A DNA stretch of 64,000 nucleotides from Maribacter zhoushanensis. GTDB taxonomy: Bacteria; Bacteroidota; Bacteroidia; Flavobacteriales; Flavobacteriaceae. The stretch covers positions 620,001 to 684,000 of the forward strand of contig NZ_JARKMR010000001.1 in the NCBI RefSeq assembly GCF_029350975.1, given 5' to 3'. Made by a program: the position numbers and the translations under genes. Below the pieces are notes generated by a model. That model was not told where the DNA came from and made no database searches. It saw nothing but the letters and a program-made list of their open reading frames with translations. This document shows positions 1 through 64,000 of the stretch, piece by piece (position 1 is the stretch's first letter; every line of letters starts with the position of its first letter).

Positions 1-63
1 CTCAATGATAAAGGTGCGACTCTCTTTTCGGAAAAAGTGGCAGATTTAGTCAGAGAGGATTAA
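1..63 (+). CDS. 3' end of a truncated upstream gene
   Basis: Frame 1 is open from the first base of the window to a TAA at 61-63 and gives the C-terminal residues LNDKGATLFSEKVADLVRED. The start lies outside the window. The following genes on the same strand are polysaccharide genes, so this is probably the last part of another one, but 20 residues are too few to identify a family. It ends 48 bases before the acetyltransferase gene, which is compatible with one operon. Confidence 0.6.
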   Translation, partial: LNDKGATLFSEKVADLVRED

Positions 64-111
64 TTATACTTAAAGCAATATTGTATCAATAATTCTGCAA
101 TTCAATATAAC

Positions 112-600
112 ATGAAATCTATTTTTCAAGACTGGATTATAAATGAACAAAAAGGAAAAATTATAATGGTAATGTATAGACTTGCAAATCTTTGTACCTT
201 AAATAAGGTACTATTTCTTTTAGGTATTCCTTACTTATTGTTTTACAGGTTTATGGTAGAATGGGTTTTAGGCGTTGAAATCCCTTGGCGTGCACGGATT
301 GGAAAAGAACTTGCAGTACATCATGGTCAAGCTCTTGTTGTGAGTCCTGGTACTGTCATTGGTAATAATTGTTCTGTTAGGCAAAGTACTACCATTGGAG
401 GAAAAGGATTTGATAGAAGTAATCATACTGGTTCTCCTATTATAGGAAACAATGTCCATATTGGTAGTAATGTATGTATTCTTGGTCCAATTCAAATAGG
501 TAATAATGTTCAAATAGCAAGTGGTAGTGTTGTTATTCGTGATATTCCTGATAATTGTACTGTTGTTGGAAATCCTGGGAGAATAATTTATAAGAAATAG
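112..600 (+). CDS. Serine-acetyltransferase-like hexapeptide-repeat acyltransferase
   Basis: A 162-residue left-handed beta-helix acyltransferase of the CysE-like type found in exopolysaccharide loci. It probably moves an acetyl group from acetyl-CoA to a sugar or precursor in the cytoplasm. An N-terminal helical part (1-60) is followed by the VHHGQALVV stretch near residues 69-77, with paired histidines typical of the family. Imperfect hexapeptide repeats such as VIGNNC, IIGNNV, HIGSNV and QIGNNV then run from about 80 to 150. The C-terminus NPGRIIYKK is also family-typical. It is shorter than housekeeping CysE, which argues for polysaccharide acetylation rather than cysteine synthesis. The next gene on the strand is a glycosyltransferase 115 bases on. 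Confidence 0.8.
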   Translation: MKSIFQDWIINEQKGKIIMVMYRLANLCTLNKVLFLLGIPYLLFYRFMVEWVLGVEIPWRARIGKELAVHHGQALVVSPGTVIGNNCSVRQSTTIGGKGFDRSNHTGSPIIGNNVHIGSNVCILGPIQIGNNVQIASGSVVIRDIPDNCTVVGNPGRIIYKK

Positions 601-714
601 ATAATATTTTACTAAAAAAAATGCTTCGAAATGAATATTTTATCTAAACTAATTTTTTTTTTTTGGATGAACATAAGACTTAAATTATTAATTGAAACTA
701 CGAAAATTTCTTAA

Positions 715-1809
715 ATGGCATCTAAAATATTAGTTGGTATTCCTCCAAAAAATCATATTAATCTTGCTATGGATGAAGTTGAAGGTTTAAATGAGCTTGG
801 TTACGAGTGTGAAACAATTACTTATACACGAAACAAGCCTCGTGGAAGAAGAATTGATAAATTATTTGGAGTATTGGAAAATGCTATTTCTATTATTAGG
901 AGGCTACACCAAATGAAGCCTGATATACTCTATCTTAATTCTAGATTTGAACCCGTTGGTACAACTCGAGATTTTATTACTGTAGCTTTGATTAGACTTT
1001 TTTATTGGAAAAAGTTAAACATAGCCATTAAAACACATGGTTCTGACCTTTCTATTTTAACTGATAAGTCCTTTTTCTTTAAAAGAATAGTAATTCCATA
1101 CTTAACAAAATATGTAAGCTTATGGTTTTTCTTATCGTATGAGGAAATTCATAATATTGTCCAATATGCACCGATTTTAGGGAAAAAGGCATGCGTAACC
1201 GGTAATATTATAGATGCAGCCCGTTCAACAAAATCAAGTGCATTTCTTGAAAAACATCATTTGAACGATAGCCGATTTAAATTTTTCTTTGCAGGAAGGA
1301 TGATTGCTGAGAAAGGTATATTTAGTATTATTAGAGCCATTTCATCTTTCAAATATAAAGAGAAGTGTGTTTTTGTATTTGCGGGTAATGGAGAGGAATA
1401 CGATGCTTTTAAAAATGAAATAAAGGAAAGACAATTAGAAAATTACGTACATCTTACCGGTTTTCTATCTGAAGAAGAGTGTGATCATTTTTATTCAAAT
1501 GTTAATGCATTGGTTTTTCCAACATATTTTGATGAAGGTTTTCCAATGGCTCTTTTTAAATCTGTAGCCTGTGGTTTACCTATAATTACAACTAAAACAA
1601 GGGCTGCAATTGATCATCTTAAAGAACCTGATAATTGTTTATGGGTAGATGGTCGTAACCCCAAAAGTGTAGCTAAGGCACTAAATCATCTGTATGAAGA
1701 TAAATTACTTCAGGATAATATGGCTTTTAATAATAAATTGCTTGGTCAAAACTTTACACGTCAAAAAATTACAGCACAAATGAATCAAGATTTTCATAAA
1801 CTTAATTAG
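715..1809 (+). CDS. Glycosyltransferase, GT4 family
   Basis: A 364-residue GT-B fold glycosyltransferase, probably cytoplasmic and membrane-associated, adding one sugar to a lipid-linked repeat unit. The C-terminal nucleotide-sugar half starts near residue 190 with FFAGRMIAEKG and contains FAGNGEEYD. The donor-binding EX7E region is EGFPMALFKSVACG at about 274-287. The second glutamate position (about residue 282) is lysine, which is unusual for GT4 and may change donor handling or activity. It lies 8 bases before the flippase gene, so the two are co-transcribed. Donor and acceptor cannot be told from sequence. Confidence 0.85.
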   Translation: MASKILVGIPPKNHINLAMDEVEGLNELGYECETITYTRNKPRGRRIDKLFGVLENAISIIRRLHQMKPDILYLNSRFEPVGTTRDFITVALIRLFYWKKLNIAIKTHGSDLSILTDKSFFFKRIVIPYLTKYVSLWFFLSYEEIHNIVQYAPILGKKACVTGNIIDAARSTKSSAFLEKHHLNDSRFKFFFAGRMIAEKGIFSIIRAISSFKYKEKCVFVFAGNGEEYDAFKNEIKERQLENYVHLTGFLSEEECDHFYSNVNALVFPTYFDEGFPMALFKSVACGLPIITTKTRAAIDHLKEPDNCLWVDGRNPKSVAKALNHLYEDKLLQDNMAFNNKLLGQNFTRQKITAQMNQDFHKLN

Positions 1810-1817
1810 AATTTTAG

Positions 1818-3278
1818 ATGAAAATAATTCTAAATCAAATTAAACATAAGTTTAGTTCAAAAATCTTTAAAAACAGTATTTGGGGAGTGTTAGGTAGTCT
1901 TACGCAAAACATTCTACTAAGTTTGTTCTATATTCTCATTGCCAGACATTACTCTATAGATGATTTTTCTGAATATTTGATAGCAAATAGTTTATATCAA
2001 ATGATTGTAGCTTTTTCTGCCATGGGTTTGGGTCATTGGTTTATTAGGGAAATCGTGAATACAGAGAATAAAACTGAACTTGCAGCTAAGTTTTTAAAAA
2101 TGCAAGCCTATTTTGGATTTCTTTTTTTATTAGTTAATATTATTCTTGCTTTAATGCTTTATGAAAATACTACAGTTCAAAAATTATCTATACTTTTTTC
2201 AATAAATATAATTTTCGATAATATTATTTATTCTATTAAAAATATAAATATAGCTCAGTTTGCACAAAAGAAAACTGTCACGGTTCTTTCTATTGAAGCT
2301 TTTGCAAAATTTGGAATTGCTAGTTTATTGTTTTTCTATCCCTTCAACATTGTTGTGTTAACTGTGATTTTAATCATAATACGTTTTATAACTCTAAATT
2401 TATTTTTAAAAATAGGGTCGGCAGATGGAATCAAATTGACTGGATTTTGGAAAGTTTCTTTATCCTTTGATTATATCAAAACCATTTTATCTAAATATTG
2501 GCCTTTTGCAATTATTGGAAGTGCATATGTTATTTATTGGAAATCGTCTACCTTAATTATTTCTAAGATGCTTCCATTATCTGCGGTAGCTCACTATGAA
2601 AATTCATTTAAAATATTTTCCTTAGCACAACTTGTGCCTGTAGTTTTAAGCTCTACGCTTTTGCCGAAATTTGTAGAATATTCAAAGAACAATGATACTA
2701 ATAGTATCAAGTCTCTTTATAATAAAATTTTCTTGTTTTGTACACTTTACGGTTTGGCGGCCTTTACATTTACTTACTCGTTCGCTGATGAAATTTTACC
2801 GTTTATTTTTGGGGATAAATATGCATCCTCAGCAGTATTTACAAAGGAAATGTTTTTAACGATGCTTGTTTTTCCAACTTCATTAGTACAAGCTAACATT
2901 TTAATTTCATTGAAATTGGAAAAACTTGATATGTGGTTTAATATAAATAGTATTATTATAAATATTACACTATGTATGGTAGGGCTATATTTTTGGTCCT
3001 CTCTATCAGTTGTTAATTATTCTATTTTCATTTCTTTTATTGTATTTCATATTTCACAAGATATTGTACTACTAAAAAATAAGCTTATTTCTTGGGTTCA
3101 TATTTTACTATTTATTGTTTGTACCACTAGCATTGTTCTTACTTATATATCAATATCCAAATTTGTACCTTCATATATAATATTCATTGGCTTATGGCTT
3201 ACATTAGGGATTATAGGTTTCTTATTTTTTGGTCAAAGAAATAAAATGTTAAGTTCAAAAATTAAAAAACAGAAATGA
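1818..3278 (+). CDS. Wzx-like polysaccharide flippase
   Basis: A 486-residue, strongly hydrophobic protein with about 12-14 predicted membrane segments and the layout of the polysaccharide transporter (MATE-like/MVF) superfamily. N-terminal features include SIWGVLGSLTQNILL and the loop ARHYSIDDFSEYLIA, as in O-antigen/teichoic-acid flippases. The expected role is moving undecaprenyl-linked repeat units across the inner membrane. Its 3' end overlaps the next glycosyltransferase start by 4 bases (ATGA), which implies translational coupling. It is one of three flippases in the window (others at 32296 and 52520), so the window holds more than one Wzx/Wzy pathway. Confidence 0.88.
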   Translation: MKIILNQIKHKFSSKIFKNSIWGVLGSLTQNILLSLFYILIARHYSIDDFSEYLIANSLYQMIVAFSAMGLGHWFIREIVNTENKTELAAKFLKMQAYFGFLFLLVNIILALMLYENTTVQKLSILFSINIIFDNIIYSIKNINIAQFAQKKTVTVLSIEAFAKFGIASLLFFYPFNIVVLTVILIIIRFITLNLFLKIGSADGIKLTGFWKVSLSFDYIKTILSKYWPFAIIGSAYVIYWKSSTLIISKMLPLSAVAHYENSFKIFSLAQLVPVVLSSTLLPKFVEYSKNNDTNSIKSLYNKIFLFCTLYGLAAFTFTYSFADEILPFIFGDKYASSAVFTKEMFLTMLVFPTSLVQANILISLKLEKLDMWFNINSIIINITLCMVGLYFWSSLSVVNYSIFISFIVFHISQDIVLLKNKLISWVHILLFIVCTTSIVLTYISISKFVPSYIIFIGLWLTLGIIGFLFFGQRNKMLSSKIKKQK

Positions 3279-4459
3279 ACCAAAAGGGAAATCTAAAAAC
3301 AATCGTATTCTGTACTCAAGTTTATTTTTTAGATGCTGCAATTGAATATATTCAATTATTGACATTGAAAGGGTACAAAACACATGTACTTATAGAGCTT
3401 TCGCCTAATCAACTTAAAGCTAATATACTTAACATAGATGTTGACTTGACTCAGTATCCTGCGCTGACATCTTTTAATCTGATTGTTAAAGATTGGAAAT
3501 TAGAAAATTTAGCCCCGTATTTTAAGAAATGTGTTTCTGTAAATTTTGTTGTGTATCCTACGAAGAAAATATGGCAGACAAAAAGAGTATCAAATTTAAT
3601 GGAAAAACATATTTCAAAAATAAAACCTGATTTTATTCATCTAGATGATTTCTCTAGTCGTACGGTATTTAGTTTACCTTATTATTTTTTTAACAGGGAA
3701 AAGCTTATTGCAAACATTCATGACCCATTAACACATAGTGGGGAATTTCAATGGAGTCGAGAAGTCTATCGTAAAATATGGTTTAATTTAGTCGGTAAAT
3801 TCGTGGTTTTTAGTGAGTATAGTAAGAAGATTTTAGAACCACAATTAAGAAAAAGTAAAAAGATTTATGTTCTAAGTCTTATGCCCTACACAATTTATAA
3901 ATCATTTCTGCAAAATAATAAAATGGTTATAAGGGACTATATCAGTTTTGTAGGCCGTATATCGCCGTATAAAGGTGTAGAATTGTTTGTAGGTACCTTT
4001 AAAGGGCTTAAAAGAAATTTTCCTAATATAAAGTTTTATATTGGGGGTAAGACCATAAATGGTTACGAACCTTATTTTTTAAATTTAGATGATAAGAATG
4101 TTGTAGTCGAAAATAAGTTTTTAAGTAATCTAGAAATTGCAGAGATTATAAATAAGTCCAAAATTGTTATATGTCCGTATATAGATGCAACACAAAGTGG
4201 TGTTGTAATGACGGCATATGGTTTGGGTTGTCCTGTACTTGTGACAAATACAGGGGGACTTCCAGAATATGTAATTCATAATTCAACTGGGGTTATATCG
4301 GTTGAGGCAACAGAAGATTGTATAGAGAGCACCCTCAATGAGTATTTACAACAGAATAAGGAAGAGCGACTTTTGGAAAACGTTAAACAATTACAATATT
4401 CCAATAGATTTGAAAAAATGAATAAAATTAAGATGGATGAATTATACAATTGTAATTAA
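3275..4459 (+). CDS. Glycosyltransferase, GT4 family
   Basis: A 394-residue GT-B glycosyltransferase. The C-terminal domain begins around ISFVGRISPYKGVELFVG and carries FYIGGK, and the donor-site region reads DATQSGVVMTAYGLGCPVLV. This QSGVVMTAYG form replaces the usual EGFGLxxLEA motif and occurs in a subgroup of GT4 enzymes in surface-polysaccharide loci. TNTGGLPEYV follows, as in other GT4 proteins. The start codon overlaps the flippase stop by 4 bases. It probably adds one residue to the same repeat unit as its neighbours. The sugar specificity is unknown. Confidence 0.85.
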   Translation: MNQKGNLKTIVFCTQVYFLDAAIEYIQLLTLKGYKTHVLIELSPNQLKANILNIDVDLTQYPALTSFNLIVKDWKLENLAPYFKKCVSVNFVVYPTKKIWQTKRVSNLMEKHISKIKPDFIHLDDFSSRTVFSLPYYFFNREKLIANIHDPLTHSGEFQWSREVYRKIWFNLVGKFVVFSEYSKKILEPQLRKSKKIYVLSLMPYTIYKSFLQNNKMVIRDYISFVGRISPYKGVELFVGTFKGLKRNFPNIKFYIGGKTINGYEPYFLNLDDKNVVVENKFLSNLEIAEIINKSKIVICPYIDATQSGVVMTAYGLGCPVLVTNTGGLPEYVIHNSTGVISVEATEDCIESTLNEYLQQNKEERLLENVKQLQYSNRFEKMNKIKMDELYNCN

Positions 4460-4547
4460 TATATTATTAAATAAAATTAAAGTACTGTGTAACTTTTTTC
4501 AATAGTTTTTATATAGGTTACTTCCCTCAATCCTTTTTTTAAATAAT

Positions 4548-5783
4548 ATGAAAAAAATACTTATTAGCGCTTATGCTTGTTCACCGATTAAAGGGTCTGA
4601 AGAAGGTCGTGGATGGAATTGGGCGTTAGGTCTTGCTGAAATAGGATATAATGTTTATTGCGTAACTAATTTTGATGATAAAGATTATATCGAAGAAGAG
4701 GTTAAGAGATTAAATCTTCCCAATTTACATATTGAATTCGTTAAATTAGCTTGGGGTCTTGACGAAAAGCTATTTGACCCTAATAAGAAATCCGTTTATT
4801 TACATTATTATTTATGGAAGAAAAAGGCTTCTAATCGTGTACTGGATTTGCATAAACAACATAATTTTGACATTGCGCATCATGTTTCTTATGGCAGCAT
4901 TCAACAAGGTTCATGCTTATATAAACTTGAGAATTGTAAGATTATTTTTGGTCCAGTTGGCGGTGGTCAAATGGCTTTACCTATTTTTAAACAATATTTT
5001 GGCAATGCATGGACTACTGAAATTATTAGAGGTTGGGTGTCTAAGTTTCTATTGTTATTCAGTACGAGTCTTCATCGTACTTTAAAAAAAGCCACATATA
5101 TTATTAGTACCAATGGTGAAACTAAAATGCTCTTGGATGAATCTGAATTTTCAGATTCATCCAAGAGCCGATTAACAGATATTTATGCGATACCTAAAAG
5201 TTATAATAATTTAGAGTTTATTGAAAGGAGTGAGCATAAGGTGTTAAACATTATATGGATTGGGCGTGTAATTCCTCGAAAGGGTCTTAATTTATCTTTA
5301 CATGCTCTTTCTTTTGTGCCTAAAAATATTCCTTACAAACTGACTATTGTAGGTGGCGGGAAAAGTAGTAAGTTAATTGAAAAATGGATAAAAGAATATA
5401 ACTTAGATTCTTCAAAAATTGAAGTTTTAGGAAAGGTCCCATTTGCAGAAGTGGATAAAGAATACAGAAAGGCTGATATTATGTTGTTTTGCTCTATGAG
5501 AGATACTTCTGGTACTCAAATTATGGAGGCTATGGCTTATAGCTTGCCGTTAGTTGTTTTAAACATAAGTGGTGCTCGAAATTTAGTACCTGAAAATTGT
5601 GCAATTAAAATTGATCCATCTGAAGGTGATGGTACGGCTAAAGATATTGCAAAAGCGATTATAGAGTTCCAATCAAATCCTGAGCTTCTTAAAGAAAAAG
5701 CATTCAACGCATATTCACATGCAATGAATAGTAAATGGGAACGAAGAATAAAGGTGTTTACTGAAAAATATTATGAAAACTAA
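4548..5783 (+). CDS. Glycosyltransferase, GT4 family
   Basis: A 411-residue GT-B glycosyltransferase. The N-terminal half has the glycine-rich acceptor-side segment ISAYACSPIKGSEEGRGWNW, and a GPVGGGQMALP motif lies near residue 136. The C-terminal half starts at IIWIGRVIPRKGLNLSLHAL and carries IMEAMAYSLPLVVLNISGAR. It is the last + strand gene of this polysaccharide block; the next gene is convergent only 13 bases away. Inside the coding sequence, at 5129-5168, lies a perfect 19-base inverted repeat with a 2-base loop (listed separately). Specificity cannot be inferred. Confidence 0.85.
   Translation: MKKILISAYACSPIKGSEEGRGWNWALGLAEIGYNVYCVTNFDDKDYIEEEVKRLNLPNLHIEFVKLAWGLDEKLFDPNKKSVYLHYYLWKKKASNRVLDLHKQHNFDIAHHVSYGSIQQGSCLYKLENCKIIFGPVGGGQMALPIFKQYFGNAWTTEIIRGWVSKFLLLFSTSLHRTLKKATYIISTNGETKMLLDESEFSDSSKSRLTDIYAIPKSYNNLEFIERSEHKVLNIIWIGRVIPRKGLNLSLHALSFVPKNIPYKLTIVGGGKSSKLIEKWIKEYNLDSSKIEVLGKVPFAEVDKEYRKADIMLFCSMRDTSGTQIMEAMAYSLPLVVLNISGARNLVPENCAIKIDPSEGDGTAKDIAKAIIEFQSNPELLKEKAFNAYSHAMNSKWERRIKVFTEKYYEN
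5129..5168. repeat. Perfect inverted repeat inside a glycosyltransferase gene
   Basis: The left arm at 5129-5147 (GCTCTTGGATGAATCTGAA) is exactly reverse-complementary to the right arm at 5150-5168, with a TT spacer. It lies within codons for KMLLDESEFSDSSKSR of the 4548-5783 gene, in frame and without breaking it. A 19-bp perfect stem in coding DNA is far beyond chance for this length. It could form a strong mRNA hairpin, act as a binding site, or mark a small templated insertion between the two GT domains. Confidence 0.9.
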
Positions 5784-5796
5784 TTTTTTAATATGT

Positions 5797-6657
5797 TTAA
5801 TCTAATACTGGAGAAGCTTCGGCATGATTTCCTATTCCTCCACTTGCTACAAAATTTTCAGTATCAATAGATTGTTTTATTTCTATAAATGAATTTGTTT
5901 GAATAAACTTATCAAATGTAATCACTTCTTCATTAATATCTGTTAGTTCATTAAAACTAAACCCATTTAAGCTACCAGTAATAGGATTTAGTTGCTTGCT
6001 ATTTTCAAGTGTATTACTTTCTGATAAAATATTTAATGTAACAGGAAATTCATCATTTTCGTTAGTTTGTAAAATCCCTATGGTTAGTGATGTCGTTCCT
6101 TTTTTCCTTTCTTCTAAAGTAATTAATCCATTTATTGCGCCATTTGGAGCGAAAAGATTGTAGATTTTTTTATTCCCTGTTAATTCATTAGGACCTAAAT
6201 CAGAATAAGCCAGTAAAGAGCCAGTCATAACATTATCTTCAATTGCTATGTAACCATTGAATTCCAATAATTCAGAATAGCTAATTGTTTCCCCGTTGTT
6301 TAATTTAGATACAACAGTATTACTATTTCCATTTTCTCCAATAATATTATTTAATATTATAGCAATCCCACCACCTGTATTGGCGGTGTTTCTTCTAAGG
6401 TAAACTGGTAGGTCAATGTCCTTTACTGTATTATTTACCTGAATCAAAACTGTAGTAGAACCGTTTGTGTTTTCTGAAAATATAATTGTGCCCGTTAGAT
6501 CAGATATATTTGTTTCAAGTAACGTGTATTCTTTGGTTTTTCCAGTTGGGATTATTTCGTCTATATCATCAGAATTATTACAGCTAGATATGGAAATTGT
6601 AATAAAAAAAATAAACAATTGTGGGTATTTATTAAAATTGAAATCAAATCTGGGCAT
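5797..6657 (-). CDS. Lipoprotein with two degenerate CHRD-like repeats
   Basis: A 286-residue exported lipoprotein. The hydrophobic signal LFIFFITISISSC ends in a lipobox (cysteine near residue 26), followed by NNSDDIDE. Two related halves follow, about 50-150 and 165-265. Each begins with a strand such as LTGTIIFSE or INGLITLEE and ends with FNGYIAIE or TNSFIEIK. This pattern resembles the CHRD-type repeats of many flavobacterial lipoproteins, but the HxHxx histidines usual in CHRD domains are not visible, so the family link is an inference. It is convergent with the preceding glycosyltransferase and divergent from the secreted repeat protein at 6878. The function is unknown; an outer-membrane or surface location is likely. 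Confidence 0.65.
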   Translation of the reverse strand: MPRFDFNFNKYPQLFIFFITISISSCNNSDDIDEIIPTGKTKEYTLLETNISDLTGTIIFSENTNGSTTVLIQVNNTVKDIDLPVYLRRNTANTGGGIAIILNNIIGENGNSNTVVSKLNNGETISYSELLEFNGYIAIEDNVMTGSLLAYSDLGPNELTGNKKIYNLFAPNGAINGLITLEERKKGTTSLTIGILQTNENDEFPVTLNILSESNTLENSKQLNPITGSLNGFSFNELTDINEEVITFDKFIQTNSFIEIKQSIDTENFVASGGIGNHAEASPVLD

Positions 6658-6770
6658 AATATAAAATTATAATCTTATTTATTTAAAAATATCAACTAGC
6701 TTAAATATAGCTAAATTTTTAAAGAGAAGATGTTTTTTTTGCTTTTACTTTTTCGAAAAATCACTTTTAG

Positions 6771-6786
6771 AGCCTATTAATAGGCT
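6771..6786. promoter_or_regulatory. 16-bp perfect palindrome in a divergent intergenic region
   Basis: AGCCTATTAATAGGCT is its own reverse complement. It lies about 115 bases upstream of the lipoprotein start (6657) and 92 bases upstream of the 6878 gene, between two divergent genes. That is a usual place for a dimeric regulator operator. No U-run follows, so a terminator is less likely. The regulator is unknown. Confidence 0.4.
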
Positions 6787-6839
6787 ATTTGTCGATAAAA
6801 TTAAATGTCAAAATTAACATTCGTTATCTTGTCCTGTTT

Positions 6840-6847
6840 TACCTTTG
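6840..6847 (+). promoter_or_regulatory. Candidate Bacteroidota -7 element
   Basis: TACCTTTG matches the TAnnTTTG -7 consensus of Bacteroidota sigma-A promoters. It is placed 30 bases before the ATG at 6878. No clear TTG was found at the matching -33 distance, so this is only half of a promoter by sequence. Confidence 0.35.
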
Positions 6848-6877
6848 GAAATGTATAATAGGTAAGTTTAATTTCTT

Positions 6878-7945
6878 ATGAACCGATTTTTTTATTTTTT
6901 TATTTTTTTAAGTTTCAATTCTAGCTTTTGTCAGATAAAAATAGGAGATAATCCTGAGCTAATTGATTCAAATAGTTTATTAGAATTGGAAAGTTCTTCA
7001 AAAGTATTGGTGATTTCTAAATTGACAAATGTTGAAATGCTTCAATTAGTTCCATTAGAGGGAGCAATAGTTTATAATACCGATGAGGATTGCATCTTTT
7101 ATTTTAATAATCAAGCTTGGGTCAGTTTATGTAATCAAATAACTAATGGTTCTGAAGTAACTTTAGAAGATAATGGTGATGGTACTTTTACTTTCAATAA
7201 TACCAATAATGTTCCAATTACTTTTAATGGTGCTGAGGATATAATATCTAGTTTAGTTGATAATTTAGACGGAACTTATACTTATATCAATGAAAATGGT
7301 GATGAAACATTGTTAGCTTTAAACGGTGTTTCTTTTGTAGATAATGAAGATGATACTTACACATTTACTAATAGTGATGGATCAGAAGTTATTATTAATA
7401 ATGATAATAATGTTCAAGAAACTACTTCTACTCTGGAAGATAATTTGGACGGTACTTATACTTATATAAATGAAGAAGGAGAAATTACCGAAGTGAATAC
7501 GAATACTACTGTTGAAGGTTTTACTGGTGACCCCGGTTCTGTAGTATTTGCAGGTGTGGATGGAAAACCTTCGGAAGATAATCAGAATATTTTTTACGAT
7601 GAAAATAATATTCGTTTAGGTATCGGTGGAAACGCTCCTAATTCAACTATAAGTGTAAGCGGTTCATTGTCTACAGCTATAGATTTTGTTGGTGGTACAG
7701 CATTTGTTTTAGATGAATCTAATCATACTGCTTTAGTTAGTGGGTCTGGTAATGTTACTTTATTTCTTCCTCCAGCCGACAGTGCTACCGGAAGAATGTA
7801 CATAGTCAAAATAAATCCAAGTATTACATTGTCCGTGCCGCTAGGTTACCTAGATTCAAATAGTGACAGGTTATTTGAAGTTCCAGACGGAATACATGTT
7901 GTCTGGTTTCAAAGCAATGGTTTTACTTGGGAACAGGTTAATTAA
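6878..7945 (+). CDS. Secreted protein with DGTYTY repeats
   Basis: A 355-residue protein with an N-terminal export signal (FFYFFIFLSFNSSFCQ) and no enzyme motif. The region from about 35 to 85 contains LVISKLTNVEML and GAIVYNTDEDCIFYFNN, a pattern seen near the N-terminus of many flavobacterial tail-fibre-like or surface proteins. Four imperfect repeats then run from about residue 95 to 210, each built on DNxDGTYTYINENG or close variants, alternating with short linkers. A glycine/serine-rich stretch (GFTGDPGSVVFAGVDG) leads to a beta-rich C-terminal part. It is probably an exported beta-solenoid or adhesin-like protein. No C-terminal T9SS sorting domain is evident. Its role is unknown. Confidence 0.6.
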   Translation: MNRFFYFFIFLSFNSSFCQIKIGDNPELIDSNSLLELESSSKVLVISKLTNVEMLQLVPLEGAIVYNTDEDCIFYFNNQAWVSLCNQITNGSEVTLEDNGDGTFTFNNTNNVPITFNGAEDIISSLVDNLDGTYTYINENGDETLLALNGVSFVDNEDDTYTFTNSDGSEVIINNDNNVQETTSTLEDNLDGTYTYINEEGEITEVNTNTTVEGFTGDPGSVVFAGVDGKPSEDNQNIFYDENNIRLGIGGNAPNSTISVSGSLSTAIDFVGGTAFVLDESNHTALVSGSGNVTLFLPPADSATGRMYIVKINPSITLSVPLGYLDSNSDRLFEVPDGIHVVWFQSNGFTWEQVN

Positions 7946-8088
7946 ACCTTTTACATCGTTCAACTATATTATTATTTAAGTTGGCTTAAAAGATGCAAAA
8001 TTGTAAAATCCATTTTTAATTTTTAAGCACGGAAATAATAACATCATCTTTTTTACCAATAGAATTCCCATAAACCATTTGGTTAAAT

Positions 8089-8096
8089 TATTTTTG
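8089..8096 (+). promoter_or_regulatory. Candidate Bacteroidota -7 element
   Basis: TATTTTTG fits TAnnTTTG and lies 17 bases upstream of the ATG of the DUF808 gene at 8114. The leader would be very short and no convincing -33 TTG lies at the right distance, so confidence is low. Confidence 0.25.
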
Positions 8097-8113
8097 ACCA
8101 AAATTATAAATAC

Positions 8114-8986
8114 ATGGCTTCAGGTTTTTTTGCAATTTTAGATGATGTAGCTGCTCTTTTAGACGATGTAGCTGCAATGAGTAAAATAGCTACTAAGAAG
8201 ACGGCTGGGATATTAGGTGATGATTTAGCTGTAAATGCAGAGAAGGCATCAGGATTCGTCTCTAAAAGGGAATTACCGGTACTATGGGCAATTTCTAAAG
8301 GCTCACTATTAAATAAAATTATCATTTTACCTATTGCCTTTTTGTTGAGTGCTTTTTTACCTTGGGCCGTTACCGTGGTTTTAATACTTGGCGGTATTTA
8401 CCTTGCTTTTGAAGGCGCTGAAAAAATTTACGAATTCTTTGTGCCACATGAAAGTGAGCATATAACAGCGGATACGCAACCAATGACCAAAGAAGAAATT
8501 CTGGAATTGGAAAAAACTAAGGTAAAATCCGCAATTGTAACTGATTTTATTTTATCCATAGAAATAGTAATTATTGCGTTGGGTGCAGTAATCAATGAGC
8601 CTTTGGTTACTCAAATAGCAGTGGTGTCTGTAGTTGCACTAATAGCAACTGTAGGGGTTTACGGTATTGTAGCTTTAATTGTACGTATGGATGAATTTGG
8701 AGCTAGGCTTATTAACCTTAATGAAGAGGAAAATAGTCTATCTGATATTATAGGCCGTTTTTTTGTGAATGCATTGCCAAAGGTAATTAAGGCCTTGTCA
8801 GTAATTGGAACCTTGGCACTTCTATTGGTCTCAGGAGGGATATTTGTACACAATATTGATTTTTTACATCACTTACTACCTAATGTGCCTGGTATAATTG
8901 TTGAATTTATTATTGGGCTCTTGGTAGGGGTTGTAGCCTTATTACTTTTCAAAGGCTTTAAAATGCTCTTTAAAAAGAAAGAATAA
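8114..8986 (+). CDS. DUF808 family inner-membrane protein (YedI-like)
   Basis: A 290-residue membrane protein that fits the DUF808/YedI family over its length. The N-terminus MASGFFAILDDVAALLDDVA and the following KIATKKTAGILGDDLAVNA are the family signature. About five to six hydrophobic segments follow, including IIILPIAFLLSAFLPW, IAVVSVVALIATVGVYGI and IIVEFIIGLLVGVVALLLF. A YLAFEGAEKIYEFF segment precedes a short hydrophilic loop. The molecular function of the family is not established. It stands alone, is convergent with the sugar transferase gene (18-base gap), and probably marks the edge between two polysaccharide gene sets. Confidence 0.88.
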   Translation: MASGFFAILDDVAALLDDVAAMSKIATKKTAGILGDDLAVNAEKASGFVSKRELPVLWAISKGSLLNKIIILPIAFLLSAFLPWAVTVVLILGGIYLAFEGAEKIYEFFVPHESEHITADTQPMTKEEILELEKTKVKSAIVTDFILSIEIVIIALGAVINEPLVTQIAVVSVVALIATVGVYGIVALIVRMDEFGARLINLNEEENSLSDIIGRFFVNALPKVIKALSVIGTLALLLVSGGIFVHNIDFLHHLLPNVPGIIVEFIIGLLVGVVALLLFKGFKMLFKKKE

Positions 8987-9004
8987 AGAGTACTTGAACT
9001 TATG

Positions 9005-10351
9005 TTAATAAGCTCTTTCTTCTCCTTTGATTGCATTGAAGATGGTTTTGTAAATAATTTTAGCATCTAAAGCGAGCGACCATTTTTCCATATAAAAAAT
9101 ATCGTATCGTACTCGATTAACAATATCTGATCTGTCAAGAATTTCACCTCTGCAGCCTTGAATTTGTGCTAAGCCTGTTATACCAGGTTTTATAAAATGC
9201 CTTACCAAATATCTTTCTACTGAGTTTTCATACTCTTGGGTGTGTACCACCATATGTGGTCTTGGACCTACAACACTCATGTCTCCAATCAATACATTGA
9301 AAAATTGAGGTAGTTCATCTATACTTGTTTTTCTTAAGATTTTACCTAGCCTTGTTACCCTTGCATCATTTTTAGTTGCCATTTTGGTATCACTGGTTTT
9401 ACTTTTGGTCATTGATCTAAATTTGTAACACCAAAAGATTTGTCTATTTACCCCATGACGTTTCTGCTTGAAAAACAAAGGTCCTTTTGAGTCGATTTTC
9501 ATAAGTATAAATACAATAGGTGTTAGCCATGACAAAACAAAAAGAATGGCAATACTTGAAAATACGATATCAAATATTCGTTTAATTAGATTGGAATAAT
9601 CTAGATCTAAAGGTGAAGCTCTTAAATTTAAGATTGGAACAGCTCCATATAATTCTATTGACATAGTGTTTGAGAACAGTTCTTTATTATCAGGTATAAT
9701 CTTAATTCTCTTGAAGCTATTATCGGCAATCTTCATTAAATACTGTATTTCTGCCTTTGATAATTTAGAGGCCATACAATACACTTCTTCTACATTGTTT
9801 TCGAATATATAATTGAAAGAGCTTTTAATATCTCCTAAACATGAATTGTTTTCAGATGCTGTATTATCAAAATAACCCATATATGAATATCCATATTCTG
9901 GATTATCGAAAATGCGCTTAAGTTTTGATAAATTCTTATCTCTACCAATGACTACTACCCTTGTACTATTATATCCTCTTTTTCTGTATACATTTCTAGC
10001 GAAGTAGAACAATACTCTAAATAACGTTAACAAAAAACAAATTTGTAAGTATACTAGAATTAAATAAAATGTTGAATACGAATTTAACCCGAAGAAAACG
10101 AAGGAGGTAAAATAAATCAATCCATAAATAGTAAAAAGCAGTATAAAGCTTTTTAAATTGGTCATAAAGCCATCACGTCTTGCAGTCGGATAAAAATGCA
10201 AGCTGTATGTGGTAATGAACCATGCCACGTTATAGTATAGTATACTGTAAACATTTAAGTATGTTTCAGGAGTATATACATATAAAGTGATGTTGATAAT
10301 CAGAATATGGACTATCAACGACAATGGTATTATGAATAAAGATTTCTTCAT
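9005..10351 (-). CDS. Polyprenyl-phosphate sugar-phosphate transferase (WcaJ-like)
   Basis: A 448-residue initiating enzyme that should transfer a sugar-1-phosphate from a nucleotide sugar to undecaprenyl phosphate, starting repeat-unit synthesis at the inner membrane. About four N-terminal membrane segments (to ~110) are followed by a Rossmann-like CoA-binding region (RVVVIGRDKNLSKLKRIFD). After a re-entrant hydrophobic segment near 270-290 comes the bacterial sugar transferase domain, with KFRSMT, RKTSIDELPQFFNVLIGDMS and VGPRPH. It is a close paralogue of the gene at 56417-57763: same length, same domain order and the same EE-(R/K)-AY end. It follows gmd and fcl on the same strand, separated by 125 bases with a strong inverted repeat. 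Confidence 0.92.
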   Translation of the reverse strand: MKKSLFIIPLSLIVHILIINITLYVYTPETYLNVYSILYYNVAWFITTYSLHFYPTARRDGFMTNLKSFILLFTIYGLIYFTSFVFFGLNSYSTFYLILVYLQICFLLTLFRVLFYFARNVYRKRGYNSTRVVVIGRDKNLSKLKRIFDNPEYGYSYMGYFDNTASENNSCLGDIKSSFNYIFENNVEEVYCMASKLSKAEIQYLMKIADNSFKRIKIIPDNKELFSNTMSIELYGAVPILNLRASPLDLDYSNLIKRIFDIVFSSIAILFVLSWLTPIVFILMKIDSKGPLFFKQKRHGVNRQIFWCYKFRSMTKSKTSDTKMATKNDARVTRLGKILRKTSIDELPQFFNVLIGDMSVVGPRPHMVVHTQEYENSVERYLVRHFIKPGITGLAQIQGCRGEILDRSDIVNRVRYDIFYMEKWSLALDAKIIYKTIFNAIKGEERAY

Positions 10352-10400
10352 TTAGCTTTTGGAAATGGTTGGTAAAAGAGCTAATAATAGGTTGTTACAT

Positions 10401-10433
10401 TTAGCCAATAGTTGGTTTGTAACTATTGGCTAA
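10401..10433. repeat. 13-bp perfect inverted repeat between fcl and the sugar transferase gene
   Basis: TTAGCCAATAGTT at 10401-10413 is exactly complementary to AACTATTGGCTAA at 10421-10433, with a 7-base loop. It lies in the gap between fcl and the downstream sugar transferase (both - strand), 50 bases before that gene's start. No U-tract follows on either strand, so a classic intrinsic terminator is unlikely. An operator, an mRNA processing or stability hairpin, or an attenuation structure is possible. Confidence 0.55.
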
Positions 10434-10476
10434 TTGTAAATTTTGGGGGCGTCAGAAATCGGATTTTATTAAAAAA

Positions 10477-11568
10477 TTAGTTCTTTTTAGTATACCAAGA
10501 ATATACTTGTTGTACACCTTTTTCTAATGAAACTGTATGTTTCCAACCAAGATCATGTAATTTGCTTGGGTCTGTTAATTTTTTCAATGTACCATCAGGT
10601 TTATCAGTATTGAAATACAATTCACCTTTAAAATCTATGGTTTGCTGAATTAACAGCGCTAAATCTTTTATTGATATGTCAATACCTGTTCCAATATTGA
10701 TATGAGTGTTTCTTATTTCTTTGTTACTTTGTAAGTAACAATCTTTGAAATCTCTTTGTTCCATTAAAAATACACAGGCGTCGGCCATATCCTCACTCCA
10801 TAAGAATTCTCTCATAGGATTTCCGGTTCCCCAGATTTCTAAATGGATATTACCATCTTTCTTTTTAATGCCATATTTATCTAAAACAGCTATAATTTCT
10901 TCTTTAGATGAACTGCCATTAACGCCTTCAATAGGTAAAGCATTTAAGTCTGAAGAAATAGTATCCCAATTGTCATTTTCTAGGGCTTTACCTAAATGCA
11001 TTTTTCTAATTAAAGCTGGTAGTACGTGAGATTTTTCTAAATCGAAATTATCATTTGGACCATACAGATTAGTAGGCATAACAGAAATAAAATTTGTGCC
11101 ATACTGTAAATTGTAACTCTCACACATTTTAATACCCGCTATTTTGGCTATGGCATAAGGCTCATTGGTATACTCTAAAGTATCTGTAAGCAAGTAATCC
11201 TCTTTCATAGGTTGCGGACAATTTTTAGGGTAAATACATGTGCTTCCTAAAAACAATAACTTCTTTACTCCATGAAGATAACTTTGGTGAATAACATTGT
11301 TTTGAATCATAAGATTCTCATAAATGAAATCTGCCCTGTATGTATTATTTGCAACAATACCGCCAACCTTTGCTGCGGCCAGTATAACATATGCTGGTTT
11401 TTCAGTTTCAAAGAACTCAGCCACCTTTGTAGCATTGGTCAAATCTAATTCTTTATGAGTTTTAAAAATTAGATTTGAATATCCTTTACTTTCCAGATTC
11501 TTAACGATTGCACTGCCTACAAGACCTCTGTGACCTGCAATATATATTTTAGCTTCTTTATTTAACAT
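10477..11568 (-). CDS. fcl: GDP-L-fucose synthase
   Basis: A 363-residue SDR-type enzyme that epimerises and reduces GDP-4-keto-6-deoxy-D-mannose to GDP-L-fucose using NADPH. The nucleotide-binding motif AGHRGLVGSAI lies at 11-21, the catalytic serine region LGSTCIYP near 108-115, and the YxxxK pair at Tyr138/Lys142 in EPYAIAK. It is longer than the E. coli enzyme because of an insertion around residues 205-245 (SSDLNALPIEGVNGSSSKEE), which seems common in Bacteroidota versions. It sits 47 bases downstream of gmd, so both steps from GDP-mannose are co-transcribed. GDP-fucose is presumably used by polysaccharide glycosyltransferases of this region. Confidence 0.95.
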   Translation of the reverse strand: MLNKEAKIYIAGHRGLVGSAIVKNLESKGYSNLIFKTHKELDLTNATKVAEFFETEKPAYVILAAAKVGGIVANNTYRADFIYENLMIQNNVIHQSYLHGVKKLLFLGSTCIYPKNCPQPMKEDYLLTDTLEYTNEPYAIAKIAGIKMCESYNLQYGTNFISVMPTNLYGPNDNFDLEKSHVLPALIRKMHLGKALENDNWDTISSDLNALPIEGVNGSSSKEEIIAVLDKYGIKKKDGNIHLEIWGTGNPMREFLWSEDMADACVFLMEQRDFKDCYLQSNKEIRNTHINIGTGIDISIKDLALLIQQTIDFKGELYFNTDKPDGTLKKLTDPSKLHDLGWKHTVSLEKGVQQVYSWYTKKN

Positions 11569-11615
11569 TTGGTATAATTTACCTACTAATTAGATGTATA
11601 GATGTTTTTGAATTT

Positions 11616-12728
11616 CTATTCAAAATAGTTGAAAGTAACATAACCGCCTTCTTTCAAATACTGATCTTTTTGCATTAATTTTAGATCATTGGTCATCATG
11701 TCTTTCACTAATCCCTGTAAATCATATTCAGGAATCCAACCTAATTTAGTATTTGCTTTTGTAGCATCACCGATCAACAGTTCAACTTCAGTTGGTCTAA
11801 AGTATTTAGGATCAACAGATAGAACCTCTTTCCCAATTTCTACTTGTATATCTGGATTAGAACATGATTTTACATACCCTTTTTCGTTGATACCTTCTCC
11901 TTTGAATTCTATTTCAATTCCCATTTCTGCGAATGCCATTCTTACGAATTCACGAACAGGGGTAGTTTTACCTGTAGCGATAACCCAATCTTCTGGCTCA
12001 TCTGCTTGAAGAATCATCCACATCATACGAACATAATCTTTTGCATGACCCCAATCTCTTTGTGCATCTAAATTACCAAGGTAAATTTTGTCTTGTAAAC
12101 CTAAACCAATTCGTGCAGCAGCTCTCGTGATTTTTCTAGTCACAAAAGTTTCTCCTCTAATTGGTGACTCATGATTAAACAGAATTCCGTTACAAGCATA
12201 CATGTTATAAGCTTCTCTGTAGTTTACAGTAATCCAGTAGGCGTACATTTTTGCAACCGCATACGGGCTACGTGGGTAAAACGGAGTAGTCTCTGATTGT
12301 GGCACTTCTTGTACTTTACCGTAAAGTTCTGATGTTGATGCTTGGTATATTCTTGTTTTTTCAGTTAACCCTAATAAACGAACAGCATCTAATATTCTTA
12401 ATGTACCTAAACCATCGGCATTACCTGTGTATTCCGGTACTTCAAATGAAACTTGAACGTGGCTCATTGCCGCTAAATTATAAATCTCATCTGGTTGAAT
12501 TTCTTGTATTAATCTAATTAGATTAGTACTATCTGTCATATCACCATAATGAAGTACAAAATTTCTATGTTCAACATGTGGGTCTTGATAAAGGTGATCA
12601 ATTCTATCGGTATTAAATAAAGAAGCTCGTCTTTTTAGACCGTGAACTTGATACCCTTTTTTTAATAAAAACTCACTCAAATAGGCGCCATCTTGACCTG
12701 TGACTCCTGTAATTAATGCTACTTTCAT
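11616..12728 (-). CDS. gmd: GDP-mannose 4,6-dehydratase
   Basis: A 370-residue SDR enzyme converting GDP-D-mannose to GDP-4-keto-6-deoxy-D-mannose, the first step to GDP-L-fucose. It has the cofactor motif GVTGQDGAY at 8-16, the STSELYG catalytic segment, and [12 protein letters not shown] with the YxxxK pair near 157-161. [18 protein letters not shown] is highly typical of Gmd. Length and start match the family. It is the first gene of the gmd-fcl-sugar transferase run on the - strand and is preceded by a 666-base region shared with the divergent small gene at 13395. Confidence 0.96.
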
Positions 12729-13394
12729 AGTGATGTAAAATGGATTTATAAATGTTTTTTTAAACTTAAATGTTTGGTGTTATAATTATTAATGCAAGAA
12801 ATAGCATTATAGTATAATCATCACGTAAAAAAATGAAAAATTGGTCTTTAGTTTTTTATTAGATTTTAAAACCAAATATTCATTTTACCATTACTTGGAT
12901 AACTATTATTAAGGTATCGGAAGTTGTTCAGATTAAGATAGATATCTTCTTTATCTTTTTAACTTTGGTTAATGGTTGTCGGGCAAATTTAGGACATTAT
13001 TTGTGTATTATATATCAATACAAACAAACCTTAGGCCAATTAATGATTTATTCGTTAAACTGTTTTTTTCTACCTTAAGTAAGGTTTTCTTAATGAATAT
13101 AGGGAAGGAAGGCTTGTGTGTAAATAACTATTATTAGAGAATTGAGTACTGTCTATTGTTGGTTACATATATGATGTAGTAAAGTTTTTAAAATTTGACT
13201 TATTAATACTTTGCAATAAATTTTGTTAAATTTTAGTAAAATTCATACAAAAGAGGTGCGGTAATTAATATTTTAGTTTAAATTTATTTAATCAAATTTT
13301 ATTGTTCATTTTTAGGTATATAAAAATAGACATTTTTTGATTTATAATTTTTATTGTTTTTCCCCGTTATTTTATCAACTTAAACCACCATACG
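12729..13394. other. Long divergent intergenic region between gmd and a small gene
   Basis: There are 666 bases without a supportable gene; the region is very AT-rich. It must hold promoters for gmd (leftward) and the small protein gene at 13395 (rightward). On the - strand, 12984-12991 reads TAAATTTG, fitting the TAnnTTTG -7 element and implying a gmd leader of about 250 bases. A CAA (TTG on -) at 13016-13018 is at a slightly long -33 spacing. A short hairpin, ACCTTA/TAAGGT at 13072-13085, is followed by TTTTC. A long leader ahead of a polysaccharide operon is where an antiterminator could load. Confidence 0.4.
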
Positions 13395-13646
13395 ATGATA
13401 TCTAACATTTTAAATGGGAAGCTAACATCTCAATTTCAGAAGAAAAGGTTAGTTTCTCTAGAAAATTACTATCTGCACCTTAAGCCTTACTTTAAGCTTA
13501 AGAAAAGTGCAAAAATTACTGAAACCAATAATGTACTGGTTCGTAAAAAGTCTAAAAGTGCAAAAGTTCAAGATGCATTTAATTCTATTGAACAAAATCA
13601 AATTTTGTACGCTAAAATTATGACAGAGAGAATTTTAAACGTCTAG
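13395..13646 (+). CDS. Small protein with NQILYAKIM-x-ER motif (family 1 of 2)
   Basis: An 83-residue basic protein of no family I can name. Its C-terminal part, IEQNQILYAKIMTERILNV, matches the end of the 89-residue protein at 59007-59276 (IEENQILYAKIMQERM), while the N-terminal parts differ. That shows a conserved C-terminal helix and supports both as real genes. No signal peptide or membrane segment is visible. It is divergent from gmd and ends in a good hairpin terminator at 13698-13728, so it is probably a single-gene transcript. The paralogue sits divergent from the UpxY-like antiterminator gene, which suggests a shared link to polysaccharide operon control. That link is inference from position. 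Confidence 0.7.
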   Translation: MISNILNGKLTSQFQKKRLVSLENYYLHLKPYFKLKKSAKITETNNVLVRKKSKSAKVQDAFNSIEQNQILYAKIMTERILNV

Positions 13647-13697
13647 GCGTTGAGCAATCCTTATTTTATCATAGTTTTATAGTCTTGTAAGCATAAA

Positions 13698-13728
13698 AAT
13701 ACCCTTAGTCTTAAAAGCTAAGGGTATT
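13698..13728 (+). terminator. Probable terminator after the small gene
   Basis: AATACCCTTAG at 13698-13708 pairs perfectly with CTAAGGGTATT at 13718-13728 across a 9-base loop, 51 bases after the stop of the 83-residue protein gene. The following bases (GTCATTTTAC) are only moderately T-rich, so it may be a weak terminator or a 3' stabilising hairpin. Confidence 0.6.
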
Positions 13729-14128
13729 GTCATTTTACGATATTTACAAATGTAGAATTACAATTAATATAAAATATCCAATAGTTATTATCTTCACTTC
13801 AACTATTGTGTTTGCTTGTCTTTTATTCTTTTGAGACATCAAAAAAGGCATTTATTTTAAACTACAATGAGTTCATTTGTACTTATGAAGTCACTGTGAT
13901 TTTCGTTGTATTTAAACAGACAACTCTTTTTATTTACACATTAGCGAAACTAAATACGTTTTGTGTGTAATATAAATATATTTATCCCTGTAAATAAAGA
14001 ATTTCGTATTTTCAATTGCTTTGTAATTATATTATCTGAGCTTTTGTTAATGTTTAAATGGTAATTATAGCTTTTAGACGAACGAACCCCATATTCTTAA
14101 ATGCACTAACCTATACTATTAAAGAATC
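13729..14128. other. Leader region upstream of the NRPS gene
   Basis: About 400 AT-rich bases lie between the hairpin terminator and the NRPS start, with no open frame worth calling. I found no perfect TAnnTTTG/TTG promoter pair; a near match, TACGTTTTG, lies near 13952. An in-frame TAA at 14120-14122 just before the NRPS bounds its start. Confidence 0.35.
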
Positions 14129-17100
14129 TTGGAAGTACTAACACACTTTAATCCTTTTGAAGGACCTGAACTAAAACATATTTTGCACACTACAGATGCG
14201 CAAGAAGAAATTTGGTATTCTTGTTATTTTGGTGGAGAGGATGCAAATAAGGCATACAACCTGTCATTAACTATTGAATTTCAAGGAGAACTTGATGTTG
14301 CTGCATTGCAATGGTCTGTTGACATGCTAATCAGTAGGCATGAATCTTTACGATCGGTCTTTAGTCCTGATGGGAAATTTATAAATGTATTTACATCTAT
14401 TATTGCCAATATAGATTTGCAAGATTTTTCACAAGTTCCAGAGCAGGATAAGGAAAATGAGATAGATAAGTATACAAAACAAGATACAGGCAGGGCGTTT
14501 GACTTAACAAAAGAACAATTAATACGTTTTGCAATTCTTAAAACTGATGATTATAAATATCAGTTTATAATGACTACGCATCATATCGTTTGTGACGGGT
14601 GGTCTTTAGGCATTATCATGCAAGAGTTAGGGGCTTTGTATTCTTCAAAAGTGAAGAACGTACCCCACAACCTTCCAGACGCTGTATCTTATACCAAATA
14701 TGTTGCTCATCAAAATGAAATAAAATTGAGCCCAGAATTTAATCAAACTGAAAAGTATTGGTTGAATCTCTATCAAAATGATATTCCAAATACTAATCTT
14801 CCTTTAGATTTTAAACACATAAACAAGAGAACTTACAACGGAGCAAGAATTAATCAGTTGTTAGATAAAACTTTAGTAAAAGGTATTAAACAAACGGGTA
14901 TAAAAGGTAATACTAGTTTGGTTCTTACATTAATGGCTGCTTTTGAGCTATTACTTTATAAGACGACGCAAAATGATAGTATTGTTCTTGGTTTACCGGT
15001 TGCAGGGCAGTCTTCTATGGGTGCTAAACACTTAGTTGGTCATTGTGTGAAATTACTGCCAATGAAAAGTGATCTTGACGCCAATGATAGTTTTATTGAT
15101 TATTTAAAGAAAAGAAAATCTGCCAATTTTGATGCATTCGAAAATCAAGAATTATCTTTTGGTAGTTTATTAAAGAAACTTAATATTCCTAGAATACCTG
15201 GCAGAGTACCTTTGGTACCGGTTGTTTTTAATGTGGATATGGACTTGGACGATGGTGCTACTTTTGAAGGATTGTCTTACCAGTATCATAGTAATGAACG
15301 TGAACATGAAACGTTTGAGCTATTTTTAAATGCAACAGGTTCAAATGATAATATAGTCCTTGAATGGTCTTATAACACAGATTTGTTTAAAGAAAGTACC
15401 ATACAAGAAATGGGTAACTCTTTCAATACTATATTAAGTAAATTGATTGAAGGACCAGATAAGAAATTATCTGAAATTCTAAATATTACAGATGATAGCA
15501 GTATTGTAAATGGTGCTGTGTTAGACTATCCAAAAACAACACTTCATGAGTTGTTATATGACCAGGCTACAAGTACGCCAACTGCAATTGCTTTAGAGTT
15601 TAAAAATGAGAAATTAACTTATGCCGAGCTACAACGTAGAATAAATAGTAGTGCTGTTTACTTGTGGGAAAAGGGAATAAGACCTGGTGATACCGTTGCT
15701 ATATCACTAGAAAGGTCACCAGATTTAATTGCAACGTTATTTGCAGTATTGCAGTGCGGAGCTAGATATGTGCCTATTGATACGGGCTATCCTGACAATC
15801 GTTCTTTATTGATGATTTCAGATGCTAAATCTACTTTTTTTATTTGTGATAATTCTAAACAAGAACTTGCACATGGTGCCACAACTATTTTTATCGAAGA
15901 TTTAAGAGCAAAAGCTAATGAAACCAGTAGTACCGTATTAGATGTTAACGTTTCTTCTGATGCTGGTGCTTACATTATTTATACTTCTGGTTCTACAGGA
16001 AAGCCAAAGGGAGTTCAAGTTACACATAATAATGTAGTCAACTTACTATATTCTATGGGTAAGGAACCCGGTATTGGAGCAAATGACAAAATTTTTGCTA
16101 CCACTACAATTTCTTTCGATGCCATGGTTATGGAGATTTTCTTGCCACTAGTTCATGGTGCAAGCGTAGTATTGGTAGATGAGGAAACCAGAAAAGACGG
16201 ACATCTTTTATTGCAAAAAGCAATAGAAGATGAAATAACGGTTATTTGGGGAACACCAACCATATGGCAAATTTTATTGGACTCTGGTTGGAAAAAACCT
16301 TTGCATATAAAGGCACTTATTGGTGGCGAGCCGGTGTCTAAATCTCTTTCCTTAAAATTACTGGAAAAATGTGATGAAGTTTGGAACATTTATGGACCAA
16401 CGGAAACAACTGTATGTTGCATTCTTACAAAGATTTCAGAGCAAGATGATCCTATCACAATAGGGAAACCTGTAGCAAATACCGGTATTTATATATTAGA
16501 TGCTCAAGGTAAACCTGTGAGAAAAGGTATTGTTGGTGAAATTGCAATTGGTGGTGACGGAGTAACTAATGGTTATTTAGGTCAACACAATCTTACAAAT
16601 GAGGGTTTCGTCAATAATAGCTTTCAGCCAAACGGTAATGCAAAAATGTATTTATCCGGAGATTTGGGTAAACTCTTGCCAAACGGTCAGATTGAATGTT
16701 TAGGTCGTAAAGACGGTCAAGTGAAAGTTCGAGGGCATAGAATTGAACTAGGGGAGATAGAACATTCTTTAAGTAAATTAAAAGGGATACAATCTGCAGC
16801 CACAGATGTTAGAAACAATGCTTTGAAAGCATATGTGGTTTATGAGGGTGATGAATGGGAAAAGGATGTTACGCTATGGAAAAAGCAATTAGCAGCTGAA
16901 CTACCCGTTTTTATGCTGCCTCATGAGTACGTAAGATTAGAAGAGCTTCCCGTTACCATAAATGGGAAATTAGATAGAAAAAGTCTGCCAGAAGACACAA
17001 ATAGTAATACAAATAAAGTAGAGATTGTTCAGCCGTTTACTAAAGCTGAAAAATTAGTTTTAGATGTTTGGAAAGAATGCTTGTTTTTAGATACGATTAA

Positions 17101-18091
17101 TTTACATGATGACTTCTTTGTATTAGGAGGACATTCTTTGATTGCGGCTAAAGTAATGACAAGGCTAGAGGAAAAATCTGGTCAAAGATTACCATTGTCA
17201 TCTCTATTTGAATATTCTACGGTTAAAAGTCTAGCAAGCTTATTAAAAATAGAAGAAAACACGGTTACCTGGGATTCTATGGTACCCATTCAGCCAAACG
17301 GGTCAAAAACACCATTGTTTATTGTTCATGGTGCAGGTTTAAATATACTTTCCTTTAAGACACTTAAAGATTATATGGATCCTGATCAACCAATTTATGG
17401 TTTTCAGGCGAAAGGTTTAGATGGTAAAGAGGCCCTATTGACCTCTGTTGAAGAAATCGCAGCGCATTATAACGAAGCTCTTTTGGCAACACAGCCCCAA
17501 GGACCATATGTATTGGCGGGGTATTCATCTGGAGGTATCATTGCTTATGAAATGGCAAAACAGTTGATGGCAAAAGGTGAAACAATATCAACTTTAGCTC
17601 TTTTAGACACTTATGCATACGCCCATTATGGCAAGAGTACCAGTTTAGGTAAAAAAATGGCTTATGGTAATTATTTAGCAAATAAGACCTTGCATGTTTT
17701 AAGGCAATTGTCTAGTGTAGAAGGATTTAAGTATAGAATAGGAGTAACCAAAGCTAACTTGAAGAAATTGTATTTACGATTAAAGAAAGATAAAACCGAA
17801 TCGTCAAAGACAGATTATGATTGGGAGTATGAAAGCCGTATTGTTGAGCATAATAAGGTTGTAGATAGGTATCATTTAAAGCCATTATCTATAAAGGTAG
17901 ACCTATTTAGAATTGAAGATGTTATCGATTATACACACGATAGTGTACATCTTGGCTGGAAATCTTTTGCTAAAGATGGTATTGACCTACATTATGTACC
18001 AGGAGATCACTTAAGTATGTTTAGCCCGCCTAATGATAAGGTTTTGGCAACAACGCTGCAAAATGTTGTCGATAATAATAAGGAAGCCTAA
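14129..18091 (+). CDS. Non-ribosomal peptide synthetase, C-A-PCP-TE
   Basis: A 1320-residue single-module terminating NRPS. The condensation domain (about 10-440) carries its catalytic motif HHIVCDG at 151-157. The adenylation domain (about 465-960) has YTSGSTGKPKG near 617-628, YGPTETT near 755 and KVRGHRIELGEIE near 865. The carrier domain has its phosphopantetheine serine at about 1003 (LGGHSL). The type I thioesterase (about 1050-1310) has GYSSGG with Ser1133 and GDH with His1294. Aligning by eye with GrsA gives specificity residues near D-A-M-W-I-G-I-V-C-K, which I cannot assign safely. An in-frame stop at 14120 leaves TTG at 14129 as the most likely start; the next ATG would remove the first condensation motif. 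It probably accepts the intermediate from the 19500-26879 megasynthase and releases the product. Confidence 0.93.
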   Translation: MEVLTHFNPFEGPELKHILHTTDAQEEIWYSCYFGGEDANKAYNLSLTIEFQGELDVAALQWSVDMLISRHESLRSVFSPDGKFINVFTSIIANIDLQDFSQVPEQDKENEIDKYTKQDTGRAFDLTKEQLIRFAILKTDDYKYQFIMTTHHIVCDGWSLGIIMQELGALYSSKVKNVPHNLPDAVSYTKYVAHQNEIKLSPEFNQTEKYWLNLYQNDIPNTNLPLDFKHINKRTYNGARINQLLDKTLVKGIKQTGIKGNTSLVLTLMAAFELLLYKTTQNDSIVLGLPVAGQSSMGAKHLVGHCVKLLPMKSDLDANDSFIDYLKKRKSANFDAFENQELSFGSLLKKLNIPRIPGRVPLVPVVFNVDMDLDDGATFEGLSYQYHSNEREHETFELFLNATGSNDNIVLEWSYNTDLFKESTIQEMGNSFNTILSKLIEGPDKKLSEILNITDDSSIVNGAVLDYPKTTLHELLYDQATSTPTAIALEFKNEKLTYAELQRRINSSAVYLWEKGIRPGDTVAISLERSPDLIATLFAVLQCGARYVPIDTGYPDNRSLLMISDAKSTFFICDNSKQELAHGATTIFIEDLRAKANETSSTVLDVNVSSDAGAYIIYTSGSTGKPKGVQVTHNNVVNLLYSMGKEPGIGANDKIFATTTISFDAMVMEIFLPLVHGASVVLVDEETRKDGHLLLQKAIEDEITVIWGTPTIWQILLDSGWKKPLHIKALIGGEPVSKSLSLKLLEKCDEVWNIYGPTETTVCCILTKISEQDDPITIGKPVANTGIYILDAQGKPVRKGIVGEIAIGGDGVTNGYLGQHNLTNEGFVNNSFQPNGNAKMYLSGDLGKLLPNGQIECLGRKDGQVKVRGHRIELGEIEHSLSKLKGIQSAATDVRNNALKAYVVYEGDEWEKDVTLWKKQLAAELPVFMLPHEYVRLEELPVTINGKLDRKSLPEDTNSNTNKVEIVQPFTKAEKLVLDVWKECLFLDTINLHDDFFVLGGHSLIAAKVMTRLEEKSGQRLPLSSLFEYSTVKSLASLLKIEENTVTWDSMVPIQPNGSKTPLFIVHGAGLNILSFKTLKDYMDPDQPIYGFQAKGLDGKEALLTSVEEIAAHYNEALLATQPQGPYVLAGYSSGGIIAYEMAKQLMAKGETISTLALLDTYAYAHYGKSTSLGKKMAYGNYLANKTLHVLRQLSSVEGFKYRIGVTKANLKKLYLRLKKDKTESSKTDYDWEYESRIVEHNKVVDRYHLKPLSIKVDLFRIEDVIDYTHDSVHLGWKSFAKDGIDLHYVPGDHLSMFSPPNDKVLATTLQNVVDNNKEA

Positions 18092-18093
18092 AG

Positions 18094-18999
18094 TTATTTT
18101 GCTAAGGATTTAGAAAGAACTGTAGCATTTGCTGATGTATTAGTGTAATTGTCTGCAGCCATATATCTTAAATAGTAATCTAAACCACTATCCTTTGTGG
18201 TATTATGCCATAAATGAAAACCAGCGGTTTTGAACAGGATTTCATAATTATGCGAAAATGAGCGCTCATATCCGTAGGGTTGGGATGCTTTGTTCGTCTT
18301 TAAATTATGATGTATTCCGTTTGGTTCAATAGCAACAAATGTTGTTTTACCAAGAACATTTATATGATGTAGAAATTCTTGAAGTTTAGGTTGTGTAAAA
18401 TACTCTAAAACACCTCTAGAGGTTACAAATATCATGTTTTCTGTTGCGTAGGTTTTCGTCCATTCAAAACCATCAGAGGCTATAAATTCTAATTTTTTGT
18501 TGGATGCAAATGTATTTTTGTTCTTCATTACTTGTTGTTGGCTTAAATCTATTCCAACAAATCTTTTAATGTCAGGAAATTTGGAACTTAAATAGTTCAA
18601 GACTTTTCCATTGCCACATCCTATTTCTACTATGGTATGAAAATTATGTTTTTCCATAGACAGTTTCAGCTCTAATAAATCGAACAGAAAAGTGCATTCT
18701 GGTAAAAATGATGTCTCAAAAGAATCATCGGTTTCAGAAAAATATTTGACACCTTGTTTTTTCCAGTATGCTTCATGAAATTTTGAAAGCTGATTATAAT
18801 TTTGTTCTTTTTCAGCTTTCTTCAAAAGCGATTTTCTCATAAAAAGATCAATAAAACCAATCGATTTTTTATCGATAATGGTCATGCCATTGACTGCCAT
18901 TTTTTTTGATTTCTTAGGCAGTAAGACCAAGAGAAAATTACCAATAAGAATTACAATTTTATTTTTCATTTTAAGGCATAAAAAGTAATCGACGTACAA
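18094..18999 (-). CDS. Class I SAM-dependent methyltransferase
   Basis: A 301-residue protein with a methyltransferase core. Motif I is VEIGCGNGKVL near 124-134, an acidic end of strand 2 is FVGIDLSQQQ near 147-156, and LEFIASDGFEW lies near 170-180. The N-terminus has one hydrophobic stretch (IVILIGNFLLVLLPKK), suggesting membrane contact; a start at the second Met (18969) is also possible. Its stop is only 2 bases from the NRPS stop, on the opposite strand, so it lies between the two synthetase genes but is not in their operon. It may methylate the NRPS-PKS product or a polysaccharide sugar. The substrate is unknown. Confidence 0.75.
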   Translation of the reverse strand: MYVDYFLCLKMKNKIVILIGNFLLVLLPKKSKKMAVNGMTIIDKKSIGFIDLFMRKSLLKKAEKEQNYNQLSKFHEAYWKKQGVKYFSETDDSFETSFLPECTFLFDLLELKLSMEKHNFHTIVEIGCGNGKVLNYLSSKFPDIKRFVGIDLSQQQVMKNKNTFASNKKLEFIASDGFEWTKTYATENMIFVTSRGVLEYFTQPKLQEFLHHINVLGKTTFVAIEPNGIHHNLKTNKASQPYGYERSFSHNYEILFKTAGFHLWHNTTKDSGLDYYLRYMAADNYTNTSANATVLSKSLAK

Positions 19000-19050
19000 T
19001 ATTAGATAATAAGTCGGTTACTTTTTAAAAAACTTTCTGATGAACGCTAT

Positions 19051-19079
19051 TATTTCTTCGGCCAATGGCCGAAGAAATA
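19051..19079. promoter_or_regulatory. 29-base palindrome between divergent genes
   Basis: TATTTCTTCGGCCA at 19051-19064 and its exact reverse complement at 19066-19079 are separated by a single A. The GC-rich core CGGCCA-A-TGGCCG stands out in an AT-rich region. It lies 52 bases upstream of the methyltransferase start and about 420 bases before the megasynthase start. With almost no loop it is better suited as a protein-binding operator or a cruciform than as a terminator. Confidence 0.5.
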
Positions 19080-19318
19080 TGTTGATGAACTTCAGATATC
19101 TGCTCTTATAGTTTGTTCTTATTTCAGTTTCGAAGAACGTTATTTTTTTCTCGATGAAATTTTAGCCAAGCAAAAAAAAATAACTGTCATAATTACATTA
19201 ATATTGAATTGTATATAATTGAAAATCAATACATTAAATTTTTATATGTTTGTAAAAATAGGTTTGGTTGTCAATGCTAAAAGGTGAATTGTTTTTAATA
19301 TTCTGTAATTTTACTTTA

Positions 19319-19351
19319 TTGTTTATTTACATTATTTGTTCGGTAATTTTG
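19319..19351 (+). promoter_or_regulatory. Candidate promoter for the NRPS-PKS gene
   Basis: TTG at 19319-19321 and TAATTTTG at 19344-19351 match the Bacteroidota -33 (TTG) and -7 (TAnnTTTG) elements, with a 22-base spacer. A start near 19357 would give a leader of roughly 140 bases before the ATG at 19500. Confidence 0.35.
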
Positions 19352-19499
19352 ATTAAGATGTACTCAGGAAACAATGTCGAATTAAAATTTTTATTTGATT
19401 ATTAAGTTATCCATATAGCGTTTCAAGAATGTCAATTTGTCTTTTTGACAAATGTGTAAATACCAACCCCACAAGTCTGTACCTAATTATTATTTAATA

Positions 19500-22400
19500 A
19501 TGAAAGCCAATAAAGGAAATACAATAAAAGATGCTACCGCAACATACTGGAAGAATATTTTATTAGATGATATAAAATTATTAGACCTGCCAAGTAGAAA
19601 GCTTACCGTAAAAGAAAATATTGGGCAAGGTTCTTTGTTGCGTACTTATTTTTCTGCTGCTGTAACTAGTAATGTAAAAGCATACACAGCCACTAATAGC
19701 TTTGAGTCTTTATTTGTTTCTGCATTAAGTGTTCTGTTACAACGATACACCAACCAATTAGATATTTCGTTTGGCTTAACTATAGATGATAATACGTTAT
19801 CCCTATTTAGAAATACAGTTGATTCTACCGTAGATTTTAATACGTTAAATAATCAAACAAAAAGCATACTTCAATTAAACAAAGCAAATCCATATCCGAC
19901 GGATAAATTTGTTGAAGATTTTAACCTTGCAAATGAGAATGGTGAAAACGCACTTTTAGATTTTGTAGTTTCCATAAACTCTTCTAAAAATGAAGCGTCT
20001 ATTTCAAATGAAGATAACGTTACAGATGCTATTGAATTTATAAGAACGGTTAATTCTTTGTCAAATATAAAGGTGTTATTGGACCTTTCTAATAAGCATA
20101 TAAAATTAGAAGTAGTTTTTAATGAAAATGTTTTTGAAAAAGATGTAATAGAGCAGTTCATGGTGCACTTTAAGACTTTAGTGCCGCGATTAATTGAACA
20201 ACCATCTGTAGCTATAGGTAGTGTTAATGTTCTTTTAGATAAGGAACAATCTAGAATTTTAAACGATTTCAACTCACCGTATGTAGATTACCCTAGAGAA
20301 AAAACTATTGTTGATCTATTAAATGAACAAGCAGAAAAGACACCGAATAGAATTGCTGTAGTTTATGAAGATAGAAGTCTAACTTATAGCGAACTTCATA
20401 AACTATCCAACCAATTTGCAGATTATTTAATTAAGAAAAAAGGAGCTGTTAAAGGTAATTTGGCTTGCTTGATATTAGATCGTAGCGAATGGCTTATTAT
20501 CAGTATGGTCGGCATTATGAAGGCTGGTGCTATATATGTACCTGTTGATCCTAATTATCCTGATAAGCGAAAAGAATATATAAAAGAAGATAGTAATTGC
20601 GATTTTACGGTTGATGCAAACGCTATTGAAGAGTTTAATTCTACAATAGACAATTATTCTACTGAAGAAATCACAAGTGTTGATTTAAGTCCTAACGATT
20701 TAATTTATATCATTTACACCTCTGGTACAACGGGTAAACCCAAAGGGGTAATGTTAGAGCATACAAATATTGTTAGTTTGTTCATGCATGACAATCAGTT
20801 GTTTGATTTCAATGAAACTGATGTTTGGACGATGTTCCATTCTTACTGTTTTGATTTCTCGGTTTGGGAAATGTATGGAGCGCTGCTGTTCGGTGGAAAA
20901 TTAATTATTCCTTCTAGTTCGGTCATAAAGGATCCTTATGAATTTATGTCCTTAGTTATTAAAGAGAAAATTACTGTTTTAAGTCAAACACCATCTTCTT
21001 TCTTGAACATTATGGGTAGCTTGCCAGAAGGTAATGTCGATTTAAAATTAAGATATGTCATTTTTGGTGGCGAGTCTTTATTTCCTAAATATTTAAAGAA
21101 ATGGCACGAACGGTTTCCGGCGATACAATTTGTAAATGGATATGGTATTACAGAGACTACCGTTTTTGTAACCTTTAAAATGATAGATGATGAGGATATA
21201 AGAACCAATGTTTCTAATATTGGTAATTGTATATCCACATTATCTGCTTTTGTTGTAAACGGTCAAGATCAATTGCAGCCTACAGGTGTAATTGGAGAAT
21301 TATGTGTTTCTGGCTACGGTCTTGCACGTGGTTATTTAGACAGACCAGAACTTAGCAAACAAAAGTTTGCCGAAAATCCTTTTTTAGCGGACGAGAAAAT
21401 GTATCGTTCAGGAGATTTAGTTCGGTTGTTACCAGATGGTAATTTTGAATTCGTTGGTAGAATAGACCATCAAGTAAAAATTAGGGGCCACCGCGTAGAA
21501 CTTGGCGAGATTGAATCTACCTTAAATGAGATTTCAGGTGTAAACAGGGCTGTTGTATTAGCGAATACAAATAAGGATGGTGAAACTAGGTTGGTGGCTT
21601 ATTTGCAGGCCAATGGAGAGAAACCATCTGTAGGTACTTTAAAATTAGCTCTTGAGGAGAAATTGCCTGTATTTATGGTGCCTGCTTTTTTTATGTGGGT
21701 AGATGAGTTTCCTACCAATGCCAATGATAAAATTGATAAAAGTAAATTACCTGAGCCTTCTTATGAAAGATCTAGTTCAGATGTAATTTTCAGAAAACCA
21801 CGTACCAAAGTAGAAAAAAATATTGCTGCTATTTGGGAAAAGGAATTAAGCATTTCGGGTATTGGTTTGGATGATAACTTTTTTGAAATGGGTGGTACAT
21901 CACTTATGGCGCAAAAAGTTGCCAATGCCATGATGAAAACCACGGGTATTCGTATACCTGTAACCAAGTTATATCAATATACGACTATAGCATCCCTTTC
22001 TTTATTTCTTGATGGAAATAAGAAGAAGGCACCACTGGAATTTAAATACAAGAAAAAAGATACAAATTCATCTAAAGATGTAGCAATTATTGCTATGTCA
22101 GGTAGATTTCCAGGAGCTAATAATATCGATGAGTTTTGGGATGTTTTAAAGAATGGAAAAGAAACAATTTCATTTTTTACACCAGAAGAATTAGACCAGA
22201 GTATTCCTGAAGCAACACGAAAAGATTCTTTATATGTTGCCGCAAGAGGTATTGTACCGATAGCAAAAACATTTGACGCACGTTTTTTTGGACTTACTCC
22301 CAAATTTGCGGAAGCTATGGATCCCCAGCAACGTCTATTTTTGGAATTGGCTTGGGAAGTACTTGAAGAATCCGGGCACTTACCTGAGCATTACAATGGT

Positions 22401-25400
22401 CGAGTAGGTGTTTATGCCGGTACAGGTACAAATACCTATTATAAAAAGAATGTATTGCCTAATAGTGAAGTTGTTGAAACTATAGGTCAATTGCAGTTGG
22501 ATACCGCAAATGAAAAAGATTATATAGCATCAAGAACTGCATATCAGTTAGATTTAAAAGGTCCGGCGGTAAGTGTGCATTCAGCTTGTTCTACATCGTT
22601 ATTGGCAATTGCCGAGGCAGTAGAGGCTATACGTAACGGACAATGTGAAATTGCTGTTGCGGGTGGATCTAGTATTACTGCACCAATGAACAGTGGTCAC
22701 TTGTATCAAGAAGGGTCTATGCTAAGTACAGATGGTCATTGTAGACCTTTTGATGCTCAAGCAAAAGGTACCGTTTTTAGCGATGGGGCAGGGGCTATTA
22801 TATTGAAAGATTTAGATGAAGCCAAAAAAGATGGCGATATCATTTATGGCGTTGTAAAAGGTGTTGGTATTAATAATGATGGTGGTCATAAAGGTAGCTT
22901 TACGGCACCTAGTGCAGAGGGTCAAGCGAACGCTATTGCAGCGGCTATTGATGATGCCAATATTTCACCAGATACCATTAGTTATATTGAAACACACGGT
23001 ACGGCAACTCCTTTGGGTGATCCTATTGAGATAGACGGATTAAACCTTGCTTTTGGAGAACAAGAGAAACGAAACTTCTGCGGAATTGGTTCTGTGAAAA
23101 GTAATATGGGGCATTTGACCGCGGCTGCAGGTGTAACCGGATTGATAAAAACCATTTTAGCATTTAACCATAAAGTTATACCACCTTCTTTAGGTTTCGA
23201 TAAACCTAATCCTGAAATAGACTTTGAAAACAGTCCGTTTTATGTCAATAATACATTGGCTGATTGGGATGTAGAGGGAGTTAGAAGAGCAGGTGTAAGT
23301 TCGTTCGGTGTAGGTGGAACAAACGTGCATGTGGTAGTTGAGGAGTATGAAATGGAGCAAAAGACTCCGAAATTTCAACGTCCATTGCAGCTCTTGCCAA
23401 TTTCAGCAAAAACAGATACCAGTTTAGCGGGATTCGAAACTGCACTTAAAAAACATATGGATACTAAGCCAGAATTAAACTTGGCAGATGTTGCATATAC
23501 TTTAAGTACCACGAAAGCTAGTTTCAATAATCGCAGATTTATTTTAGCCGATGATACAAAAGTAGCTACTGATGTTTTATTGGATAATGATATAAAGGCA
23601 ACACAATCTTCAGTTGTGAAAATTGTGCCGAGTGAAATCGCATTTCTACTTCCAGGTCAAGGTTCCCAATATTTAAACATGGGTAAAGACCTATATGATG
23701 GGGAAAGCGCTTTTCGGGAAGCTGTAGATATATGTGCCGATTTATTGTTAGATACAATAAAGGTAGATATACGAGAAATTATTTTTCAGGATGCAAGTTC
23801 TGAGGATGCAGAAAATAAGTTGAAAGATACCCGTTATACACAACCTGCATTATTTACTATAGAATATGCACTATCACAACTATGGATGAGCTGGGGAATA
23901 CACCCAACAGTGTTATGCGGACATAGTCTTGGTGAATTCGTAGGTGCTCATTTAGCTGGGGTTTTCAGTTTAGAAGATGCCTTGAAATTGGTTTCAATTC
24001 GAGGTATTTTGGTAAGCGGACTTCCAAAAGGCAGTATGCTTACGGTAAGAATAGATCAAGAATCGCTTGAGCAGATACTTCCAGAAACACTATCAGTTGC
24101 AGCGGTAAATTCTGCAAAGCTTTGTGTAGTATCTGGTGAAGATGATGAGATTACAAAATTTAGTGAACTTCTAAAAACACAAGGTTTACCGTACCGTTTA
24201 ATAGCAACCAGTCATGCTTTTCATTCTTCTATGATGAACCCAATTTTAGAGGAATTTGGTGAACTGGTAAAGAATATCAATTTAAATATTCCGCAAATAC
24301 CAATAATATCTACCGTTACAGGTACTTGGCTTACTAATGAAGAAGCCGTAAATCCTGTTTACTGGACAAACCATTTGCGAGATACCGTACTATTTTCAGA
24401 TGCTATGGATACCATAGTGAAGTTAGAAGATGTGGTATTGTTAGAAGTGGGTCCTGGTAATACGCTTACAACTCTAAGTCGCCAGAATAAAGGCGCAAAA
24501 CATATAAAATCTTTAGCTTCTTTACCTGTCCCTAAAAAAGATGAAAATGCTTATCAAGGGGTATTAACAGCTTTAGGTCAATTATGGCTAACTGGTCTTA
24601 CCATAGATTGGAATGCCTTATACAACAACCAAGAAAGACAAAAACTTAGATTACCAACCTATGTTTTTGACCGTAAACCATGCTGGATCGACCCTTTGGT
24701 TTCTATCGCAAAAGAAAGAACCCATTTAAATGCCGATCAGCCCATAACTAGAATAATAGAAAAACCAAAAAGTGCCGCACCAATGAGAAACGTGTCTATT
24801 TTAAATAAGATTTCTGAACTAATTTCAAATTCATACGGAATTGATCTTGAAATTACCGACAAAGACAGTAGCTTTTTAGAATTAGGATTAGATTCTTTAA
24901 TTCTAACTCAAATGGCGATTACGTGTAAAAAGGAATTTAAAATTCCTATTACATTTAGACAACTAAATGAAGATATTAATACTCCAGAGCTTCTGGCAAA
25001 TTACTTAGATAAGAATTTACCCTCAGATGTAATGGCGCCACAGCCAGTTGCAGAAGCAGCTCCACAGCCAGTTGCCGCTGTTAATTATGTGCAACAAGCT
25101 GTTCCTGGTACTCCAAATACTTCGGCTACCAACCAAACGGCTATAGGCTTAATAGGTGAGCAGCTTAACTTATTGAGTCGACAACTACAGTTGTTACAAG
25201 GTAATACTGCAGCTGCAGCTCCACAGCCAGTTGCTGTTCCAAAGCCTGTGCCAGCAAAAGTGGTGAACGGAGCCTCAAGTTTAGATGCTCGTACAGAACA
25301 AGAAAAACTTGAGCATAAAAAACCATTTGGAGCTTCTCCTAGAATTGAAAAAAAATCAACAGAATTAGATCAAGTCCAAACGCAATATTTAAAAGAACTT

Positions 25401-26879
25401 ACTGAAAAGTATAATTCCAAAACTATTGGTAGTAAAAATTATGCTCAAGACAATAGAGCTAAAATGGCTGATCCAAGAGTAGTTTCTGGTTTTAAGCCAT
25501 TGACCAAAGAATTAGTTTATCCTGTTGTAATTGGTAAATCTTCAGGTAACCGCTTGTGGGATGTGGATGGTAATGAATATATAGACGCGTTGAACGGATT
25601 TGGTTCTTGCTTCTTTGGATATCAGCCAGATTTCATAAAAAAGGCAATGCACGAACAAGTTGACCTTGGGTATGAAGTAGGTCCTCAACATCCTTTAGCA
25701 GGTGAGGTGTGTGAACTTTTATGTGAATTTACGGGTCATGATAGAGCGGCATTATGTAATACTGGTTCAGAAGCAGTACTTGGTGCTATGCGTATTGCGC
25801 GTACTGTAACAGGGCGTTCTCTTATTGTTGCATTTACCGGTGCTTACCATGGTATTAATGATGAAGGTATTGTTAGAGGTTCTCAGAAAAAGAAAACTTT
25901 TCCGGCGGCAGCTGGTATTTTGCCAGAAGCAGTTCAGAATATGCTGATTCTTGATTATGGTACCGAAGAAAGTTTACAAATCATAAAAGATAGAGCACAT
26001 GAAATTGCTGGGGTCCTTATTGAACCTGTTCAAAGTCGTAGACCAGAATTTCAACCCGTAGAATTTATTAAGAATGTAAGAGAGGTAACTACTGCTGAAG
26101 AAATTCCTTTTATTTTCGATGAGGTGATTACCGGCTTTAGAATGCACCCAGGTGGAGCTCAGGCATTGTTTGATGTAAAAGCAGATTTAGCTACCTATGG
26201 TAAAGTAATGGGTGGCGGAGTATCCATTGGTGCCATAGTAGGTAAAAAAGAGTATATGGATGCGCTTGATGGCGGATTTTGGCAATATGGAGATGACTCG
26301 TATCCTGAGGTTGGTGTTACTTATTTTGCAGGTACTTTTGTACGTCATCCATTGGCATTGGCTTCTTCAAAGGCAGCTTTACTTCATATGAAAGAGCAAG
26401 GTCCAAGTTTACAGGCAAATGTATCTGCTATGACAGAACGTATGGCTAAAAGCTTGAATGCTACTTTTACAAAAGACGGACTCCCAATTGAAATTACTTA
26501 TTTTGGTTCGTTATGGAGGTTGAAATTCAAAAAAGACATTCCGTATTCAGAATTACTGTTTGTTAGCATGCGTGAAAAAGGTATTCATATTTGGGACGGT
26601 TTCCCATGTTTCTTGACCACTGCATATACTAGCGATGATGTAGATTTCTTAATGAAAACCTTGTTGGCTTCAATAGATGAATTAGTGGCTGTAGGTATAC
26701 TTTCTAAAGAGGGTTTAAATGGTAATCATGTTGCTAGTTCGCAATCGTCTTTTGAAAAACTGAATACACCACCTGTTCCAGGAGCGCGTTTAGGTAGAGA
26801 TGAAAAAGGACAGCCAGCTTGGTATGTAGCAGATGCTAGTCAAGAAAGTGGTTATTTGAAGATTGATATATCAATTTAA
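19500..26879 (+). CDS. Hybrid NRPS-PKS megasynthase with aminotransferase domain
   Basis: A 2459-residue protein with the order partial C, A, PCP, KS, AT, ACP, AMT. The first 260 residues keep only the second half of a condensation domain, with no HHxxxDG. The A domain (268-755) has YTSGTTGKPKG near 405 and GYGITETT near 545; eye-aligned specificity residues are about D-F-W-S-I-G-G-V-F. The PCP serine is at 801. KS catalytic residues are Cys1030, His1166 and His1205. The AT (1380-1674) has GHSLG with Ser1476 and HAFH at 1572-1575, which favours malonyl-CoA. The ACP serine is at 1799. After an APQPVA linker comes a class III aminotransferase (1985-2410) with PLP lysine Lys2235 and Asp2207. There is no KR, DH or ER, so the beta-keto group stays available for transamination. 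The C-terminal PPVPGARLGRDEKGQPAW tail normally leads into a C domain, here probably on the 14129 protein. Confidence 0.93.
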   Translation: MKANKGNTIKDATATYWKNILLDDIKLLDLPSRKLTVKENIGQGSLLRTYFSAAVTSNVKAYTATNSFESLFVSALSVLLQRYTNQLDISFGLTIDDNTLSLFRNTVDSTVDFNTLNNQTKSILQLNKANPYPTDKFVEDFNLANENGENALLDFVVSINSSKNEASISNEDNVTDAIEFIRTVNSLSNIKVLLDLSNKHIKLEVVFNENVFEKDVIEQFMVHFKTLVPRLIEQPSVAIGSVNVLLDKEQSRILNDFNSPYVDYPREKTIVDLLNEQAEKTPNRIAVVYEDRSLTYSELHKLSNQFADYLIKKKGAVKGNLACLILDRSEWLIISMVGIMKAGAIYVPVDPNYPDKRKEYIKEDSNCDFTVDANAIEEFNSTIDNYSTEEITSVDLSPNDLIYIIYTSGTTGKPKGVMLEHTNIVSLFMHDNQLFDFNETDVWTMFHSYCFDFSVWEMYGALLFGGKLIIPSSSVIKDPYEFMSLVIKEKITVLSQTPSSFLNIMGSLPEGNVDLKLRYVIFGGESLFPKYLKKWHERFPAIQFVNGYGITETTVFVTFKMIDDEDIRTNVSNIGNCISTLSAFVVNGQDQLQPTGVIGELCVSGYGLARGYLDRPELSKQKFAENPFLADEKMYRSGDLVRLLPDGNFEFVGRIDHQVKIRGHRVELGEIESTLNEISGVNRAVVLANTNKDGETRLVAYLQANGEKPSVGTLKLALEEKLPVFMVPAFFMWVDEFPTNANDKIDKSKLPEPSYERSSSDVIFRKPRTKVEKNIAAIWEKELSISGIGLDDNFFEMGGTSLMAQKVANAMMKTTGIRIPVTKLYQYTTIASLSLFLDGNKKKAPLEFKYKKKDTNSSKDVAIIAMSGRFPGANNIDEFWDVLKNGKETISFFTPEELDQSIPEATRKDSLYVAARGIVPIAKTFDARFFGLTPKFAEAMDPQQRLFLELAWEVLEESGHLPEHYNGRVGVYAGTGTNTYYKKNVLPNSEVVETIGQLQLDTANEKDYIASRTAYQLDLKGPAVSVHSACSTSLLAIAEAVEAIRNGQCEIAVAGGSSITAPMNSGHLYQEGSMLSTDGHCRPFDAQAKGTVFSDGAGAIILKDLDEAKKDGDIIYGVVKGVGINNDGGHKGSFTAPSAEGQANAIAAAIDDANISPDTISYIETHGTATPLGDPIEIDGLNLAFGEQEKRNFCGIGSVKSNMGHLTAAAGVTGLIKTILAFNHKVIPPSLGFDKPNPEIDFENSPFYVNNTLADWDVEGVRRAGVSSFGVGGTNVHVVVEEYEMEQKTPKFQRPLQLLPISAKTDTSLAGFETALKKHMDTKPELNLADVAYTLSTTKASFNNRRFILADDTKVATDVLLDNDIKATQSSVVKIVPSEIAFLLPGQGSQYLNMGKDLYDGESAFREAVDICADLLLDTIKVDIREIIFQDASSEDAENKLKDTRYTQPALFTIEYALSQLWMSWGIHPTVLCGHSLGEFVGAHLAGVFSLEDALKLVSIRGILVSGLPKGSMLTVRIDQESLEQILPETLSVAAVNSAKLCVVSGEDDEITKFSELLKTQGLPYRLIATSHAFHSSMMNPILEEFGELVKNINLNIPQIPIISTVTGTWLTNEEAVNPVYWTNHLRDTVLFSDAMDTIVKLEDVVLLEVGPGNTLTTLSRQNKGAKHIKSLASLPVPKKDENAYQGVLTALGQLWLTGLTIDWNALYNNQERQKLRLPTYVFDRKPCWIDPLVSIAKERTHLNADQPITRIIEKPKSAAPMRNVSILNKISELISNSYGIDLEITDKDSSFLELGLDSLILTQMAITCKKEFKIPITFRQLNEDINTPELLANYLDKNLPSDVMAPQPVAEAAPQPVAAVNYVQQAVPGTPNTSATNQTAIGLIGEQLNLLSRQLQLLQGNTAAAAPQPVAVPKPVPAKVVNGASSLDARTEQEKLEHKKPFGASPRIEKKSTELDQVQTQYLKELTEKYNSKTIGSKNYAQDNRAKMADPRVVSGFKPLTKELVYPVVIGKSSGNRLWDVDGNEYIDALNGFGSCFFGYQPDFIKKAMHEQVDLGYEVGPQHPLAGEVCELLCEFTGHDRAALCNTGSEAVLGAMRIARTVTGRSLIVAFTGAYHGINDEGIVRGSQKKKTFPAAAGILPEAVQNMLILDYGTEESLQIIKDRAHEIAGVLIEPVQSRRPEFQPVEFIKNVREVTTAEEIPFIFDEVITGFRMHPGGAQALFDVKADLATYGKVMGGGVSIGAIVGKKEYMDALDGGFWQYGDDSYPEVGVTYFAGTFVRHPLALASSKAALLHMKEQGPSLQANVSAMTERMAKSLNATFTKDGLPIEITYFGSLWRLKFKKDIPYSELLFVSMREKGIHIWDGFPCFLTTAYTSDDVDFLMKTLLASIDELVAVGILSKEGLNGNHVASSQSSFEKLNTPPVPGARLGRDEKGQPAWYVADASQESGYLKIDISI
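25038..25234 (+). repeat. Threefold CCACAGCCAGTTGC repeat in the ACP-AMT linker
   Basis: The same 14 bases occur at 25038-25051, 25062-25075 and 25221-25234, each coding for PQPVA after alanine. They flank a glutamine/leucine-rich helix (IGEQLNLLSRQLQLLQG). This is a flexible interdomain linker between the acyl carrier protein and the aminotransferase. Confidence 0.85.
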
Positions 26880-27572
26880 ATGACACATGTATTGTTTACT
26901 TATTTAACAGATGAAGGCAACGATGCTTTTTTTGCTGAGGCAAAGCATCGTTTCTCAACGGAGTTTGTAAACAAATTTTCTAAATATAAACGTTGGCAAG
27001 ATGCAAAATCTACTATACTTGGTAGGTTGCTATTAGCTTACGGATTACAGAATTTGTATCAAGTAGATATAAATAACCTCAAGATGAGTTTATCAAAGGA
27101 CAAAAAGCCCTTTTTAGAAAATTCGTCTATTCAATTCAACATTTCACACTCCAATGATGTAATTGTTTGCGCAATTACATCGGTGGGTGAAATTGGTGTT
27201 GATATTGAGAAAATCAACGATATTACTATTGAAGATTTTAAAGATCAATTCTCTCGGTCAGAATACGAAGCAATCATAGGTTCGTCAAATGTTCTAAAGC
27301 AGTTTTATAGATTTTGGACTCAAAAAGAGGCAATTGTTAAGGCAAATGGTTCTGGTTTGCATATACCCTTGAATTCATTTGAAATAAATAACCATCAGGC
27401 AGCAATTGGTGATCAATGTTATTTTTTGAAGGAAATATCTCTCAACCCCAAGTATATATGCAATGTAGCTACTCAAAATATAATATCCGATAGCGTAATT
27501 ACGTTAACAAATCTTAATACGGAATTGATTACAGATTTTGGGTCATGTAATAACTTTAAATCTTTTTGCTAA
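26880..27572 (+). CDS. 4'-phosphopantetheinyl transferase, Sfp type
   Basis: A 230-residue enzyme that moves phosphopantetheine from CoA to the serine of carrier domains, here most likely the PCP and ACP domains of the two synthetases. Family motifs are visible: FNISHSNDVIVCAI near 81-94, the magnesium-binding IGVDIEKIND near 103-112, and FWTQKEAIVKANGSGL near 142-157. Its ATG begins at the base directly after the megasynthase stop codon, so translation is probably coupled. Such pairing supports a working, dedicated pathway. A terminator hairpin follows at 27636. Confidence 0.93.
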   Translation: MTHVLFTYLTDEGNDAFFAEAKHRFSTEFVNKFSKYKRWQDAKSTILGRLLLAYGLQNLYQVDINNLKMSLSKDKKPFLENSSIQFNISHSNDVIVCAITSVGEIGVDIEKINDITIEDFKDQFSRSEYEAIIGSSNVLKQFYRFWTQKEAIVKANGSGLHIPLNSFEINNHQAAIGDQCYFLKEISLNPKYICNVATQNIISDSVITLTNLNTELITDFGSCNNFKSFC

Positions 27573-27635
27573 TAGCGGTGTATGCCTTGTGTGGCCGTTA
27601 AAGTGTTCTCTTCCCAATTTAATCTACGTACTTGG

Positions 27636-27660
27636 GCGGTTATAAATACCGCTTTTCTTT
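27636..27660 (+). terminator. Intrinsic terminator after the PPTase gene
   Basis: GCGGT at 27636-27640 pairs with ACCGC at 27648-27652 across a 7-base loop and is followed by TTTTCTTT. It lies 63 bases after the PPTase stop and separates the synthetase operon from the polysaccharide export genes. Confidence 0.6.
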
Positions 27661-27721
27661 ATTACGACGATTTTATAAACTAGGATATCGGAATTAATAT
27701 ATAATAGATTTCTGTTTCAAT

Positions 27722-27729
27722 TAATTTTG
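27722..27729 (+). promoter_or_regulatory. Candidate -7 element for the export operon
   Basis: TAATTTTG fits TAnnTTTG and lies 45 bases upstream of the ATG at 27775. If used, transcription would begin after the upstream in-frame ATG at 27727, supporting 27775 as the real start. No clear -33 TTG is present. Confidence 0.35.
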
Positions 27730-27774
27730 ATGTTCACTATGTACGTTAACTATAAGCTACAAATTATTTATTTT

Positions 27775-28566
27775 ATGAAAGCTAAATTTTCCCAAATTAA
27801 CCTAAAAAAGACAAGAGCTAATCTGCTTAAACTTTCTTTGCTGCTGGTAGTTGCACTACAAATTACCTCATGTGGTAGTGCTAAAAAATCCTCTTATTTT
27901 AATGAGGTAGGCAACAATTCGTTTGCCACTTATTTTGAACCATTAGAGCCAATTTTACAGAAGAACGATTTGTTGAGCATAAACATTACCAGTTTAAATG
28001 CAGAAGTGACAGAGATGTTCAACCTAGCCAATAACGCGGGTGGAGCTCAACCTACAGGTTATTTAATTGACCAAGATGGTTTTATACGTTTTCCGGTATT
28101 AGGTAAAATTGAGGTTTCTGGTATGACCAAAAAAGAACTAAGAGAATATATTAGAGGAGAGTTAGTTTCAAAAAGATTATTAATGGAGCCAATTGTGGAT
28201 ATCCGTTTTATGAATTTTAAGGTTTCGGTATTAGGAGAAGTAAATCAGCCTGCTGTATTTACCATTCCTAATGAGAAAGTAACTTTACTAGAAGCTTTAG
28301 GTATGGCTGGTGATATGACCATTTACGCTCAGAGAAATAATGTTTTGTTGATCAGTGAAGAAGATGGTGTTAAGAGTACCAAGAGAATAGATTTAACTTC
28401 AGACGAATTATTTACCTCTCCTAATTATTATCTAAAACCAAATGATATTGTATATGTACAACCAAATGACAGAAAGGTTAGGAATACGTCTAACGCTGCC
28501 CAATGGTTTTCAGTAATACTTGGTTCTTTATCATTAGCGGTAATCTCTATTTCCACTTTTAAGTAA
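27775..28566 (+). CDS. wza: Wza-like outer-membrane polysaccharide export lipoprotein
   Basis: 263 residues from the chosen start. The signal ends in a lipobox, LQITSCGSAKKS, which fits this start; the in-frame ATG at 27727 would place 16 extra residues before the signal. The poly-export domain begins near LQKNDLLSINITSLN and includes GYLIDQDGFIRFPVLGKIEVSGMTKKEL. A SLBB-like part follows (VSVLGEVNQPAVFTIPNEKVTLLEALGMAGD). A C-terminal hydrophobic helix (WFSVILGSLSLAVISISTF) is seen in Bacteroidota Wza proteins. It should form the outer-membrane export channel with the Wzc-like protein encoded next. It is the only Wza-like gene in the window. Confidence 0.92.
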   Translation: MKAKFSQINLKKTRANLLKLSLLLVVALQITSCGSAKKSSYFNEVGNNSFATYFEPLEPILQKNDLLSINITSLNAEVTEMFNLANNAGGAQPTGYLIDQDGFIRFPVLGKIEVSGMTKKELREYIRGELVSKRLLMEPIVDIRFMNFKVSVLGEVNQPAVFTIPNEKVTLLEALGMAGDMTIYAQRNNVLLISEEDGVKSTKRIDLTSDELFTSPNYYLKPNDIVYVQPNDRKVRNTSNAAQWFSVILGSLSLAVISISTFK

Positions 28567-28639
28567 ACGTTACAATATATCCCTATAAATAATAGTTTAC
28601 TTAAAACTTATGTTCCTATAGCCAATCTATATTGGTTAT
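28557..28639 (+). promoter_or_regulatory. Two hairpins in the wza-wzc gap
   Basis: TTTTAAGTAAAC at 28557-28568, overlapping the wza stop codon, pairs perfectly with GTTTACTTAAAA at 28595-28606 across a 26-base loop. A second stem, ATAGCCAAT (28618-28626) with ATTGGTTAT (28631-28639), has one G-U pair. Neither is followed by a T-run. They could tune the wza to wzc transcript ratio by pausing or by mRNA stabilisation. Confidence 0.4.
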
Positions 28640-28668
28640 GGGTACTGTAGCTTAATTACCATACAAAA

Positions 28669-30993
28669 TTGAATGTAATGACTGAAAAGGAATATTTCGA
28701 TTCACAGATGTCTTCTAAAGAGAATGGAGAGAATTTTGACTTGAAAGCACTATTTAACAAATACCTTAAATCATGGAAATTGTTCTTGGTTTTCTTGGTT
28801 TGTTTCTTAGCGTTGGCAATTCTTGCTTTGCAATTTGTGAATACCTCTTATGATATAACCAGCAAAATATTATTGAATAACGAAACCTCTAATATTGATG
28901 CTTCTGGTAATAATCTGGTGAACAATAACCCGTTCAGTAATTCTGAAAAGGTTAGTAATGAAATTGAGGTACTTACTTCTGTGCATTTAATGCGTTCAGT
29001 GTTAGATAGTTTGTCATTGCAAAGTAAAATTACAACGCCAGATGATTTTCCTGAAATTGAATTATACGGTTCTGAGTTACCATTTAAGATTGTGGTTGAT
29101 ACCTTATTTCCACTTGCTTATGAAACTACCTTAACTATTAAACTTGAAGGTGAAAATAGTTTTAGTGTTTCTGAGGAGTTTGAAGATACTGTAGATGTGC
29201 CAAGCACAGCGAGTTCTTCTCATGGTTATAACAAATACAATTATGGTTATAAAATTGAAAAACCGTACGGAATATTTCATCTTATAGAAAATGAAAAGGC
29301 AATTTCAAAAGGTAGTCAGTTTAAAGTAGAATTTAGGGATATTGATGAACTGGCACATGACTATGTGAAAAAGGCATTAAATATTTATGTTGTAAACAAA
29401 GATGCTTCGGTTATTAATATTATGTTGAAAGAATCTAATCCTGAGAAAGGTGAAGATATTATCAATGGTCTTGTTGAAATGTACGGGCAAAAAGCATTTT
29501 TAGAAAAAAATGCCATAGCGTTAGAAAACGTAAAATTTATTGATAATCGTTTAAATACTCTTTCTGCAGAGCTTAGTGAAGTAGAAATGAACGTTGCACA
29601 ATTTAAAACAGAGAACGAACTCGCTAATGTTGAATTAGATGCAAATACATTCTCTGAACAAGAAATTGATTACGATCGTAAATTGGTTGATTCTGAAATT
29701 GAGTTGAAAGTATTGAATTCAATTGAACGTAATTTAAAGAGAGGCGATAATGAGTCTACAATTAACTCTTTAAATGTTTCAAGTTCTAATCTTACCTATT
29801 TAATTGATAGTTATAATAAATTACAGATAGATAGAAAAAGCTTGCAAAGAACAGTGCCTGAGAATAATCCTAGAATGGTCGATATTAGAGACCAACTATC
29901 GCAATTAAAGCGTAATATTCTAGGTAGCCTTTCAAGCTCTAAGCGAAGCTTACGTAATACTATAGCTAGTATTAAGGACCGATCAGATGAATTTGCAGAG
30001 AAAAAACAAAGAATACCATCAATGCAACGTCAACTACTTGAAATAAGTAGAGAGCAAGGTATTAAGGAAAATCTGTTCTTATATCTACTTCAAAAACGAG
30101 AAGAGGCAGCATTAATGGTAGGGGCAAAGCAAGATAATTTTACGGTAATTGACAAAGCTATTACCGATTATGAATCTGGTTCTCCAAGTAAAAAACTATT
30201 TGTGTTAATAGCCTTGTTATTAGCACTTGCTATTCCAATAGGTATTATTCACTTAAGAGACTTGTTAAGCACTAAGGTTAAGGGTAAGAAAGATGTTGAA
30301 AAAAGAACAAGTGTGCCTGTCATAGGTGAAATTGCCCATAATAAATCGGGTAAAAACTTAATTGAAAAAGGAGAGGAAGTTAGTGCCCTGGCTCAAGGTT
30401 TTAGAATGATGAGAATGAACTTAGACTTTATTCTATCTAAAAAGAAGGTACAGACCGTTTTGGTAACCTCTGCCATTAAGGGTGAAGGTAAAACATTCTT
30501 CTCATCTAATATGGGGGTAGCTTTGGCATCATCAAGTTCTAAGGTGGTGGTTCTGGAATTAGATAAACACAATCCAGAATTAATTGAAACATTGGGAGAA
30601 GCAAAGAAAGAGTTTGGTGTAACCAATTACCTAAATCAGCCTTTTAATACCATTACCGTAAATGATATTTTGGTTCCGGTGAAAGACAATGCAAACTTAT
30701 TTGCTATTGGTCTAGGGTCAGAACAGATTGACGGACTAGAATCATTTGGGTCAAAGAAAATGGAAGAGTTAATGGCTCAGCTAAGGCAAGAGTTCGATTA
30801 TATTTTAATTGACTCTGCACCAATAGGTAAATTGGCAGATACCCTTGCACTTTCAAAATATACAGATTGTTGTCTTTATATGGTACGTGCCAAACATTCT
30901 AAATTAGAAGACTTAAGTATTATAGAAGATGTAAGAATTAATAAAAAGTTCAAAAACCCAATGGTGGTTTTGAATGATGTTTCTACCAAATAA
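28669..30993 (+). CDS. wzc: Wzc-like chain-length determinant with tyrosine-kinase ATPase domain
   Basis: A 774-residue inner-membrane co-polymerase that works with Wza and Wzy to control chain length and export. A first membrane segment lies near 35-57, followed by a long periplasmic Wzz-type coiled-coil domain (about 60-500) and a second membrane segment near 508-526. The cytoplasmic kinase-like domain has Walker A GEGKT at 605-609 and Walker B ILIDSAPIG near 721. The Walker A' region reads VVVLELDKHNP, where BY-kinases normally have DxDxR, and the C-terminus (VVLNDVSTK) lacks the usual tyrosine cluster. Kinase cycling may therefore be altered or absent. A start at the second Met is possible. 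Confidence 0.9.
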   Translation: MNVMTEKEYFDSQMSSKENGENFDLKALFNKYLKSWKLFLVFLVCFLALAILALQFVNTSYDITSKILLNNETSNIDASGNNLVNNNPFSNSEKVSNEIEVLTSVHLMRSVLDSLSLQSKITTPDDFPEIELYGSELPFKIVVDTLFPLAYETTLTIKLEGENSFSVSEEFEDTVDVPSTASSSHGYNKYNYGYKIEKPYGIFHLIENEKAISKGSQFKVEFRDIDELAHDYVKKALNIYVVNKDASVINIMLKESNPEKGEDIINGLVEMYGQKAFLEKNAIALENVKFIDNRLNTLSAELSEVEMNVAQFKTENELANVELDANTFSEQEIDYDRKLVDSEIELKVLNSIERNLKRGDNESTINSLNVSSSNLTYLIDSYNKLQIDRKSLQRTVPENNPRMVDIRDQLSQLKRNILGSLSSSKRSLRNTIASIKDRSDEFAEKKQRIPSMQRQLLEISREQGIKENLFLYLLQKREEAALMVGAKQDNFTVIDKAITDYESGSPSKKLFVLIALLLALAIPIGIIHLRDLLSTKVKGKKDVEKRTSVPVIGEIAHNKSGKNLIEKGEEVSALAQGFRMMRMNLDFILSKKKVQTVLVTSAIKGEGKTFFSSNMGVALASSSSKVVVLELDKHNPELIETLGEAKKEFGVTNYLNQPFNTITVNDILVPVKDNANLFAIGLGSEQIDGLESFGSKKMEELMAQLRQEFDYILIDSAPIGKLADTLALSKYTDCCLYMVRAKHSKLEDLSIIEDVRINKKFKNPMVVLNDVSTK

Positions 30994-31033
30994 AGCAAGT
31001 TTTTAGACATTTAAATACACGTAAAAAACCAGA

Positions 31034-32296
31034 ATGAATTTATACTACCTTGTAGTTTTACTATTCTTATTATTTTCTTCTAAAGCCAATTTTTTAGTTG
31101 ATTATAATGTGGCGTGGTTTGGTTTAGAGGTATTTATGATTCTTATTGCTTTTCATTTAAAAAGAGTTAAAAAAAGAGACGTTCAATTTTTTATAGTAAC
31201 AGCCGGTATATATTTTATATACATATTAATCCGGTTTAAACTGAACAAATTGCCTTCAGATTATTTTACAAGTGATGTTTTCTATTTTTTTAAATTCGTG
31301 TTCACATCCTATTTGTTCTGTCTTATATTAAAAGAAAAGGCGCTTTACTATCTAGTGAAGGTTATCTCTCACTTAGCCATAGTTTCTCTTGTTTTCTATT
31401 CGCTTCAACTGGTTCAGAATGGTGCAATAGTTAAGGCAATTGGTACTGCTTTTGAAAGTATAACTGTAGATGATCAATCGTTTAGATATACTAATTTCAT
31501 CTTTTTCACCTTTGATGATATTCACTATTATAGAAACTCTGGCTTTTGTTGGGAACCTGGTGCTTTTGGTTCATTTTTGACATTAGCATTATTATTCAAT
31601 TTCCTGATAAATGATTTCAAGCTGAATAAAGAAGCATTCATAATTACATTGGCAATTTTAACGACAGTATCAACTACAGCATATTTAGGGGTGTTCCTCC
31701 TATTTTTCTTAAGATATAGAGTATTGAATAAAGGAAGCAAAATGGCTATAATCGTTTTCGCTATCGTTTTTGCAATAGCTATACCTAACGTGCCTTTTTT
31801 AGGTGAGAAAATTGTTGAAATTTATGATCAAGATATTAGAGACTTAAAAGAGTTGGAACAATTATCTAGCTATTATGAAGATGTACAAAGGCAAATTCCA
31901 TTAAATAGATTCGCCAGTGTTATTTTCCTTTATGAGCAATTTGATTGGAAACTTTTTTTAGGTGTTAGTAATCAGTACGACGAGTTTTATATCAATGAAT
32001 ATAATGTCAATATATCTAATGGTATAATGGATTTTATTACGAAGTTTGGAGCGGTAGGTCTTTTTGTTTTGCTTTATCGATATGGCAAACTATGCAAGGT
32101 TTATTTAAGAAAAATGGAGTACGTGGCCTACGCTATATTGATATTGATAATACTAAGCTTTGGAGAGCCAATTCTTATGTTGCCTATATGTGTCATATTC
32201 ATATTTTTACCGACATTTAAAAATCAAGATTTTTCAGCTTTAGCCTATAATTACCGATCAAAATATTTAGAATTGCAAAAACCTAATAATTTATAA
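31034..32296 (+). CDS. Wzy-like polysaccharide polymerase
   Basis: A 420-residue protein with about ten to eleven membrane segments and a large periplasmic-type loop. The segment RNSGFCWEPGAFGSFLTLAL near 172-191 is characteristic of O-antigen/EPS polymerases. A second motif region around 270-330 (IPLNRFASVIFLYEQFDWKLFLG) fits a second loop. It should polymerise lipid-linked repeat units in the periplasm. The stop overlaps the next start by one base (TAATG), giving tight coupling to the flippase gene. Sequence conservation in this family is low, so the call rests on topology, the EPG motif and context. Confidence 0.8.
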   Translation: MNLYYLVVLLFLLFSSKANFLVDYNVAWFGLEVFMILIAFHLKRVKKRDVQFFIVTAGIYFIYILIRFKLNKLPSDYFTSDVFYFFKFVFTSYLFCLILKEKALYYLVKVISHLAIVSLVFYSLQLVQNGAIVKAIGTAFESITVDDQSFRYTNFIFFTFDDIHYYRNSGFCWEPGAFGSFLTLALLFNFLINDFKLNKEAFIITLAILTTVSTTAYLGVFLLFFLRYRVLNKGSKMAIIVFAIVFAIAIPNVPFLGEKIVEIYDQDIRDLKELEQLSSYYEDVQRQIPLNRFASVIFLYEQFDWKLFLGVSNQYDEFYINEYNVNISNGIMDFITKFGAVGLFVLLYRYGKLCKVYLRKMEYVAYAILILIILSFGEPILMLPICVIFIFLPTFKNQDFSALAYNYRSKYLELQKPNNL

Positions 32297-33663
32297 TGAT
32301 AAAAAGGTTTAATTCCATAAGGGTATTGATTCAATCTTATTTCCAAGGAAATTCTAGGACTAATCTGTTGGTTAAGAATGTTTTTTCCTCGTTGATTTTA
32401 AGAGGTTTGGGTACGGCAATTAATTTCTTGTTTGTTCCTTTGGTAATTAATTTTGTAAATGCAGAACGATATGGTATTTGGTTAACACTAAGTTCTGTTT
32501 TAACCTGGTTTACCTTATTGGATATTGGATTTGGAAACGGACTGAGAAATAAATTCTCTGAAGCTGTTGCTTTGGATGATATTAAAGAACAACGAAAGTT
32601 AGTGCATACTACGGCAGCTGTATTAATACTTATTTCAGCGGTTATTTTTATACTTAACGTTGTTTTTACGGACCAGATTAAATGGGATGAATTTCTTGGG
32701 GTTGACGTTTCGTATCGTACAGAACTGCAACAGTTGGTTTTTCTATTAATATCCTTTTTCAGCTTACAATTTATATTTCAGATTTATAACCCTATACAGT
32801 ACGCGCTGCAAAAACCGGCAATGATTGCGAGAACAATTTTGGTAGGTAATGCGCTAGGGTTAATAGGTATATTGTATTTAAGAGAATTTTCTGAGCCTTC
32901 TTTATTTAACTTGGGCTTTGTGGTAATGGGCAGTAATGTGCTTTCTATATTTTTATTTACAGCATACTTCTTTATTGTTCAAAGACGAGATCTTATACAA
33001 AAGATAGAAAAACCTACAATGGATACTTTGGGGTCTATCTTTTCTCTTGGCATAAAGTTCTTCTTTTTGAACATAGCTTATATGGTGCAGTTTCAAACCA
33101 GTAACTTTCTCATTAGTAAATACTTTACACCAGAAAAGGTTACCGAGTTTAATATTGCTTTTAAGCTATTTAGCGTTGCTTCTTTAGTTTTTGGTATCAT
33201 ACTTAGTCCGGTGTGGAGTTCTGTTACCAACGCTCAAGTAAACAATGATTACACTTGGATCAAAAAATTGATTAAAAAGTTATTACTTATTTGGGGTGTT
33301 ATTGCTGCAGGTAGTTTAATTGTTTTAATGATAGCACCTACAATTTATAATTTATGGATCGGTGATATTATAACGATACCATTTATTACCTCATTAGGTG
33401 TTGTTCTTATTGTATTGTCAAATTGTTTTTCAGAAATATTTATCAGTGTTCTTAACGGAATGGGTAAAGTGAATTTACAGTTCTATATTTCCATTTTTGT
33501 AATCATATTTTTTGTGCCCATAGCTTATTTTTTATCGGTAGAAATGGGCTACGGAATTTTTGGAATATGTATGGCAATCGTAGTTACCAATGTCAACGGG
33601 TTACTAGTTGCTCCATATCAGGTGTACGTAGAAATGAGGAAAAATAGAAAGTTACCAGCTTAA
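32296..33663 (+). CDS. Wzx-like polysaccharide flippase
   Basis: A 455-residue membrane protein with about 12-14 helices of the polysaccharide transporter/MATE-like type. The N-terminal part LVKNVFSSLILRGLGTAINF and the loop NAERYGIWLTLSSVLTWFTLLDIG are typical of this family, with charged residues around GFGNGLRNKF. It should flip undecaprenyl-linked repeats across the inner membrane for the polymerase encoded just before it. It overlaps that gene by a single base. It is more like the flippase at 52520 (shared YGxWLTL and GFG-x-G patterns) than the one at 1818. Confidence 0.9.
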   Translation: MIKRFNSIRVLIQSYFQGNSRTNLLVKNVFSSLILRGLGTAINFLFVPLVINFVNAERYGIWLTLSSVLTWFTLLDIGFGNGLRNKFSEAVALDDIKEQRKLVHTTAAVLILISAVIFILNVVFTDQIKWDEFLGVDVSYRTELQQLVFLLISFFSLQFIFQIYNPIQYALQKPAMIARTILVGNALGLIGILYLREFSEPSLFNLGFVVMGSNVLSIFLFTAYFFIVQRRDLIQKIEKPTMDTLGSIFSLGIKFFFLNIAYMVQFQTSNFLISKYFTPEKVTEFNIAFKLFSVASLVFGIILSPVWSSVTNAQVNNDYTWIKKLIKKLLLIWGVIAAGSLIVLMIAPTIYNLWIGDIITIPFITSLGVVLIVLSNCFSEIFISVLNGMGKVNLQFYISIFVIIFFVPIAYFLSVEMGYGIFGICMAIVVTNVNGLLVAPYQVYVEMRKNRKLPA

Positions 33664-33682
33664 CAGTTGAAATAAATTAGAG

Positions 33683-34570
33683 ATGATGTCAACTAATGAA
33701 AAGAAATTAATTACTGTTTTACTTACGTGTCATAATCGGAAGGAGAAAACGTATAGCTGTTTGCAAGCACTGTCTAAATGTACTTTAGATGATGCTTTTG
33801 AACTGAAGATTTTCCTGGTAGATGATGGTAGTACAGATGGTACAACTGAGTATTTACAGGGAAAATTTGAGAACCTTCAAATTATACAAGGTTCAGGAGA
33901 TCTTTTCTGGGCGGGTGGCATGCGTAAAGCTTGGCAATTTGCCAATGACAACGAAAACAATACAGATTATTATTTACTGTTAAATGATGATACTATTGTA
34001 TTTGAAGATACAATAACAAGATTATTCAGTGATTTAAAATTAACTAATGAACCTAACAGCATAATTGTAGGACCTACTTTGGATCCTGATTCAAAGAAGA
34101 TATCTTATGGTGGACATCAACTTTTAAATAAACTTACATTTAAAAGTAAAATGCTAGTTCCTAATGATGAGTTTCCTCAAAAATGTGAAATGGGTAATGC
34201 CAATATCATGTTGGTTCCCAATAGCGTTTATAAGCAAATTGGTTCTCTAACAGAAAGCTATACCCATGGTATTGCAGATTTTGACTATACGCTAAAAGCG
34301 TTGAAGAAAGGTGTAAATACGTACATATCAAGTTCATATTGTGGGTATTGTACAAATGATCACGGTGTAAATTGGCTGCCTCAAAAGAGTAATTTAAAAG
34401 AAAGAATAGCGTATTTGTATAGCCCTACAGGGTTATCATATAAAGAATATTTACAATTTATTAAAACGCATTTTCCTTTACACCTACCACAAGCGTTTAT
34501 ATTGCTGTGGGGTAAAACCTTGTTCCCTATTATTTGGCAATTGTTTAAAAATGAAGACTATTTAAAATGA
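33683..34570 (+). CDS. Glycosyltransferase, GT2 family
   Basis: A 295-residue GT-A fold enzyme. The nucleotide-sugar site shows as VLLTCHNRKEKT near 12-23, IFLVDDGSTDGT near 46-57 and the DxD-type motif LLNDDTIVF near 98-106. A following IGSLTESYTHGIADFDYTLKA segment carries the ED-like acceptor side (ADFDY). The GSGDLFWAGGMRKAW segment is typical of rhamnosyl/other GT2 enzymes in O-antigen loci. It starts 19 bases after the flippase and ends in a 4-base overlap with the next gene. MM at the start leaves two possible starts 3 bases apart. Confidence 0.88.
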   Translation: MMSTNEKKLITVLLTCHNRKEKTYSCLQALSKCTLDDAFELKIFLVDDGSTDGTTEYLQGKFENLQIIQGSGDLFWAGGMRKAWQFANDNENNTDYYLLLNDDTIVFEDTITRLFSDLKLTNEPNSIIVGPTLDPDSKKISYGGHQLLNKLTFKSKMLVPNDEFPQKCEMGNANIMLVPNSVYKQIGSLTESYTHGIADFDYTLKALKKGVNTYISSSYCGYCTNDHGVNWLPQKSNLKERIAYLYSPTGLSYKEYLQFIKTHFPLHLPQAFILLWGKTLFPIIWQLFKNEDYLK

Positions 34571-35502
34571 GAACAACTACACCACAAGCACCAGTACTTT
34601 TTATCATTTTTAATAGACCTGAGCAAACTAGAAAGGTTTTTGAGATGATACGAAAGGCGCAACCTAAAAAACTTTATGTTGCTGCCGACGGACCGCGAAA
34701 TAACGGTAAAGATGATGTGCGCTGTAAAGAAACTAGAGCTATTATAGATTTAGTAGATTGGGATTGCGAGGTTAAAACATTGTTTAGAGAAGAAAACATT
34801 GGCTGTGGCTTAGGACCAAAAACTGCAATTGATTGGTTCTTTGAGAATGAAGAGGAGGGGATTATCTTAGAAGATGACTGTTTGCCGTCAGAAAGCTTTT
34901 TTAAATTTTGTTCAGAGCTGTTAGAAAAGTATAGGGACAATAGCCAGATAATGCATATTGGTGGATCCAATTTTCAAAACGGCTATGTGTCAGATTCAGA
35001 ATACTCTTACTACTTCTCTTATTTTAGTCATGAGTGGGGCTGGGCAAGTTGGCGTAGAGCTTGGAAACATTATGACTATGGGGTGTCAACATATCCAGAA
35101 TTAAAGAAGAAAGGATATTTTGACAACTATTTTTCTAACTTCATTGAAAAGAAGTACCGACTTAGTAAAATTGAGAAAACAATGAATGCTAAAGAGGTCT
35201 CTTGGTGGGATTATCAGTGGGATTATACAAAACTGATCAATTCAGGCCTTTCGATTATACCGCATCAAAACATGATTCAAAATTTAGGATTTGGGGAAGA
35301 TGCAACACACACCATTAGTGCAAATGATGACAGGCAACATAATATAGCCCATGAAATAAATTTTCCTTTAGTACACCCTAATTTTGTAATTAGAGATACT
35401 AAGGCAGATAGAAGATATTTTAATTGCTTTTTTAGAAAGACAATCTTACGTAGAAAAATTCTAGGGTTTTTAAGAATACCAGGGTATTCTACTCGCGGAT
35501 GA
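34567..35502 (+). CDS. GT-A glycosyltransferase, GNT1-like/HlpA-like
   Basis: A 311-residue GT-A protein of the nucleotide-diphospho-sugar transferase type found in surface-polysaccharide clusters. It opens with APVLFIIFNRPEQTRKVFEMI and has LYVAADGPR near 39-47. An acidic EGIILEDDCLPS motif near 97-108 is the likely metal-binding DxD equivalent. HEWGWASWRRAWKHYDYG near 157-174 is also characteristic. It overlaps the GT2 gene by 4 bases (ATGA) and is the last gene of this + strand export operon, facing a convergent lipoprotein gene 38 bases away. The sugar transferred is unknown. Confidence 0.83.
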   Translation: MRTTTPQAPVLFIIFNRPEQTRKVFEMIRKAQPKKLYVAADGPRNNGKDDVRCKETRAIIDLVDWDCEVKTLFREENIGCGLGPKTAIDWFFENEEEGIILEDDCLPSESFFKFCSELLEKYRDNSQIMHIGGSNFQNGYVSDSEYSYYFSYFSHEWGWASWRRAWKHYDYGVSTYPELKKKGYFDNYFSNFIEKKYRLSKIEKTMNAKEVSWWDYQWDYTKLINSGLSIIPHQNMIQNLGFGEDATHTISANDDRQHNIAHEINFPLVHPNFVIRDTKADRRYFNCFFRKTILRRKILGFLRIPGYSTRG

Positions 35503-35540
35503 TTTTAGCTGGCAAGTTGCATTTTAATAAATATTAGGTA

Positions 35541-36995
35541 TTAATTATCTGAACTACAGCCAAAATCAAGTACAATAGGTTCTCTCGGTTCAAAATCGAT
35601 ATCATCCCTGTAGTCTACAACTTCAAAACTATATTCTGGCCAAATAATATTTGTAGGGTTGCATGAGTCATAAACTAGGCAGTCAGTTATCTTATTGCCG
35701 CCAGAAGTCTCAAAAGCTGCAAATATTAATGAATTAGATTCTGGCAGACCTCTGTCTTGACCTAATTCGCCACATATAATTTCCTTCGCACGTAATCTAT
35801 TAAAAGTTACATTTCCAGAACCTTCAACTGAAGACGCAACACCGTTGCCCATCTCTAAAAAGTCAACATCTTCCACAAGAGCGCCAATACCGCCACGTGC
35901 ACCTTCGGTATTTTGATCTTCAATCATTACACCAACACCCCTAGGGCTATTGTTACCAACGATCAAGCCTTTTTTTATCTGTTGTCCGGCGCTTTTATAA
36001 ATACTAATATTGTCTTCTGTCCATGCAATTTCTCGGTCATTGATTACGGAAAAATTCTCTAGTAAACCTCCAATACACTTATCGTATTGTACTAATTGCC
36101 CTCTTGGAAAAGGGCCTCTCATATTATGGCCTTCAATATAGGTCAGTACAGATTCGTCGCATTGATCTAATCGAATACCCGTAGAACCATCTTCTACTTT
36201 AACCTGCGTAATTATTAAATTTTCGGAATCAAATCCTTCAATGCAATTTCTGGTAGCATCGGGTAAAGGACCACTAGCAGGGGCATCTGTATATTTTATA
36301 GCGCAATTTTCTATGGTTAAATTATCTGCCTTGGCAAATTTAATACCCACATAGGCGCCTGTGTATTCAATGATACAATTTGATATGACAACACCGGTAA
36401 AACCGTTAACTTCAATACCATGTTGATTAGATGTTTTTATATGCAAATTTTCTATTCGCTGGTTGTTTTCCGTGACTACTATTGAGCCTGATTCTTGACG
36501 ATTATTCGTACATGGGGTTTCTACAATCTCAGGCTCTCCTATTTCAGGTTCGGTAACTGTTGGTACCACGGTATAGTTTTCTTCGGCTCCATTTTCAGCT
36601 GTTACCGTATAGGTCACTTCTTCACTAAAATCTTGTGGAGTATCTGTATCGGGTACAACCGTTGTAGCTGAGTCAACGGTAATGTTAGGTTTTAGTGAAA
36701 GCGTAGATAGGTTATTTGTATCAATTTCAACATATATCAGATTTGTTTCTTCATCGATAACACCTATAATATCTGAGGTCAAACCTATATTATCAATAGA
36801 TTGTATGCTAAAATTAGTTATTTGAAGAACAGGAATAAAAATAGATTCTTCTGTAGAGGCATCTTTTATAATAGATTCACTAAGAATATCGTGGTCAGAT
36901 GAACAAGACCCCAACTGTAGTAATGGGAGTACTAATACCATCAAAAAAAGTATAGAAGTATTGAAGTACATAGGTTGAAATCTAGATTTAGCCAT
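35541..36995 (-). CDS. Lipoprotein with right-handed beta-helix domain
   Basis: A 484-residue exported lipoprotein. The signal LFLMVLVLPLLQLGSC ends in a lipobox (Cys near 31). Residues 50-145 form a small beta domain ending in VTYTVTAENGAEENYTVVP, like the DUF5018/cadherin-like lipoprotein domains of Bacteroidota. From about 165 to 440 short repeated strands such as GVVISNCIIEYTG, NLTIENCAIKYT and NLIITQVKVEDGS mark a parallel beta-helix of the pectate-lyase/NosD shape. Such proteins bind or cut polysaccharides, or act as epimerases. No catalytic residues can be assigned by eye. Its place between EPS genes suggests a role on the polysaccharide made here. Confidence 0.75.
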   Translation of the reverse strand: MAKSRFQPMYFNTSILFLMVLVLPLLQLGSCSSDHDILSESIIKDASTEESIFIPVLQITNFSIQSIDNIGLTSDIIGVIDEETNLIYVEIDTNNLSTLSLKPNITVDSATTVVPDTDTPQDFSEEVTYTVTAENGAEENYTVVPTVTEPEIGEPEIVETPCTNNRQESGSIVVTENNQRIENLHIKTSNQHGIEVNGFTGVVISNCIIEYTGAYVGIKFAKADNLTIENCAIKYTDAPASGPLPDATRNCIEGFDSENLIITQVKVEDGSTGIRLDQCDESVLTYIEGHNMRGPFPRGQLVQYDKCIGGLLENFSVINDREIAWTEDNISIYKSAGQQIKKGLIVGNNSPRGVGVMIEDQNTEGARGGIGALVEDVDFLEMGNGVASSVEGSGNVTFNRLRAKEIICGELGQDRGLPESNSLIFAAFETSGGNKITDCLVYDSCNPTNIIWPEYSFEVVDYRDDIDFEPREPIVLDFGCSSDN

Positions 36996-37378
36996 AATTC
37001 TAATTTATTTCGATGAATCATGAATTTGGGTGTTCATGATGGGTTAGAAAAGCCTACTCTTTTTAGATAACTAGATTTATTATTTAATGTTGTCCTGCAT
37101 ATTAGAAGTTCGATTAACAGCCTATTTTTTTAAATAAATTGAATATGATGTTTTTTTATAATTTCGTAAGAAAATACATCAAGTATTGACAATATCATAT
37201 TTTAGCATCATGTTTTTTAGCCTTTTGGCTATAATTTTCCACATAATAACGTAAGTAATCTTTAAATTTAGGTTAAATAATTATTTTTGTCTAAACATTA
37301 ACCCCCGCGGTAATTCTCTTTCTATTAGAAAAATTGCTCTAAATAAGGAAAAGAAGAACTATTGATTTTTTGAAATTT
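36996..37378. other. Divergent region between a beta-helix lipoprotein and GT26 gene
   Basis: About 380 AT-rich bases. An 8-bp inverted repeat, ATCATGAA (37017-37024) and TTCATGAT (37033-37040), lies 22 bases upstream of the lipoprotein start and could be a regulator site. AAGGAAAAG near 37346-37354 is too far from the GT26 start to be its ribosome site. No gene is supported. Confidence 0.35.
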
Positions 37379-38143
37379 ATGATTACTACAGCAGTTGATT
37401 CAGAGGTGTTGTGCCTTGGTTATCCTATTTACAATTCTTCCTTAGAAAATTTGCCTAACAAGCCTAAGTTGTTGGTAAGTACAATTAATCAATATTCTTA
37501 TTGTATATCTAAAGAAGATGCTGCTTTTAAAAATGCTTTATTAGAAAGTGATGTTATTTTACCTGATGGGGTAGGTATTGTAGCTGCGGCAAAATGGCTT
37601 AATAATGTTTCTGTTAAAAAAATTGCTGGAGCAGATTTTCATGAATTTCAGTTAAAAAGGTTAAATGAGATCCATGGCACTTGTTTTTATTTAGGTGCTT
37701 CTAATGAAACGTTGATCAAGATTGGTAAGCGTTTAGAAAAAGATTACCCTAATGTAAAATTTGGCAGCTATTCTCCTCCTTACAAGCCAGAGTTCTCAGA
37801 AGAAGACAATTCAAAAATGATAGAAGCGGTAAATGCTTTTCAGCCAGATGTCTTGTTTGTAGGCATGACCGCTCCAAAACAAGAGAAATGGAGCCATGCC
37901 AATAAGGATCTTCTCGATGCTAAAATTATATGTTCTATAGGTGCTGTTTTTGATTTTTATGCAGGTACTGTAGAAAGACCTAATAAAATTTGGCAAGATT
38001 TAGGGCTAGAGTGGCTAGGGCGTCTTCTAAAAGAACCTAAACGCATGACCAATAGATATATCTACTATGGTGCCGTATTTACCAAGTATTTGGTGAAGGC
38101 TAAGTTTTCTTCTAATAAAAATTTGGAAGCTACTGTCAGCTAG
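37379..38143 (+). CDS. WecG/TagA/CpsF-type glycosyltransferase (GT26)
   Basis: About 254 residues. Family motifs are clear: LPDGVGIVAAAKWLN near 61-75, where the aspartate is the proposed catalytic residue, then KIAGADFHEF, GTCFYLGAS, and VLFVGMTAPKQEKW near 158-171. The end GLEWLGRLLKEPKRMTNRY is also standard. Family members add ManNAc-type or other sugars to lipid-linked intermediates at the inner membrane. I chose the ATG at 37379; a TTG at 37370 would add three residues. It is a single gene between two beta-helix lipoproteins, followed by a symmetric hairpin at 38238. Confidence 0.92.
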   Translation: MITTAVDSEVLCLGYPIYNSSLENLPNKPKLLVSTINQYSYCISKEDAAFKNALLESDVILPDGVGIVAAAKWLNNVSVKKIAGADFHEFQLKRLNEIHGTCFYLGASNETLIKIGKRLEKDYPNVKFGSYSPPYKPEFSEEDNSKMIEAVNAFQPDVLFVGMTAPKQEKWSHANKDLLDAKIICSIGAVFDFYAGTVERPNKIWQDLGLEWLGRLLKEPKRMTNRYIYYGAVFTKYLVKAKFSSNKNLEATVS

Positions 38144-38237
38144 TATGCTTCATTGCTATCATTATTAAGTTAAGTAAGATGGCTTTTATGCAGAATATTC
38201 TTACATTATATTTAATACGACCAATTAATCTTGAATA

Positions 38238-38261
38238 TTTTTTAGTTTTTTAACTAAAAAA
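38238..38261. terminator. Possible bidirectional terminator
   Basis: TTTTTTAGTT at 38238-38247 pairs with AACTAAAAAA at 38252-38261 around a TTTT loop. The A- and T-runs at both ends fit a weak intrinsic terminator. It lies 95 bases after the GT26 stop. Confidence 0.4.
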
Positions 38262-38430
38262 CAATGTTATCAAGAAAAGTGTATGTTGGTAATCTAAAAG
38301 ACTTTACATAACGTATTATTTAAGTTAGTTTAAACGTTTAATTATAAAATTCTCCCTTTTATAAAATCGGTTTAAACTATGAGCTATACTTTGACCATCA
38401 AATGTAGCGCTACTCATATATGTTATCTTA

Positions 38431-40743
38431 ATGAAATTTAGTCAGAATACATTTTTACTTACGTTAATTGTCATCTGTGGCATGTTTTTACAAATGTCTT
38501 GTGCTAAAGACGCAGACTTGTTATCTAGTTATGTAATAAACGATGTTGTTGAAAGTTCAGATAATTCTAAGCCAACGAATACTATAATATTACCAAGTGA
38601 TTTTGATTGGCAAAATATACCTCCAGAATATGCAAATTCAGTTTTAGAAATTAATGAGGTTTTTGATTTACAAAATGAACTGGTTGAATTACCTATGAAT
38701 GTTACCTTGTATTTTAATGAAGGTCATATAGAAAATGGTACTGTAGAAGGGGATAGTACGGTAATAACAACAGAAGCTAGAGATCCAATTGCAGAAGATG
38801 TAACGTTTACAGGTACTTACGGTAATGAATATGTAATGCCTTATTGGTTTGGAGCGGTAATGGATGGGGTTACAGATGATAGAGAAGCTTTTGTAGAAAC
38901 CTTGGCCTATGCAGATTCACTAAGCCTAAAAGTGTTGGTAGATCGTGATATGTTTCTAGATGTGGAGGAAACTGGAAAAAAATCAATTTTTTTAGAGGAT
39001 AATACCTGGATAGAGGGTGCTAATGATGCTCGTATTATTGTAAATAATTTGCTTTCACCTGCGTTTTATTTAGCATTGACGAAAGATGTTACAATCAAAA
39101 ACATTACTTTTTTATATGATCAAATTTATATAGCTAATTATGGTGAAAATTTTCTTGGGTTTAATAATGATTTTCTTCTGAATTTACAGCAACTAAGAGA
39201 TTATTTACGTGATTATAAGGATATTAGTTTTAATGGAGTTTTTCCAAAAGATAAAGGTTTTGTGGCATTTTATGCAATGTTTTTATTAGAGGCAGCTGAA
39301 GATGTTATTTTCGAAAATGTAAAGTTTGTTGCTAAAGGTAATTCAGCAGACACGTTTATACCTTTTATAATGAAAATGAAAGAACAGTACGGTGCAAATC
39401 AAACGGTAAGTTCAAATTCGGCACCGACATCTATTAGCAGAAATATTATATTAAATAATATAACTGTTGATGGTGCAATTATGGGTTTTCAGGGTGTTGT
39501 AGATGGTTTTCATGTAGATAATGTAATTTCCTATAGATATTCTGATTTTCAAGATGTAAATGGTAATTATTTAGGAGGTTTTGACGGGGAAAATTATGAT
39601 TTTCCACCACCTCATTTATTTTATTTAAATAGAGATTCTTATGATTACTCTTCAAATTTTACAACTAATAATGTTGACATAAGAAATGTATATGATTATG
39701 GTAATTATATAGGTACATCAGCTGTTCGTGGTAGTACAGGAATTAACATAGGTTACGCAAATTCTTTAAAATTGACACAACAACCAGAGAATATTTATGT
39801 TGAAAATTACAAGTCATATAGAAGAGATGGTTTAGGAAGTTTTGACGGTGTAATTAATGGCCACTTTAAGAATATTTACGCAGAAAGCAATATTGGCATT
39901 TTTAATCCGCTGGCAAAGGTTAGTACTTTAAGATTATTATTTGATCATCCGCTAGAAAATGTAATTTTAGAAGATGTAACACTAATTGATATTGGAGAAT
40001 CTACTGAAGTAATGCCGATTAGACCTGCTTATGGTAGTAATGTGTATTTAGATAATGTAAAAATTTATGTTAAAGAATTTAAAGGTGCATCAACAGCTAC
40101 TTTTGGTTTTTTCGGAAACAATAATACTATAATAAATTCTAGTGTGCATATAGATAATCATATTTCTACCCAAACCAATAGAGGAATTATTTTTCATGAT
40201 TCGCCAACAATGGAAGATGGAGCTAATAATTATTATGATATTCAAGTTCACGGTTGGCGCAATATTGATAGCGACCCTTTTGGATTGGGCTGCAGGATGT
40301 TATTTGCGAAACCCGTAAATACGAACTCCAATTATGCTAGATTAGAAGACATATCAAATAATATTAACTATGAGCAAACAGATAATCTAAATATAGTATC
40401 ATGGATTAAAAGTGATACTATAAATTTAGGAGCTGGAAAGTCTTATACTTCGGTAATGCAATTGCCACAAGGTTTTGCTATAAAACGGATAATGATAGAA
40501 TTATTAAGCCCATTAGATGGAAATGTAAATTCTATTTCAATGGGTATGGGTAATGGACTTGTAGATAATTTAATGACATCTAGAGCCATATCGGTTAATA
40601 CGCCAATTACAATAACGAACAATGTGAATGACATTTTTCCTTTGACTTCTAATACCATCTATACTATATATTCAGGTAATAATTTTAATAATAAAGGCAC
40701 ACTTAAAATAGATTTTGAACTAATAGCAGAAACAACTAATTAA
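38431..40743 (+). CDS. Large lipoprotein with pectate-lyase-like beta-helix
   Basis: A 770-residue exported lipoprotein. The signal LIVICGMFLQMSC ends in a lipobox near residue 25. After a short linker, YWFGAVMDGVTDDREAFVE (about 134-152) is the classic entry motif of pectate-lyase-3-type beta-helices, as in phage tailspikes and polysaccharide lyases. Beta-helix strands follow to about residue 630, for example DVTIKNITFLYD, DVIFENVKFVAKG and NVILEDVTLIDIG. A distinct beta domain ends the protein. It may cut, bind or shape the polysaccharide at the cell surface. The stop codon shares a TTAA with the stop of the convergent acetyltransferase gene, leaving no room for a terminator. Confidence 0.78.
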   Translation: MKFSQNTFLLTLIVICGMFLQMSCAKDADLLSSYVINDVVESSDNSKPTNTIILPSDFDWQNIPPEYANSVLEINEVFDLQNELVELPMNVTLYFNEGHIENGTVEGDSTVITTEARDPIAEDVTFTGTYGNEYVMPYWFGAVMDGVTDDREAFVETLAYADSLSLKVLVDRDMFLDVEETGKKSIFLEDNTWIEGANDARIIVNNLLSPAFYLALTKDVTIKNITFLYDQIYIANYGENFLGFNNDFLLNLQQLRDYLRDYKDISFNGVFPKDKGFVAFYAMFLLEAAEDVIFENVKFVAKGNSADTFIPFIMKMKEQYGANQTVSSNSAPTSISRNIILNNITVDGAIMGFQGVVDGFHVDNVISYRYSDFQDVNGNYLGGFDGENYDFPPPHLFYLNRDSYDYSSNFTTNNVDIRNVYDYGNYIGTSAVRGSTGINIGYANSLKLTQQPENIYVENYKSYRRDGLGSFDGVINGHFKNIYAESNIGIFNPLAKVSTLRLLFDHPLENVILEDVTLIDIGESTEVMPIRPAYGSNVYLDNVKIYVKEFKGASTATFGFFGNNNTIINSSVHIDNHISTQTNRGIIFHDSPTMEDGANNYYDIQVHGWRNIDSDPFGLGCRMLFAKPVNTNSNYARLEDISNNINYEQTDNLNIVSWIKSDTINLGAGKSYTSVMQLPQGFAIKRIMIELLSPLDGNVNSISMGMGNGLVDNLMTSRAISVNTPITITNNVNDIFPLTSNTIYTIYSGNNFNNKGTLKIDFELIAETTN

Positions 40744-41306
40744 GCACGCCATCTTTGAACATTTTTGTTTTCAGGTCTTTGAGTAATAACTGTATTCGGT
40801 TGCGTATTTGCAACTATAATTGACCCAACGGTTATCACAGAATCATAACCAATTACTACATTTGGTCCAATAAAACAATTAGCCCCTACCCAGCACCCAT
40901 CTTGTAGTTCAATAGGTCCGTTTCGGTAAGGCATGGATGGTATACGGTAATCATGATTTCCTCCACACAAAAAGCTTCTCTGAGAAATACATACGTTATT
41001 ACCTATTTTTATTTGTTCAAAATTTAAGATAAAGGCTTCTTCACCTATCCATACATGATTTCCAATTTCTAATTTCCAGGGAAAGTGTATATTAACTCTT
41101 GGTTTAATAACGATACCTGTACCTACTTTTGCACCAAAAATTTTTAACAGCCATACTTTAAACACACTAGGAAAAGGTAAAGCACTTAAGAAAAAAAGTA
41201 TTTTGATTAAATACCAGAAAATTTCCTTTAATTTGCTTGCTCCTCTTTCTAACCCTATGTTAGAATTAAAATCATTCAACAGTACTTTAGATTTTGTAGT
41301 GTTCAT
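40740..41306 (-). CDS. WcaF-like hexapeptide acetyltransferase
   Basis: A 188-residue left-handed beta-helix acetyltransferase like WcaF of colanic acid synthesis. After a membrane-proximal N-terminal segment (FWYLIKILFFLSALPFPSV) come hexapeptide repeats such as KIGNNVCIS, GCWVGANCFIG and VVIGYDSVITVG. SQRSFLCGGNHDYRIPSMPY near 108-127 carries the histidine typical of the active site. It probably O-acetylates a sugar of the repeat unit. It is the last gene of the long - strand EPS operon, 9 bases after the preceding glycosyltransferase gene. Confidence 0.88.
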   Translation of the reverse strand: MNTTKSKVLLNDFNSNIGLERGASKLKEIFWYLIKILFFLSALPFPSVFKVWLLKIFGAKVGTGIVIKPRVNIHFPWKLEIGNHVWIGEEAFILNFEQIKIGNNVCISQRSFLCGGNHDYRIPSMPYRNGPIELQDGCWVGANCFIGPNVVIGYDSVITVGSIIVANTQPNTVITQRPENKNVQRWRA

Positions 41307-41315
41307 GAATAGCGT

Positions 41316-42482
41316 TTAATCGATTTTGTTTAATAATTGTTTGCCAGCGTTGGCAATAGTAAAGTGTTTTGAATAGACGTTAAAAGCATTCTTTGCCATC
41401 TGTTCTTGTTCTGTAGCGGTCTTTGTTAGCCATTCTTTTAAAAGTAGATATGTATCTTTTTCGTTGTCTTTTTTGACAATACCTGCATGTTCTTGTGCAA
41501 TTTCCCTCCAAATATTTACTTTTTCACTTATGAGTACTGGTTTGGAACAGGCTAATGCCTCTACAACGGCAATACCAAAATTTTCTTGGTGACTAGGTAG
41601 CACAAAAACACTGCTTTCATAAAAAGCACCCCATTTTTCATTGCCTGTTAACATTCCTGGAAATAAAATATTCTTAGATTTTTTAGCTAGGCTTTGCATT
41701 TCCTTTCCATAGAGGTCATCAAGCCCCGGTCCTGCAATTAGTAGTTGAGGTATATTGTCCATTTCCCCTTCAATTTTAAGGTAGGCTTTTATGAGTAGAT
41801 CTACCCCCTTTTTAGGGTGTATTCTGCTTAGAAATACCAAATGGGGTTTACCGTTCCATTGCCGTACTTTATTAAAGAATGCTTCACGCATTTCTTTTGT
41901 ATATGCTGGTGGTGGCTGTATACCATAACCAACGTTAATTTCTTTTTTTGGTTTATAGTTAGGGAATGTTGTTCGGGCCAATACCAATTCTTCTTCACAA
42001 GTAAATAAAATACCGTCAGCTTGGTTTATCACTTTATTTTCTACCCATTTCCAATAAATGTCATTACGTAGAGCTTTTAACTTGCGTGAATCTGCCTTTT
42101 GAAAGTAGGGGTCTAACATGCCATGCGGCATTACATATATCTTAGGAGAATCCCTATCTTCTTTTTTTAGTCTTAAAAAAGCTTTTATAGCTGCATGACT
42201 ATGATAAGACCAAAGTCCATGTACTATTATAGTATCATAATTTTTAAAATTCTGTATTAACCATGGCAATAAGTTTTTATTGTATTTCCATGGTGTTTTA
42301 GGGTTTCCTAAAGTATGAATAGTAAATGGGTCATGGCCCAAATAGGCGGAAGATGATTCATCTAAACACACGACCTCATTAATTACTCCCAACTTTTGTA
42401 GTTCAGGGATGGAATTTCGAATGCCCTGGCACGGACCTCCTTGTGTTGGATCCATGCTAGGTATTATACGTAGTATTTTCAT
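41316..42482 (-). CDS. Glycosyltransferase, GT4 family
   Basis: A 388-residue GT-B enzyme. The N-terminus ILRIIPSMDPTQGGPCQGIR has the glycine-rich acceptor loop. The donor half starts near HLVFLSRIHPKKGVDLLIKA, and the EX7E motif ENFGIAVVEALACSKPVLIS is intact. VMPHGMLDPYFQKADSRKL near 110-128 is typical of a GT4 branch found with CapK-like genes. It overlaps the upstream glycosyltransferase by 4 bases on the - strand, so both are coupled. Donor sugar unknown. Confidence 0.9.
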   Translation of the reverse strand: MKILRIIPSMDPTQGGPCQGIRNSIPELQKLGVINEVVCLDESSSAYLGHDPFTIHTLGNPKTPWKYNKNLLPWLIQNFKNYDTIIVHGLWSYHSHAAIKAFLRLKKEDRDSPKIYVMPHGMLDPYFQKADSRKLKALRNDIYWKWVENKVINQADGILFTCEEELVLARTTFPNYKPKKEINVGYGIQPPPAYTKEMREAFFNKVRQWNGKPHLVFLSRIHPKKGVDLLIKAYLKIEGEMDNIPQLLIAGPGLDDLYGKEMQSLAKKSKNILFPGMLTGNEKWGAFYESSVFVLPSHQENFGIAVVEALACSKPVLISEKVNIWREIAQEHAGIVKKDNEKDTYLLLKEWLTKTATEQEQMAKNAFNVYSKHFTIANAGKQLLNKID

Positions 42483-43468
42483 TCTTTATCTAAATCTTGA
42501 TATAAGTTAATGTACTGTAATGCAATGGCTTCTACAGAAAACCTTTTTGCATTTGTGCGTCCTTTTTCTATAATACTGTTTCTATAAATAGAATCGCTTT
42601 TTATTTTTAAATATATATTTCTCAATGAATTAGCATCATTAGGAATTACGAAAGCAACAGCGTCATTGGCAATTTCAATAATGGGCTCTATTTTTGAGGT
42701 GACGACAACCCTACCTGTCTGTTGCCCTTCTATTACAGGCATACCAAAGCCTTCATATTTTGAAGGAAAATTTACAATATCGCAGTTAACATATTCCTGT
42801 TTAATTTGTTCATCGGTCAAATTACATTCATTTGAAAAATCGATGTTATGGTTTATAAGAAGTTGCGATTGTCTAGCACTTATGTTTCCAATGATTCTTA
42901 GATGACAGTCAATATTATCTAATGCTTGAATAGTAAGCTCTAGATTTTTGTTCCAACCTGTTCCAATATGTAGTATAGTCGGTTTATCTTCATTAAAATC
43001 CTGAGGTGTATATTTAAATATTGGATCCACCGCATTGTGAATAACCGATAGTTTATCTGTGTTTAGTTTTTTTGAAATATTGTTTTTGGTCTGGTTAGAT
43101 ATGCAAACTACCTTGTCTGCGATTTTAATAGGTAGGTATAACCAAAACAACCATTTGTAAAAGCGTTTAATAGGATTTTTAACATTGTCCAAGAATACAA
43201 GGTCATGAATGGTCAAAACTGTTTTTACTCCGATCAGTGATAAAAGTACATCGTGTATATGACCGGTAACATGATGAATAGCCTTTTTATCTCTTTTTTT
43301 ATATGTATATATATTATTCTCTAGGACATCGATTGGCATTGAACCAACATTAGGTACATCATACGTTTCTATATCAAGTGTTTTGTTTAACTCTTGAATT
43401 ATAGTTCTAAATACACGATGTATAGAATGACCTACTTTTGGATGTCTAAAAAAATAATTGATTTTCAT
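42479..43468 (-). CDS. Glycosyltransferase, GT4 family
   Basis: A 329-residue compact GT-B enzyme. It opens with INYFFRHPKVGHSIHRVF, has HHVTGHIHDVLL and TVLTIHDLVFLD in the acceptor half, and PTILHIGTGWNKNLELTIQAL where the donor half begins. The EX7E motif EGFGMPVIEGQQTG is intact. It lies about 50 bases after the ATP-grasp gene and overlaps the next glycosyltransferase gene by 4 bases. Specificity cannot be told. Confidence 0.88.
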   Translation of the reverse strand: MKINYFFRHPKVGHSIHRVFRTIIQELNKTLDIETYDVPNVGSMPIDVLENNIYTYKKRDKKAIHHVTGHIHDVLLSLIGVKTVLTIHDLVFLDNVKNPIKRFYKWLFWLYLPIKIADKVVCISNQTKNNISKKLNTDKLSVIHNAVDPIFKYTPQDFNEDKPTILHIGTGWNKNLELTIQALDNIDCHLRIIGNISARQSQLLINHNIDFSNECNLTDEQIKQEYVNCDIVNFPSKYEGFGMPVIEGQQTGRVVVTSKIEPIIEIANDAVAFVIPNDANSLRNIYLKIKSDSIYRNSIIEKGRTNAKRFSVEAIALQYINLYQDLDKE

Positions 43469-43520
43469 TAGAAAAATTGTTCAAATTTTAAGTTGCTGTA
43501 CTCATGGTAAAATTAAAATA

Positions 43521-44585
43521 TCATTTTTTATAAAATTCGCTCCAACCTAAATCAGAAAAACCTGGGCCTTGTGTGGCTTCTGAAAATGCTATTCCCGTTC
43601 CATAACCGTTCCATTCCATTAATACGATTCTATTTGTATTATCCACAATAATGTCCCACCCAATTAATTTTATCATGGGCATTTTGTTTTGCAAGTCTAA
43701 GACCATATTTACACAATCGTGAAAAAATGGTATGGTTTTATTTTCAAAAGTAACTTTTGTATCCGGATGTATGTGGGTAGATTTATATGTTTGATCATAT
43801 CCAATCTCAGCTAATCTACCAGTTGTTGCATCAATTGGAACAATAATTTGATTGCTAGATTGAACGTGAGTTTGATTGTTTCTACCTAGCCTAATAAAAC
43901 TAGCTCTTAATGATGCTTTATCGTCATTGTCTATTACCGTTGTAAATCTTAAAGTTGCAACAGCATCTTTAGTAAATTGATTAAAAAAATCATGTTGGTC
44001 TATAAATGGTTGAATAACGCCATTACCATTTTTACTGACTTTATTTGCATTAAAACTATCTTTATTATATACCCGAATACCTTTACCTTGATAACTATGA
44101 TCTAGTTTGTTAATAACCTTTATATTGTTGTAAGTGTGATCGTTGGCTATTAATGCGTTGATTTGTTCGGATGTTTTAATTTTAAAATCTTTTGAGAACC
44201 ATTCCCCATTAATATAGTAAGCCAAATCTTGACAGATATTTTCATTGAATACTTTATTTGTAAATGGTTTTAAGAAAGAGATTTTACCATAATCGCCTTG
44301 AATTTTTGGTAATACTATTCTACCATAATAATTATCAGGTAACCAACCTTCCATAAATTTCCCATACATAAGTGTGTATACATAAAGCCATGGCGCAAAA
44401 CCTTTCCAGCCTAAGACATCACGTGCATAGTCATTGGCTACCTTTTTTGATTTGGAATTTAACTTTCCTTTCTCTAATTCAATTTGTTGAAGTACCCTTT
44501 TAGCTACTTTATTAGAATCATAATGATATTTTATATTCAAAGCACGCTCAAAAGATTGCTTGGTAAGTTTTGTAAATTGCATCAT
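43521..44585 (-). CDS. Sugar-transfer-associated ATP-grasp protein
   Basis: A 354-residue protein of the ATP-grasp type found in polysaccharide clusters. Likely ATP-grasp elements are KVINKLDHSYQGKGIRVY near 156-173, GVIQPFIDQHDFFNQF near 188-203, and MIKLIGWDIIVDNTNRIVLMEWN near 307-329 with the metal-binding D and E/N residues. ATP-grasp enzymes join a carboxylate to an amine or thiol through an acyl-phosphate. The substrate in this subfamily is not established. It starts 4 bases after the CapK-like gene, so both may act together, perhaps adding an amino-acid-like group to a sugar. Confidence 0.82.
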   Translation of the reverse strand: MMQFTKLTKQSFERALNIKYHYDSNKVAKRVLQQIELEKGKLNSKSKKVANDYARDVLGWKGFAPWLYVYTLMYGKFMEGWLPDNYYGRIVLPKIQGDYGKISFLKPFTNKVFNENICQDLAYYINGEWFSKDFKIKTSEQINALIANDHTYNNIKVINKLDHSYQGKGIRVYNKDSFNANKVSKNGNGVIQPFIDQHDFFNQFTKDAVATLRFTTVIDNDDKASLRASFIRLGRNNQTHVQSSNQIIVPIDATTGRLAEIGYDQTYKSTHIHPDTKVTFENKTIPFFHDCVNMVLDLQNKMPMIKLIGWDIIVDNTNRIVLMEWNGYGTGIAFSEATQGPGFSDLGWSEFYKK

Positions 44586-44589
44586 TACC

Positions 44590-45924
44590 TTAAATTTTTT
44601 GAAGCTCGCTTATAATAATTGGAGATTTTTTACCAACACGCTTTACTTGTTTTACTTCTTCGTGTGTAATTGTAATTTCAACTCTGGTTCTTTGTTTTAG
44701 CATTTGCGCCATGACCTTTATTTCTTGTTTTCCTTTTTCCACTTCTCTAGGAACATAATAAATACAAACGGTATAATCAGGTGATTGGCGTAATTGTATT
44801 TCTTTGAAGAATTTCATGTGTCCATCAAACATGGCCATAATATGTTCTCCTTTAATTTGCAATCCAGAAGGTGTTGCAATATGCTTTGACTGCCTACCTC
44901 TAATATTATCCATTAATGGAAGGGGGCAGCCGCATTGGCATGAGTGATCTTTAAATTTGCCTTCGTCACCAATTTCATAGCGTATTATTGGAAATGCGTA
45001 GTTGGTTAAATCTGTCAATAGCACCTTGCCGGATGTATTAGGTGGAACAGGTTGGTTGTTTTCATCTACAAATTCTATATGAACAGTATCTTCCATAATA
45101 TGTAAACCGTTTTGTTCCGGACACTCTGCAGCTATTAGCATAATTTCCGTATTTCCATATTGATCACATACAGGAGCTTTAAATGCTTTTTGCATTAGCT
45201 CTCGTTGTTCTTCAAAAAGTGGGGCAGAGGTGACCCATACCATTTTAGGTGGATGTATGTCAATATTATTATCTAAAAGATATAAAGCAAATTCAAAAAC
45301 CACATCGACATAGCCTTGTAATAATGATGGTTTAATATTATTGAAATCACGAACAAATTTAGAAAGTTGTTGTTCAGTAGGGTTAGCTGCAGCCAGAAAC
45401 ACCCTTTTAGTTGGCCACCACATTAACGTATTCACTATTCGCTCAAGTAGCGGTTTTTTAAAACGGTAGATAAATGCTTGATTTTCCCATGGCTCTACGC
45501 CCCACCATTTTAAAATTCGCCATCGTATTGGTGTTTCTGGATGTCTCTTATCATGTAATACAGATACTGATGGTCCTGTGCTGCCGGATGTACTTACTTT
45601 TTTACAAGCCCTAGATTTTACATTATTAGCTTTTATTTCATCAAAATTCAACCTTAATTCTTCTCGGGTCATGGGAGGTAATCGTAGAAAATCCTCGTGT
45701 GAATTTATTCCGGTACTAAAAGCTTTTAGGTGCTTATATTTACTGCGATAAAAGTTGGAATGTTTTATAGCATGTTGAAAAAGTTTTTGCCTTTTCTCGA
45801 AGTTGAGAGTTGCAATATTTTCAACATGAAGATTATCAACCGTGTTTTGATGTAAGTCTTCAAGTTTTGGACTTAATATCTTAGTCTTTAAAGAAAAAAG
45901 TATTTTTGATAAGCTATTTTGCAT
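44590..45924 (-). CDS. CapK/PaaK-like adenylate-forming enzyme
   Basis: A 444-residue ANL-superfamily protein like phenylacetate-CoA ligase and CapK. The P-loop-like motif STSGSTGPSVSVLHD is near 109-123. PVCDQYGNTEIMLIAAECPE near 238-257 is the A5-type motif, followed by VLLTDLTNYAFPIIRYEIGD with the ribose-binding aspartate. A cysteine cluster (CQCGCPLP) near 321-328 is a subfamily trait. It should activate a carboxylic acid as acyl-AMP, in capsule loci for an unknown modification. It lies between a WcaI-like glycosyltransferase and the ATP-grasp gene; the 172 bases before it hold nothing clear. Confidence 0.88.
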   Translation of the reverse strand: MQNSLSKILFSLKTKILSPKLEDLHQNTVDNLHVENIATLNFEKRQKLFQHAIKHSNFYRSKYKHLKAFSTGINSHEDFLRLPPMTREELRLNFDEIKANNVKSRACKKVSTSGSTGPSVSVLHDKRHPETPIRWRILKWWGVEPWENQAFIYRFKKPLLERIVNTLMWWPTKRVFLAAANPTEQQLSKFVRDFNNIKPSLLQGYVDVVFEFALYLLDNNIDIHPPKMVWVTSAPLFEEQRELMQKAFKAPVCDQYGNTEIMLIAAECPEQNGLHIMEDTVHIEFVDENNQPVPPNTSGKVLLTDLTNYAFPIIRYEIGDEGKFKDHSCQCGCPLPLMDNIRGRQSKHIATPSGLQIKGEHIMAMFDGHMKFFKEIQLRQSPDYTVCIYYVPREVEKGKQEIKVMAQMLKQRTRVEITITHEEVKQVKRVGKKSPIIISELQKI

Positions 45925-46096
45925 AGATAATTGAAATAGTGGGCCATTTCATACTATTTGATTATAGATGTTTAATATGGGGGTATTGAATGCTTTCAAT
46001 AATATAGTGCAACTAAAATTAAAATGTTATGAGGTCTAATTTTAAATATAGTAAGTATGTAGTTCCAAAATTATTTTATTGGACAATTTTACAATC

Positions 46097-47386
46097 TTAA
46101 TCGACGAATTGTAATACCTGTCGTTTTTGTTCAGCGGTTATTTTTTTGTTGAAATTTTGCATTACCGTATCAATAGCCAAATATTTTTCTGCGTAGTTCC
46201 GTGCTGCCTGTTTAATGTCTTGATTATCCACCTCACCTAGACCTATTAAAATTCCGGTATCTAAAGCTTCTTGATTTTCTGGGGCTACTAAAATACCCAT
46301 GTTATGTTTACTGACCACGCGATGTAAACTAGAATTTGGGTTTGCCGTTATCAAAGCTAACCCCCCTACGGAAAGAATAGTAGTTAATTTTGAAGGCATC
46401 ACCAAATCACTGGCTTTTTCTTTCTGTATCACCAAATGTATATCTGCAATATTTAAAAATTTATTAAACTTGCCTTTAGGTTGTAGGGGCATAAAATGAA
46501 CATTGTTCAAATTCATGTTTTTGGCTTTTTCTTTCAAAACTTCCTTGTAGGGTCCTGTTCCACAAATGATAAATTGCAAATGTTGATGGTCTACTAGATT
46601 TTTTGCGGAAGTTAAAATGGCATCTAAGCCTTGTTTTTCACCTATAGCTCCAGAATATAGTACTATAAAATCCGATGATTTAAAGCCCCAATTTTTTTTA
46701 TAATCTTTACTGTTTTCAATGGGATAAAAGGTATTGGTATCTGTCCAATTGGGAAAAAATGATATAGGTTTCAATGCCTTACGTTCTATTTTTTCAATCA
46801 TGCCATCAGAGATACTACTAATAATATCGGTATGCTTATAAATGTATTTTTCTATACCGTATAAAGTCTTTAAAAGTTTTGGGGATTTAATCATTCCCAA
46901 ATCTTGTGCAGCCTCAATTTGCATATCTTGAATGTGGTGTATATGAATAGCACCTTTAAGTTTCTTGTAAAAGACGCCGAGTAAACCAATTTGAAAAGAA
47001 GGGGCGACGGTAATAACTCTGCTATATTTTTTACAACATAGAAGGGGAATACTTACTAAAAAGGCGGATAATGAAAAGGTACAGTCTAGTAACATTCTTT
47101 TTAGACCGCTAGGTTTATTGGGCACGTACATTGGGCATCTAATAACACGTAGTTTTCCTCCAGATTCAAAATTGGTCACTTCTTTTTTATACCAAAATCG
47201 GTTCTTTCTATAGGGTTTCTGTATTTTCCAATAAGGATAATAAGGGTAGGAGGTTAGAACGGTACACTCATGTCCCTTTTCTGCCAACCAATGCATCATT
47301 TCTCCTGAATATTTTCCAATACCAGTAAGCTCAGGAGAAAAATTATAGCCGACGAACAAAATGCGTTTTGTATTATTTGTTTTCAT
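46097..47386 (-). CDS. WcaI-like glycosyltransferase, GT4
   Basis: A 429-residue GT-B enzyme like WcaI of colanic acid synthesis. The opening RILFVGYNFSPELTGIGKYS and VLTSYPYYPYWKIQKPYRK near 40-58 are typical of this subfamily. The donor half begins at FIVLYSGAIGEKQGLDAILT, and KASDLVMPSKLTTILSVGG replaces the usual EX7E, as in other WcaI-like enzymes. A fucose role as in E. coli WcaI is possible, since gmd and fcl are nearby, but this is only inference. Confidence 0.88.
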   Translation of the reverse strand: MKTNNTKRILFVGYNFSPELTGIGKYSGEMMHWLAEKGHECTVLTSYPYYPYWKIQKPYRKNRFWYKKEVTNFESGGKLRVIRCPMYVPNKPSGLKRMLLDCTFSLSAFLVSIPLLCCKKYSRVITVAPSFQIGLLGVFYKKLKGAIHIHHIQDMQIEAAQDLGMIKSPKLLKTLYGIEKYIYKHTDIISSISDGMIEKIERKALKPISFFPNWTDTNTFYPIENSKDYKKNWGFKSSDFIVLYSGAIGEKQGLDAILTSAKNLVDHQHLQFIICGTGPYKEVLKEKAKNMNLNNVHFMPLQPKGKFNKFLNIADIHLVIQKEKASDLVMPSKLTTILSVGGLALITANPNSSLHRVVSKHNMGILVAPENQEALDTGILIGLGEVDNQDIKQAARNYAEKYLAIDTVMQNFNKKITAEQKRQVLQFVD

Positions 47387-47476
47387 GGTGTGTGCATTAA
47401 AAGATTTGTATTGTGGGAATATGATAACTGCAAATGCAAAAAATATTTGAATAAATGATATGTCTATTATTTTATA

Positions 47477-48637
47477 CTAAGAAGTAGTAATAGACTTGTA
47501 GAATGATTCTATTTCTAGCAAGACATTTTTGCCGTTGAAGTTTTTAACCTGCTCCAGGCCAGTTTTTTTTAAACTTATAAGTTTATCGTTACTTAAATTT
47601 AAAGTAGTATCAATAACTTTTGCCGCTTTAGTTGCCCAAGGCTTAATTTCGTTAGGCGATATACAAGGGTCTATATAGATAGCCGCTTTACCACCAACTT
47701 CATTCATTGGTGCTGCATTGGTAGTTATAACGGGGCAAGCACATGCCATTGCTTCTGCAATAGGCCAACCAAAACCTTCTGCCAAGGAGGGAAAGAGAAA
47801 TAGAGAGGCTCCTTGATATGCATTTAATAAAATGTGATTTTCAACCCGGATCAAAAAATGAATATCGTTCTTAAAAGGCGAAGCTTCAAACAATGTTTTA
47901 ATTTCTTTATTAGGTGCACTGCCAATTAGTAATAGAGGTAATGTTTTATTTGTGATGGTACGCCATTGGTCATAGATAGCTATAACCCCTTTTTTATTTT
48001 TGTAAAAATCGCCTCCTCCAACATGCAGTAGGTAACCATGGCTTACATCTATTTTTAGATGTTTACTCATCACGTATCTTGAAGCTGCAGTTTTACCTAC
48101 TTTAAACATAGGGTCTATAGCATTGTAAATGTGTGTAATGTGGTCTGGTTTTTTTTTAAGAAATGTTAGCAGTTCTTTTTCTGTATTCTTTGAAATACAT
48201 AAAAAATTGTTCGCTTTAGAAAATCCCTTAAAAATAAGATGTTGGTACTGTTTCCCAGTCCAGCTTGTTTTGTTTTCTGGGATACGACCTAAAGCAGATT
48301 TTAGCGCTATAAAATCATGGCAATGTACTACGTGTAATTTATTTTCTATAAAAGGCATCCACATGCCTAAAGCTTGATCAATTAAAACGTATAGCGTATT
48401 TTTTGATTGCTTTTTAGAATTACGTTTTATTTTAAATGGAAAATAAACGAAGGTATCTATATAGCGCAACCATTTTTTAATTGGTTTATGAGTACTGTAT
48501 TTTGCTAAAAAATTATTTGGAGCCCATACTTCTGTCTTATAGCCTAATTCTTGAAAACCATTATTCAAAAATTCGGTGTAGCGAGTCATGCTAAACCCTC
48601 TAAACTCTTCATGATGGGTTAGAAAAATAATTTTCAT
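47477..48637 (-). CDS. Glycosyltransferase, GT4 family
   Basis: A 386-residue GT-B enzyme. The N-terminus is IIFLTHHEEFRGFSMTRYT, a VVHCHDFIALKSALG acceptor-half segment lies near 103-117, and the donor half includes GYLLHVGGGDFYKNKKGVIA. The EX7E motif EGFGWPIAEAMACACPVITT is intact, followed by EVGGKAAIYIDP. It lies 13 bases after the acyltransferase gene and 90 bases before the WcaI-like gene. Sugar specificity unknown. Confidence 0.9.
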   Translation of the reverse strand: MKIIFLTHHEEFRGFSMTRYTEFLNNGFQELGYKTEVWAPNNFLAKYSTHKPIKKWLRYIDTFVYFPFKIKRNSKKQSKNTLYVLIDQALGMWMPFIENKLHVVHCHDFIALKSALGRIPENKTSWTGKQYQHLIFKGFSKANNFLCISKNTEKELLTFLKKKPDHITHIYNAIDPMFKVGKTAASRYVMSKHLKIDVSHGYLLHVGGGDFYKNKKGVIAIYDQWRTITNKTLPLLLIGSAPNKEIKTLFEASPFKNDIHFLIRVENHILLNAYQGASLFLFPSLAEGFGWPIAEAMACACPVITTNAAPMNEVGGKAAIYIDPCISPNEIKPWATKAAKVIDTTLNLSNDKLISLKKTGLEQVKNFNGKNVLLEIESFYKSITTS

Positions 48638-48650
48638 CCTCTCCGTTCTA

Positions 48651-49643
48651 TTAACCTAATATCTTAATTAATCTTGTTTTCTTTAAGACTTTAATAATTA
48701 ATAATGTTGCAATAAAGACTATTGTTACAATAACTAGAGATAACAGAATATTTATCCAGGTGTGTGTTTGTACTTCTGTGTTTATTAATCCAGTATGTTC
48801 AATAATATTATTTAATAGAATTATTACAAGAGGGTTACTGACAAAAATGATTAGCGTGTTTTGACCAATAAAACTTATTAGTTTATTGATCTTTTCTGTA
48901 TAATTCAACGGTTTTTTTTGAGTAAAAAAAGCACAAAATAAAGATGAAAAAATAAGAGTTCCCAAAGTTATATAATCAAAATGCTCAAAATTATATTTGC
49001 CTAGGTAGAATAATTCTAATCCTAGTATAATAGGGGAAAATAGAAATATTGTAGAAATTTTTTTGGAAGGATTTCTAGCTAATGAAATGCCAATGAACAC
49101 ATAGATTATCCAGAAATAAAAGGGTCGATAGCCTAATTTAACTATCATTTCAGGAAGCATATAGAAATAAAACTCAAAATAGGTATATAGAATAAATGTT
49201 AATATTATAAATAAGAATCTAAGAATTTTTATATGGTATATTTTTCTTAACAGTGGATAGATGATAATTAATTGAAAGAGGATAATAAAGAAATATTGTC
49301 CTGACCAACCGTAACCACTGAAATATTGTGAAAATAAATTTTTGAACGTTAAAGTAGACCAATTAACAGAAAGTAGAAAGTATAGTAAGCTCCATATCAG
49401 AAAAACCCGCAAGAGGTGGATGAAACGAGTTGTTAGATATTTTTTTTTGTCGTTTTCTTTTCTTAAGAAGTGTTTTTCTAAAAAATAGGCCCAAAGAATT
49501 ATAAAACAGGGAACTGCAAATCTATAAGCATCTCGTATAAATATTAATATTGAAGTTTTATCTATTAATGAATAAGCATGGATATATACTACTCCAAAAA
49601 TTGAAATACTTTTCAATAAATCTCCATTAATATTTCGAGGCAT
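48651..49643 (-). CDS. Acyltransferase 3 family membrane protein
   Basis: A 330-residue integral membrane protein with about ten helices. The N-terminal part NGDLLKSISIFGVVYIHAYS carries the conserved histidine of acyltransferase-3 proteins, and a second motif RFAVPCFIILWAYFL follows. These enzymes move acetyl or other acyl groups across the membrane onto sugars. It follows the OafA-like gene by 40 bases in the EPS operon. It is shorter and more diverged than its neighbour; a WecH/EpsO-like O-acyltransferase is the closest description. Confidence 0.82.
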   Translation of the reverse strand: MPRNINGDLLKSISIFGVVYIHAYSLIDKTSILIFIRDAYRFAVPCFIILWAYFLEKHFLRKENDKKKYLTTRFIHLLRVFLIWSLLYFLLSVNWSTLTFKNLFSQYFSGYGWSGQYFFIILFQLIIIYPLLRKIYHIKILRFLFIILTFILYTYFEFYFYMLPEMIVKLGYRPFYFWIIYVFIGISLARNPSKKISTIFLFSPIILGLELFYLGKYNFEHFDYITLGTLIFSSLFCAFFTQKKPLNYTEKINKLISFIGQNTLIIFVSNPLVIILLNNIIEHTGLINTEVQTHTWINILLSLVIVTIVFIATLLIIKVLKKTRLIKILG

Positions 49644-49683
49644 TAGATTAATTCTATTTTATTAGTAATCAGCATCAAATTCT

Positions 49684-50811
49684 TTATGAGAATTTGATGT
49701 TTTTATTAATATATAAAAGTGGTTTCAAATAATTAATATTCAAAAATTTCAACTTCCATTTAATTGATTCTTTTTCTAAGAAATAACACACTACGAAGAA
49801 AAACGGAAAAAATATTAATTGATAAGTTAGAGCTATTTGTTGATTTTTAAAATAAAGTAATATTGGATAATGTAAAGCATAAATAGCATAACTTCCTTCT
49901 CCAATTTTATAAAACAGAAAATTTAAAATACTTTCAAGTTTTTTTAGTTTTATTTTATCTAGTATTACTATTGCAAAGTAAAAAATACCATTCATACACA
50001 TGCCTTTGCCAATATTGATAAAATTGTTAGAAGGAATAAAATCTTTTAGTAAAAGAATAATTAAGCCAAATATGAAATTTATCAAGAAAAAAAAGTGTCT
50101 TTTTTTCTGATTTATAAAATATTGAGCTGAAAAATATGCCAAAATCCATGTAACAAATCCCCCTAAAAATAAAAATTGTGGGATAAAAAGAATCTTTTTA
50201 TTTATCAATATACCTAAAAGTGCTAATAGTATTAGTAAAGAATATTTTATGTAAAGACTCGTATTTTTTAAATATTTGCTGTTAATTAAATAAACTAAAG
50301 GAAAAAATAAATAAAAAAACATTTCAAAAGATAAAGACCACAATGGTCCATTCAAACCATAAGGAATTACCCACGAATTTTCAATTATTTTACCTGTTTG
50401 TAAGAAGAGTAAATTGCCAATTAAATTTTTAATATTAAAGTCTGGTAAGTTTTGTAAGTTCATTACGAGACCAATTAACAATGATAGTGTAATGGCTATC
50501 CAATAAATAGGCAAAATTCTTTTAAATCTACGATATAAGTATCCATTGATATCGTCTTTATTTTTTAAAGGTCTTTTGATTGTGCTTAACCCTATTGAAA
50601 AGCCTGAAATTATGAAGAATAATAAAACGGCTTCAAAATTTAAATCAGATATAAATTTAAATATAAGATAAATCTTTTCAGATAAGATACTGTGAAAAAT
50701 GTTCTTGTTTAATTTAAAAATATGATGATATAAAACTACTAGGGCTGCCATTCCTCTAATACTATCTAAAATTTTTAAGCGACGGAATTTTCGTTTTCTA
50801 TTTAATTCCAT
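49684..50811 (-). CDS. OafA-like acyltransferase 3 membrane protein
   Basis: A 375-residue membrane protein with about ten helices. The family signature KILDSIRGMAALVVLYHHIF near 13-32 includes the R and HH residues, and FFIISGFSIGL near 65-75 is the second motif. RRFKRILPIYWIAI near 92-105 is also typical, and GPLWSLSFEMFFYLFFPL matches the W-S-L-x-x-E motif near 155-170. It probably O-acetylates the polysaccharide. It lies between the polymerase gene and another acyltransferase-3 gene, so the repeat unit may carry several acyl groups. Confidence 0.9.
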   Translation of the reverse strand: MELNRKRKFRRLKILDSIRGMAALVVLYHHIFKLNKNIFHSILSEKIYLIFKFISDLNFEAVLLFFIISGFSIGLSTIKRPLKNKDDINGYLYRRFKRILPIYWIAITLSLLIGLVMNLQNLPDFNIKNLIGNLLFLQTGKIIENSWVIPYGLNGPLWSLSFEMFFYLFFPLVYLINSKYLKNTSLYIKYSLLILLALLGILINKKILFIPQFLFLGGFVTWILAYFSAQYFINQKKRHFFFLINFIFGLIILLLKDFIPSNNFINIGKGMCMNGIFYFAIVILDKIKLKKLESILNFLFYKIGEGSYAIYALHYPILLYFKNQQIALTYQLIFFPFFFVVCYFLEKESIKWKLKFLNINYLKPLLYINKNIKFS

Positions 50812-50906
50812 ATAATTACAATAATTTTTTGTTGAAGATTTTTAAACGGGACTTATAATTTGTAGAAAAGTATCTGTCTTTTTTCAACTTCTTGATAGTT
50901 AACAGT

Positions 50907-52487
50907 TCACCTATTTCTTAAAACAGACCATTTAGGCTGTAATATTTTATATGCTGTTATTACAAATAATAATATTATTAAGTAAGTAACAATGTCTTGT
51001 AAATATCCTCTTAGAATATAACTTAGGTCACTACTAATACCATTGGCATTAGTAAAAAGCCCTAGGAAATTAAAAATGCTCATTATGGCCAATGGTGCAT
51101 ATTTAATTCCACTTTTAGAGAAGAGTATAAAAGTATTTAGAAGTTTGAAAACGATAAAGAATACAAAAGCTTGAAATGGGAAGTACCAGTATCCAAATGT
51201 AGCTAATCCATCTCCAACATGACTTGTAACGCGATATCCGCCTAAACTTCTACCAGATAATAAATCTCCTCTAGAAAATTCGTAGAGAGATTTATTAAAT
51301 TCAATACCCAAAAAACTAAGTATTGGTGATGGGATTAACCCAATCATACCAATTGAAAAATAGTTTATCATCTGGTTGCTTGCAAACCCTTTTTTTTCAG
51401 CTAAATATAGGGTTTCATCAGTAATTCTCATATTTGCGTATCTCTCAAGCATGAAATTATCTACATATTCTTCTGACCAAGCTTGATGATAGTTGGTTAA
51501 AGGATTGTATTGCTTTTTTTGTCGTTTTAGTTTTAACCTATTCATTAAGCTTTTATCCTGTAAAATCTCAATTGTTTTCTCAAAAGCTTTAAGTTTATCA
51601 GCATTATTCCTTTGTTCAGCATCGTATAGCATAACCTCTCTAGTATGCAACATTGCTGTCGATAGGTTTGTAAGAAAATTCAAAGTAAAATATATTAGTA
51701 TACAACCAAGAATGAATTTTAAGGGCGAAACAAGTTTTGTCAGATTTATATTTTTAATAATAACATGCAAAAAGAACAACAGACCCATGGTTCCAAATGG
51801 TGTTATAATTAAATGTCTTTTATTAGAAGCTACGTTTAATGTGATTACTAAAATGGTGTACACCCAAACCAATTTTGTTTGTTTATATTTTACCTTAATT
51901 AAATCTGGAAATAATAGGCATATAGGTGCAAACATGAGGTATTCTAGCCCAATTAGAAATTTTCCGGAAACATCACCGTATTCAACTCCGCCTCGACTTA
52001 AATTATAAACCTTTATAACAAAACCTATTAACCCCATTGCCCAAATAATAGGGGGGTTAATTTCATAGAAATTAACTTTTTTTAAAGTCTTTTGAATAAT
52101 ATTATTTTTAAAAACTGCTTTATTAGGATTACATGCAAAATAAAAGGCCATTGAGGAAATAAGAAACAGTATGGTTTCACCAATGAAAGTTTGATATGGT
52201 CGTTCAAACCCATAAGTTATAGGTTTACCTTCTACCAAAGTTGCTATAAGAGGTAGAAATCGATACATGAACATAGAAAGGTACATGAGAAATGCAAATG
52301 GGAATAGTTTAATATAAACGGCTTTAAAAAAATAAGAAAACACCATGTAACTAATGACTGCCATAACACAACCGAAAAAGTTAGGAATGGAAGGGAAAAA
52401 TATTAATTCACCAACTACTCCAATTACTAAAATTACCTTTAGTACTAGGTTTATTTGGCGAATGCTATGGTTTTCTGAGTAAATCAT
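50907..52487 (-). CDS. Wzy-like oligosaccharide repeat-unit polymerase
   Basis: A 526-residue protein with about twelve membrane helices. A long hydrophilic stretch (about 270-400) includes LKAFEKTIEILQDKSLMNRLK, and a motif GRSLGGYRVTSHVGDGLATF lies near 437-456. Topology and position between a flippase and acyltransferases fit the Wzy polymerase of this pathway. Sequence similarity in Wzy proteins is poor, so the call depends on context. It lies 32 bases after the flippase gene on the - strand. Confidence 0.78.
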   Translation of the reverse strand: MIYSENHSIRQINLVLKVILVIGVVGELIFFPSIPNFFGCVMAVISYMVFSYFFKAVYIKLFPFAFLMYLSMFMYRFLPLIATLVEGKPITYGFERPYQTFIGETILFLISSMAFYFACNPNKAVFKNNIIQKTLKKVNFYEINPPIIWAMGLIGFVIKVYNLSRGGVEYGDVSGKFLIGLEYLMFAPICLLFPDLIKVKYKQTKLVWVYTILVITLNVASNKRHLIITPFGTMGLLFFLHVIIKNINLTKLVSPLKFILGCILIYFTLNFLTNLSTAMLHTREVMLYDAEQRNNADKLKAFEKTIEILQDKSLMNRLKLKRQKKQYNPLTNYHQAWSEEYVDNFMLERYANMRITDETLYLAEKKGFASNQMINYFSIGMIGLIPSPILSFLGIEFNKSLYEFSRGDLLSGRSLGGYRVTSHVGDGLATFGYWYFPFQAFVFFIVFKLLNTFILFSKSGIKYAPLAIMSIFNFLGLFTNANGISSDLSYILRGYLQDIVTYLIILLFVITAYKILQPKWSVLRNR

Positions 52488-52519
52488 ATTTTAAGAGTAA
52501 TTATCAAAACCCTATTAGG

Positions 52520-53908
52520 TTATTGAGAAGAACTTTTATTTTTTATGCCTTTTAGTTTAGTTTTAATTTGTTGATTTAGCGTCATGAAATCTGATATGCC
52601 GTGCTTATATAAATCACCCAAGGTCATATGCATTAATTTACAGCCAAGAGGTAGTATTAGTATGACTAATAAAATATCTAATGTTAGAGCACCTAACGCT
52701 GCACCCACTAAACCTAAGTAGCTAGAGAATATGTAAGTAAATGCTACCGAGATTAATGCGCCAATAATTCCGTAAATGCCCATTTTTTTAGGTTGGTTGA
52801 CTGCTCTGAATACCATCTCTGCACTATACCATAAGGCGTTGAATATTAAACCTGAGATACTTATATACCACATAGCTAATGGTAATTCAAGAGCATTTTT
52901 TGTCCATATGTTATAAAACCAAGGACCAAATATTGCCAATAGTATACATCCTAAAATTGATAAAATAAACACACCTAAAATAGATATTCGAAATATTTTT
53001 TTTGCAGTTTGCCATTGATTTTTACCAATGTAATACTGTAATTCTGGAAAAACGGTTGGTTCAACCAAATACAGAAATTGGTTAAATGATCTACTTAATG
53101 TTCTAACGGTGTTGAAGATTGCAACCGCTTCAGGACCAAGTACAATTCTTACTACGAATGTGGTACCTTGGAAATAAATAATTTGCCATACAGGCAGCAT
53201 TAAATAACTAAGTCCTTTAGCGGTAATGTCCTTTAAAATGTTTTTATCCTTGATACCAACATGCGTTTTAAAAAGACCAATTACTTTCTTACCTTTTATA
53301 CCATAAAAAATTATAAATAATAAAGTTACTATGAATTGCGTAATAGCAAACTCTATAACACCATATCCTAAGACAAGAACTAGTAACCCCGTGCCAATTA
53401 AAAATGCTGATTTCGTGGTAATCAAATTGATACTTAAAGCTGCTTTTTGTGCAGCTCTATAGTAAGATTCCATCAATTGTAAATAGAACATTAGTAATTG
53501 TGCAACAATCATAAATGAAACTGCGACAATTGCATCGGTCTTGTCAATTAAAGATTTTTCGAACACATTAAAATAATCTAACAACACTATAGTCAATGCA
53601 CTGACCACAATTGCTATGAATATCATAATGGTAATTATGTAAAAACCGGTTTTACTTATGTTTGCAGCTTTTTGTTTATTACCTGCGGCATAAGTTAGAA
53701 CAAAGCTGTTGCCGGCCGCAGACCCAAATCCTAAATTAGAAAAAGCCATGACACTTGGTATTATGGTCAGTGTTAGCCATTCTCCATAATAAGCTGCACC
53801 CCAAGCCGTAATAAAAAATGGAACTAAGAATAATTGTTCAACAACCCTGACTACTTTTTGTAGAATTGAGGCTAGACCATTACTTAGTATTCTTTTGTTT
53901 AAAGACAT
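52520..53908 (-). CDS. Wzx-like polysaccharide flippase
   Basis: A 462-residue membrane protein with about 12-14 helices of the MATE-like polysaccharide transporter group. The N-terminus LNKRILSNGLASILQKVVRV leads into WGAAYYGEWLTLTIIPSVMAFSN and GFGSAAGNSF, the same pattern as the 32296 flippase. It should flip the repeat unit made by the - strand operon. It lies 48 bases after the Wzc-like gene and 32 bases before the polymerase gene, in the usual order for a Wzx/Wzy pathway. Confidence 0.9.
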   Translation of the reverse strand: MSLNKRILSNGLASILQKVVRVVEQLFLVPFFITAWGAAYYGEWLTLTIIPSVMAFSNLGFGSAAGNSFVLTYAAGNKQKAANISKTGFYIITIMIFIAIVVSALTIVLLDYFNVFEKSLIDKTDAIVAVSFMIVAQLLMFYLQLMESYYRAAQKAALSINLITTKSAFLIGTGLLVLVLGYGVIEFAITQFIVTLLFIIFYGIKGKKVIGLFKTHVGIKDKNILKDITAKGLSYLMLPVWQIIYFQGTTFVVRIVLGPEAVAIFNTVRTLSRSFNQFLYLVEPTVFPELQYYIGKNQWQTAKKIFRISILGVFILSILGCILLAIFGPWFYNIWTKNALELPLAMWYISISGLIFNALWYSAEMVFRAVNQPKKMGIYGIIGALISVAFTYIFSSYLGLVGAALGALTLDILLVILILPLGCKLMHMTLGDLYKHGISDFMTLNQQIKTKLKGIKNKSSSQ

Positions 53909-53956
53909 GTAAATCTTTTATTTATGCGAATATTAAAAAGGTTCTCTTTCAAAAAA

Positions 53957-56251
53957 TTACATGTAGGTATCTTTTGGTGCTGTATCATTCAGTAAAACCA
54001 TACAGTTTTTAAGCTTTTCGTTTTGATAGATATTTTCAACAATACTTAAGTGCTCTTTTTTTGTAAAATTTTCACGTACTACATAAATTGTACTATCAAT
54101 AAATGGGTTAAGGGCATAAGCATCTGATACCAGCCCAATAGGTGCCGTATCAATAATGATTCTGTCAAATTCTTGTTTCAGCTCATTAATTAAAATACCA
54201 ACGCGTTCATGTAAAACAATTGTGCTTATTTGTCCAATTACTTTACCAGAACCCATAATCTGTAAATTTTCAATATTGCTATAACTTTGTAGTAAAGGCG
54301 CTTTGTCTATTCCCTTTTTTATAATGAAATCCGTAATACCATTTTTTTCATCCAAATTAAAATAACTCATTAAAGAAGGCTGTCTTAAATCAAATGAAAG
54401 TAAGGCTACTTTTTCTCCAACCGAGGCAAGTGATAAAGCGAAGTTTGCTGCAATGAAAGTTTTTCCTTCACCCTTTACCGAAGACGTGATCATTATCGTT
54501 TTATTTGGTGCATCTTTTATTAAGTAATCTATATTAAAACGTAATAATCTGAATAATTCTAAGGTAGGGGATTGTTCTTCTCCCTCTTCTTCTTTGGTTA
54601 GAATTAACTTAGAGTCTTTGTTTTTTGAAATTTCACCAACTAAAGGAGCAGCAGTTAACTGTTTAACCTCATCTGAAGAAGTGATATTCGTATTAAATGT
54701 GTTTTTAAAATATATTATAGATATAGGTAGAAAAAGGCCAAGTAATAAGCCTGCTAAATACGTTAATTTCTTATTTGGACTGATGGGGTAAAGACCCGCC
54801 TTTGGTTGATTAATAACACGTGTAGAAGAGGCTGGGGCCGCAAGAGACAGAACTTCTTCTTCTCTTTTTTGTAGTAAGTATAGATACAAGCCTTCTTTGG
54901 TGCTCTTGTCTCTGCTAATGTCTAATAATTTTTTTTCCATACCTGGCACTCTTGCCAATTGTGCATCGTACCTATTCGCATTTTCTTGTAAATTACGTTT
55001 TGCCAATGAGAGCCCGTTTTTTGTACTTTGAACATTTTGTAAAATGGACTGTCTCAAGTTAGATAAGTTGCCGTCCAGTTTTATAATCATTGGGTTTGAC
55101 GTAACAGCCGATTGAGAAAGATTTTGTCTCTCTAAAAGAGTAGCGTTGTATTTGCTGATTTGTTCAGTGAGTGTTCGGTCATTAATAGAAAATCCACCTC
55201 CAATAGAATTTTCAATTGTTCCGTTTAATAATGTTTGTTCTACTTGACTTAAAATATTTATTTGACTTTGATAATCAGAAGCTTTTTCTTTATAATCGTT
55301 TGCTTGTTGAATATATGTGTCAGCATTACTAGATACATCGGTTACTACATTTTTAGTTTTAAAATCAACAACAGATTTTTCTACATTTTCAATTTCACCT
55401 GATAGTAATTTTAAACGATTATCAATTATTTTGATAGTATTTTCAGCTATCTCATTTTCATATTTAATAGTTCTTTCTATGTAGGTGTTAATAAGTTTAG
55501 TTAAAATGTCTTCCCCTTTTGTTTTATGTGTAGAAACGAAGGTCATTCTAAGAAGACTTCCTGTGTCGTTGTCAGGATATACACTTAGGTTTTTTAAATA
55601 GGAAGTAGCTAATTGTTCTTTATCGGAAACTAAAAAGCGAAGAGGTTTGTACTGGGTAATATCTCTAACTTCAGGTTTTTTTAGTATTGTAAATACACCA
55701 AATTTCGTGTTTACGGTTTCACCAAAAGCATGTGTATTATTATATTCTTGTTTTTCATATTCTGTTCTTATTTGATATGAGGTTTCATCTATAAAAGTTA
55801 AATCTATAAATTGATCATAAGGTACGATATCCGCATTTTCATCAATCAAAATTTGAACGGGCACTTCTTCACCATAAATCTCCACATCTTTTATACTTCC
55901 CTTCACATAAAAGCTGATATTTAAAAAATTATCGGTAATTACTTCCTCCATAATTCCAGAAGAAGTTATGATGCCAATTTCATCTTCTAAACTTTGTGTA
56001 GTTTTTATTAATCCAAAATCTCTAAAGCCTTCTATATCGCCAGTATTTTTACCTGAACTAATGCTCTTTAAGTAAATTGTACTATTGATTTCAAATTCAT
56101 TTTGAGACCAATATCTTAAATATAGAAAAACAAGTGTTAAGCAGGCTATTACTGTAGCAATTATAACCGGCCAGTACTTTAGATAAGATTTAAAAATTTG
56201 TCCTATACTTTTGCTTTCAGAAGTTTTTAAATCAAAATTGATTTCATTCAT
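53957..56251 (-). CDS. wzc: Wzc-like chain-length determinant with tyrosine-kinase ATPase domain
   Basis: A 764-residue paralogue of the 28669 protein. Membrane segments near 30-50 and 500-520 enclose a long periplasmic coiled-coil domain. The ATPase domain has ITSSVKGEGKTFIAANFAL (Walker A), LLSFDLRQPSLMSYF as a near-normal Walker A' with D-L-R, and FDRIIIDTAPIGLVSD (Walker B). The C-terminus LLNDTAPKDTYM holds one tyrosine rather than a cluster. It should control chain length with the flippase and polymerase that follow. No Wza gene lies in this operon, so it probably uses an exporter from elsewhere, perhaps the 27775 product. Confidence 0.92.
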   Translation of the reverse strand: MNEINFDLKTSESKSIGQIFKSYLKYWPVIIATVIACLTLVFLYLRYWSQNEFEINSTIYLKSISSGKNTGDIEGFRDFGLIKTTQSLEDEIGIITSSGIMEEVITDNFLNISFYVKGSIKDVEIYGEEVPVQILIDENADIVPYDQFIDLTFIDETSYQIRTEYEKQEYNNTHAFGETVNTKFGVFTILKKPEVRDITQYKPLRFLVSDKEQLATSYLKNLSVYPDNDTGSLLRMTFVSTHKTKGEDILTKLINTYIERTIKYENEIAENTIKIIDNRLKLLSGEIENVEKSVVDFKTKNVVTDVSSNADTYIQQANDYKEKASDYQSQINILSQVEQTLLNGTIENSIGGGFSINDRTLTEQISKYNATLLERQNLSQSAVTSNPMIIKLDGNLSNLRQSILQNVQSTKNGLSLAKRNLQENANRYDAQLARVPGMEKKLLDISRDKSTKEGLYLYLLQKREEEVLSLAAPASSTRVINQPKAGLYPISPNKKLTYLAGLLLGLFLPISIIYFKNTFNTNITSSDEVKQLTAAPLVGEISKNKDSKLILTKEEEGEEQSPTLELFRLLRFNIDYLIKDAPNKTIMITSSVKGEGKTFIAANFALSLASVGEKVALLSFDLRQPSLMSYFNLDEKNGITDFIIKKGIDKAPLLQSYSNIENLQIMGSGKVIGQISTIVLHERVGILINELKQEFDRIIIDTAPIGLVSDAYALNPFIDSTIYVVRENFTKKEHLSIVENIYQNEKLKNCMVLLNDTAPKDTYM

Positions 56252-56416
56252 TATTGAAAATGTCTTATTATTCTTAGTTGAAATATTTAATAGCTTTAAA
56301 GTAATATCCGCTAAATTAAGGAGCTATTCTTGTACGTTTTAAATATTTTATTTTTTATGAGTAGTCTTTGTGATTATATTCTGTTACATCATTAACAAGG
56401 AACATAAATATAAGTA

Positions 56417-57763
56417 TTAATACGCCTTTTCCTCGTTTTTGAAAATATTGGTAACGGTAAGTATGATGATTTGAATGTCTAAAAGTATAGACCATTTTTC
56501 CATATAAAAAATATCATAACGTACTCTATTGACAATATCCGATTTATGGATAATTTCTCCTCTATACCCTTTAACCTGTGCAAGCCCAGTAATACCTGGT
56601 TTTAGAAAATGACGCACTAGATATTTGTCAACAGAGGTTTCGTATTGTTTGGTATGTACTTCCATATGTGGTCTAGGACCTACAATGCTCATATCGCCTT
56701 TAAGAACATTGAAAAATTGCGGTAATTCATCAATGCTGGTTTTTCTTAATATTCTACCAAGTTTGGTAATACGCATGTCGTTCTTTGTAGCCATAACCGT
56801 ATCACTATCTTTATTTTTAGTCATAGATCTAAATTTGTAACACCAAAAAGTGTTTTTGTTTACACCATGTCTTTTTTGTTTAAAAAATAAAGGTCCTTTA
56901 GAGTCTAATTTCATCAAGATGAATACTAGCGGGATTAACCAAGAAAGCACACATATAATCACCATTAATGCAAATAGAATATCGAAAATTCGTTTAATTA
57001 AATTGGCGTAATCCAAATCTAAAGGAGATGCTCTTAGGTTTAATACGGGGACAGCATCATACAGTTCTATAGACATTGCTCTGGAGAATAATTCTTTATT
57101 ATCCGGTATTATTTTAATTTTTTTAAAGCTATTATCAGCTATGTTCATTAAATGTTTGATTTCATCCTTAGATAGACGAGAGGCCAAACAATACACTTCT
57201 TCCACATTGTTTTCAAAAATATAATTGAAACTACGTTCTATACTACCTAGATATGTTGGGCTGTTAGATTTAGAATTATCAAAGTACCCCATGTATTTGT
57301 AACCATATTCTGGTATATCAAAAATTCTTCTAAGTTTTTTTAGGTTTTTGTCCCGGCCAATTACAACAGCTCTGGTATAGGTAATCTTATTACTTCTAAT
57401 AAAGTTTCTTGACCAATAAAAGAATATTCTAAAAAGAGTCAATAAGGCACAAATAACCATAAAGACCATGAATAGATATTGCCAAGAGTAGGGGTAAGGT
57501 TTTAAAAAAGCAAACGACGTAAAGTAAACTAAACCAAATAAAATGAATAAAGTAAAAAAGCTTTTTAGATTGACATTAAAACTTTCTCGTCTTGCCGTAG
57601 GATAAAAATCTATAGCATAGGTAATCATAAACCAAGTGACATTAAAATATATAATACTGAAAACCGTATTGAAGGTTATTGGAGTAAGTATGTATAAGGT
57701 AATGTTAATGATTAATAGGTGCGCTATAAAAGAAAGCGGAATGACATAAAATGATTTTTTCAT
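56417..57763 (-). CDS. Polyprenyl-phosphate sugar-phosphate transferase (WcaJ-like)
   Basis: A 448-residue paralogue of the 9005-10351 enzyme, with identical length and near-identical domain order. N-terminal membrane segments are followed by AVVIGRDKNLKKLRRIFD and then the sugar transferase domain with KFRSMTKNK, RKTSIDELPQFFNVLKGDMS and VGPRPH. It should start repeat-unit synthesis by loading a sugar-1-phosphate on undecaprenyl phosphate. It is the first structural gene after the UpxY-like regulator, from which a 519-base leader separates it. That leader suggests antiterminator control. Confidence 0.93.
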   Translation of the reverse strand: MKKSFYVIPLSFIAHLLIINITLYILTPITFNTVFSIIYFNVTWFMITYAIDFYPTARRESFNVNLKSFFTLFILFGLVYFTSFAFLKPYPYSWQYLFMVFMVICALLTLFRIFFYWSRNFIRSNKITYTRAVVIGRDKNLKKLRRIFDIPEYGYKYMGYFDNSKSNSPTYLGSIERSFNYIFENNVEEVYCLASRLSKDEIKHLMNIADNSFKKIKIIPDNKELFSRAMSIELYDAVPVLNLRASPLDLDYANLIKRIFDILFALMVIICVLSWLIPLVFILMKLDSKGPLFFKQKRHGVNKNTFWCYKFRSMTKNKDSDTVMATKNDMRITKLGRILRKTSIDELPQFFNVLKGDMSIVGPRPHMEVHTKQYETSVDKYLVRHFLKPGITGLAQVKGYRGEIIHKSDIVNRVRYDIFYMEKWSILLDIQIIILTVTNIFKNEEKAY

Positions 57764-58282
57764 TTTATTTATAGGTTGAAATTTGGTTTAGGGTAATTAA
57801 AAATAGTAGCGTAAAAATGGGTGTGCCGAGTTGCTCAGCCTGTATATACTTGTAATGTCTATTTAAATTTGATATAGCGCTCCGCGCGGTCGGTCACATT
57901 TTACGTAGGCCAACAATTGGTAAAAAAGATAAAAACGAAGTTTACCAAAGACTTCAAAAAAATATATGGGGGAGGTGATATTACGAAGCAAACATAAGTA
58001 GCTTAATGTAAGATTCCAAAATTAAATAGGGGTGATTTTATGAATTATGATATGCTTATTTTTAAAGGAAATTAGCATAGGTATTGACATAAAATTACCT
58101 AAATAATTATCATTTGTAAATATTGACTTACATGATTTGTGGCCTAGTGTAAGATCATTTATAAAAGATTATTTGTTCTTAACGGCAAGACGGCTAAGTA
58201 TTGAAGAATATTAGGAAAAGCTTTGTGTTATTTTGGATAGGCTATTAAAGTGAGAAATACAAAAGGGCAATAAGATTTTGAA
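57764..58282. other. 519-base leader between the UpxY-like gene and the EPS operon
   Basis: No gene is supported. The region is AT-rich except for a GC-rich island at 57876-57896 containing the perfect palindrome CCGCGCGG (57882-57889) followed by TCGGTCAC. A GGGGGAGGTGAT stretch lies near 57968-57979. In Bacteroides, UpxY proteins act on the untranslated leader of their own capsule operon, so this region is a candidate target. That is inference from position. Confidence 0.4.
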
Positions 58283-58762
58283 TTAGACAAGGTCTTTAAT
58301 TTTCATGTGTAGAACAACGCCCATGCCTTCTAGCACTAGCCTAACTCTTTTAGTGCCAATCTCTATAATCTCGGCTTTTTTATTTTTTAGAGCACCATAT
58401 TTAATAGATACTTTGTCTCCAGGTTCTAATGTAGTAAGGGTGTAGTTTTCTACTTGGTCGTTAGACAACCATTTTTTTAATTCCTCCATTTCATTGTCTC
58501 GGATCACTGCAGGTTTTCCTAACCAATATAAATAACGTACTACGCCAGGAACATCAAATACCTTTTGTCTTTCACATTCTGAAATATTGACGAATACGTA
58601 TGAAGAAAAAAGAGGTACTTCAATAGTTTTTTTTCTATCGCTCCATTGCTTCACTTCTTTGATCATTGGGCAATAGACATCTACCTGATGAGCCGATAAC
58701 CTTTCGGCTACCTTCTTTTCATTTTTAGGTTTTACATAAAGTACGTACCAATTTTTGGTCAT
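58283..58762 (-). CDS. UpxY/NusG-like transcription antiterminator
   Basis: A 159-residue NusG paralogue. The NGN domain runs from WYVLYVKPKNEKKVAERL to about residue 105, with VPLFSSYVFVNIS near 49-61 and VPGVVRYLYWLGKPAVI near 72-88. A KOW-type domain, LEPGDKVSIKYGALKNKKAEIIEIG, covers about 112-136. Specialised NusG proteins of the UpxY/RfaH type bind RNA polymerase at particular operon leaders and prevent early termination. It heads the - strand EPS operon, so it most likely controls that operon. The divergent neighbour is the second NQILYAKIM small protein. Confidence 0.93.
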   Translation of the reverse strand: MTKNWYVLYVKPKNEKKVAERLSAHQVDVYCPMIKEVKQWSDRKKTIEVPLFSSYVFVNISECERQKVFDVPGVVRYLYWLGKPAVIRDNEMEELKKWLSNDQVENYTLTTLEPGDKVSIKYGALKNKKAEIIEIGTKRVRLVLEGMGVVLHMKIKDLV

Positions 58763-59006
58763 AAGGTCTAAAAGTAGATTCTGTAATAAGGTAACATTCT
58801 TTTTGCTTTTATAGTATTTAGAAGTGCCCTAAAATATGAATATCATAAAGGTTTGTGGTGTTTAAAAGCTTAAAATATTGCGAGGTAGTTATTTATATCA
58901 TCATAATAATTTCTGTCATTAATTTTAATGTAAGAAAAAGATTACTTAATTTATACTATTATCATATTTAGGTCGTTTTATTTATAACCCAAAATCTTAT
59001 CGCCTT

Positions 59007-59276
59007 ATGTTTTTAAATCTATTTAAGTCAAGTTCTAAACAAGTGAACACCCAACCTCTTTCTGAAAATTCAGTTTCTATTGAATTAAATTCTTTGTTGA
59101 ATGATTTAACCATTGATAGTACCGATAAGCAGAAAAATAAAAGCGAGGAAAGTTCTATAAAAGATAAAGCAACAGCTGTGGTTTCTTCATTAGAGAAACA
59201 AATAGAAGAGAATCAAATTCTATATGCTAAAATTATGCAAGAGCGAATGATGCGAACTCGCAGAAAATTAGTTTAA
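59007..59276 (+). CDS. Small protein with NQILYAKIM-x-ER motif (family 2 of 2)
   Basis: An 89-residue protein with no family I can name. The N-terminal 60 residues are polar and low in complexity (KSSSKQVNTQ, DSTDKQKNKSEESS). The C-terminal part SLEKQIEENQILYAKIMQER is predicted helical and shares its core with the 13395 protein, then ends in a basic tail RTRRKLV. It is divergent from the UpxY-like gene with 244 bases between, and ends at a hairpin near 59289. It may act with the antiterminator, in the way UpxZ proteins modulate UpxY in Bacteroides, but there is no sequence likeness to UpxZ that I can see. Confidence 0.72.
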   Translation: MFLNLFKSSSKQVNTQPLSENSVSIELNSLLNDLTIDSTDKQKNKSEESSIKDKATAVVSSLEKQIEENQILYAKIMQERMMRTRRKLV

Positions 59277-59666
59277 AATAACACATATGTTTTTGTAATC
59301 GGTTTTTCTTAGGATTAAATCGATTGCAAAAACACTAACTATTTTTTTAGTTATGCCCATAATTTTAAATGTGAAATAGTCGTGAACATTAACTATAATA
59401 GTGATTACGTAAAATCATAAAATTTCATTGGATTTTTAAATGTGATTTTTCTAAATCTTTTAATAATTTGTGTTAAATAAGCAAATTTAATCGATGAAAA
59501 ACTACAGAAAAACGCAAATTACCACAAAATACCCTGCATCTCACAACAAATATATTGATATACAGTATTAAAAGTTAAATTTTGCTAGATAGTGATTGTC
59601 TTGATTTGAGGGCACTTTTATAAGTGTTTAAGAATACATGAAGTCATTAGAGCAAAGTATAACTTG
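59277..59666. other. Intergenic region before the giant surface protein
   Basis: 390 AT-rich bases. GTTTTTGTAATCG at 59289-59301 pairs with CGATTGCAAAAAC at 59321-59333 (one G-U pair) and probably ends the small gene's transcript; a shorter TAACTA/TAGTTA stem with a T-run follows at about 59336-59353. The rest must hold the promoter of the 59667 gene, but I found no clear TAnnTTTG match. Confidence 0.4.
59289..59333 (+). terminator. Probable terminator after the second small gene
   Basis: Thirteen-base arms (59289-59301 and 59321-59333) with one G-U pair and a 19-base loop, 13 bases after the stop at 59276. A T-run lies shortly after, at about 59342-59348. Confidence 0.5.
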
Positions 59667-62600
59667 ATGATGTCCAAACTTACTAAACTACTTTTTTCAT
59701 TATTTCTATTGATTGGCTTAACCAGCTTTTCAACTGATATTGAAATAAAATCTAATAGCCATTTAACGCATACAAGTGTTGTTGAAACTTATGGCGATGC
59801 TTTAGATGTACCTCCAACTTTTTCCAATTGTCCTCCTTCAGATGTGGTCGTTACCTATACTGTAGATGAATGTGGTGCCGTAGTTACTTGGACTCCACCT
59901 ACAGCGTCTGCAGATGCAGTAAGCGTAACCAGTAATTATAGTCCGGGTGATTCTTTTCTGCCTGGTACAACAGCCGTTATTTATAGAGCAGAAGATTCCG
60001 CTGGTAATGTTACAGTATGTACTTTTAATGTTACTGTTGAAGATGATCAAGATCCTATTTTTGATACCTTTCCTACAGATGTAACTTTAACGGCGGATCC
60101 AGATACGTGTACAGTTGCCCATACTTGGGCAGAGCCAACGGCTTCTGATAACTGTCCGGCTGGTGAAGGGGAAGCTCCTGTACTTCAAGATTTTGAAAAT
60201 GCCATTAACCAGTGTTATACTTTTGTACGTTCTTCTATTGAAGGTGGCGGAGTAATAAATGGAACAAGAAATTTAGTTTCTACGGGTATTTCTAGTGGAA
60301 CTTTTTTTGCAAGTTCAATGACTACTCCTGTTTTTTACTTTAATGGGTTTGGAGAAATTACTTTTTCTCATAGTATATCTGCAGTAAGTAATTCTCCTTC
60401 TATTCATTTAGATGTACTAGATGAGAATGGGGTTACTATAACGTCTAGCTACTTTTCAAAAACATATACCACAACAGGTGTACAACAGGAAATCATCCCA
60501 TTTAATTTGGTGGGTAATTATCAAATTAAAATTAGATATTCTTCTACTTCGCTATTCAATTCAGGAATGGAAGCTTATTTAGATGATTTGCTTATCCCTG
60601 GTACTATTGTAACCAATATTAACGATACAAGTTGTGAAATAGCGGATTACGTAATTTTTAGAACTGATGGTACCGGATTGAATAGTGGTGATCAATTTGA
60701 TATTGGTACAACTACCATACGTTATACGGTTAGGGATGCTTCTGGAAACTTCGTGGAAAGATCGTTTAATATTACGGTAGAGAATGATGTAAGCCCACCT
60801 TCAGGTACTACTGAATATATGTATTGTGAAGGTGATACCCCTCCTGAAATGTCGGTAACTGTAGATGTTGCCGGTGGCGAAACCGCTAACTGGTATGATG
60901 AATACGGTATGTTGGTAGCCACAGGTGTTACTTCATATACGGCACCTGCTACGGGCGAATTTTACAGAAATTATTTGGTGTATTCACAAAATGCCAATGG
61001 GTGTACAAGTGAAAATTTCTTGTCGATAGATTTGTACCAGATTCCAAAACCACCAACTCCGGTAGCGGACAATCCTATTGAATATTGTGTTGGTGATACT
61101 CCGGTAGCATTAACGGCTACGGCATTGTCTAATCATACATTACAATGGTACACGGCTGCAACGGGTGGTACTGCTGCTTCAACGGCACCTACACCAACAA
61201 CTACTAGTGCTGGTACAACATCATACTATGTGAGTCAAACAGATGATTCTACCTCTTGCGAAAGTGATCGTACTCAGATAGATGTTATTGTTTACGCGAT
61301 ACCAACGGCTCCTGTAGTGAATTCTCCAGTAGACTACTGTATTGGTGATACGGCGGCACAGCTAGATTCTCATGCTACGGGTACTAATTTAAGATGGTAC
61401 GATGCTGCAACGGGTGGAAATGAAATTCCGGGTACTACTACTCCAGATACTTCAACTGTAGGTCAACAATCTTTTTGGGTAACGCAATCAACGGTTAACG
61501 GAAGTGCTAATTGTGAAGGACCAAGAAGAAGATTACGTATAAACGTTTATGATGCCCCAGTAATAACTACACAACCAACAAATGAAGCGGTCTGTGAAGG
61601 CGGTACGGTTACTTTTGATGTAGCTGCTTCTGGATCAGGAACGATACAATGGCAACTTTTTGATGGGTCTAGTTGGAATGATTTAACGAATACGGCTCCA
61701 CACGGCGGAGTAACTACAAATACACTTACGGTCACGAATGTAACCCTTGCAATGAGCGGTAACAGGTATCGTGCAATAGCTAGCAGTCCCGCGGCAAGTT
61801 GTTCTGATGCTACTTCAGACGAGGCTATTTTGACAGTGAATACATCACCACCTGTACCAACAAGTGGCGGCGACATCACGGAATGTGAGCAAGATCCTAT
61901 ACAGACATTAACGGCTACGGCAACACCACCATCTGGAGCAAGTATTATTTGGTATGATGCTCTTACGGGAGGTAATGTAGTGGCTAGTCCAACATTAAAT
62001 GCTGTTGGTACTATAACCTATTATGCGGAAAGTAATGATACCGTAAATGGCTGTCCAAGTGTTGGGAGAACAGCGGTCACCTTAACCATTCAACCTGCAC
62101 CGGTAGCGCCAACAAGTGGCGGCGATATCACGGAATGTGAACAAGACCCTATACAGACGTTAACTGCTACGGCAACGGCACCAACCGGTTCTACTTTGGT
62201 ATGGTACGATGCTGCTTCTGGCGGAAATGTAGTTGCTAGTCCAGAATGGAATAGTGTAGGAACAGAAATTTATTATGCGGAAAGTCAAGATGATGTTACA
62301 GGTTGCCCTAGTGTAACTAGAACAGCGGTTTCTTTAACTATTCAACCTGCTCCAGCTGCACCAACAAGTGGCGGTGATGTTACGGAATGTGAACAAAACC
62401 CAATACAAACATTAACTGCGACAGCAACAGTACCTTCAGGTTTTACAATGACATGGTATGATGCCGCTACGGGAGGAAATCTTGTGGCTAGTCCGGAATG
62501 GAGTGCTGTTGGTTCGGTAACCTATTATGCAGAAAGTCAAAACAATACTTCAGCGTGTATTTCGCTTTCTAGAACCCCGGTAACTTTAACCATTGATGCT

Positions 62601-64000
62601 ATACCTGATGCTCCTATTAGTGGAGGTGATCAAATAGAGTGTGAGGCTAACCCAACACAAACTATGACCGCAACGGCAACGGCGCCTACTGGATCAACGG
62701 TAGTGTGGTATGCTGCGGCAACCGGTGGTAGTGCAATTGGTAGTCCTACCTTAAATGCAGTAGGTACGGTTACTTATTATGCGGAAAGTAGAACTACGAG
62801 TAGTGGGTGTATAAGTGAGACAAGAACGGCGGTAACGCTGACCATGAATTCAAACCCTACTATTGCTATTACGCCAAGCTCACAAACATGTTCTGCAGAT
62901 TTGGCAACCTACTCGGTATCTGTTGATGTGGATAGAGGTACGGTAACTTCAACGGAAGGTACGGTAACTGATAATGGAGGAAATAATTGGACAATAGCTG
63001 GAATAACTTCTGGAAACAATATAACCGTTACAGTAACCGATGGAAATTCATGTGCGGAAAGTATTAGTATAAATGCACCAAATTGTGCTTGTCCTACGGT
63101 AAACGCACCAACAAGTGGAGGTGATCAAACAGTATGTGAGCAAGATCCTATACAGACATTGACCGCTACGGCAACGGCACCAGCGGGTGCAAGTGTTGTA
63201 TGGTATGATGCCGCTTCGGGTGGAACTATGGTGGCTAGTCCTACATGGAACACTGTTGGTTCAACTACCTATTACGCAGAAAGTGTTGATGATGTTAACG
63301 GATGTACGAGTACTACAAGAACTGCGGTTAATCTTACGATACAAGCAGCTCCTGCCGCGCCAATAAGTGGTGGTGATCAAGCAGAATGTGAAACTGCGCC
63401 AATACAAACCTTAACGGCAACGGCTACTTGTGCGGCTGGCAATTCTATTGTTTGGTACGATGCGGCAACGGGCGGTAATGTGGTTGCAACACCTGAATGG
63501 AGTTCTGTAGGTACTATGACATTTTATGCGGAAAGCCAAGATGATGCTACTAGTTGTGTTAGTCATTCGCGTACTGCGGTAAGTTTAACAATAGAGCCAA
63601 ATCCAACCGCTCCGATCAGTGGAGGAAATCAAACAGAATGCGAGACTTCACCAATACAGACATTGACCGCTACGGCAACTGCGCCTTCTGGTTCAACAGT
63701 AATTTGGTATGATGCCGCAAGTAACGGTAGTGTTATTACCAACCCTATTTTAGATGCTGTAGGTACAATAACCTATTACGCTGAAAGTGAACATACGACA
63801 ACATCATGTGTAAGTACCAGCAGAACTGCTGTTATGCTTACCATACAAGATTCTCCGGATATTACGATTGCCACAGCTGCAACTTGTGCTCCTGATTTAT
63901 TGACCTATTCAGTTTCGGTAGATGTTAGTGAAGGAACGGTTACAACGACCGAAGGAACAGTAGTGGATAACGGTGGTAATAATTGGACGATATCAAATAT
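59667..64000 (+). CDS. Giant HYR/Ig-like repeat surface protein, 3' end outside window
   Basis: The frame is open from ATG 59667 (or 59670) to the window end, giving at least 1444 residues. An export signal (KLLFSLFLLIGLTSFS) leads to a HYR domain (about 50-130). A second HYR domain begins near 131, is split by a ~130-residue beta-sandwich-like insert (VLQDFENAINQCYTF to YLDDLLIPGT), and resumes to about 370. Several Ig-like domains follow, each with a CxGD or CEQDP strand and a WYDAATGG core. From 61857 seven copies come in exact 252-base units, interleaved with SprB-like segments. It is probably a T9SS-secreted adhesin or gliding-type surface protein; the C-terminal sorting domain is not visible. 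Confidence 0.88.
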   Translation, partial: MMSKLTKLLFSLFLLIGLTSFSTDIEIKSNSHLTHTSVVETYGDALDVPPTFSNCPPSDVVVTYTVDECGAVVTWTPPTASADAVSVTSNYSPGDSFLPGTTAVIYRAEDSAGNVTVCTFNVTVEDDQDPIFDTFPTDVTLTADPDTCTVAHTWAEPTASDNCPAGEGEAPVLQDFENAINQCYTFVRSSIEGGGVINGTRNLVSTGISSGTFFASSMTTPVFYFNGFGEITFSHSISAVSNSPSIHLDVLDENGVTITSSYFSKTYTTTGVQQEIIPFNLVGNYQIKIRYSSTSLFNSGMEAYLDDLLIPGTIVTNINDTSCEIADYVIFRTDGTGLNSGDQFDIGTTTIRYTVRDASGNFVERSFNITVENDVSPPSGTTEYMYCEGDTPPEMSVTVDVAGGETANWYDEYGMLVATGVTSYTAPATGEFYRNYLVYSQNANGCTSENFLSIDLYQIPKPPTPVADNPIEYCVGDTPVALTATALSNHTLQWYTAATGGTAASTAPTPTTTSAGTTSYYVSQTDDSTSCESDRTQIDVIVYAIPTAPVVNSPVDYCIGDTAAQLDSHATGTNLRWYDAATGGNEIPGTTTPDTSTVGQQSFWVTQSTVNGSANCEGPRRRLRINVYDAPVITTQPTNEAVCEGGTVTFDVAASGSGTIQWQLFDGSSWNDLTNTAPHGGVTTNTLTVTNVTLAMSGNRYRAIASSPAASCSDATSDEAILTVNTSPPVPTSGGDITECEQDPIQTLTATATPPSGASIIWYDALTGGNVVASPTLNAVGTITYYAESNDTVNGCPSVGRTAVTLTIQPAPVAPTSGGDITECEQDPIQTLTATATAPTGSTLVWYDAASGGNVVASPEWNSVGTEIYYAESQDDVTGCPSVTRTAVSLTIQPAPAAPTSGGDVTECEQNPIQTLTATATVPSGFTMTWYDAATGGNLVASPEWSAVGSVTYYAESQNNTSACISLSRTPVTLTIDAIPDAPISGGDQIECEANPTQTMTATATAPTGSTVVWYAAATGGSAIGSPTLNAVGTVTYYAESRTTSSGCISETRTAVTLTMNSNPTIAITPSSQTCSADLATYSVSVDVDRGTVTSTEGTVTDNGGNNWTIAGITSGNNITVTVTDGNSCAESISINAPNCACPTVNAPTSGGDQTVCEQDPIQTLTATATAPAGASVVWYDAASGGTMVASPTWNTVGSTTYYAESVDDVNGCTSTTRTAVNLTIQAAPAAPISGGDQAECETAPIQTLTATATCAAGNSIVWYDAATGGNVVATPEWSSVGTMTFYAESQDDATSCVSHSRTAVSLTIEPNPTAPISGGNQTECETSPIQTLTATATAPSGSTVIWYDAASNGSVITNPILDAVGTITYYAESEHTTTSCVSTSRTAVMLTIQDSPDITIATAATCAPDLLTYSVSVDVSEGTVTTTEGTVVDNGGNNWTISN
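61857..62864 (+). repeat. Four tandem 252-base Ig-like repeats
   Basis: Units start at 61857, 62109, 62361 and 62613, exactly 252 bases (84 codons) apart. Each opens with P-x-SGGD and then a (E/V)CE strand, followed by TLTATAT, WYDAA-type and YYAES cores. The protein repeat is stronger than the DNA identity, so the copies are diverged but length-fixed. Confidence 0.9.
63108..63863 (+). repeat. Three further 252-base Ig-like repeats
   Basis: Units start at 63108, 63360 and 63612, again 252 bases apart. They follow a 243-base SprB-like segment (62865-63107, TYSVSVDV...TVTDNGGNNWTI) that recurs after the third unit from about 63864. The higher-order pattern is four Ig, one SprB-like, three Ig, one SprB-like, and continues beyond the window. 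Confidence 0.88.

Follow-up and report, generated by a model that had tools for sequence, protein, structure and literature searches.

The mycosubtilin synthase MycA begins from a fatty acid, and structures of its aminotransferase (AMT) domain are available (6kfm, 6kfr and 6kfu). In this enzyme an ACP-AMT pair aminates a beta-ketoacyl thioester at the PKS-NRPS junction (PMC3870968). A related layout appears in Table 2 of the same paper, where C6XWU5 from Pedobacter heparinus is given as A-CP-KS-AT-CP-PLP1 with the predicted cluster Nrp-Mal-Gly-Pk, and similar layouts are recorded for Thiorhodococcus and Salinisphaera (PMC3870968). C6XWU5 shares domain order, phylum and a GSA-type Aminotran_3 domain with the enzyme described here; the likeness is one of published layout, and the Table 2 section states neither a product nor an EPS link (PMC3870968). 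The AMT-bearing PKS-NRPS lines described in the relevant sections of PMC13252402 and PMC12819058 are others than this one.

The window, the whole stretch of DNA that was analysed, is 64,000 nucleotides long and comes from Maribacter zhoushanensis. It holds a megasynthase, a second synthase and a PPTase inside an EPS locus, with the following features.

14129..18091, + strand: C-A-PCP-TE NRPS, 1320 aa, putative TTG start (Pfam, motifs)
15560..16798, + strand: second A domain (A2), code DAMWLGIVCK (Pfam, 10-residue code)
17312..18025, + strand: type I thioesterase (PF00975; GYSSGG, GDHLSMF)
18094..18999, - strand: SAM methyltransferase, between the two synthases (PF13649)
19452..26879, + strand: megasynthase ORF, 2475 aa, C remnant-A-PCP-KS-AT-ACP-AMT (ATG start, Pfam, motifs)
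19530..20258, + strand: C-terminal half of a condensation domain, without HHxxxDG (PF00668 profile positions 192-455 of 456)
20304..21776, + strand: starter A domain (A1), code DFWSIGGVFK, Thr-like (Pfam, 10-residue code)
21822..22007, + strand: PCP (PF00550, GGTSL)
22074..23198, + strand: KS with Cys, His and Lys-His motifs (PF00109, PF02801, motifs)
23643..24599, + strand: AT with GHSLG and HAFH, putative malonyl type (PF00698, motifs)
24786..24986, + strand: ACP (second PP-binding stretch, LGLDSL)
25518..26591, + strand: class III aminotransferase domain, the AMT (PF00202; best PDB match 6kfm MycA, E 1.1e-107)
26712..26876, + strand: conserved C-terminal linker with PPVPGARLGRD (alignment with close relatives)
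26880..27572, + strand: 4'-phosphopantetheinyl transferase, the PPTase (PF01648, PF22624)
27727..28566, + strand: Wza-like polysaccharide export protein, directly downstream (PF02563, SLBB)
28669..30993, + strand: Wzz/Wzc-like co-polymerase (PF02706, PF13807)
43521..44585, - strand: sugar-transfer associated ATP-grasp in the EPS locus (PF14397)

Pfam places in the megasynthase a partial Condensation domain (aa 27-269), AMP-binding (291-629), PP-binding (791-852), KS (875-1249), AT (1398-1716), a second PP-binding stretch and Aminotran_3 (2023-2380), and lists no KR, DH, ER or MT family over the whole 2475 aa. The KS carries ACSTSL (aa 1045), HGTATPLGD (1182) and KSNMGH (1216), and the AT carries GHSLG (1490) and HAFH (1588), the latter of which we take to be a malonyl signature. 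The carrier serines lie in GGTSL (814, PCP) and LGLDSL (1811, ACP), and the PLP lysine of the AMT, in YGKVMGGG (2249), is invariant in 17 aligned rows. The first-pass annotation had proposed the order A-PCP-KS-AT-ACP-AMT with intact catalytic residues and with no KR, DH or ER; domain and motif searches agree on each point and found all the motifs present. The N-terminal half condensation domain, which was absent from that earlier domain order, is probably a non-catalytic remnant. The C-terminal linker perhaps bridges to a downstream C domain. The NRPS at 14129-18091 carries HHIVCDG (aa 151), GGHSL (1000) and GYSSGG (1131). Of six KS-family matches in the 4.26 Mb genome, that of the megasynthase scores best, and the 14129-18091 protein is the only match at E ≤ 1e-30 in a genome-wide C-domain search.

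Among solved structures, the AMT matches that of MycA (6kfm) with 363.7 bits (E 1.1e-107, over 416 residues), against 160.4 bits (E 4.9e-46) for the best GSA aminomutase, and it has a 97% match in Maribacter sp. 1_MG-2023. In a 31-row AMT tree it clusters with Winogradskyella, Mariniflexile and Euzebyella (100/99), a clade that lies inside a Bacteroidota group (99/99) and then in a wider group with Pseudomonadota, Myxococcota, Planctomycetota and Cyanobacteriota (94/91); its neighbours are other A-PCP-KS-AT-ACP-AMT enzymes, and its group excludes MycA and several Bacteroidota AMTs. The HemL-like protein of the same genome is a separate gene, 33% identical to the AMT, and pairs with GSA 6w80 (96/96). 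A GSA-type or stray aminotransferase was rejected on the bit scores, the separate HemL-like gene and the tree grouping. The GSA-containing branch that parts GSA from the AMTs was not starred (85/78), so the AMT-GSA split is drawn from the bit scores. Based on its class III fold, catalytic Lys and place after the ACP, the domain is classed as a PKS-embedded AMT of the MycA type, as had been claimed before any database search, and in the tree that includes MycA it stands apart from GSA.

A search for AMT matches at E ≤ 1e-60 was positive for 17 of the 397 genomes of the family and 18 of the 395 of the phylum (the window's being counted in both), and a few of these are lipopeptide-like (43-45% identity or lower). 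Cassettes of Winogradskyella, Mariniflexile, Euzebyella, Pedobacter, Mucilaginibacter, Hymenobacter and Spirosoma (L080-L101) have the order A-T-KS-AT-T-AMT, with C-A-T-TE downstream in most and a PPTase in many. They differ from the window in that the NRPS is downstream, the C remnant was unseen, the starter codes are Pro-like, Asp-like or others, and the second A domain is often Gly-like. Judged by its domains, the window pair belongs to this A-PCP-KS-AT-ACP-AMT plus C-A-PCP-TE cassette, amino-acid A domain included. The earlier statement that such a set is undescribed was therefore too strong, as the layout is in print (Table 2 of PMC3870968) and the cassette occurs across Bacteroidota and beyond. 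The evidence for the enzyme and its likely chemistry is good, and the layout is already known; no characterised product of the cassette was found in the open PubMed Central literature, the cassette is not named in the relevant sections of a survey of Flavobacteriaceae clusters (PMC10734526), and the recurring EPS linkage described below was found nowhere in print in the open PubMed Central literature.

The substrates of the line can be approached through the A domain codes. Asp235 and Lys517 are kept in all 58 starter A domains that stand in a readable A-T-KS order in one ORF among 80 named loci, which makes an amino-acid starter, and with it a beta,gamma-diamino acyl unit, the best reading; the amino-acid starter assumed in the first-pass annotation thus holds. 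Nineteen of the 58 codes are Pro-like (those that start with DVQ, DVQYTGVIWK excepted) and 15 are Val-like (DA[LF]W.GGTFK). Among the codes given in PMC12283262, V236/Q239 marks Pro, DALWIGGTFK Val and DILQLGMIWK Gly, and those for Thr/Dhb include DFWNIGMVHK and DFWSVGMVHK. The first six residues of A1 fit DFW[N/S][I/V]G, with three of ten positions off either of these Thr codes. The A2 code DAMWLGIVCK is not among the codes in the relevant passages of PMC12283262, and by its likeness to the Val codes its substrate is perhaps aliphatic; second A domains in other cassettes are often Gly-like. A fatty or hydroxy acid starter, as in mycosubtilin, would instead give an ordinary beta-amino acid, and the kinship of the AMT with MycA would suit it, as would three AMTs outside the window's group (L279-L281) that follow A-like domains 20-24% identical to the window's. 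This is highly improbable given Asp235 in 58 of 58 starters, the many codes that fit the Pro, Val and Thr codes of PMC12283262, and the separate place of the window's group in the AMT tree; the fatty-acyl starter was rejected on the first of these. Compared with the mycosubtilin/iturin synthetases the window has an amino-acid A domain with Asp235 and no acyl-AMP ligase starter, and in contrast to MycA an amino-acid A-PCP primes its PKS module and a separate protein carries the C domain.

We give about three chances in four to a two-protein hybrid line. Its domain content, motifs, selection, kinship and natural fusion order are observed, and its chemistry, both substrates and release mode are predicted from sequence. 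A1 would load an alpha-amino acid (Thr-like code) onto the first PCP, the KS would extend it by one malonyl unit selected by the AT, and the AMT would transaminate the ACP-bound gamma-amino-beta-ketoacyl thioester to a beta,gamma-diamino acyl unit, which from a Thr starter would be 3,4-diamino-5-hydroxyhexanoyl. The C domain of the 14129-18091 protein would then couple this unit to a second amino acid, probably aliphatic, and the TE would free a dipeptide (C11H23N3O4 if made from Thr and Val, linear and unmethylated). The PPTase would prime the carriers and the methyltransferase may methylate. With lower confidence, the place of use would be the polysaccharide of the surrounding locus. A gamma-amino-beta-keto thioester could cyclise to a tetramate ahead of transamination.

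Support for the handover between the two proteins, also anticipated in the first-pass annotation, comes from relatives in which the whole line is one ORF. The fusion A-T-KS-AT-T-AMT-C-A-T-TE is found in Spirosoma utsteinense (L099, 3955 aa), in Aliiroseovarius (L297) and in a Verrucomicrobiia MAG (L156, 3642 aa), and these natural fusions argue that the C-A-PCP-TE protein acts after the AMT in the Maribacter pair. In Maribacter the NRPS gene is upstream of the megasynthase with the opposite-strand methyltransferase in the gap; the fusions and synteny are the grounds for assuming that the two proteins pair in trans. The methyltransferase has as its best NCBIfam match TIGR04371, a putative sugar O-methyltransferase (37.1 bits, under the cut-off of 44), and a relative of it adjoins the cassette in eight of 36 loci compared; these eight are five Maribacter loci (three not at the window-type locus), two Winogradskyella and one Euzebyella. 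The best NCBIfam matches of the PPTase are AusB and HetI, both under cut-off.

Within the genus, 19 of 36 genomes have a megasynthase match at E ≤ 1e-100 and ten of them, the window's included in both counts, have the full-length form with the C remnant, which was unseen in the other relatives scanned. Nine full-length regions were fetched; all nine have gmd on one side, and eight have wza on the opposite side, where the region from G010 stops short. Five further genomes (G014, G015, G021, G034 and G035) encode, at another place, a form that is 54-56% identical, lacks the remnant and is followed by the NRPS. In one genome (G013, 81% complete) the cassette (L076) is split into many short ORFs, possibly by sequencing error. 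Against six Maribacter orthologues the dN/dS is 0.08-0.11 for the whole megasynthase and 0.024-0.036 for the AMT, and the whole-protein value, together with the 19 matching genomes, rules out chance. The C remnant, at 46-75% identity in the six orthologues, has the highest dN/dS of the measured regions in every pair (0.23-0.33) and, given the AMT values, is loosely kept. In the pairs with G004, G027 and G032 the dS of A-PCP is 1.25-1.88 compared with 0.68-0.79 for the AMT; this excess of silent-site divergence indicates A domain replacement, and the KS dS is also raised in two of the three (1.37 and 1.51). The A1 code shifts alongside the A-PCP divergence, from DFWSIGGVFK to DFWNIGGIFK, the latter being that of most orthologues. 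In a Mariniflexile cassette (L081) the starter A code is DAMWLGIVCK, the code of the window's A2, a sign of A-domain shuffling.

The EPS locus around the synthases contains glycosyltransferases, two flippases, the Wza-like and Wzc-like proteins, a WecG-family glycosyltransferase, two Acyl_transf_3 proteins and the sugar-transfer ATP-grasp. Profiles for six polysaccharide families, seeded from this locus, were scored in flanks of up to 15 kb per side (16.5 kb for one) of 25 cassettes from 24 Bacteroidota genomes. These are 24 of 28 cassette genomes: the window's genome was excluded because the seeds came from it, and G101, G304 and G573 because of short contigs, while G174 and G207 contributed one flank and G218, G321 and G332 a short flank. 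The controls were 34 random stretches from 18 of the cassette genomes and 17 other Bacteroidota NRPS loci, two of which (G664 and G775) hold MycA-like AMTs. At least two polysaccharide genes were found beside 12 of 25 cassettes and beside two of 17 other NRPS loci (Fisher p 0.015; 11 of 24 and p 0.022 with G523 left out). At least one gene was found by 12 of 25 and five of 17, respectively, a difference that is not significant (p 0.19); of single stretches, 14 of 48 cassette flanks and three of 34 random ones had at least one. Wza alone was within 50 kb in seven of the 28 cassette genomes. A seed set for GMD/FCL, which speaks against the linkage, had 11 hits in cassette flanks, five in random stretches and 19 by other NRPS loci; it was dropped from the counts because it gathers the SDR family at large.

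A similar trend is seen on plasmids, where 16 of 50 records with an AMT match were examined. Twelve were kept as amino-acid type, with Asp235 and Lys517 present, and four (L301, L302, L305 and L306) were set aside; starter A identity to the window is 27-46% in the former and 22-28% in the latter, so the border of the type is not sharp. At least two polysaccharide genes flank nine of the 12 and none of ten control NRPS loci (p 0.0004); the counts are nine of 16 and none of ten with the four included (p 0.0037), and nine of 12 and none of seven without three controls with little flank (L309, L315 and L316; p 0.0024). The ten controls, in none of which was an AMT match found, were hand-picked among 60 listed of 312 records, and in both the Bacteroidota and plasmid sets the loci counted are not phylogenetically independent. 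On these counts the EPS setting noted from the window alone recurs, both Bacteroidota and plasmid cassettes standing above other NRPS loci at two or more genes.

Seven of the nine EPS-linked plasmid loci are evident from annotation (Rhizobium SL42 and CCGE532, Aliiroseovarius, Loktanella, Rhodobacter, Jannaschia and Variovorax paradoxus VAI-C). VAI-C encodes on one strand a PKS, an NRPS, a PPTase, hydrolases, wza, wzc and a sugar transferase, an order that resembles megasynthase, PPTase, wza and wzc in Maribacter. Plasmid cassettes of Rhizobium, Loktanella, Rhodobacter, Jannaschia and V. paradoxus share the A, KS-AT-T-AMT and C-A-T modules and the PPTase of the window and are accompanied by several of Wza, Wzc, sugar transferase, flippase and glycosyltransferases. 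They differ in an AMT 40-56% identical to the window's, in a TIGR04325 methyltransferase that usually takes the place of the window's, and in an extra C-T module, with a TE in Rhizobium and Loktanella (Pfam) and without one in V. paradoxus. Among chromosomal loci with short flanks, an Acidobacteria MAG (L143) has GT2, Wza and Wzc, and two Verrucomicrobiota loci have single genes. Counted without a control set, 28 of 66 loci of at least 18 kb (four of them plasmid-borne) have at least one polysaccharide gene.

Assembly-line enzymes are usually seen as makers of free small molecules, and a little short of an even chance is given here to the reading in which the dipeptide freed by the TE diffuses away, as an antibiotic, signal or metallophore, and the EPS locus is a shared hot spot for mobile genes and nothing more. 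Release by the TE would yield a free acid or a lactam, 13 of the 25 Bacteroidota cassettes have none of the six scored families in the fetched flanks, and a solo megasynthase on a Spirosoma plasmid has no EPS genes in its annotation; the non-significant excess at one gene and the GMD/FCL hits point the same way. Against it, the linkage is seen in none of ten other NRPS loci on proteobacterial plasmids and, at two or more genes, in two of 17 from Bacteroidota, and no exporter or resistance family, polysaccharide flippases aside, is among the 33 window proteins scanned with Pfam, eight of which have no family.

Alternatively, with about one chance in three, the cassette may be part of the EPS pathway, its beta,gamma-diamino acyl peptide, built from an amino acid, acetate and an amine, decorating the EPS with cationic vicinal diamines. 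The cassette would have moved into or out of polysaccharide loci many times, in Bacteroidota and in Alpha- and Betaproteobacteria, perhaps also in Acidobacteriota and Verrucomicrobiota, with A domain swaps varying the decoration by strain. Attachment to the polysaccharide is suggested by gene neighbourhood and may occur. If it does, the cassette would be a programmable route to unusual, positively charged amino acids on surface slime, and its company of export and glycosyltransferase genes in distant groups would be explained. Even with a free product, the cassette predicts that Maribacter, Pedobacter, Rhizobium and Variovorax make a family of vicinal-diamine dipeptides, of which no characterised member was found in the open PubMed Central literature.

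A vicinal diamine also binds Cu(II), and the three annotated plasmid loci of the amino-acid type outside EPS settings, in S. linguale and Variovorax WDL1 and RA8 (L291, L292 and L295), lie near copper-handling genes. The two Variovorax cases are close relatives, however, and in a search of 2001 proteins from flanks and controls the copper ATPase, multicopper oxidase and DUF305 queries gave no match at E ≤ 1e-15, the best being one DUF305 at 2.9e-8 (L299). A copper chelator is accordingly very unlikely, and a copper link as a general rule was rejected on that search. Copper genes are common on plasmids.

The EPS label was also placed on a 37-row AMT tree (21 EPS-linked and 16 not, without G523), where it needs 10 changes, five of them forced by starred branches. 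Shuffled labels need 12.3 on average, and 61 of the 500 shuffled sets need no more than 10 by a quick method, so the label is barely clustered on the tree. With about 10 changes, a single inherited EPS locus was rejected.

Two smaller observations concern the surroundings of the cassettes. Between the PPTase and wza of the window, the non-coding stretch 27640-27740 is strongly conserved in six Maribacter sequences; it has a hairpin-like site in the window (the region has three such sites, 2.1 being expected) and a TTG..TAnnTTTG-like motif that we read as a possible promoter. In five Rhizobiaceae and Rhodobacterales plasmid loci (L293, L296, L297, L298 and L304) a TIGR04325 methyltransferase and a flippase recur, both in four of the five, and in three of them (L293, L296 and L297) a DegT-family aminotransferase, potentially the source of an amino sugar, lies by the cassette.
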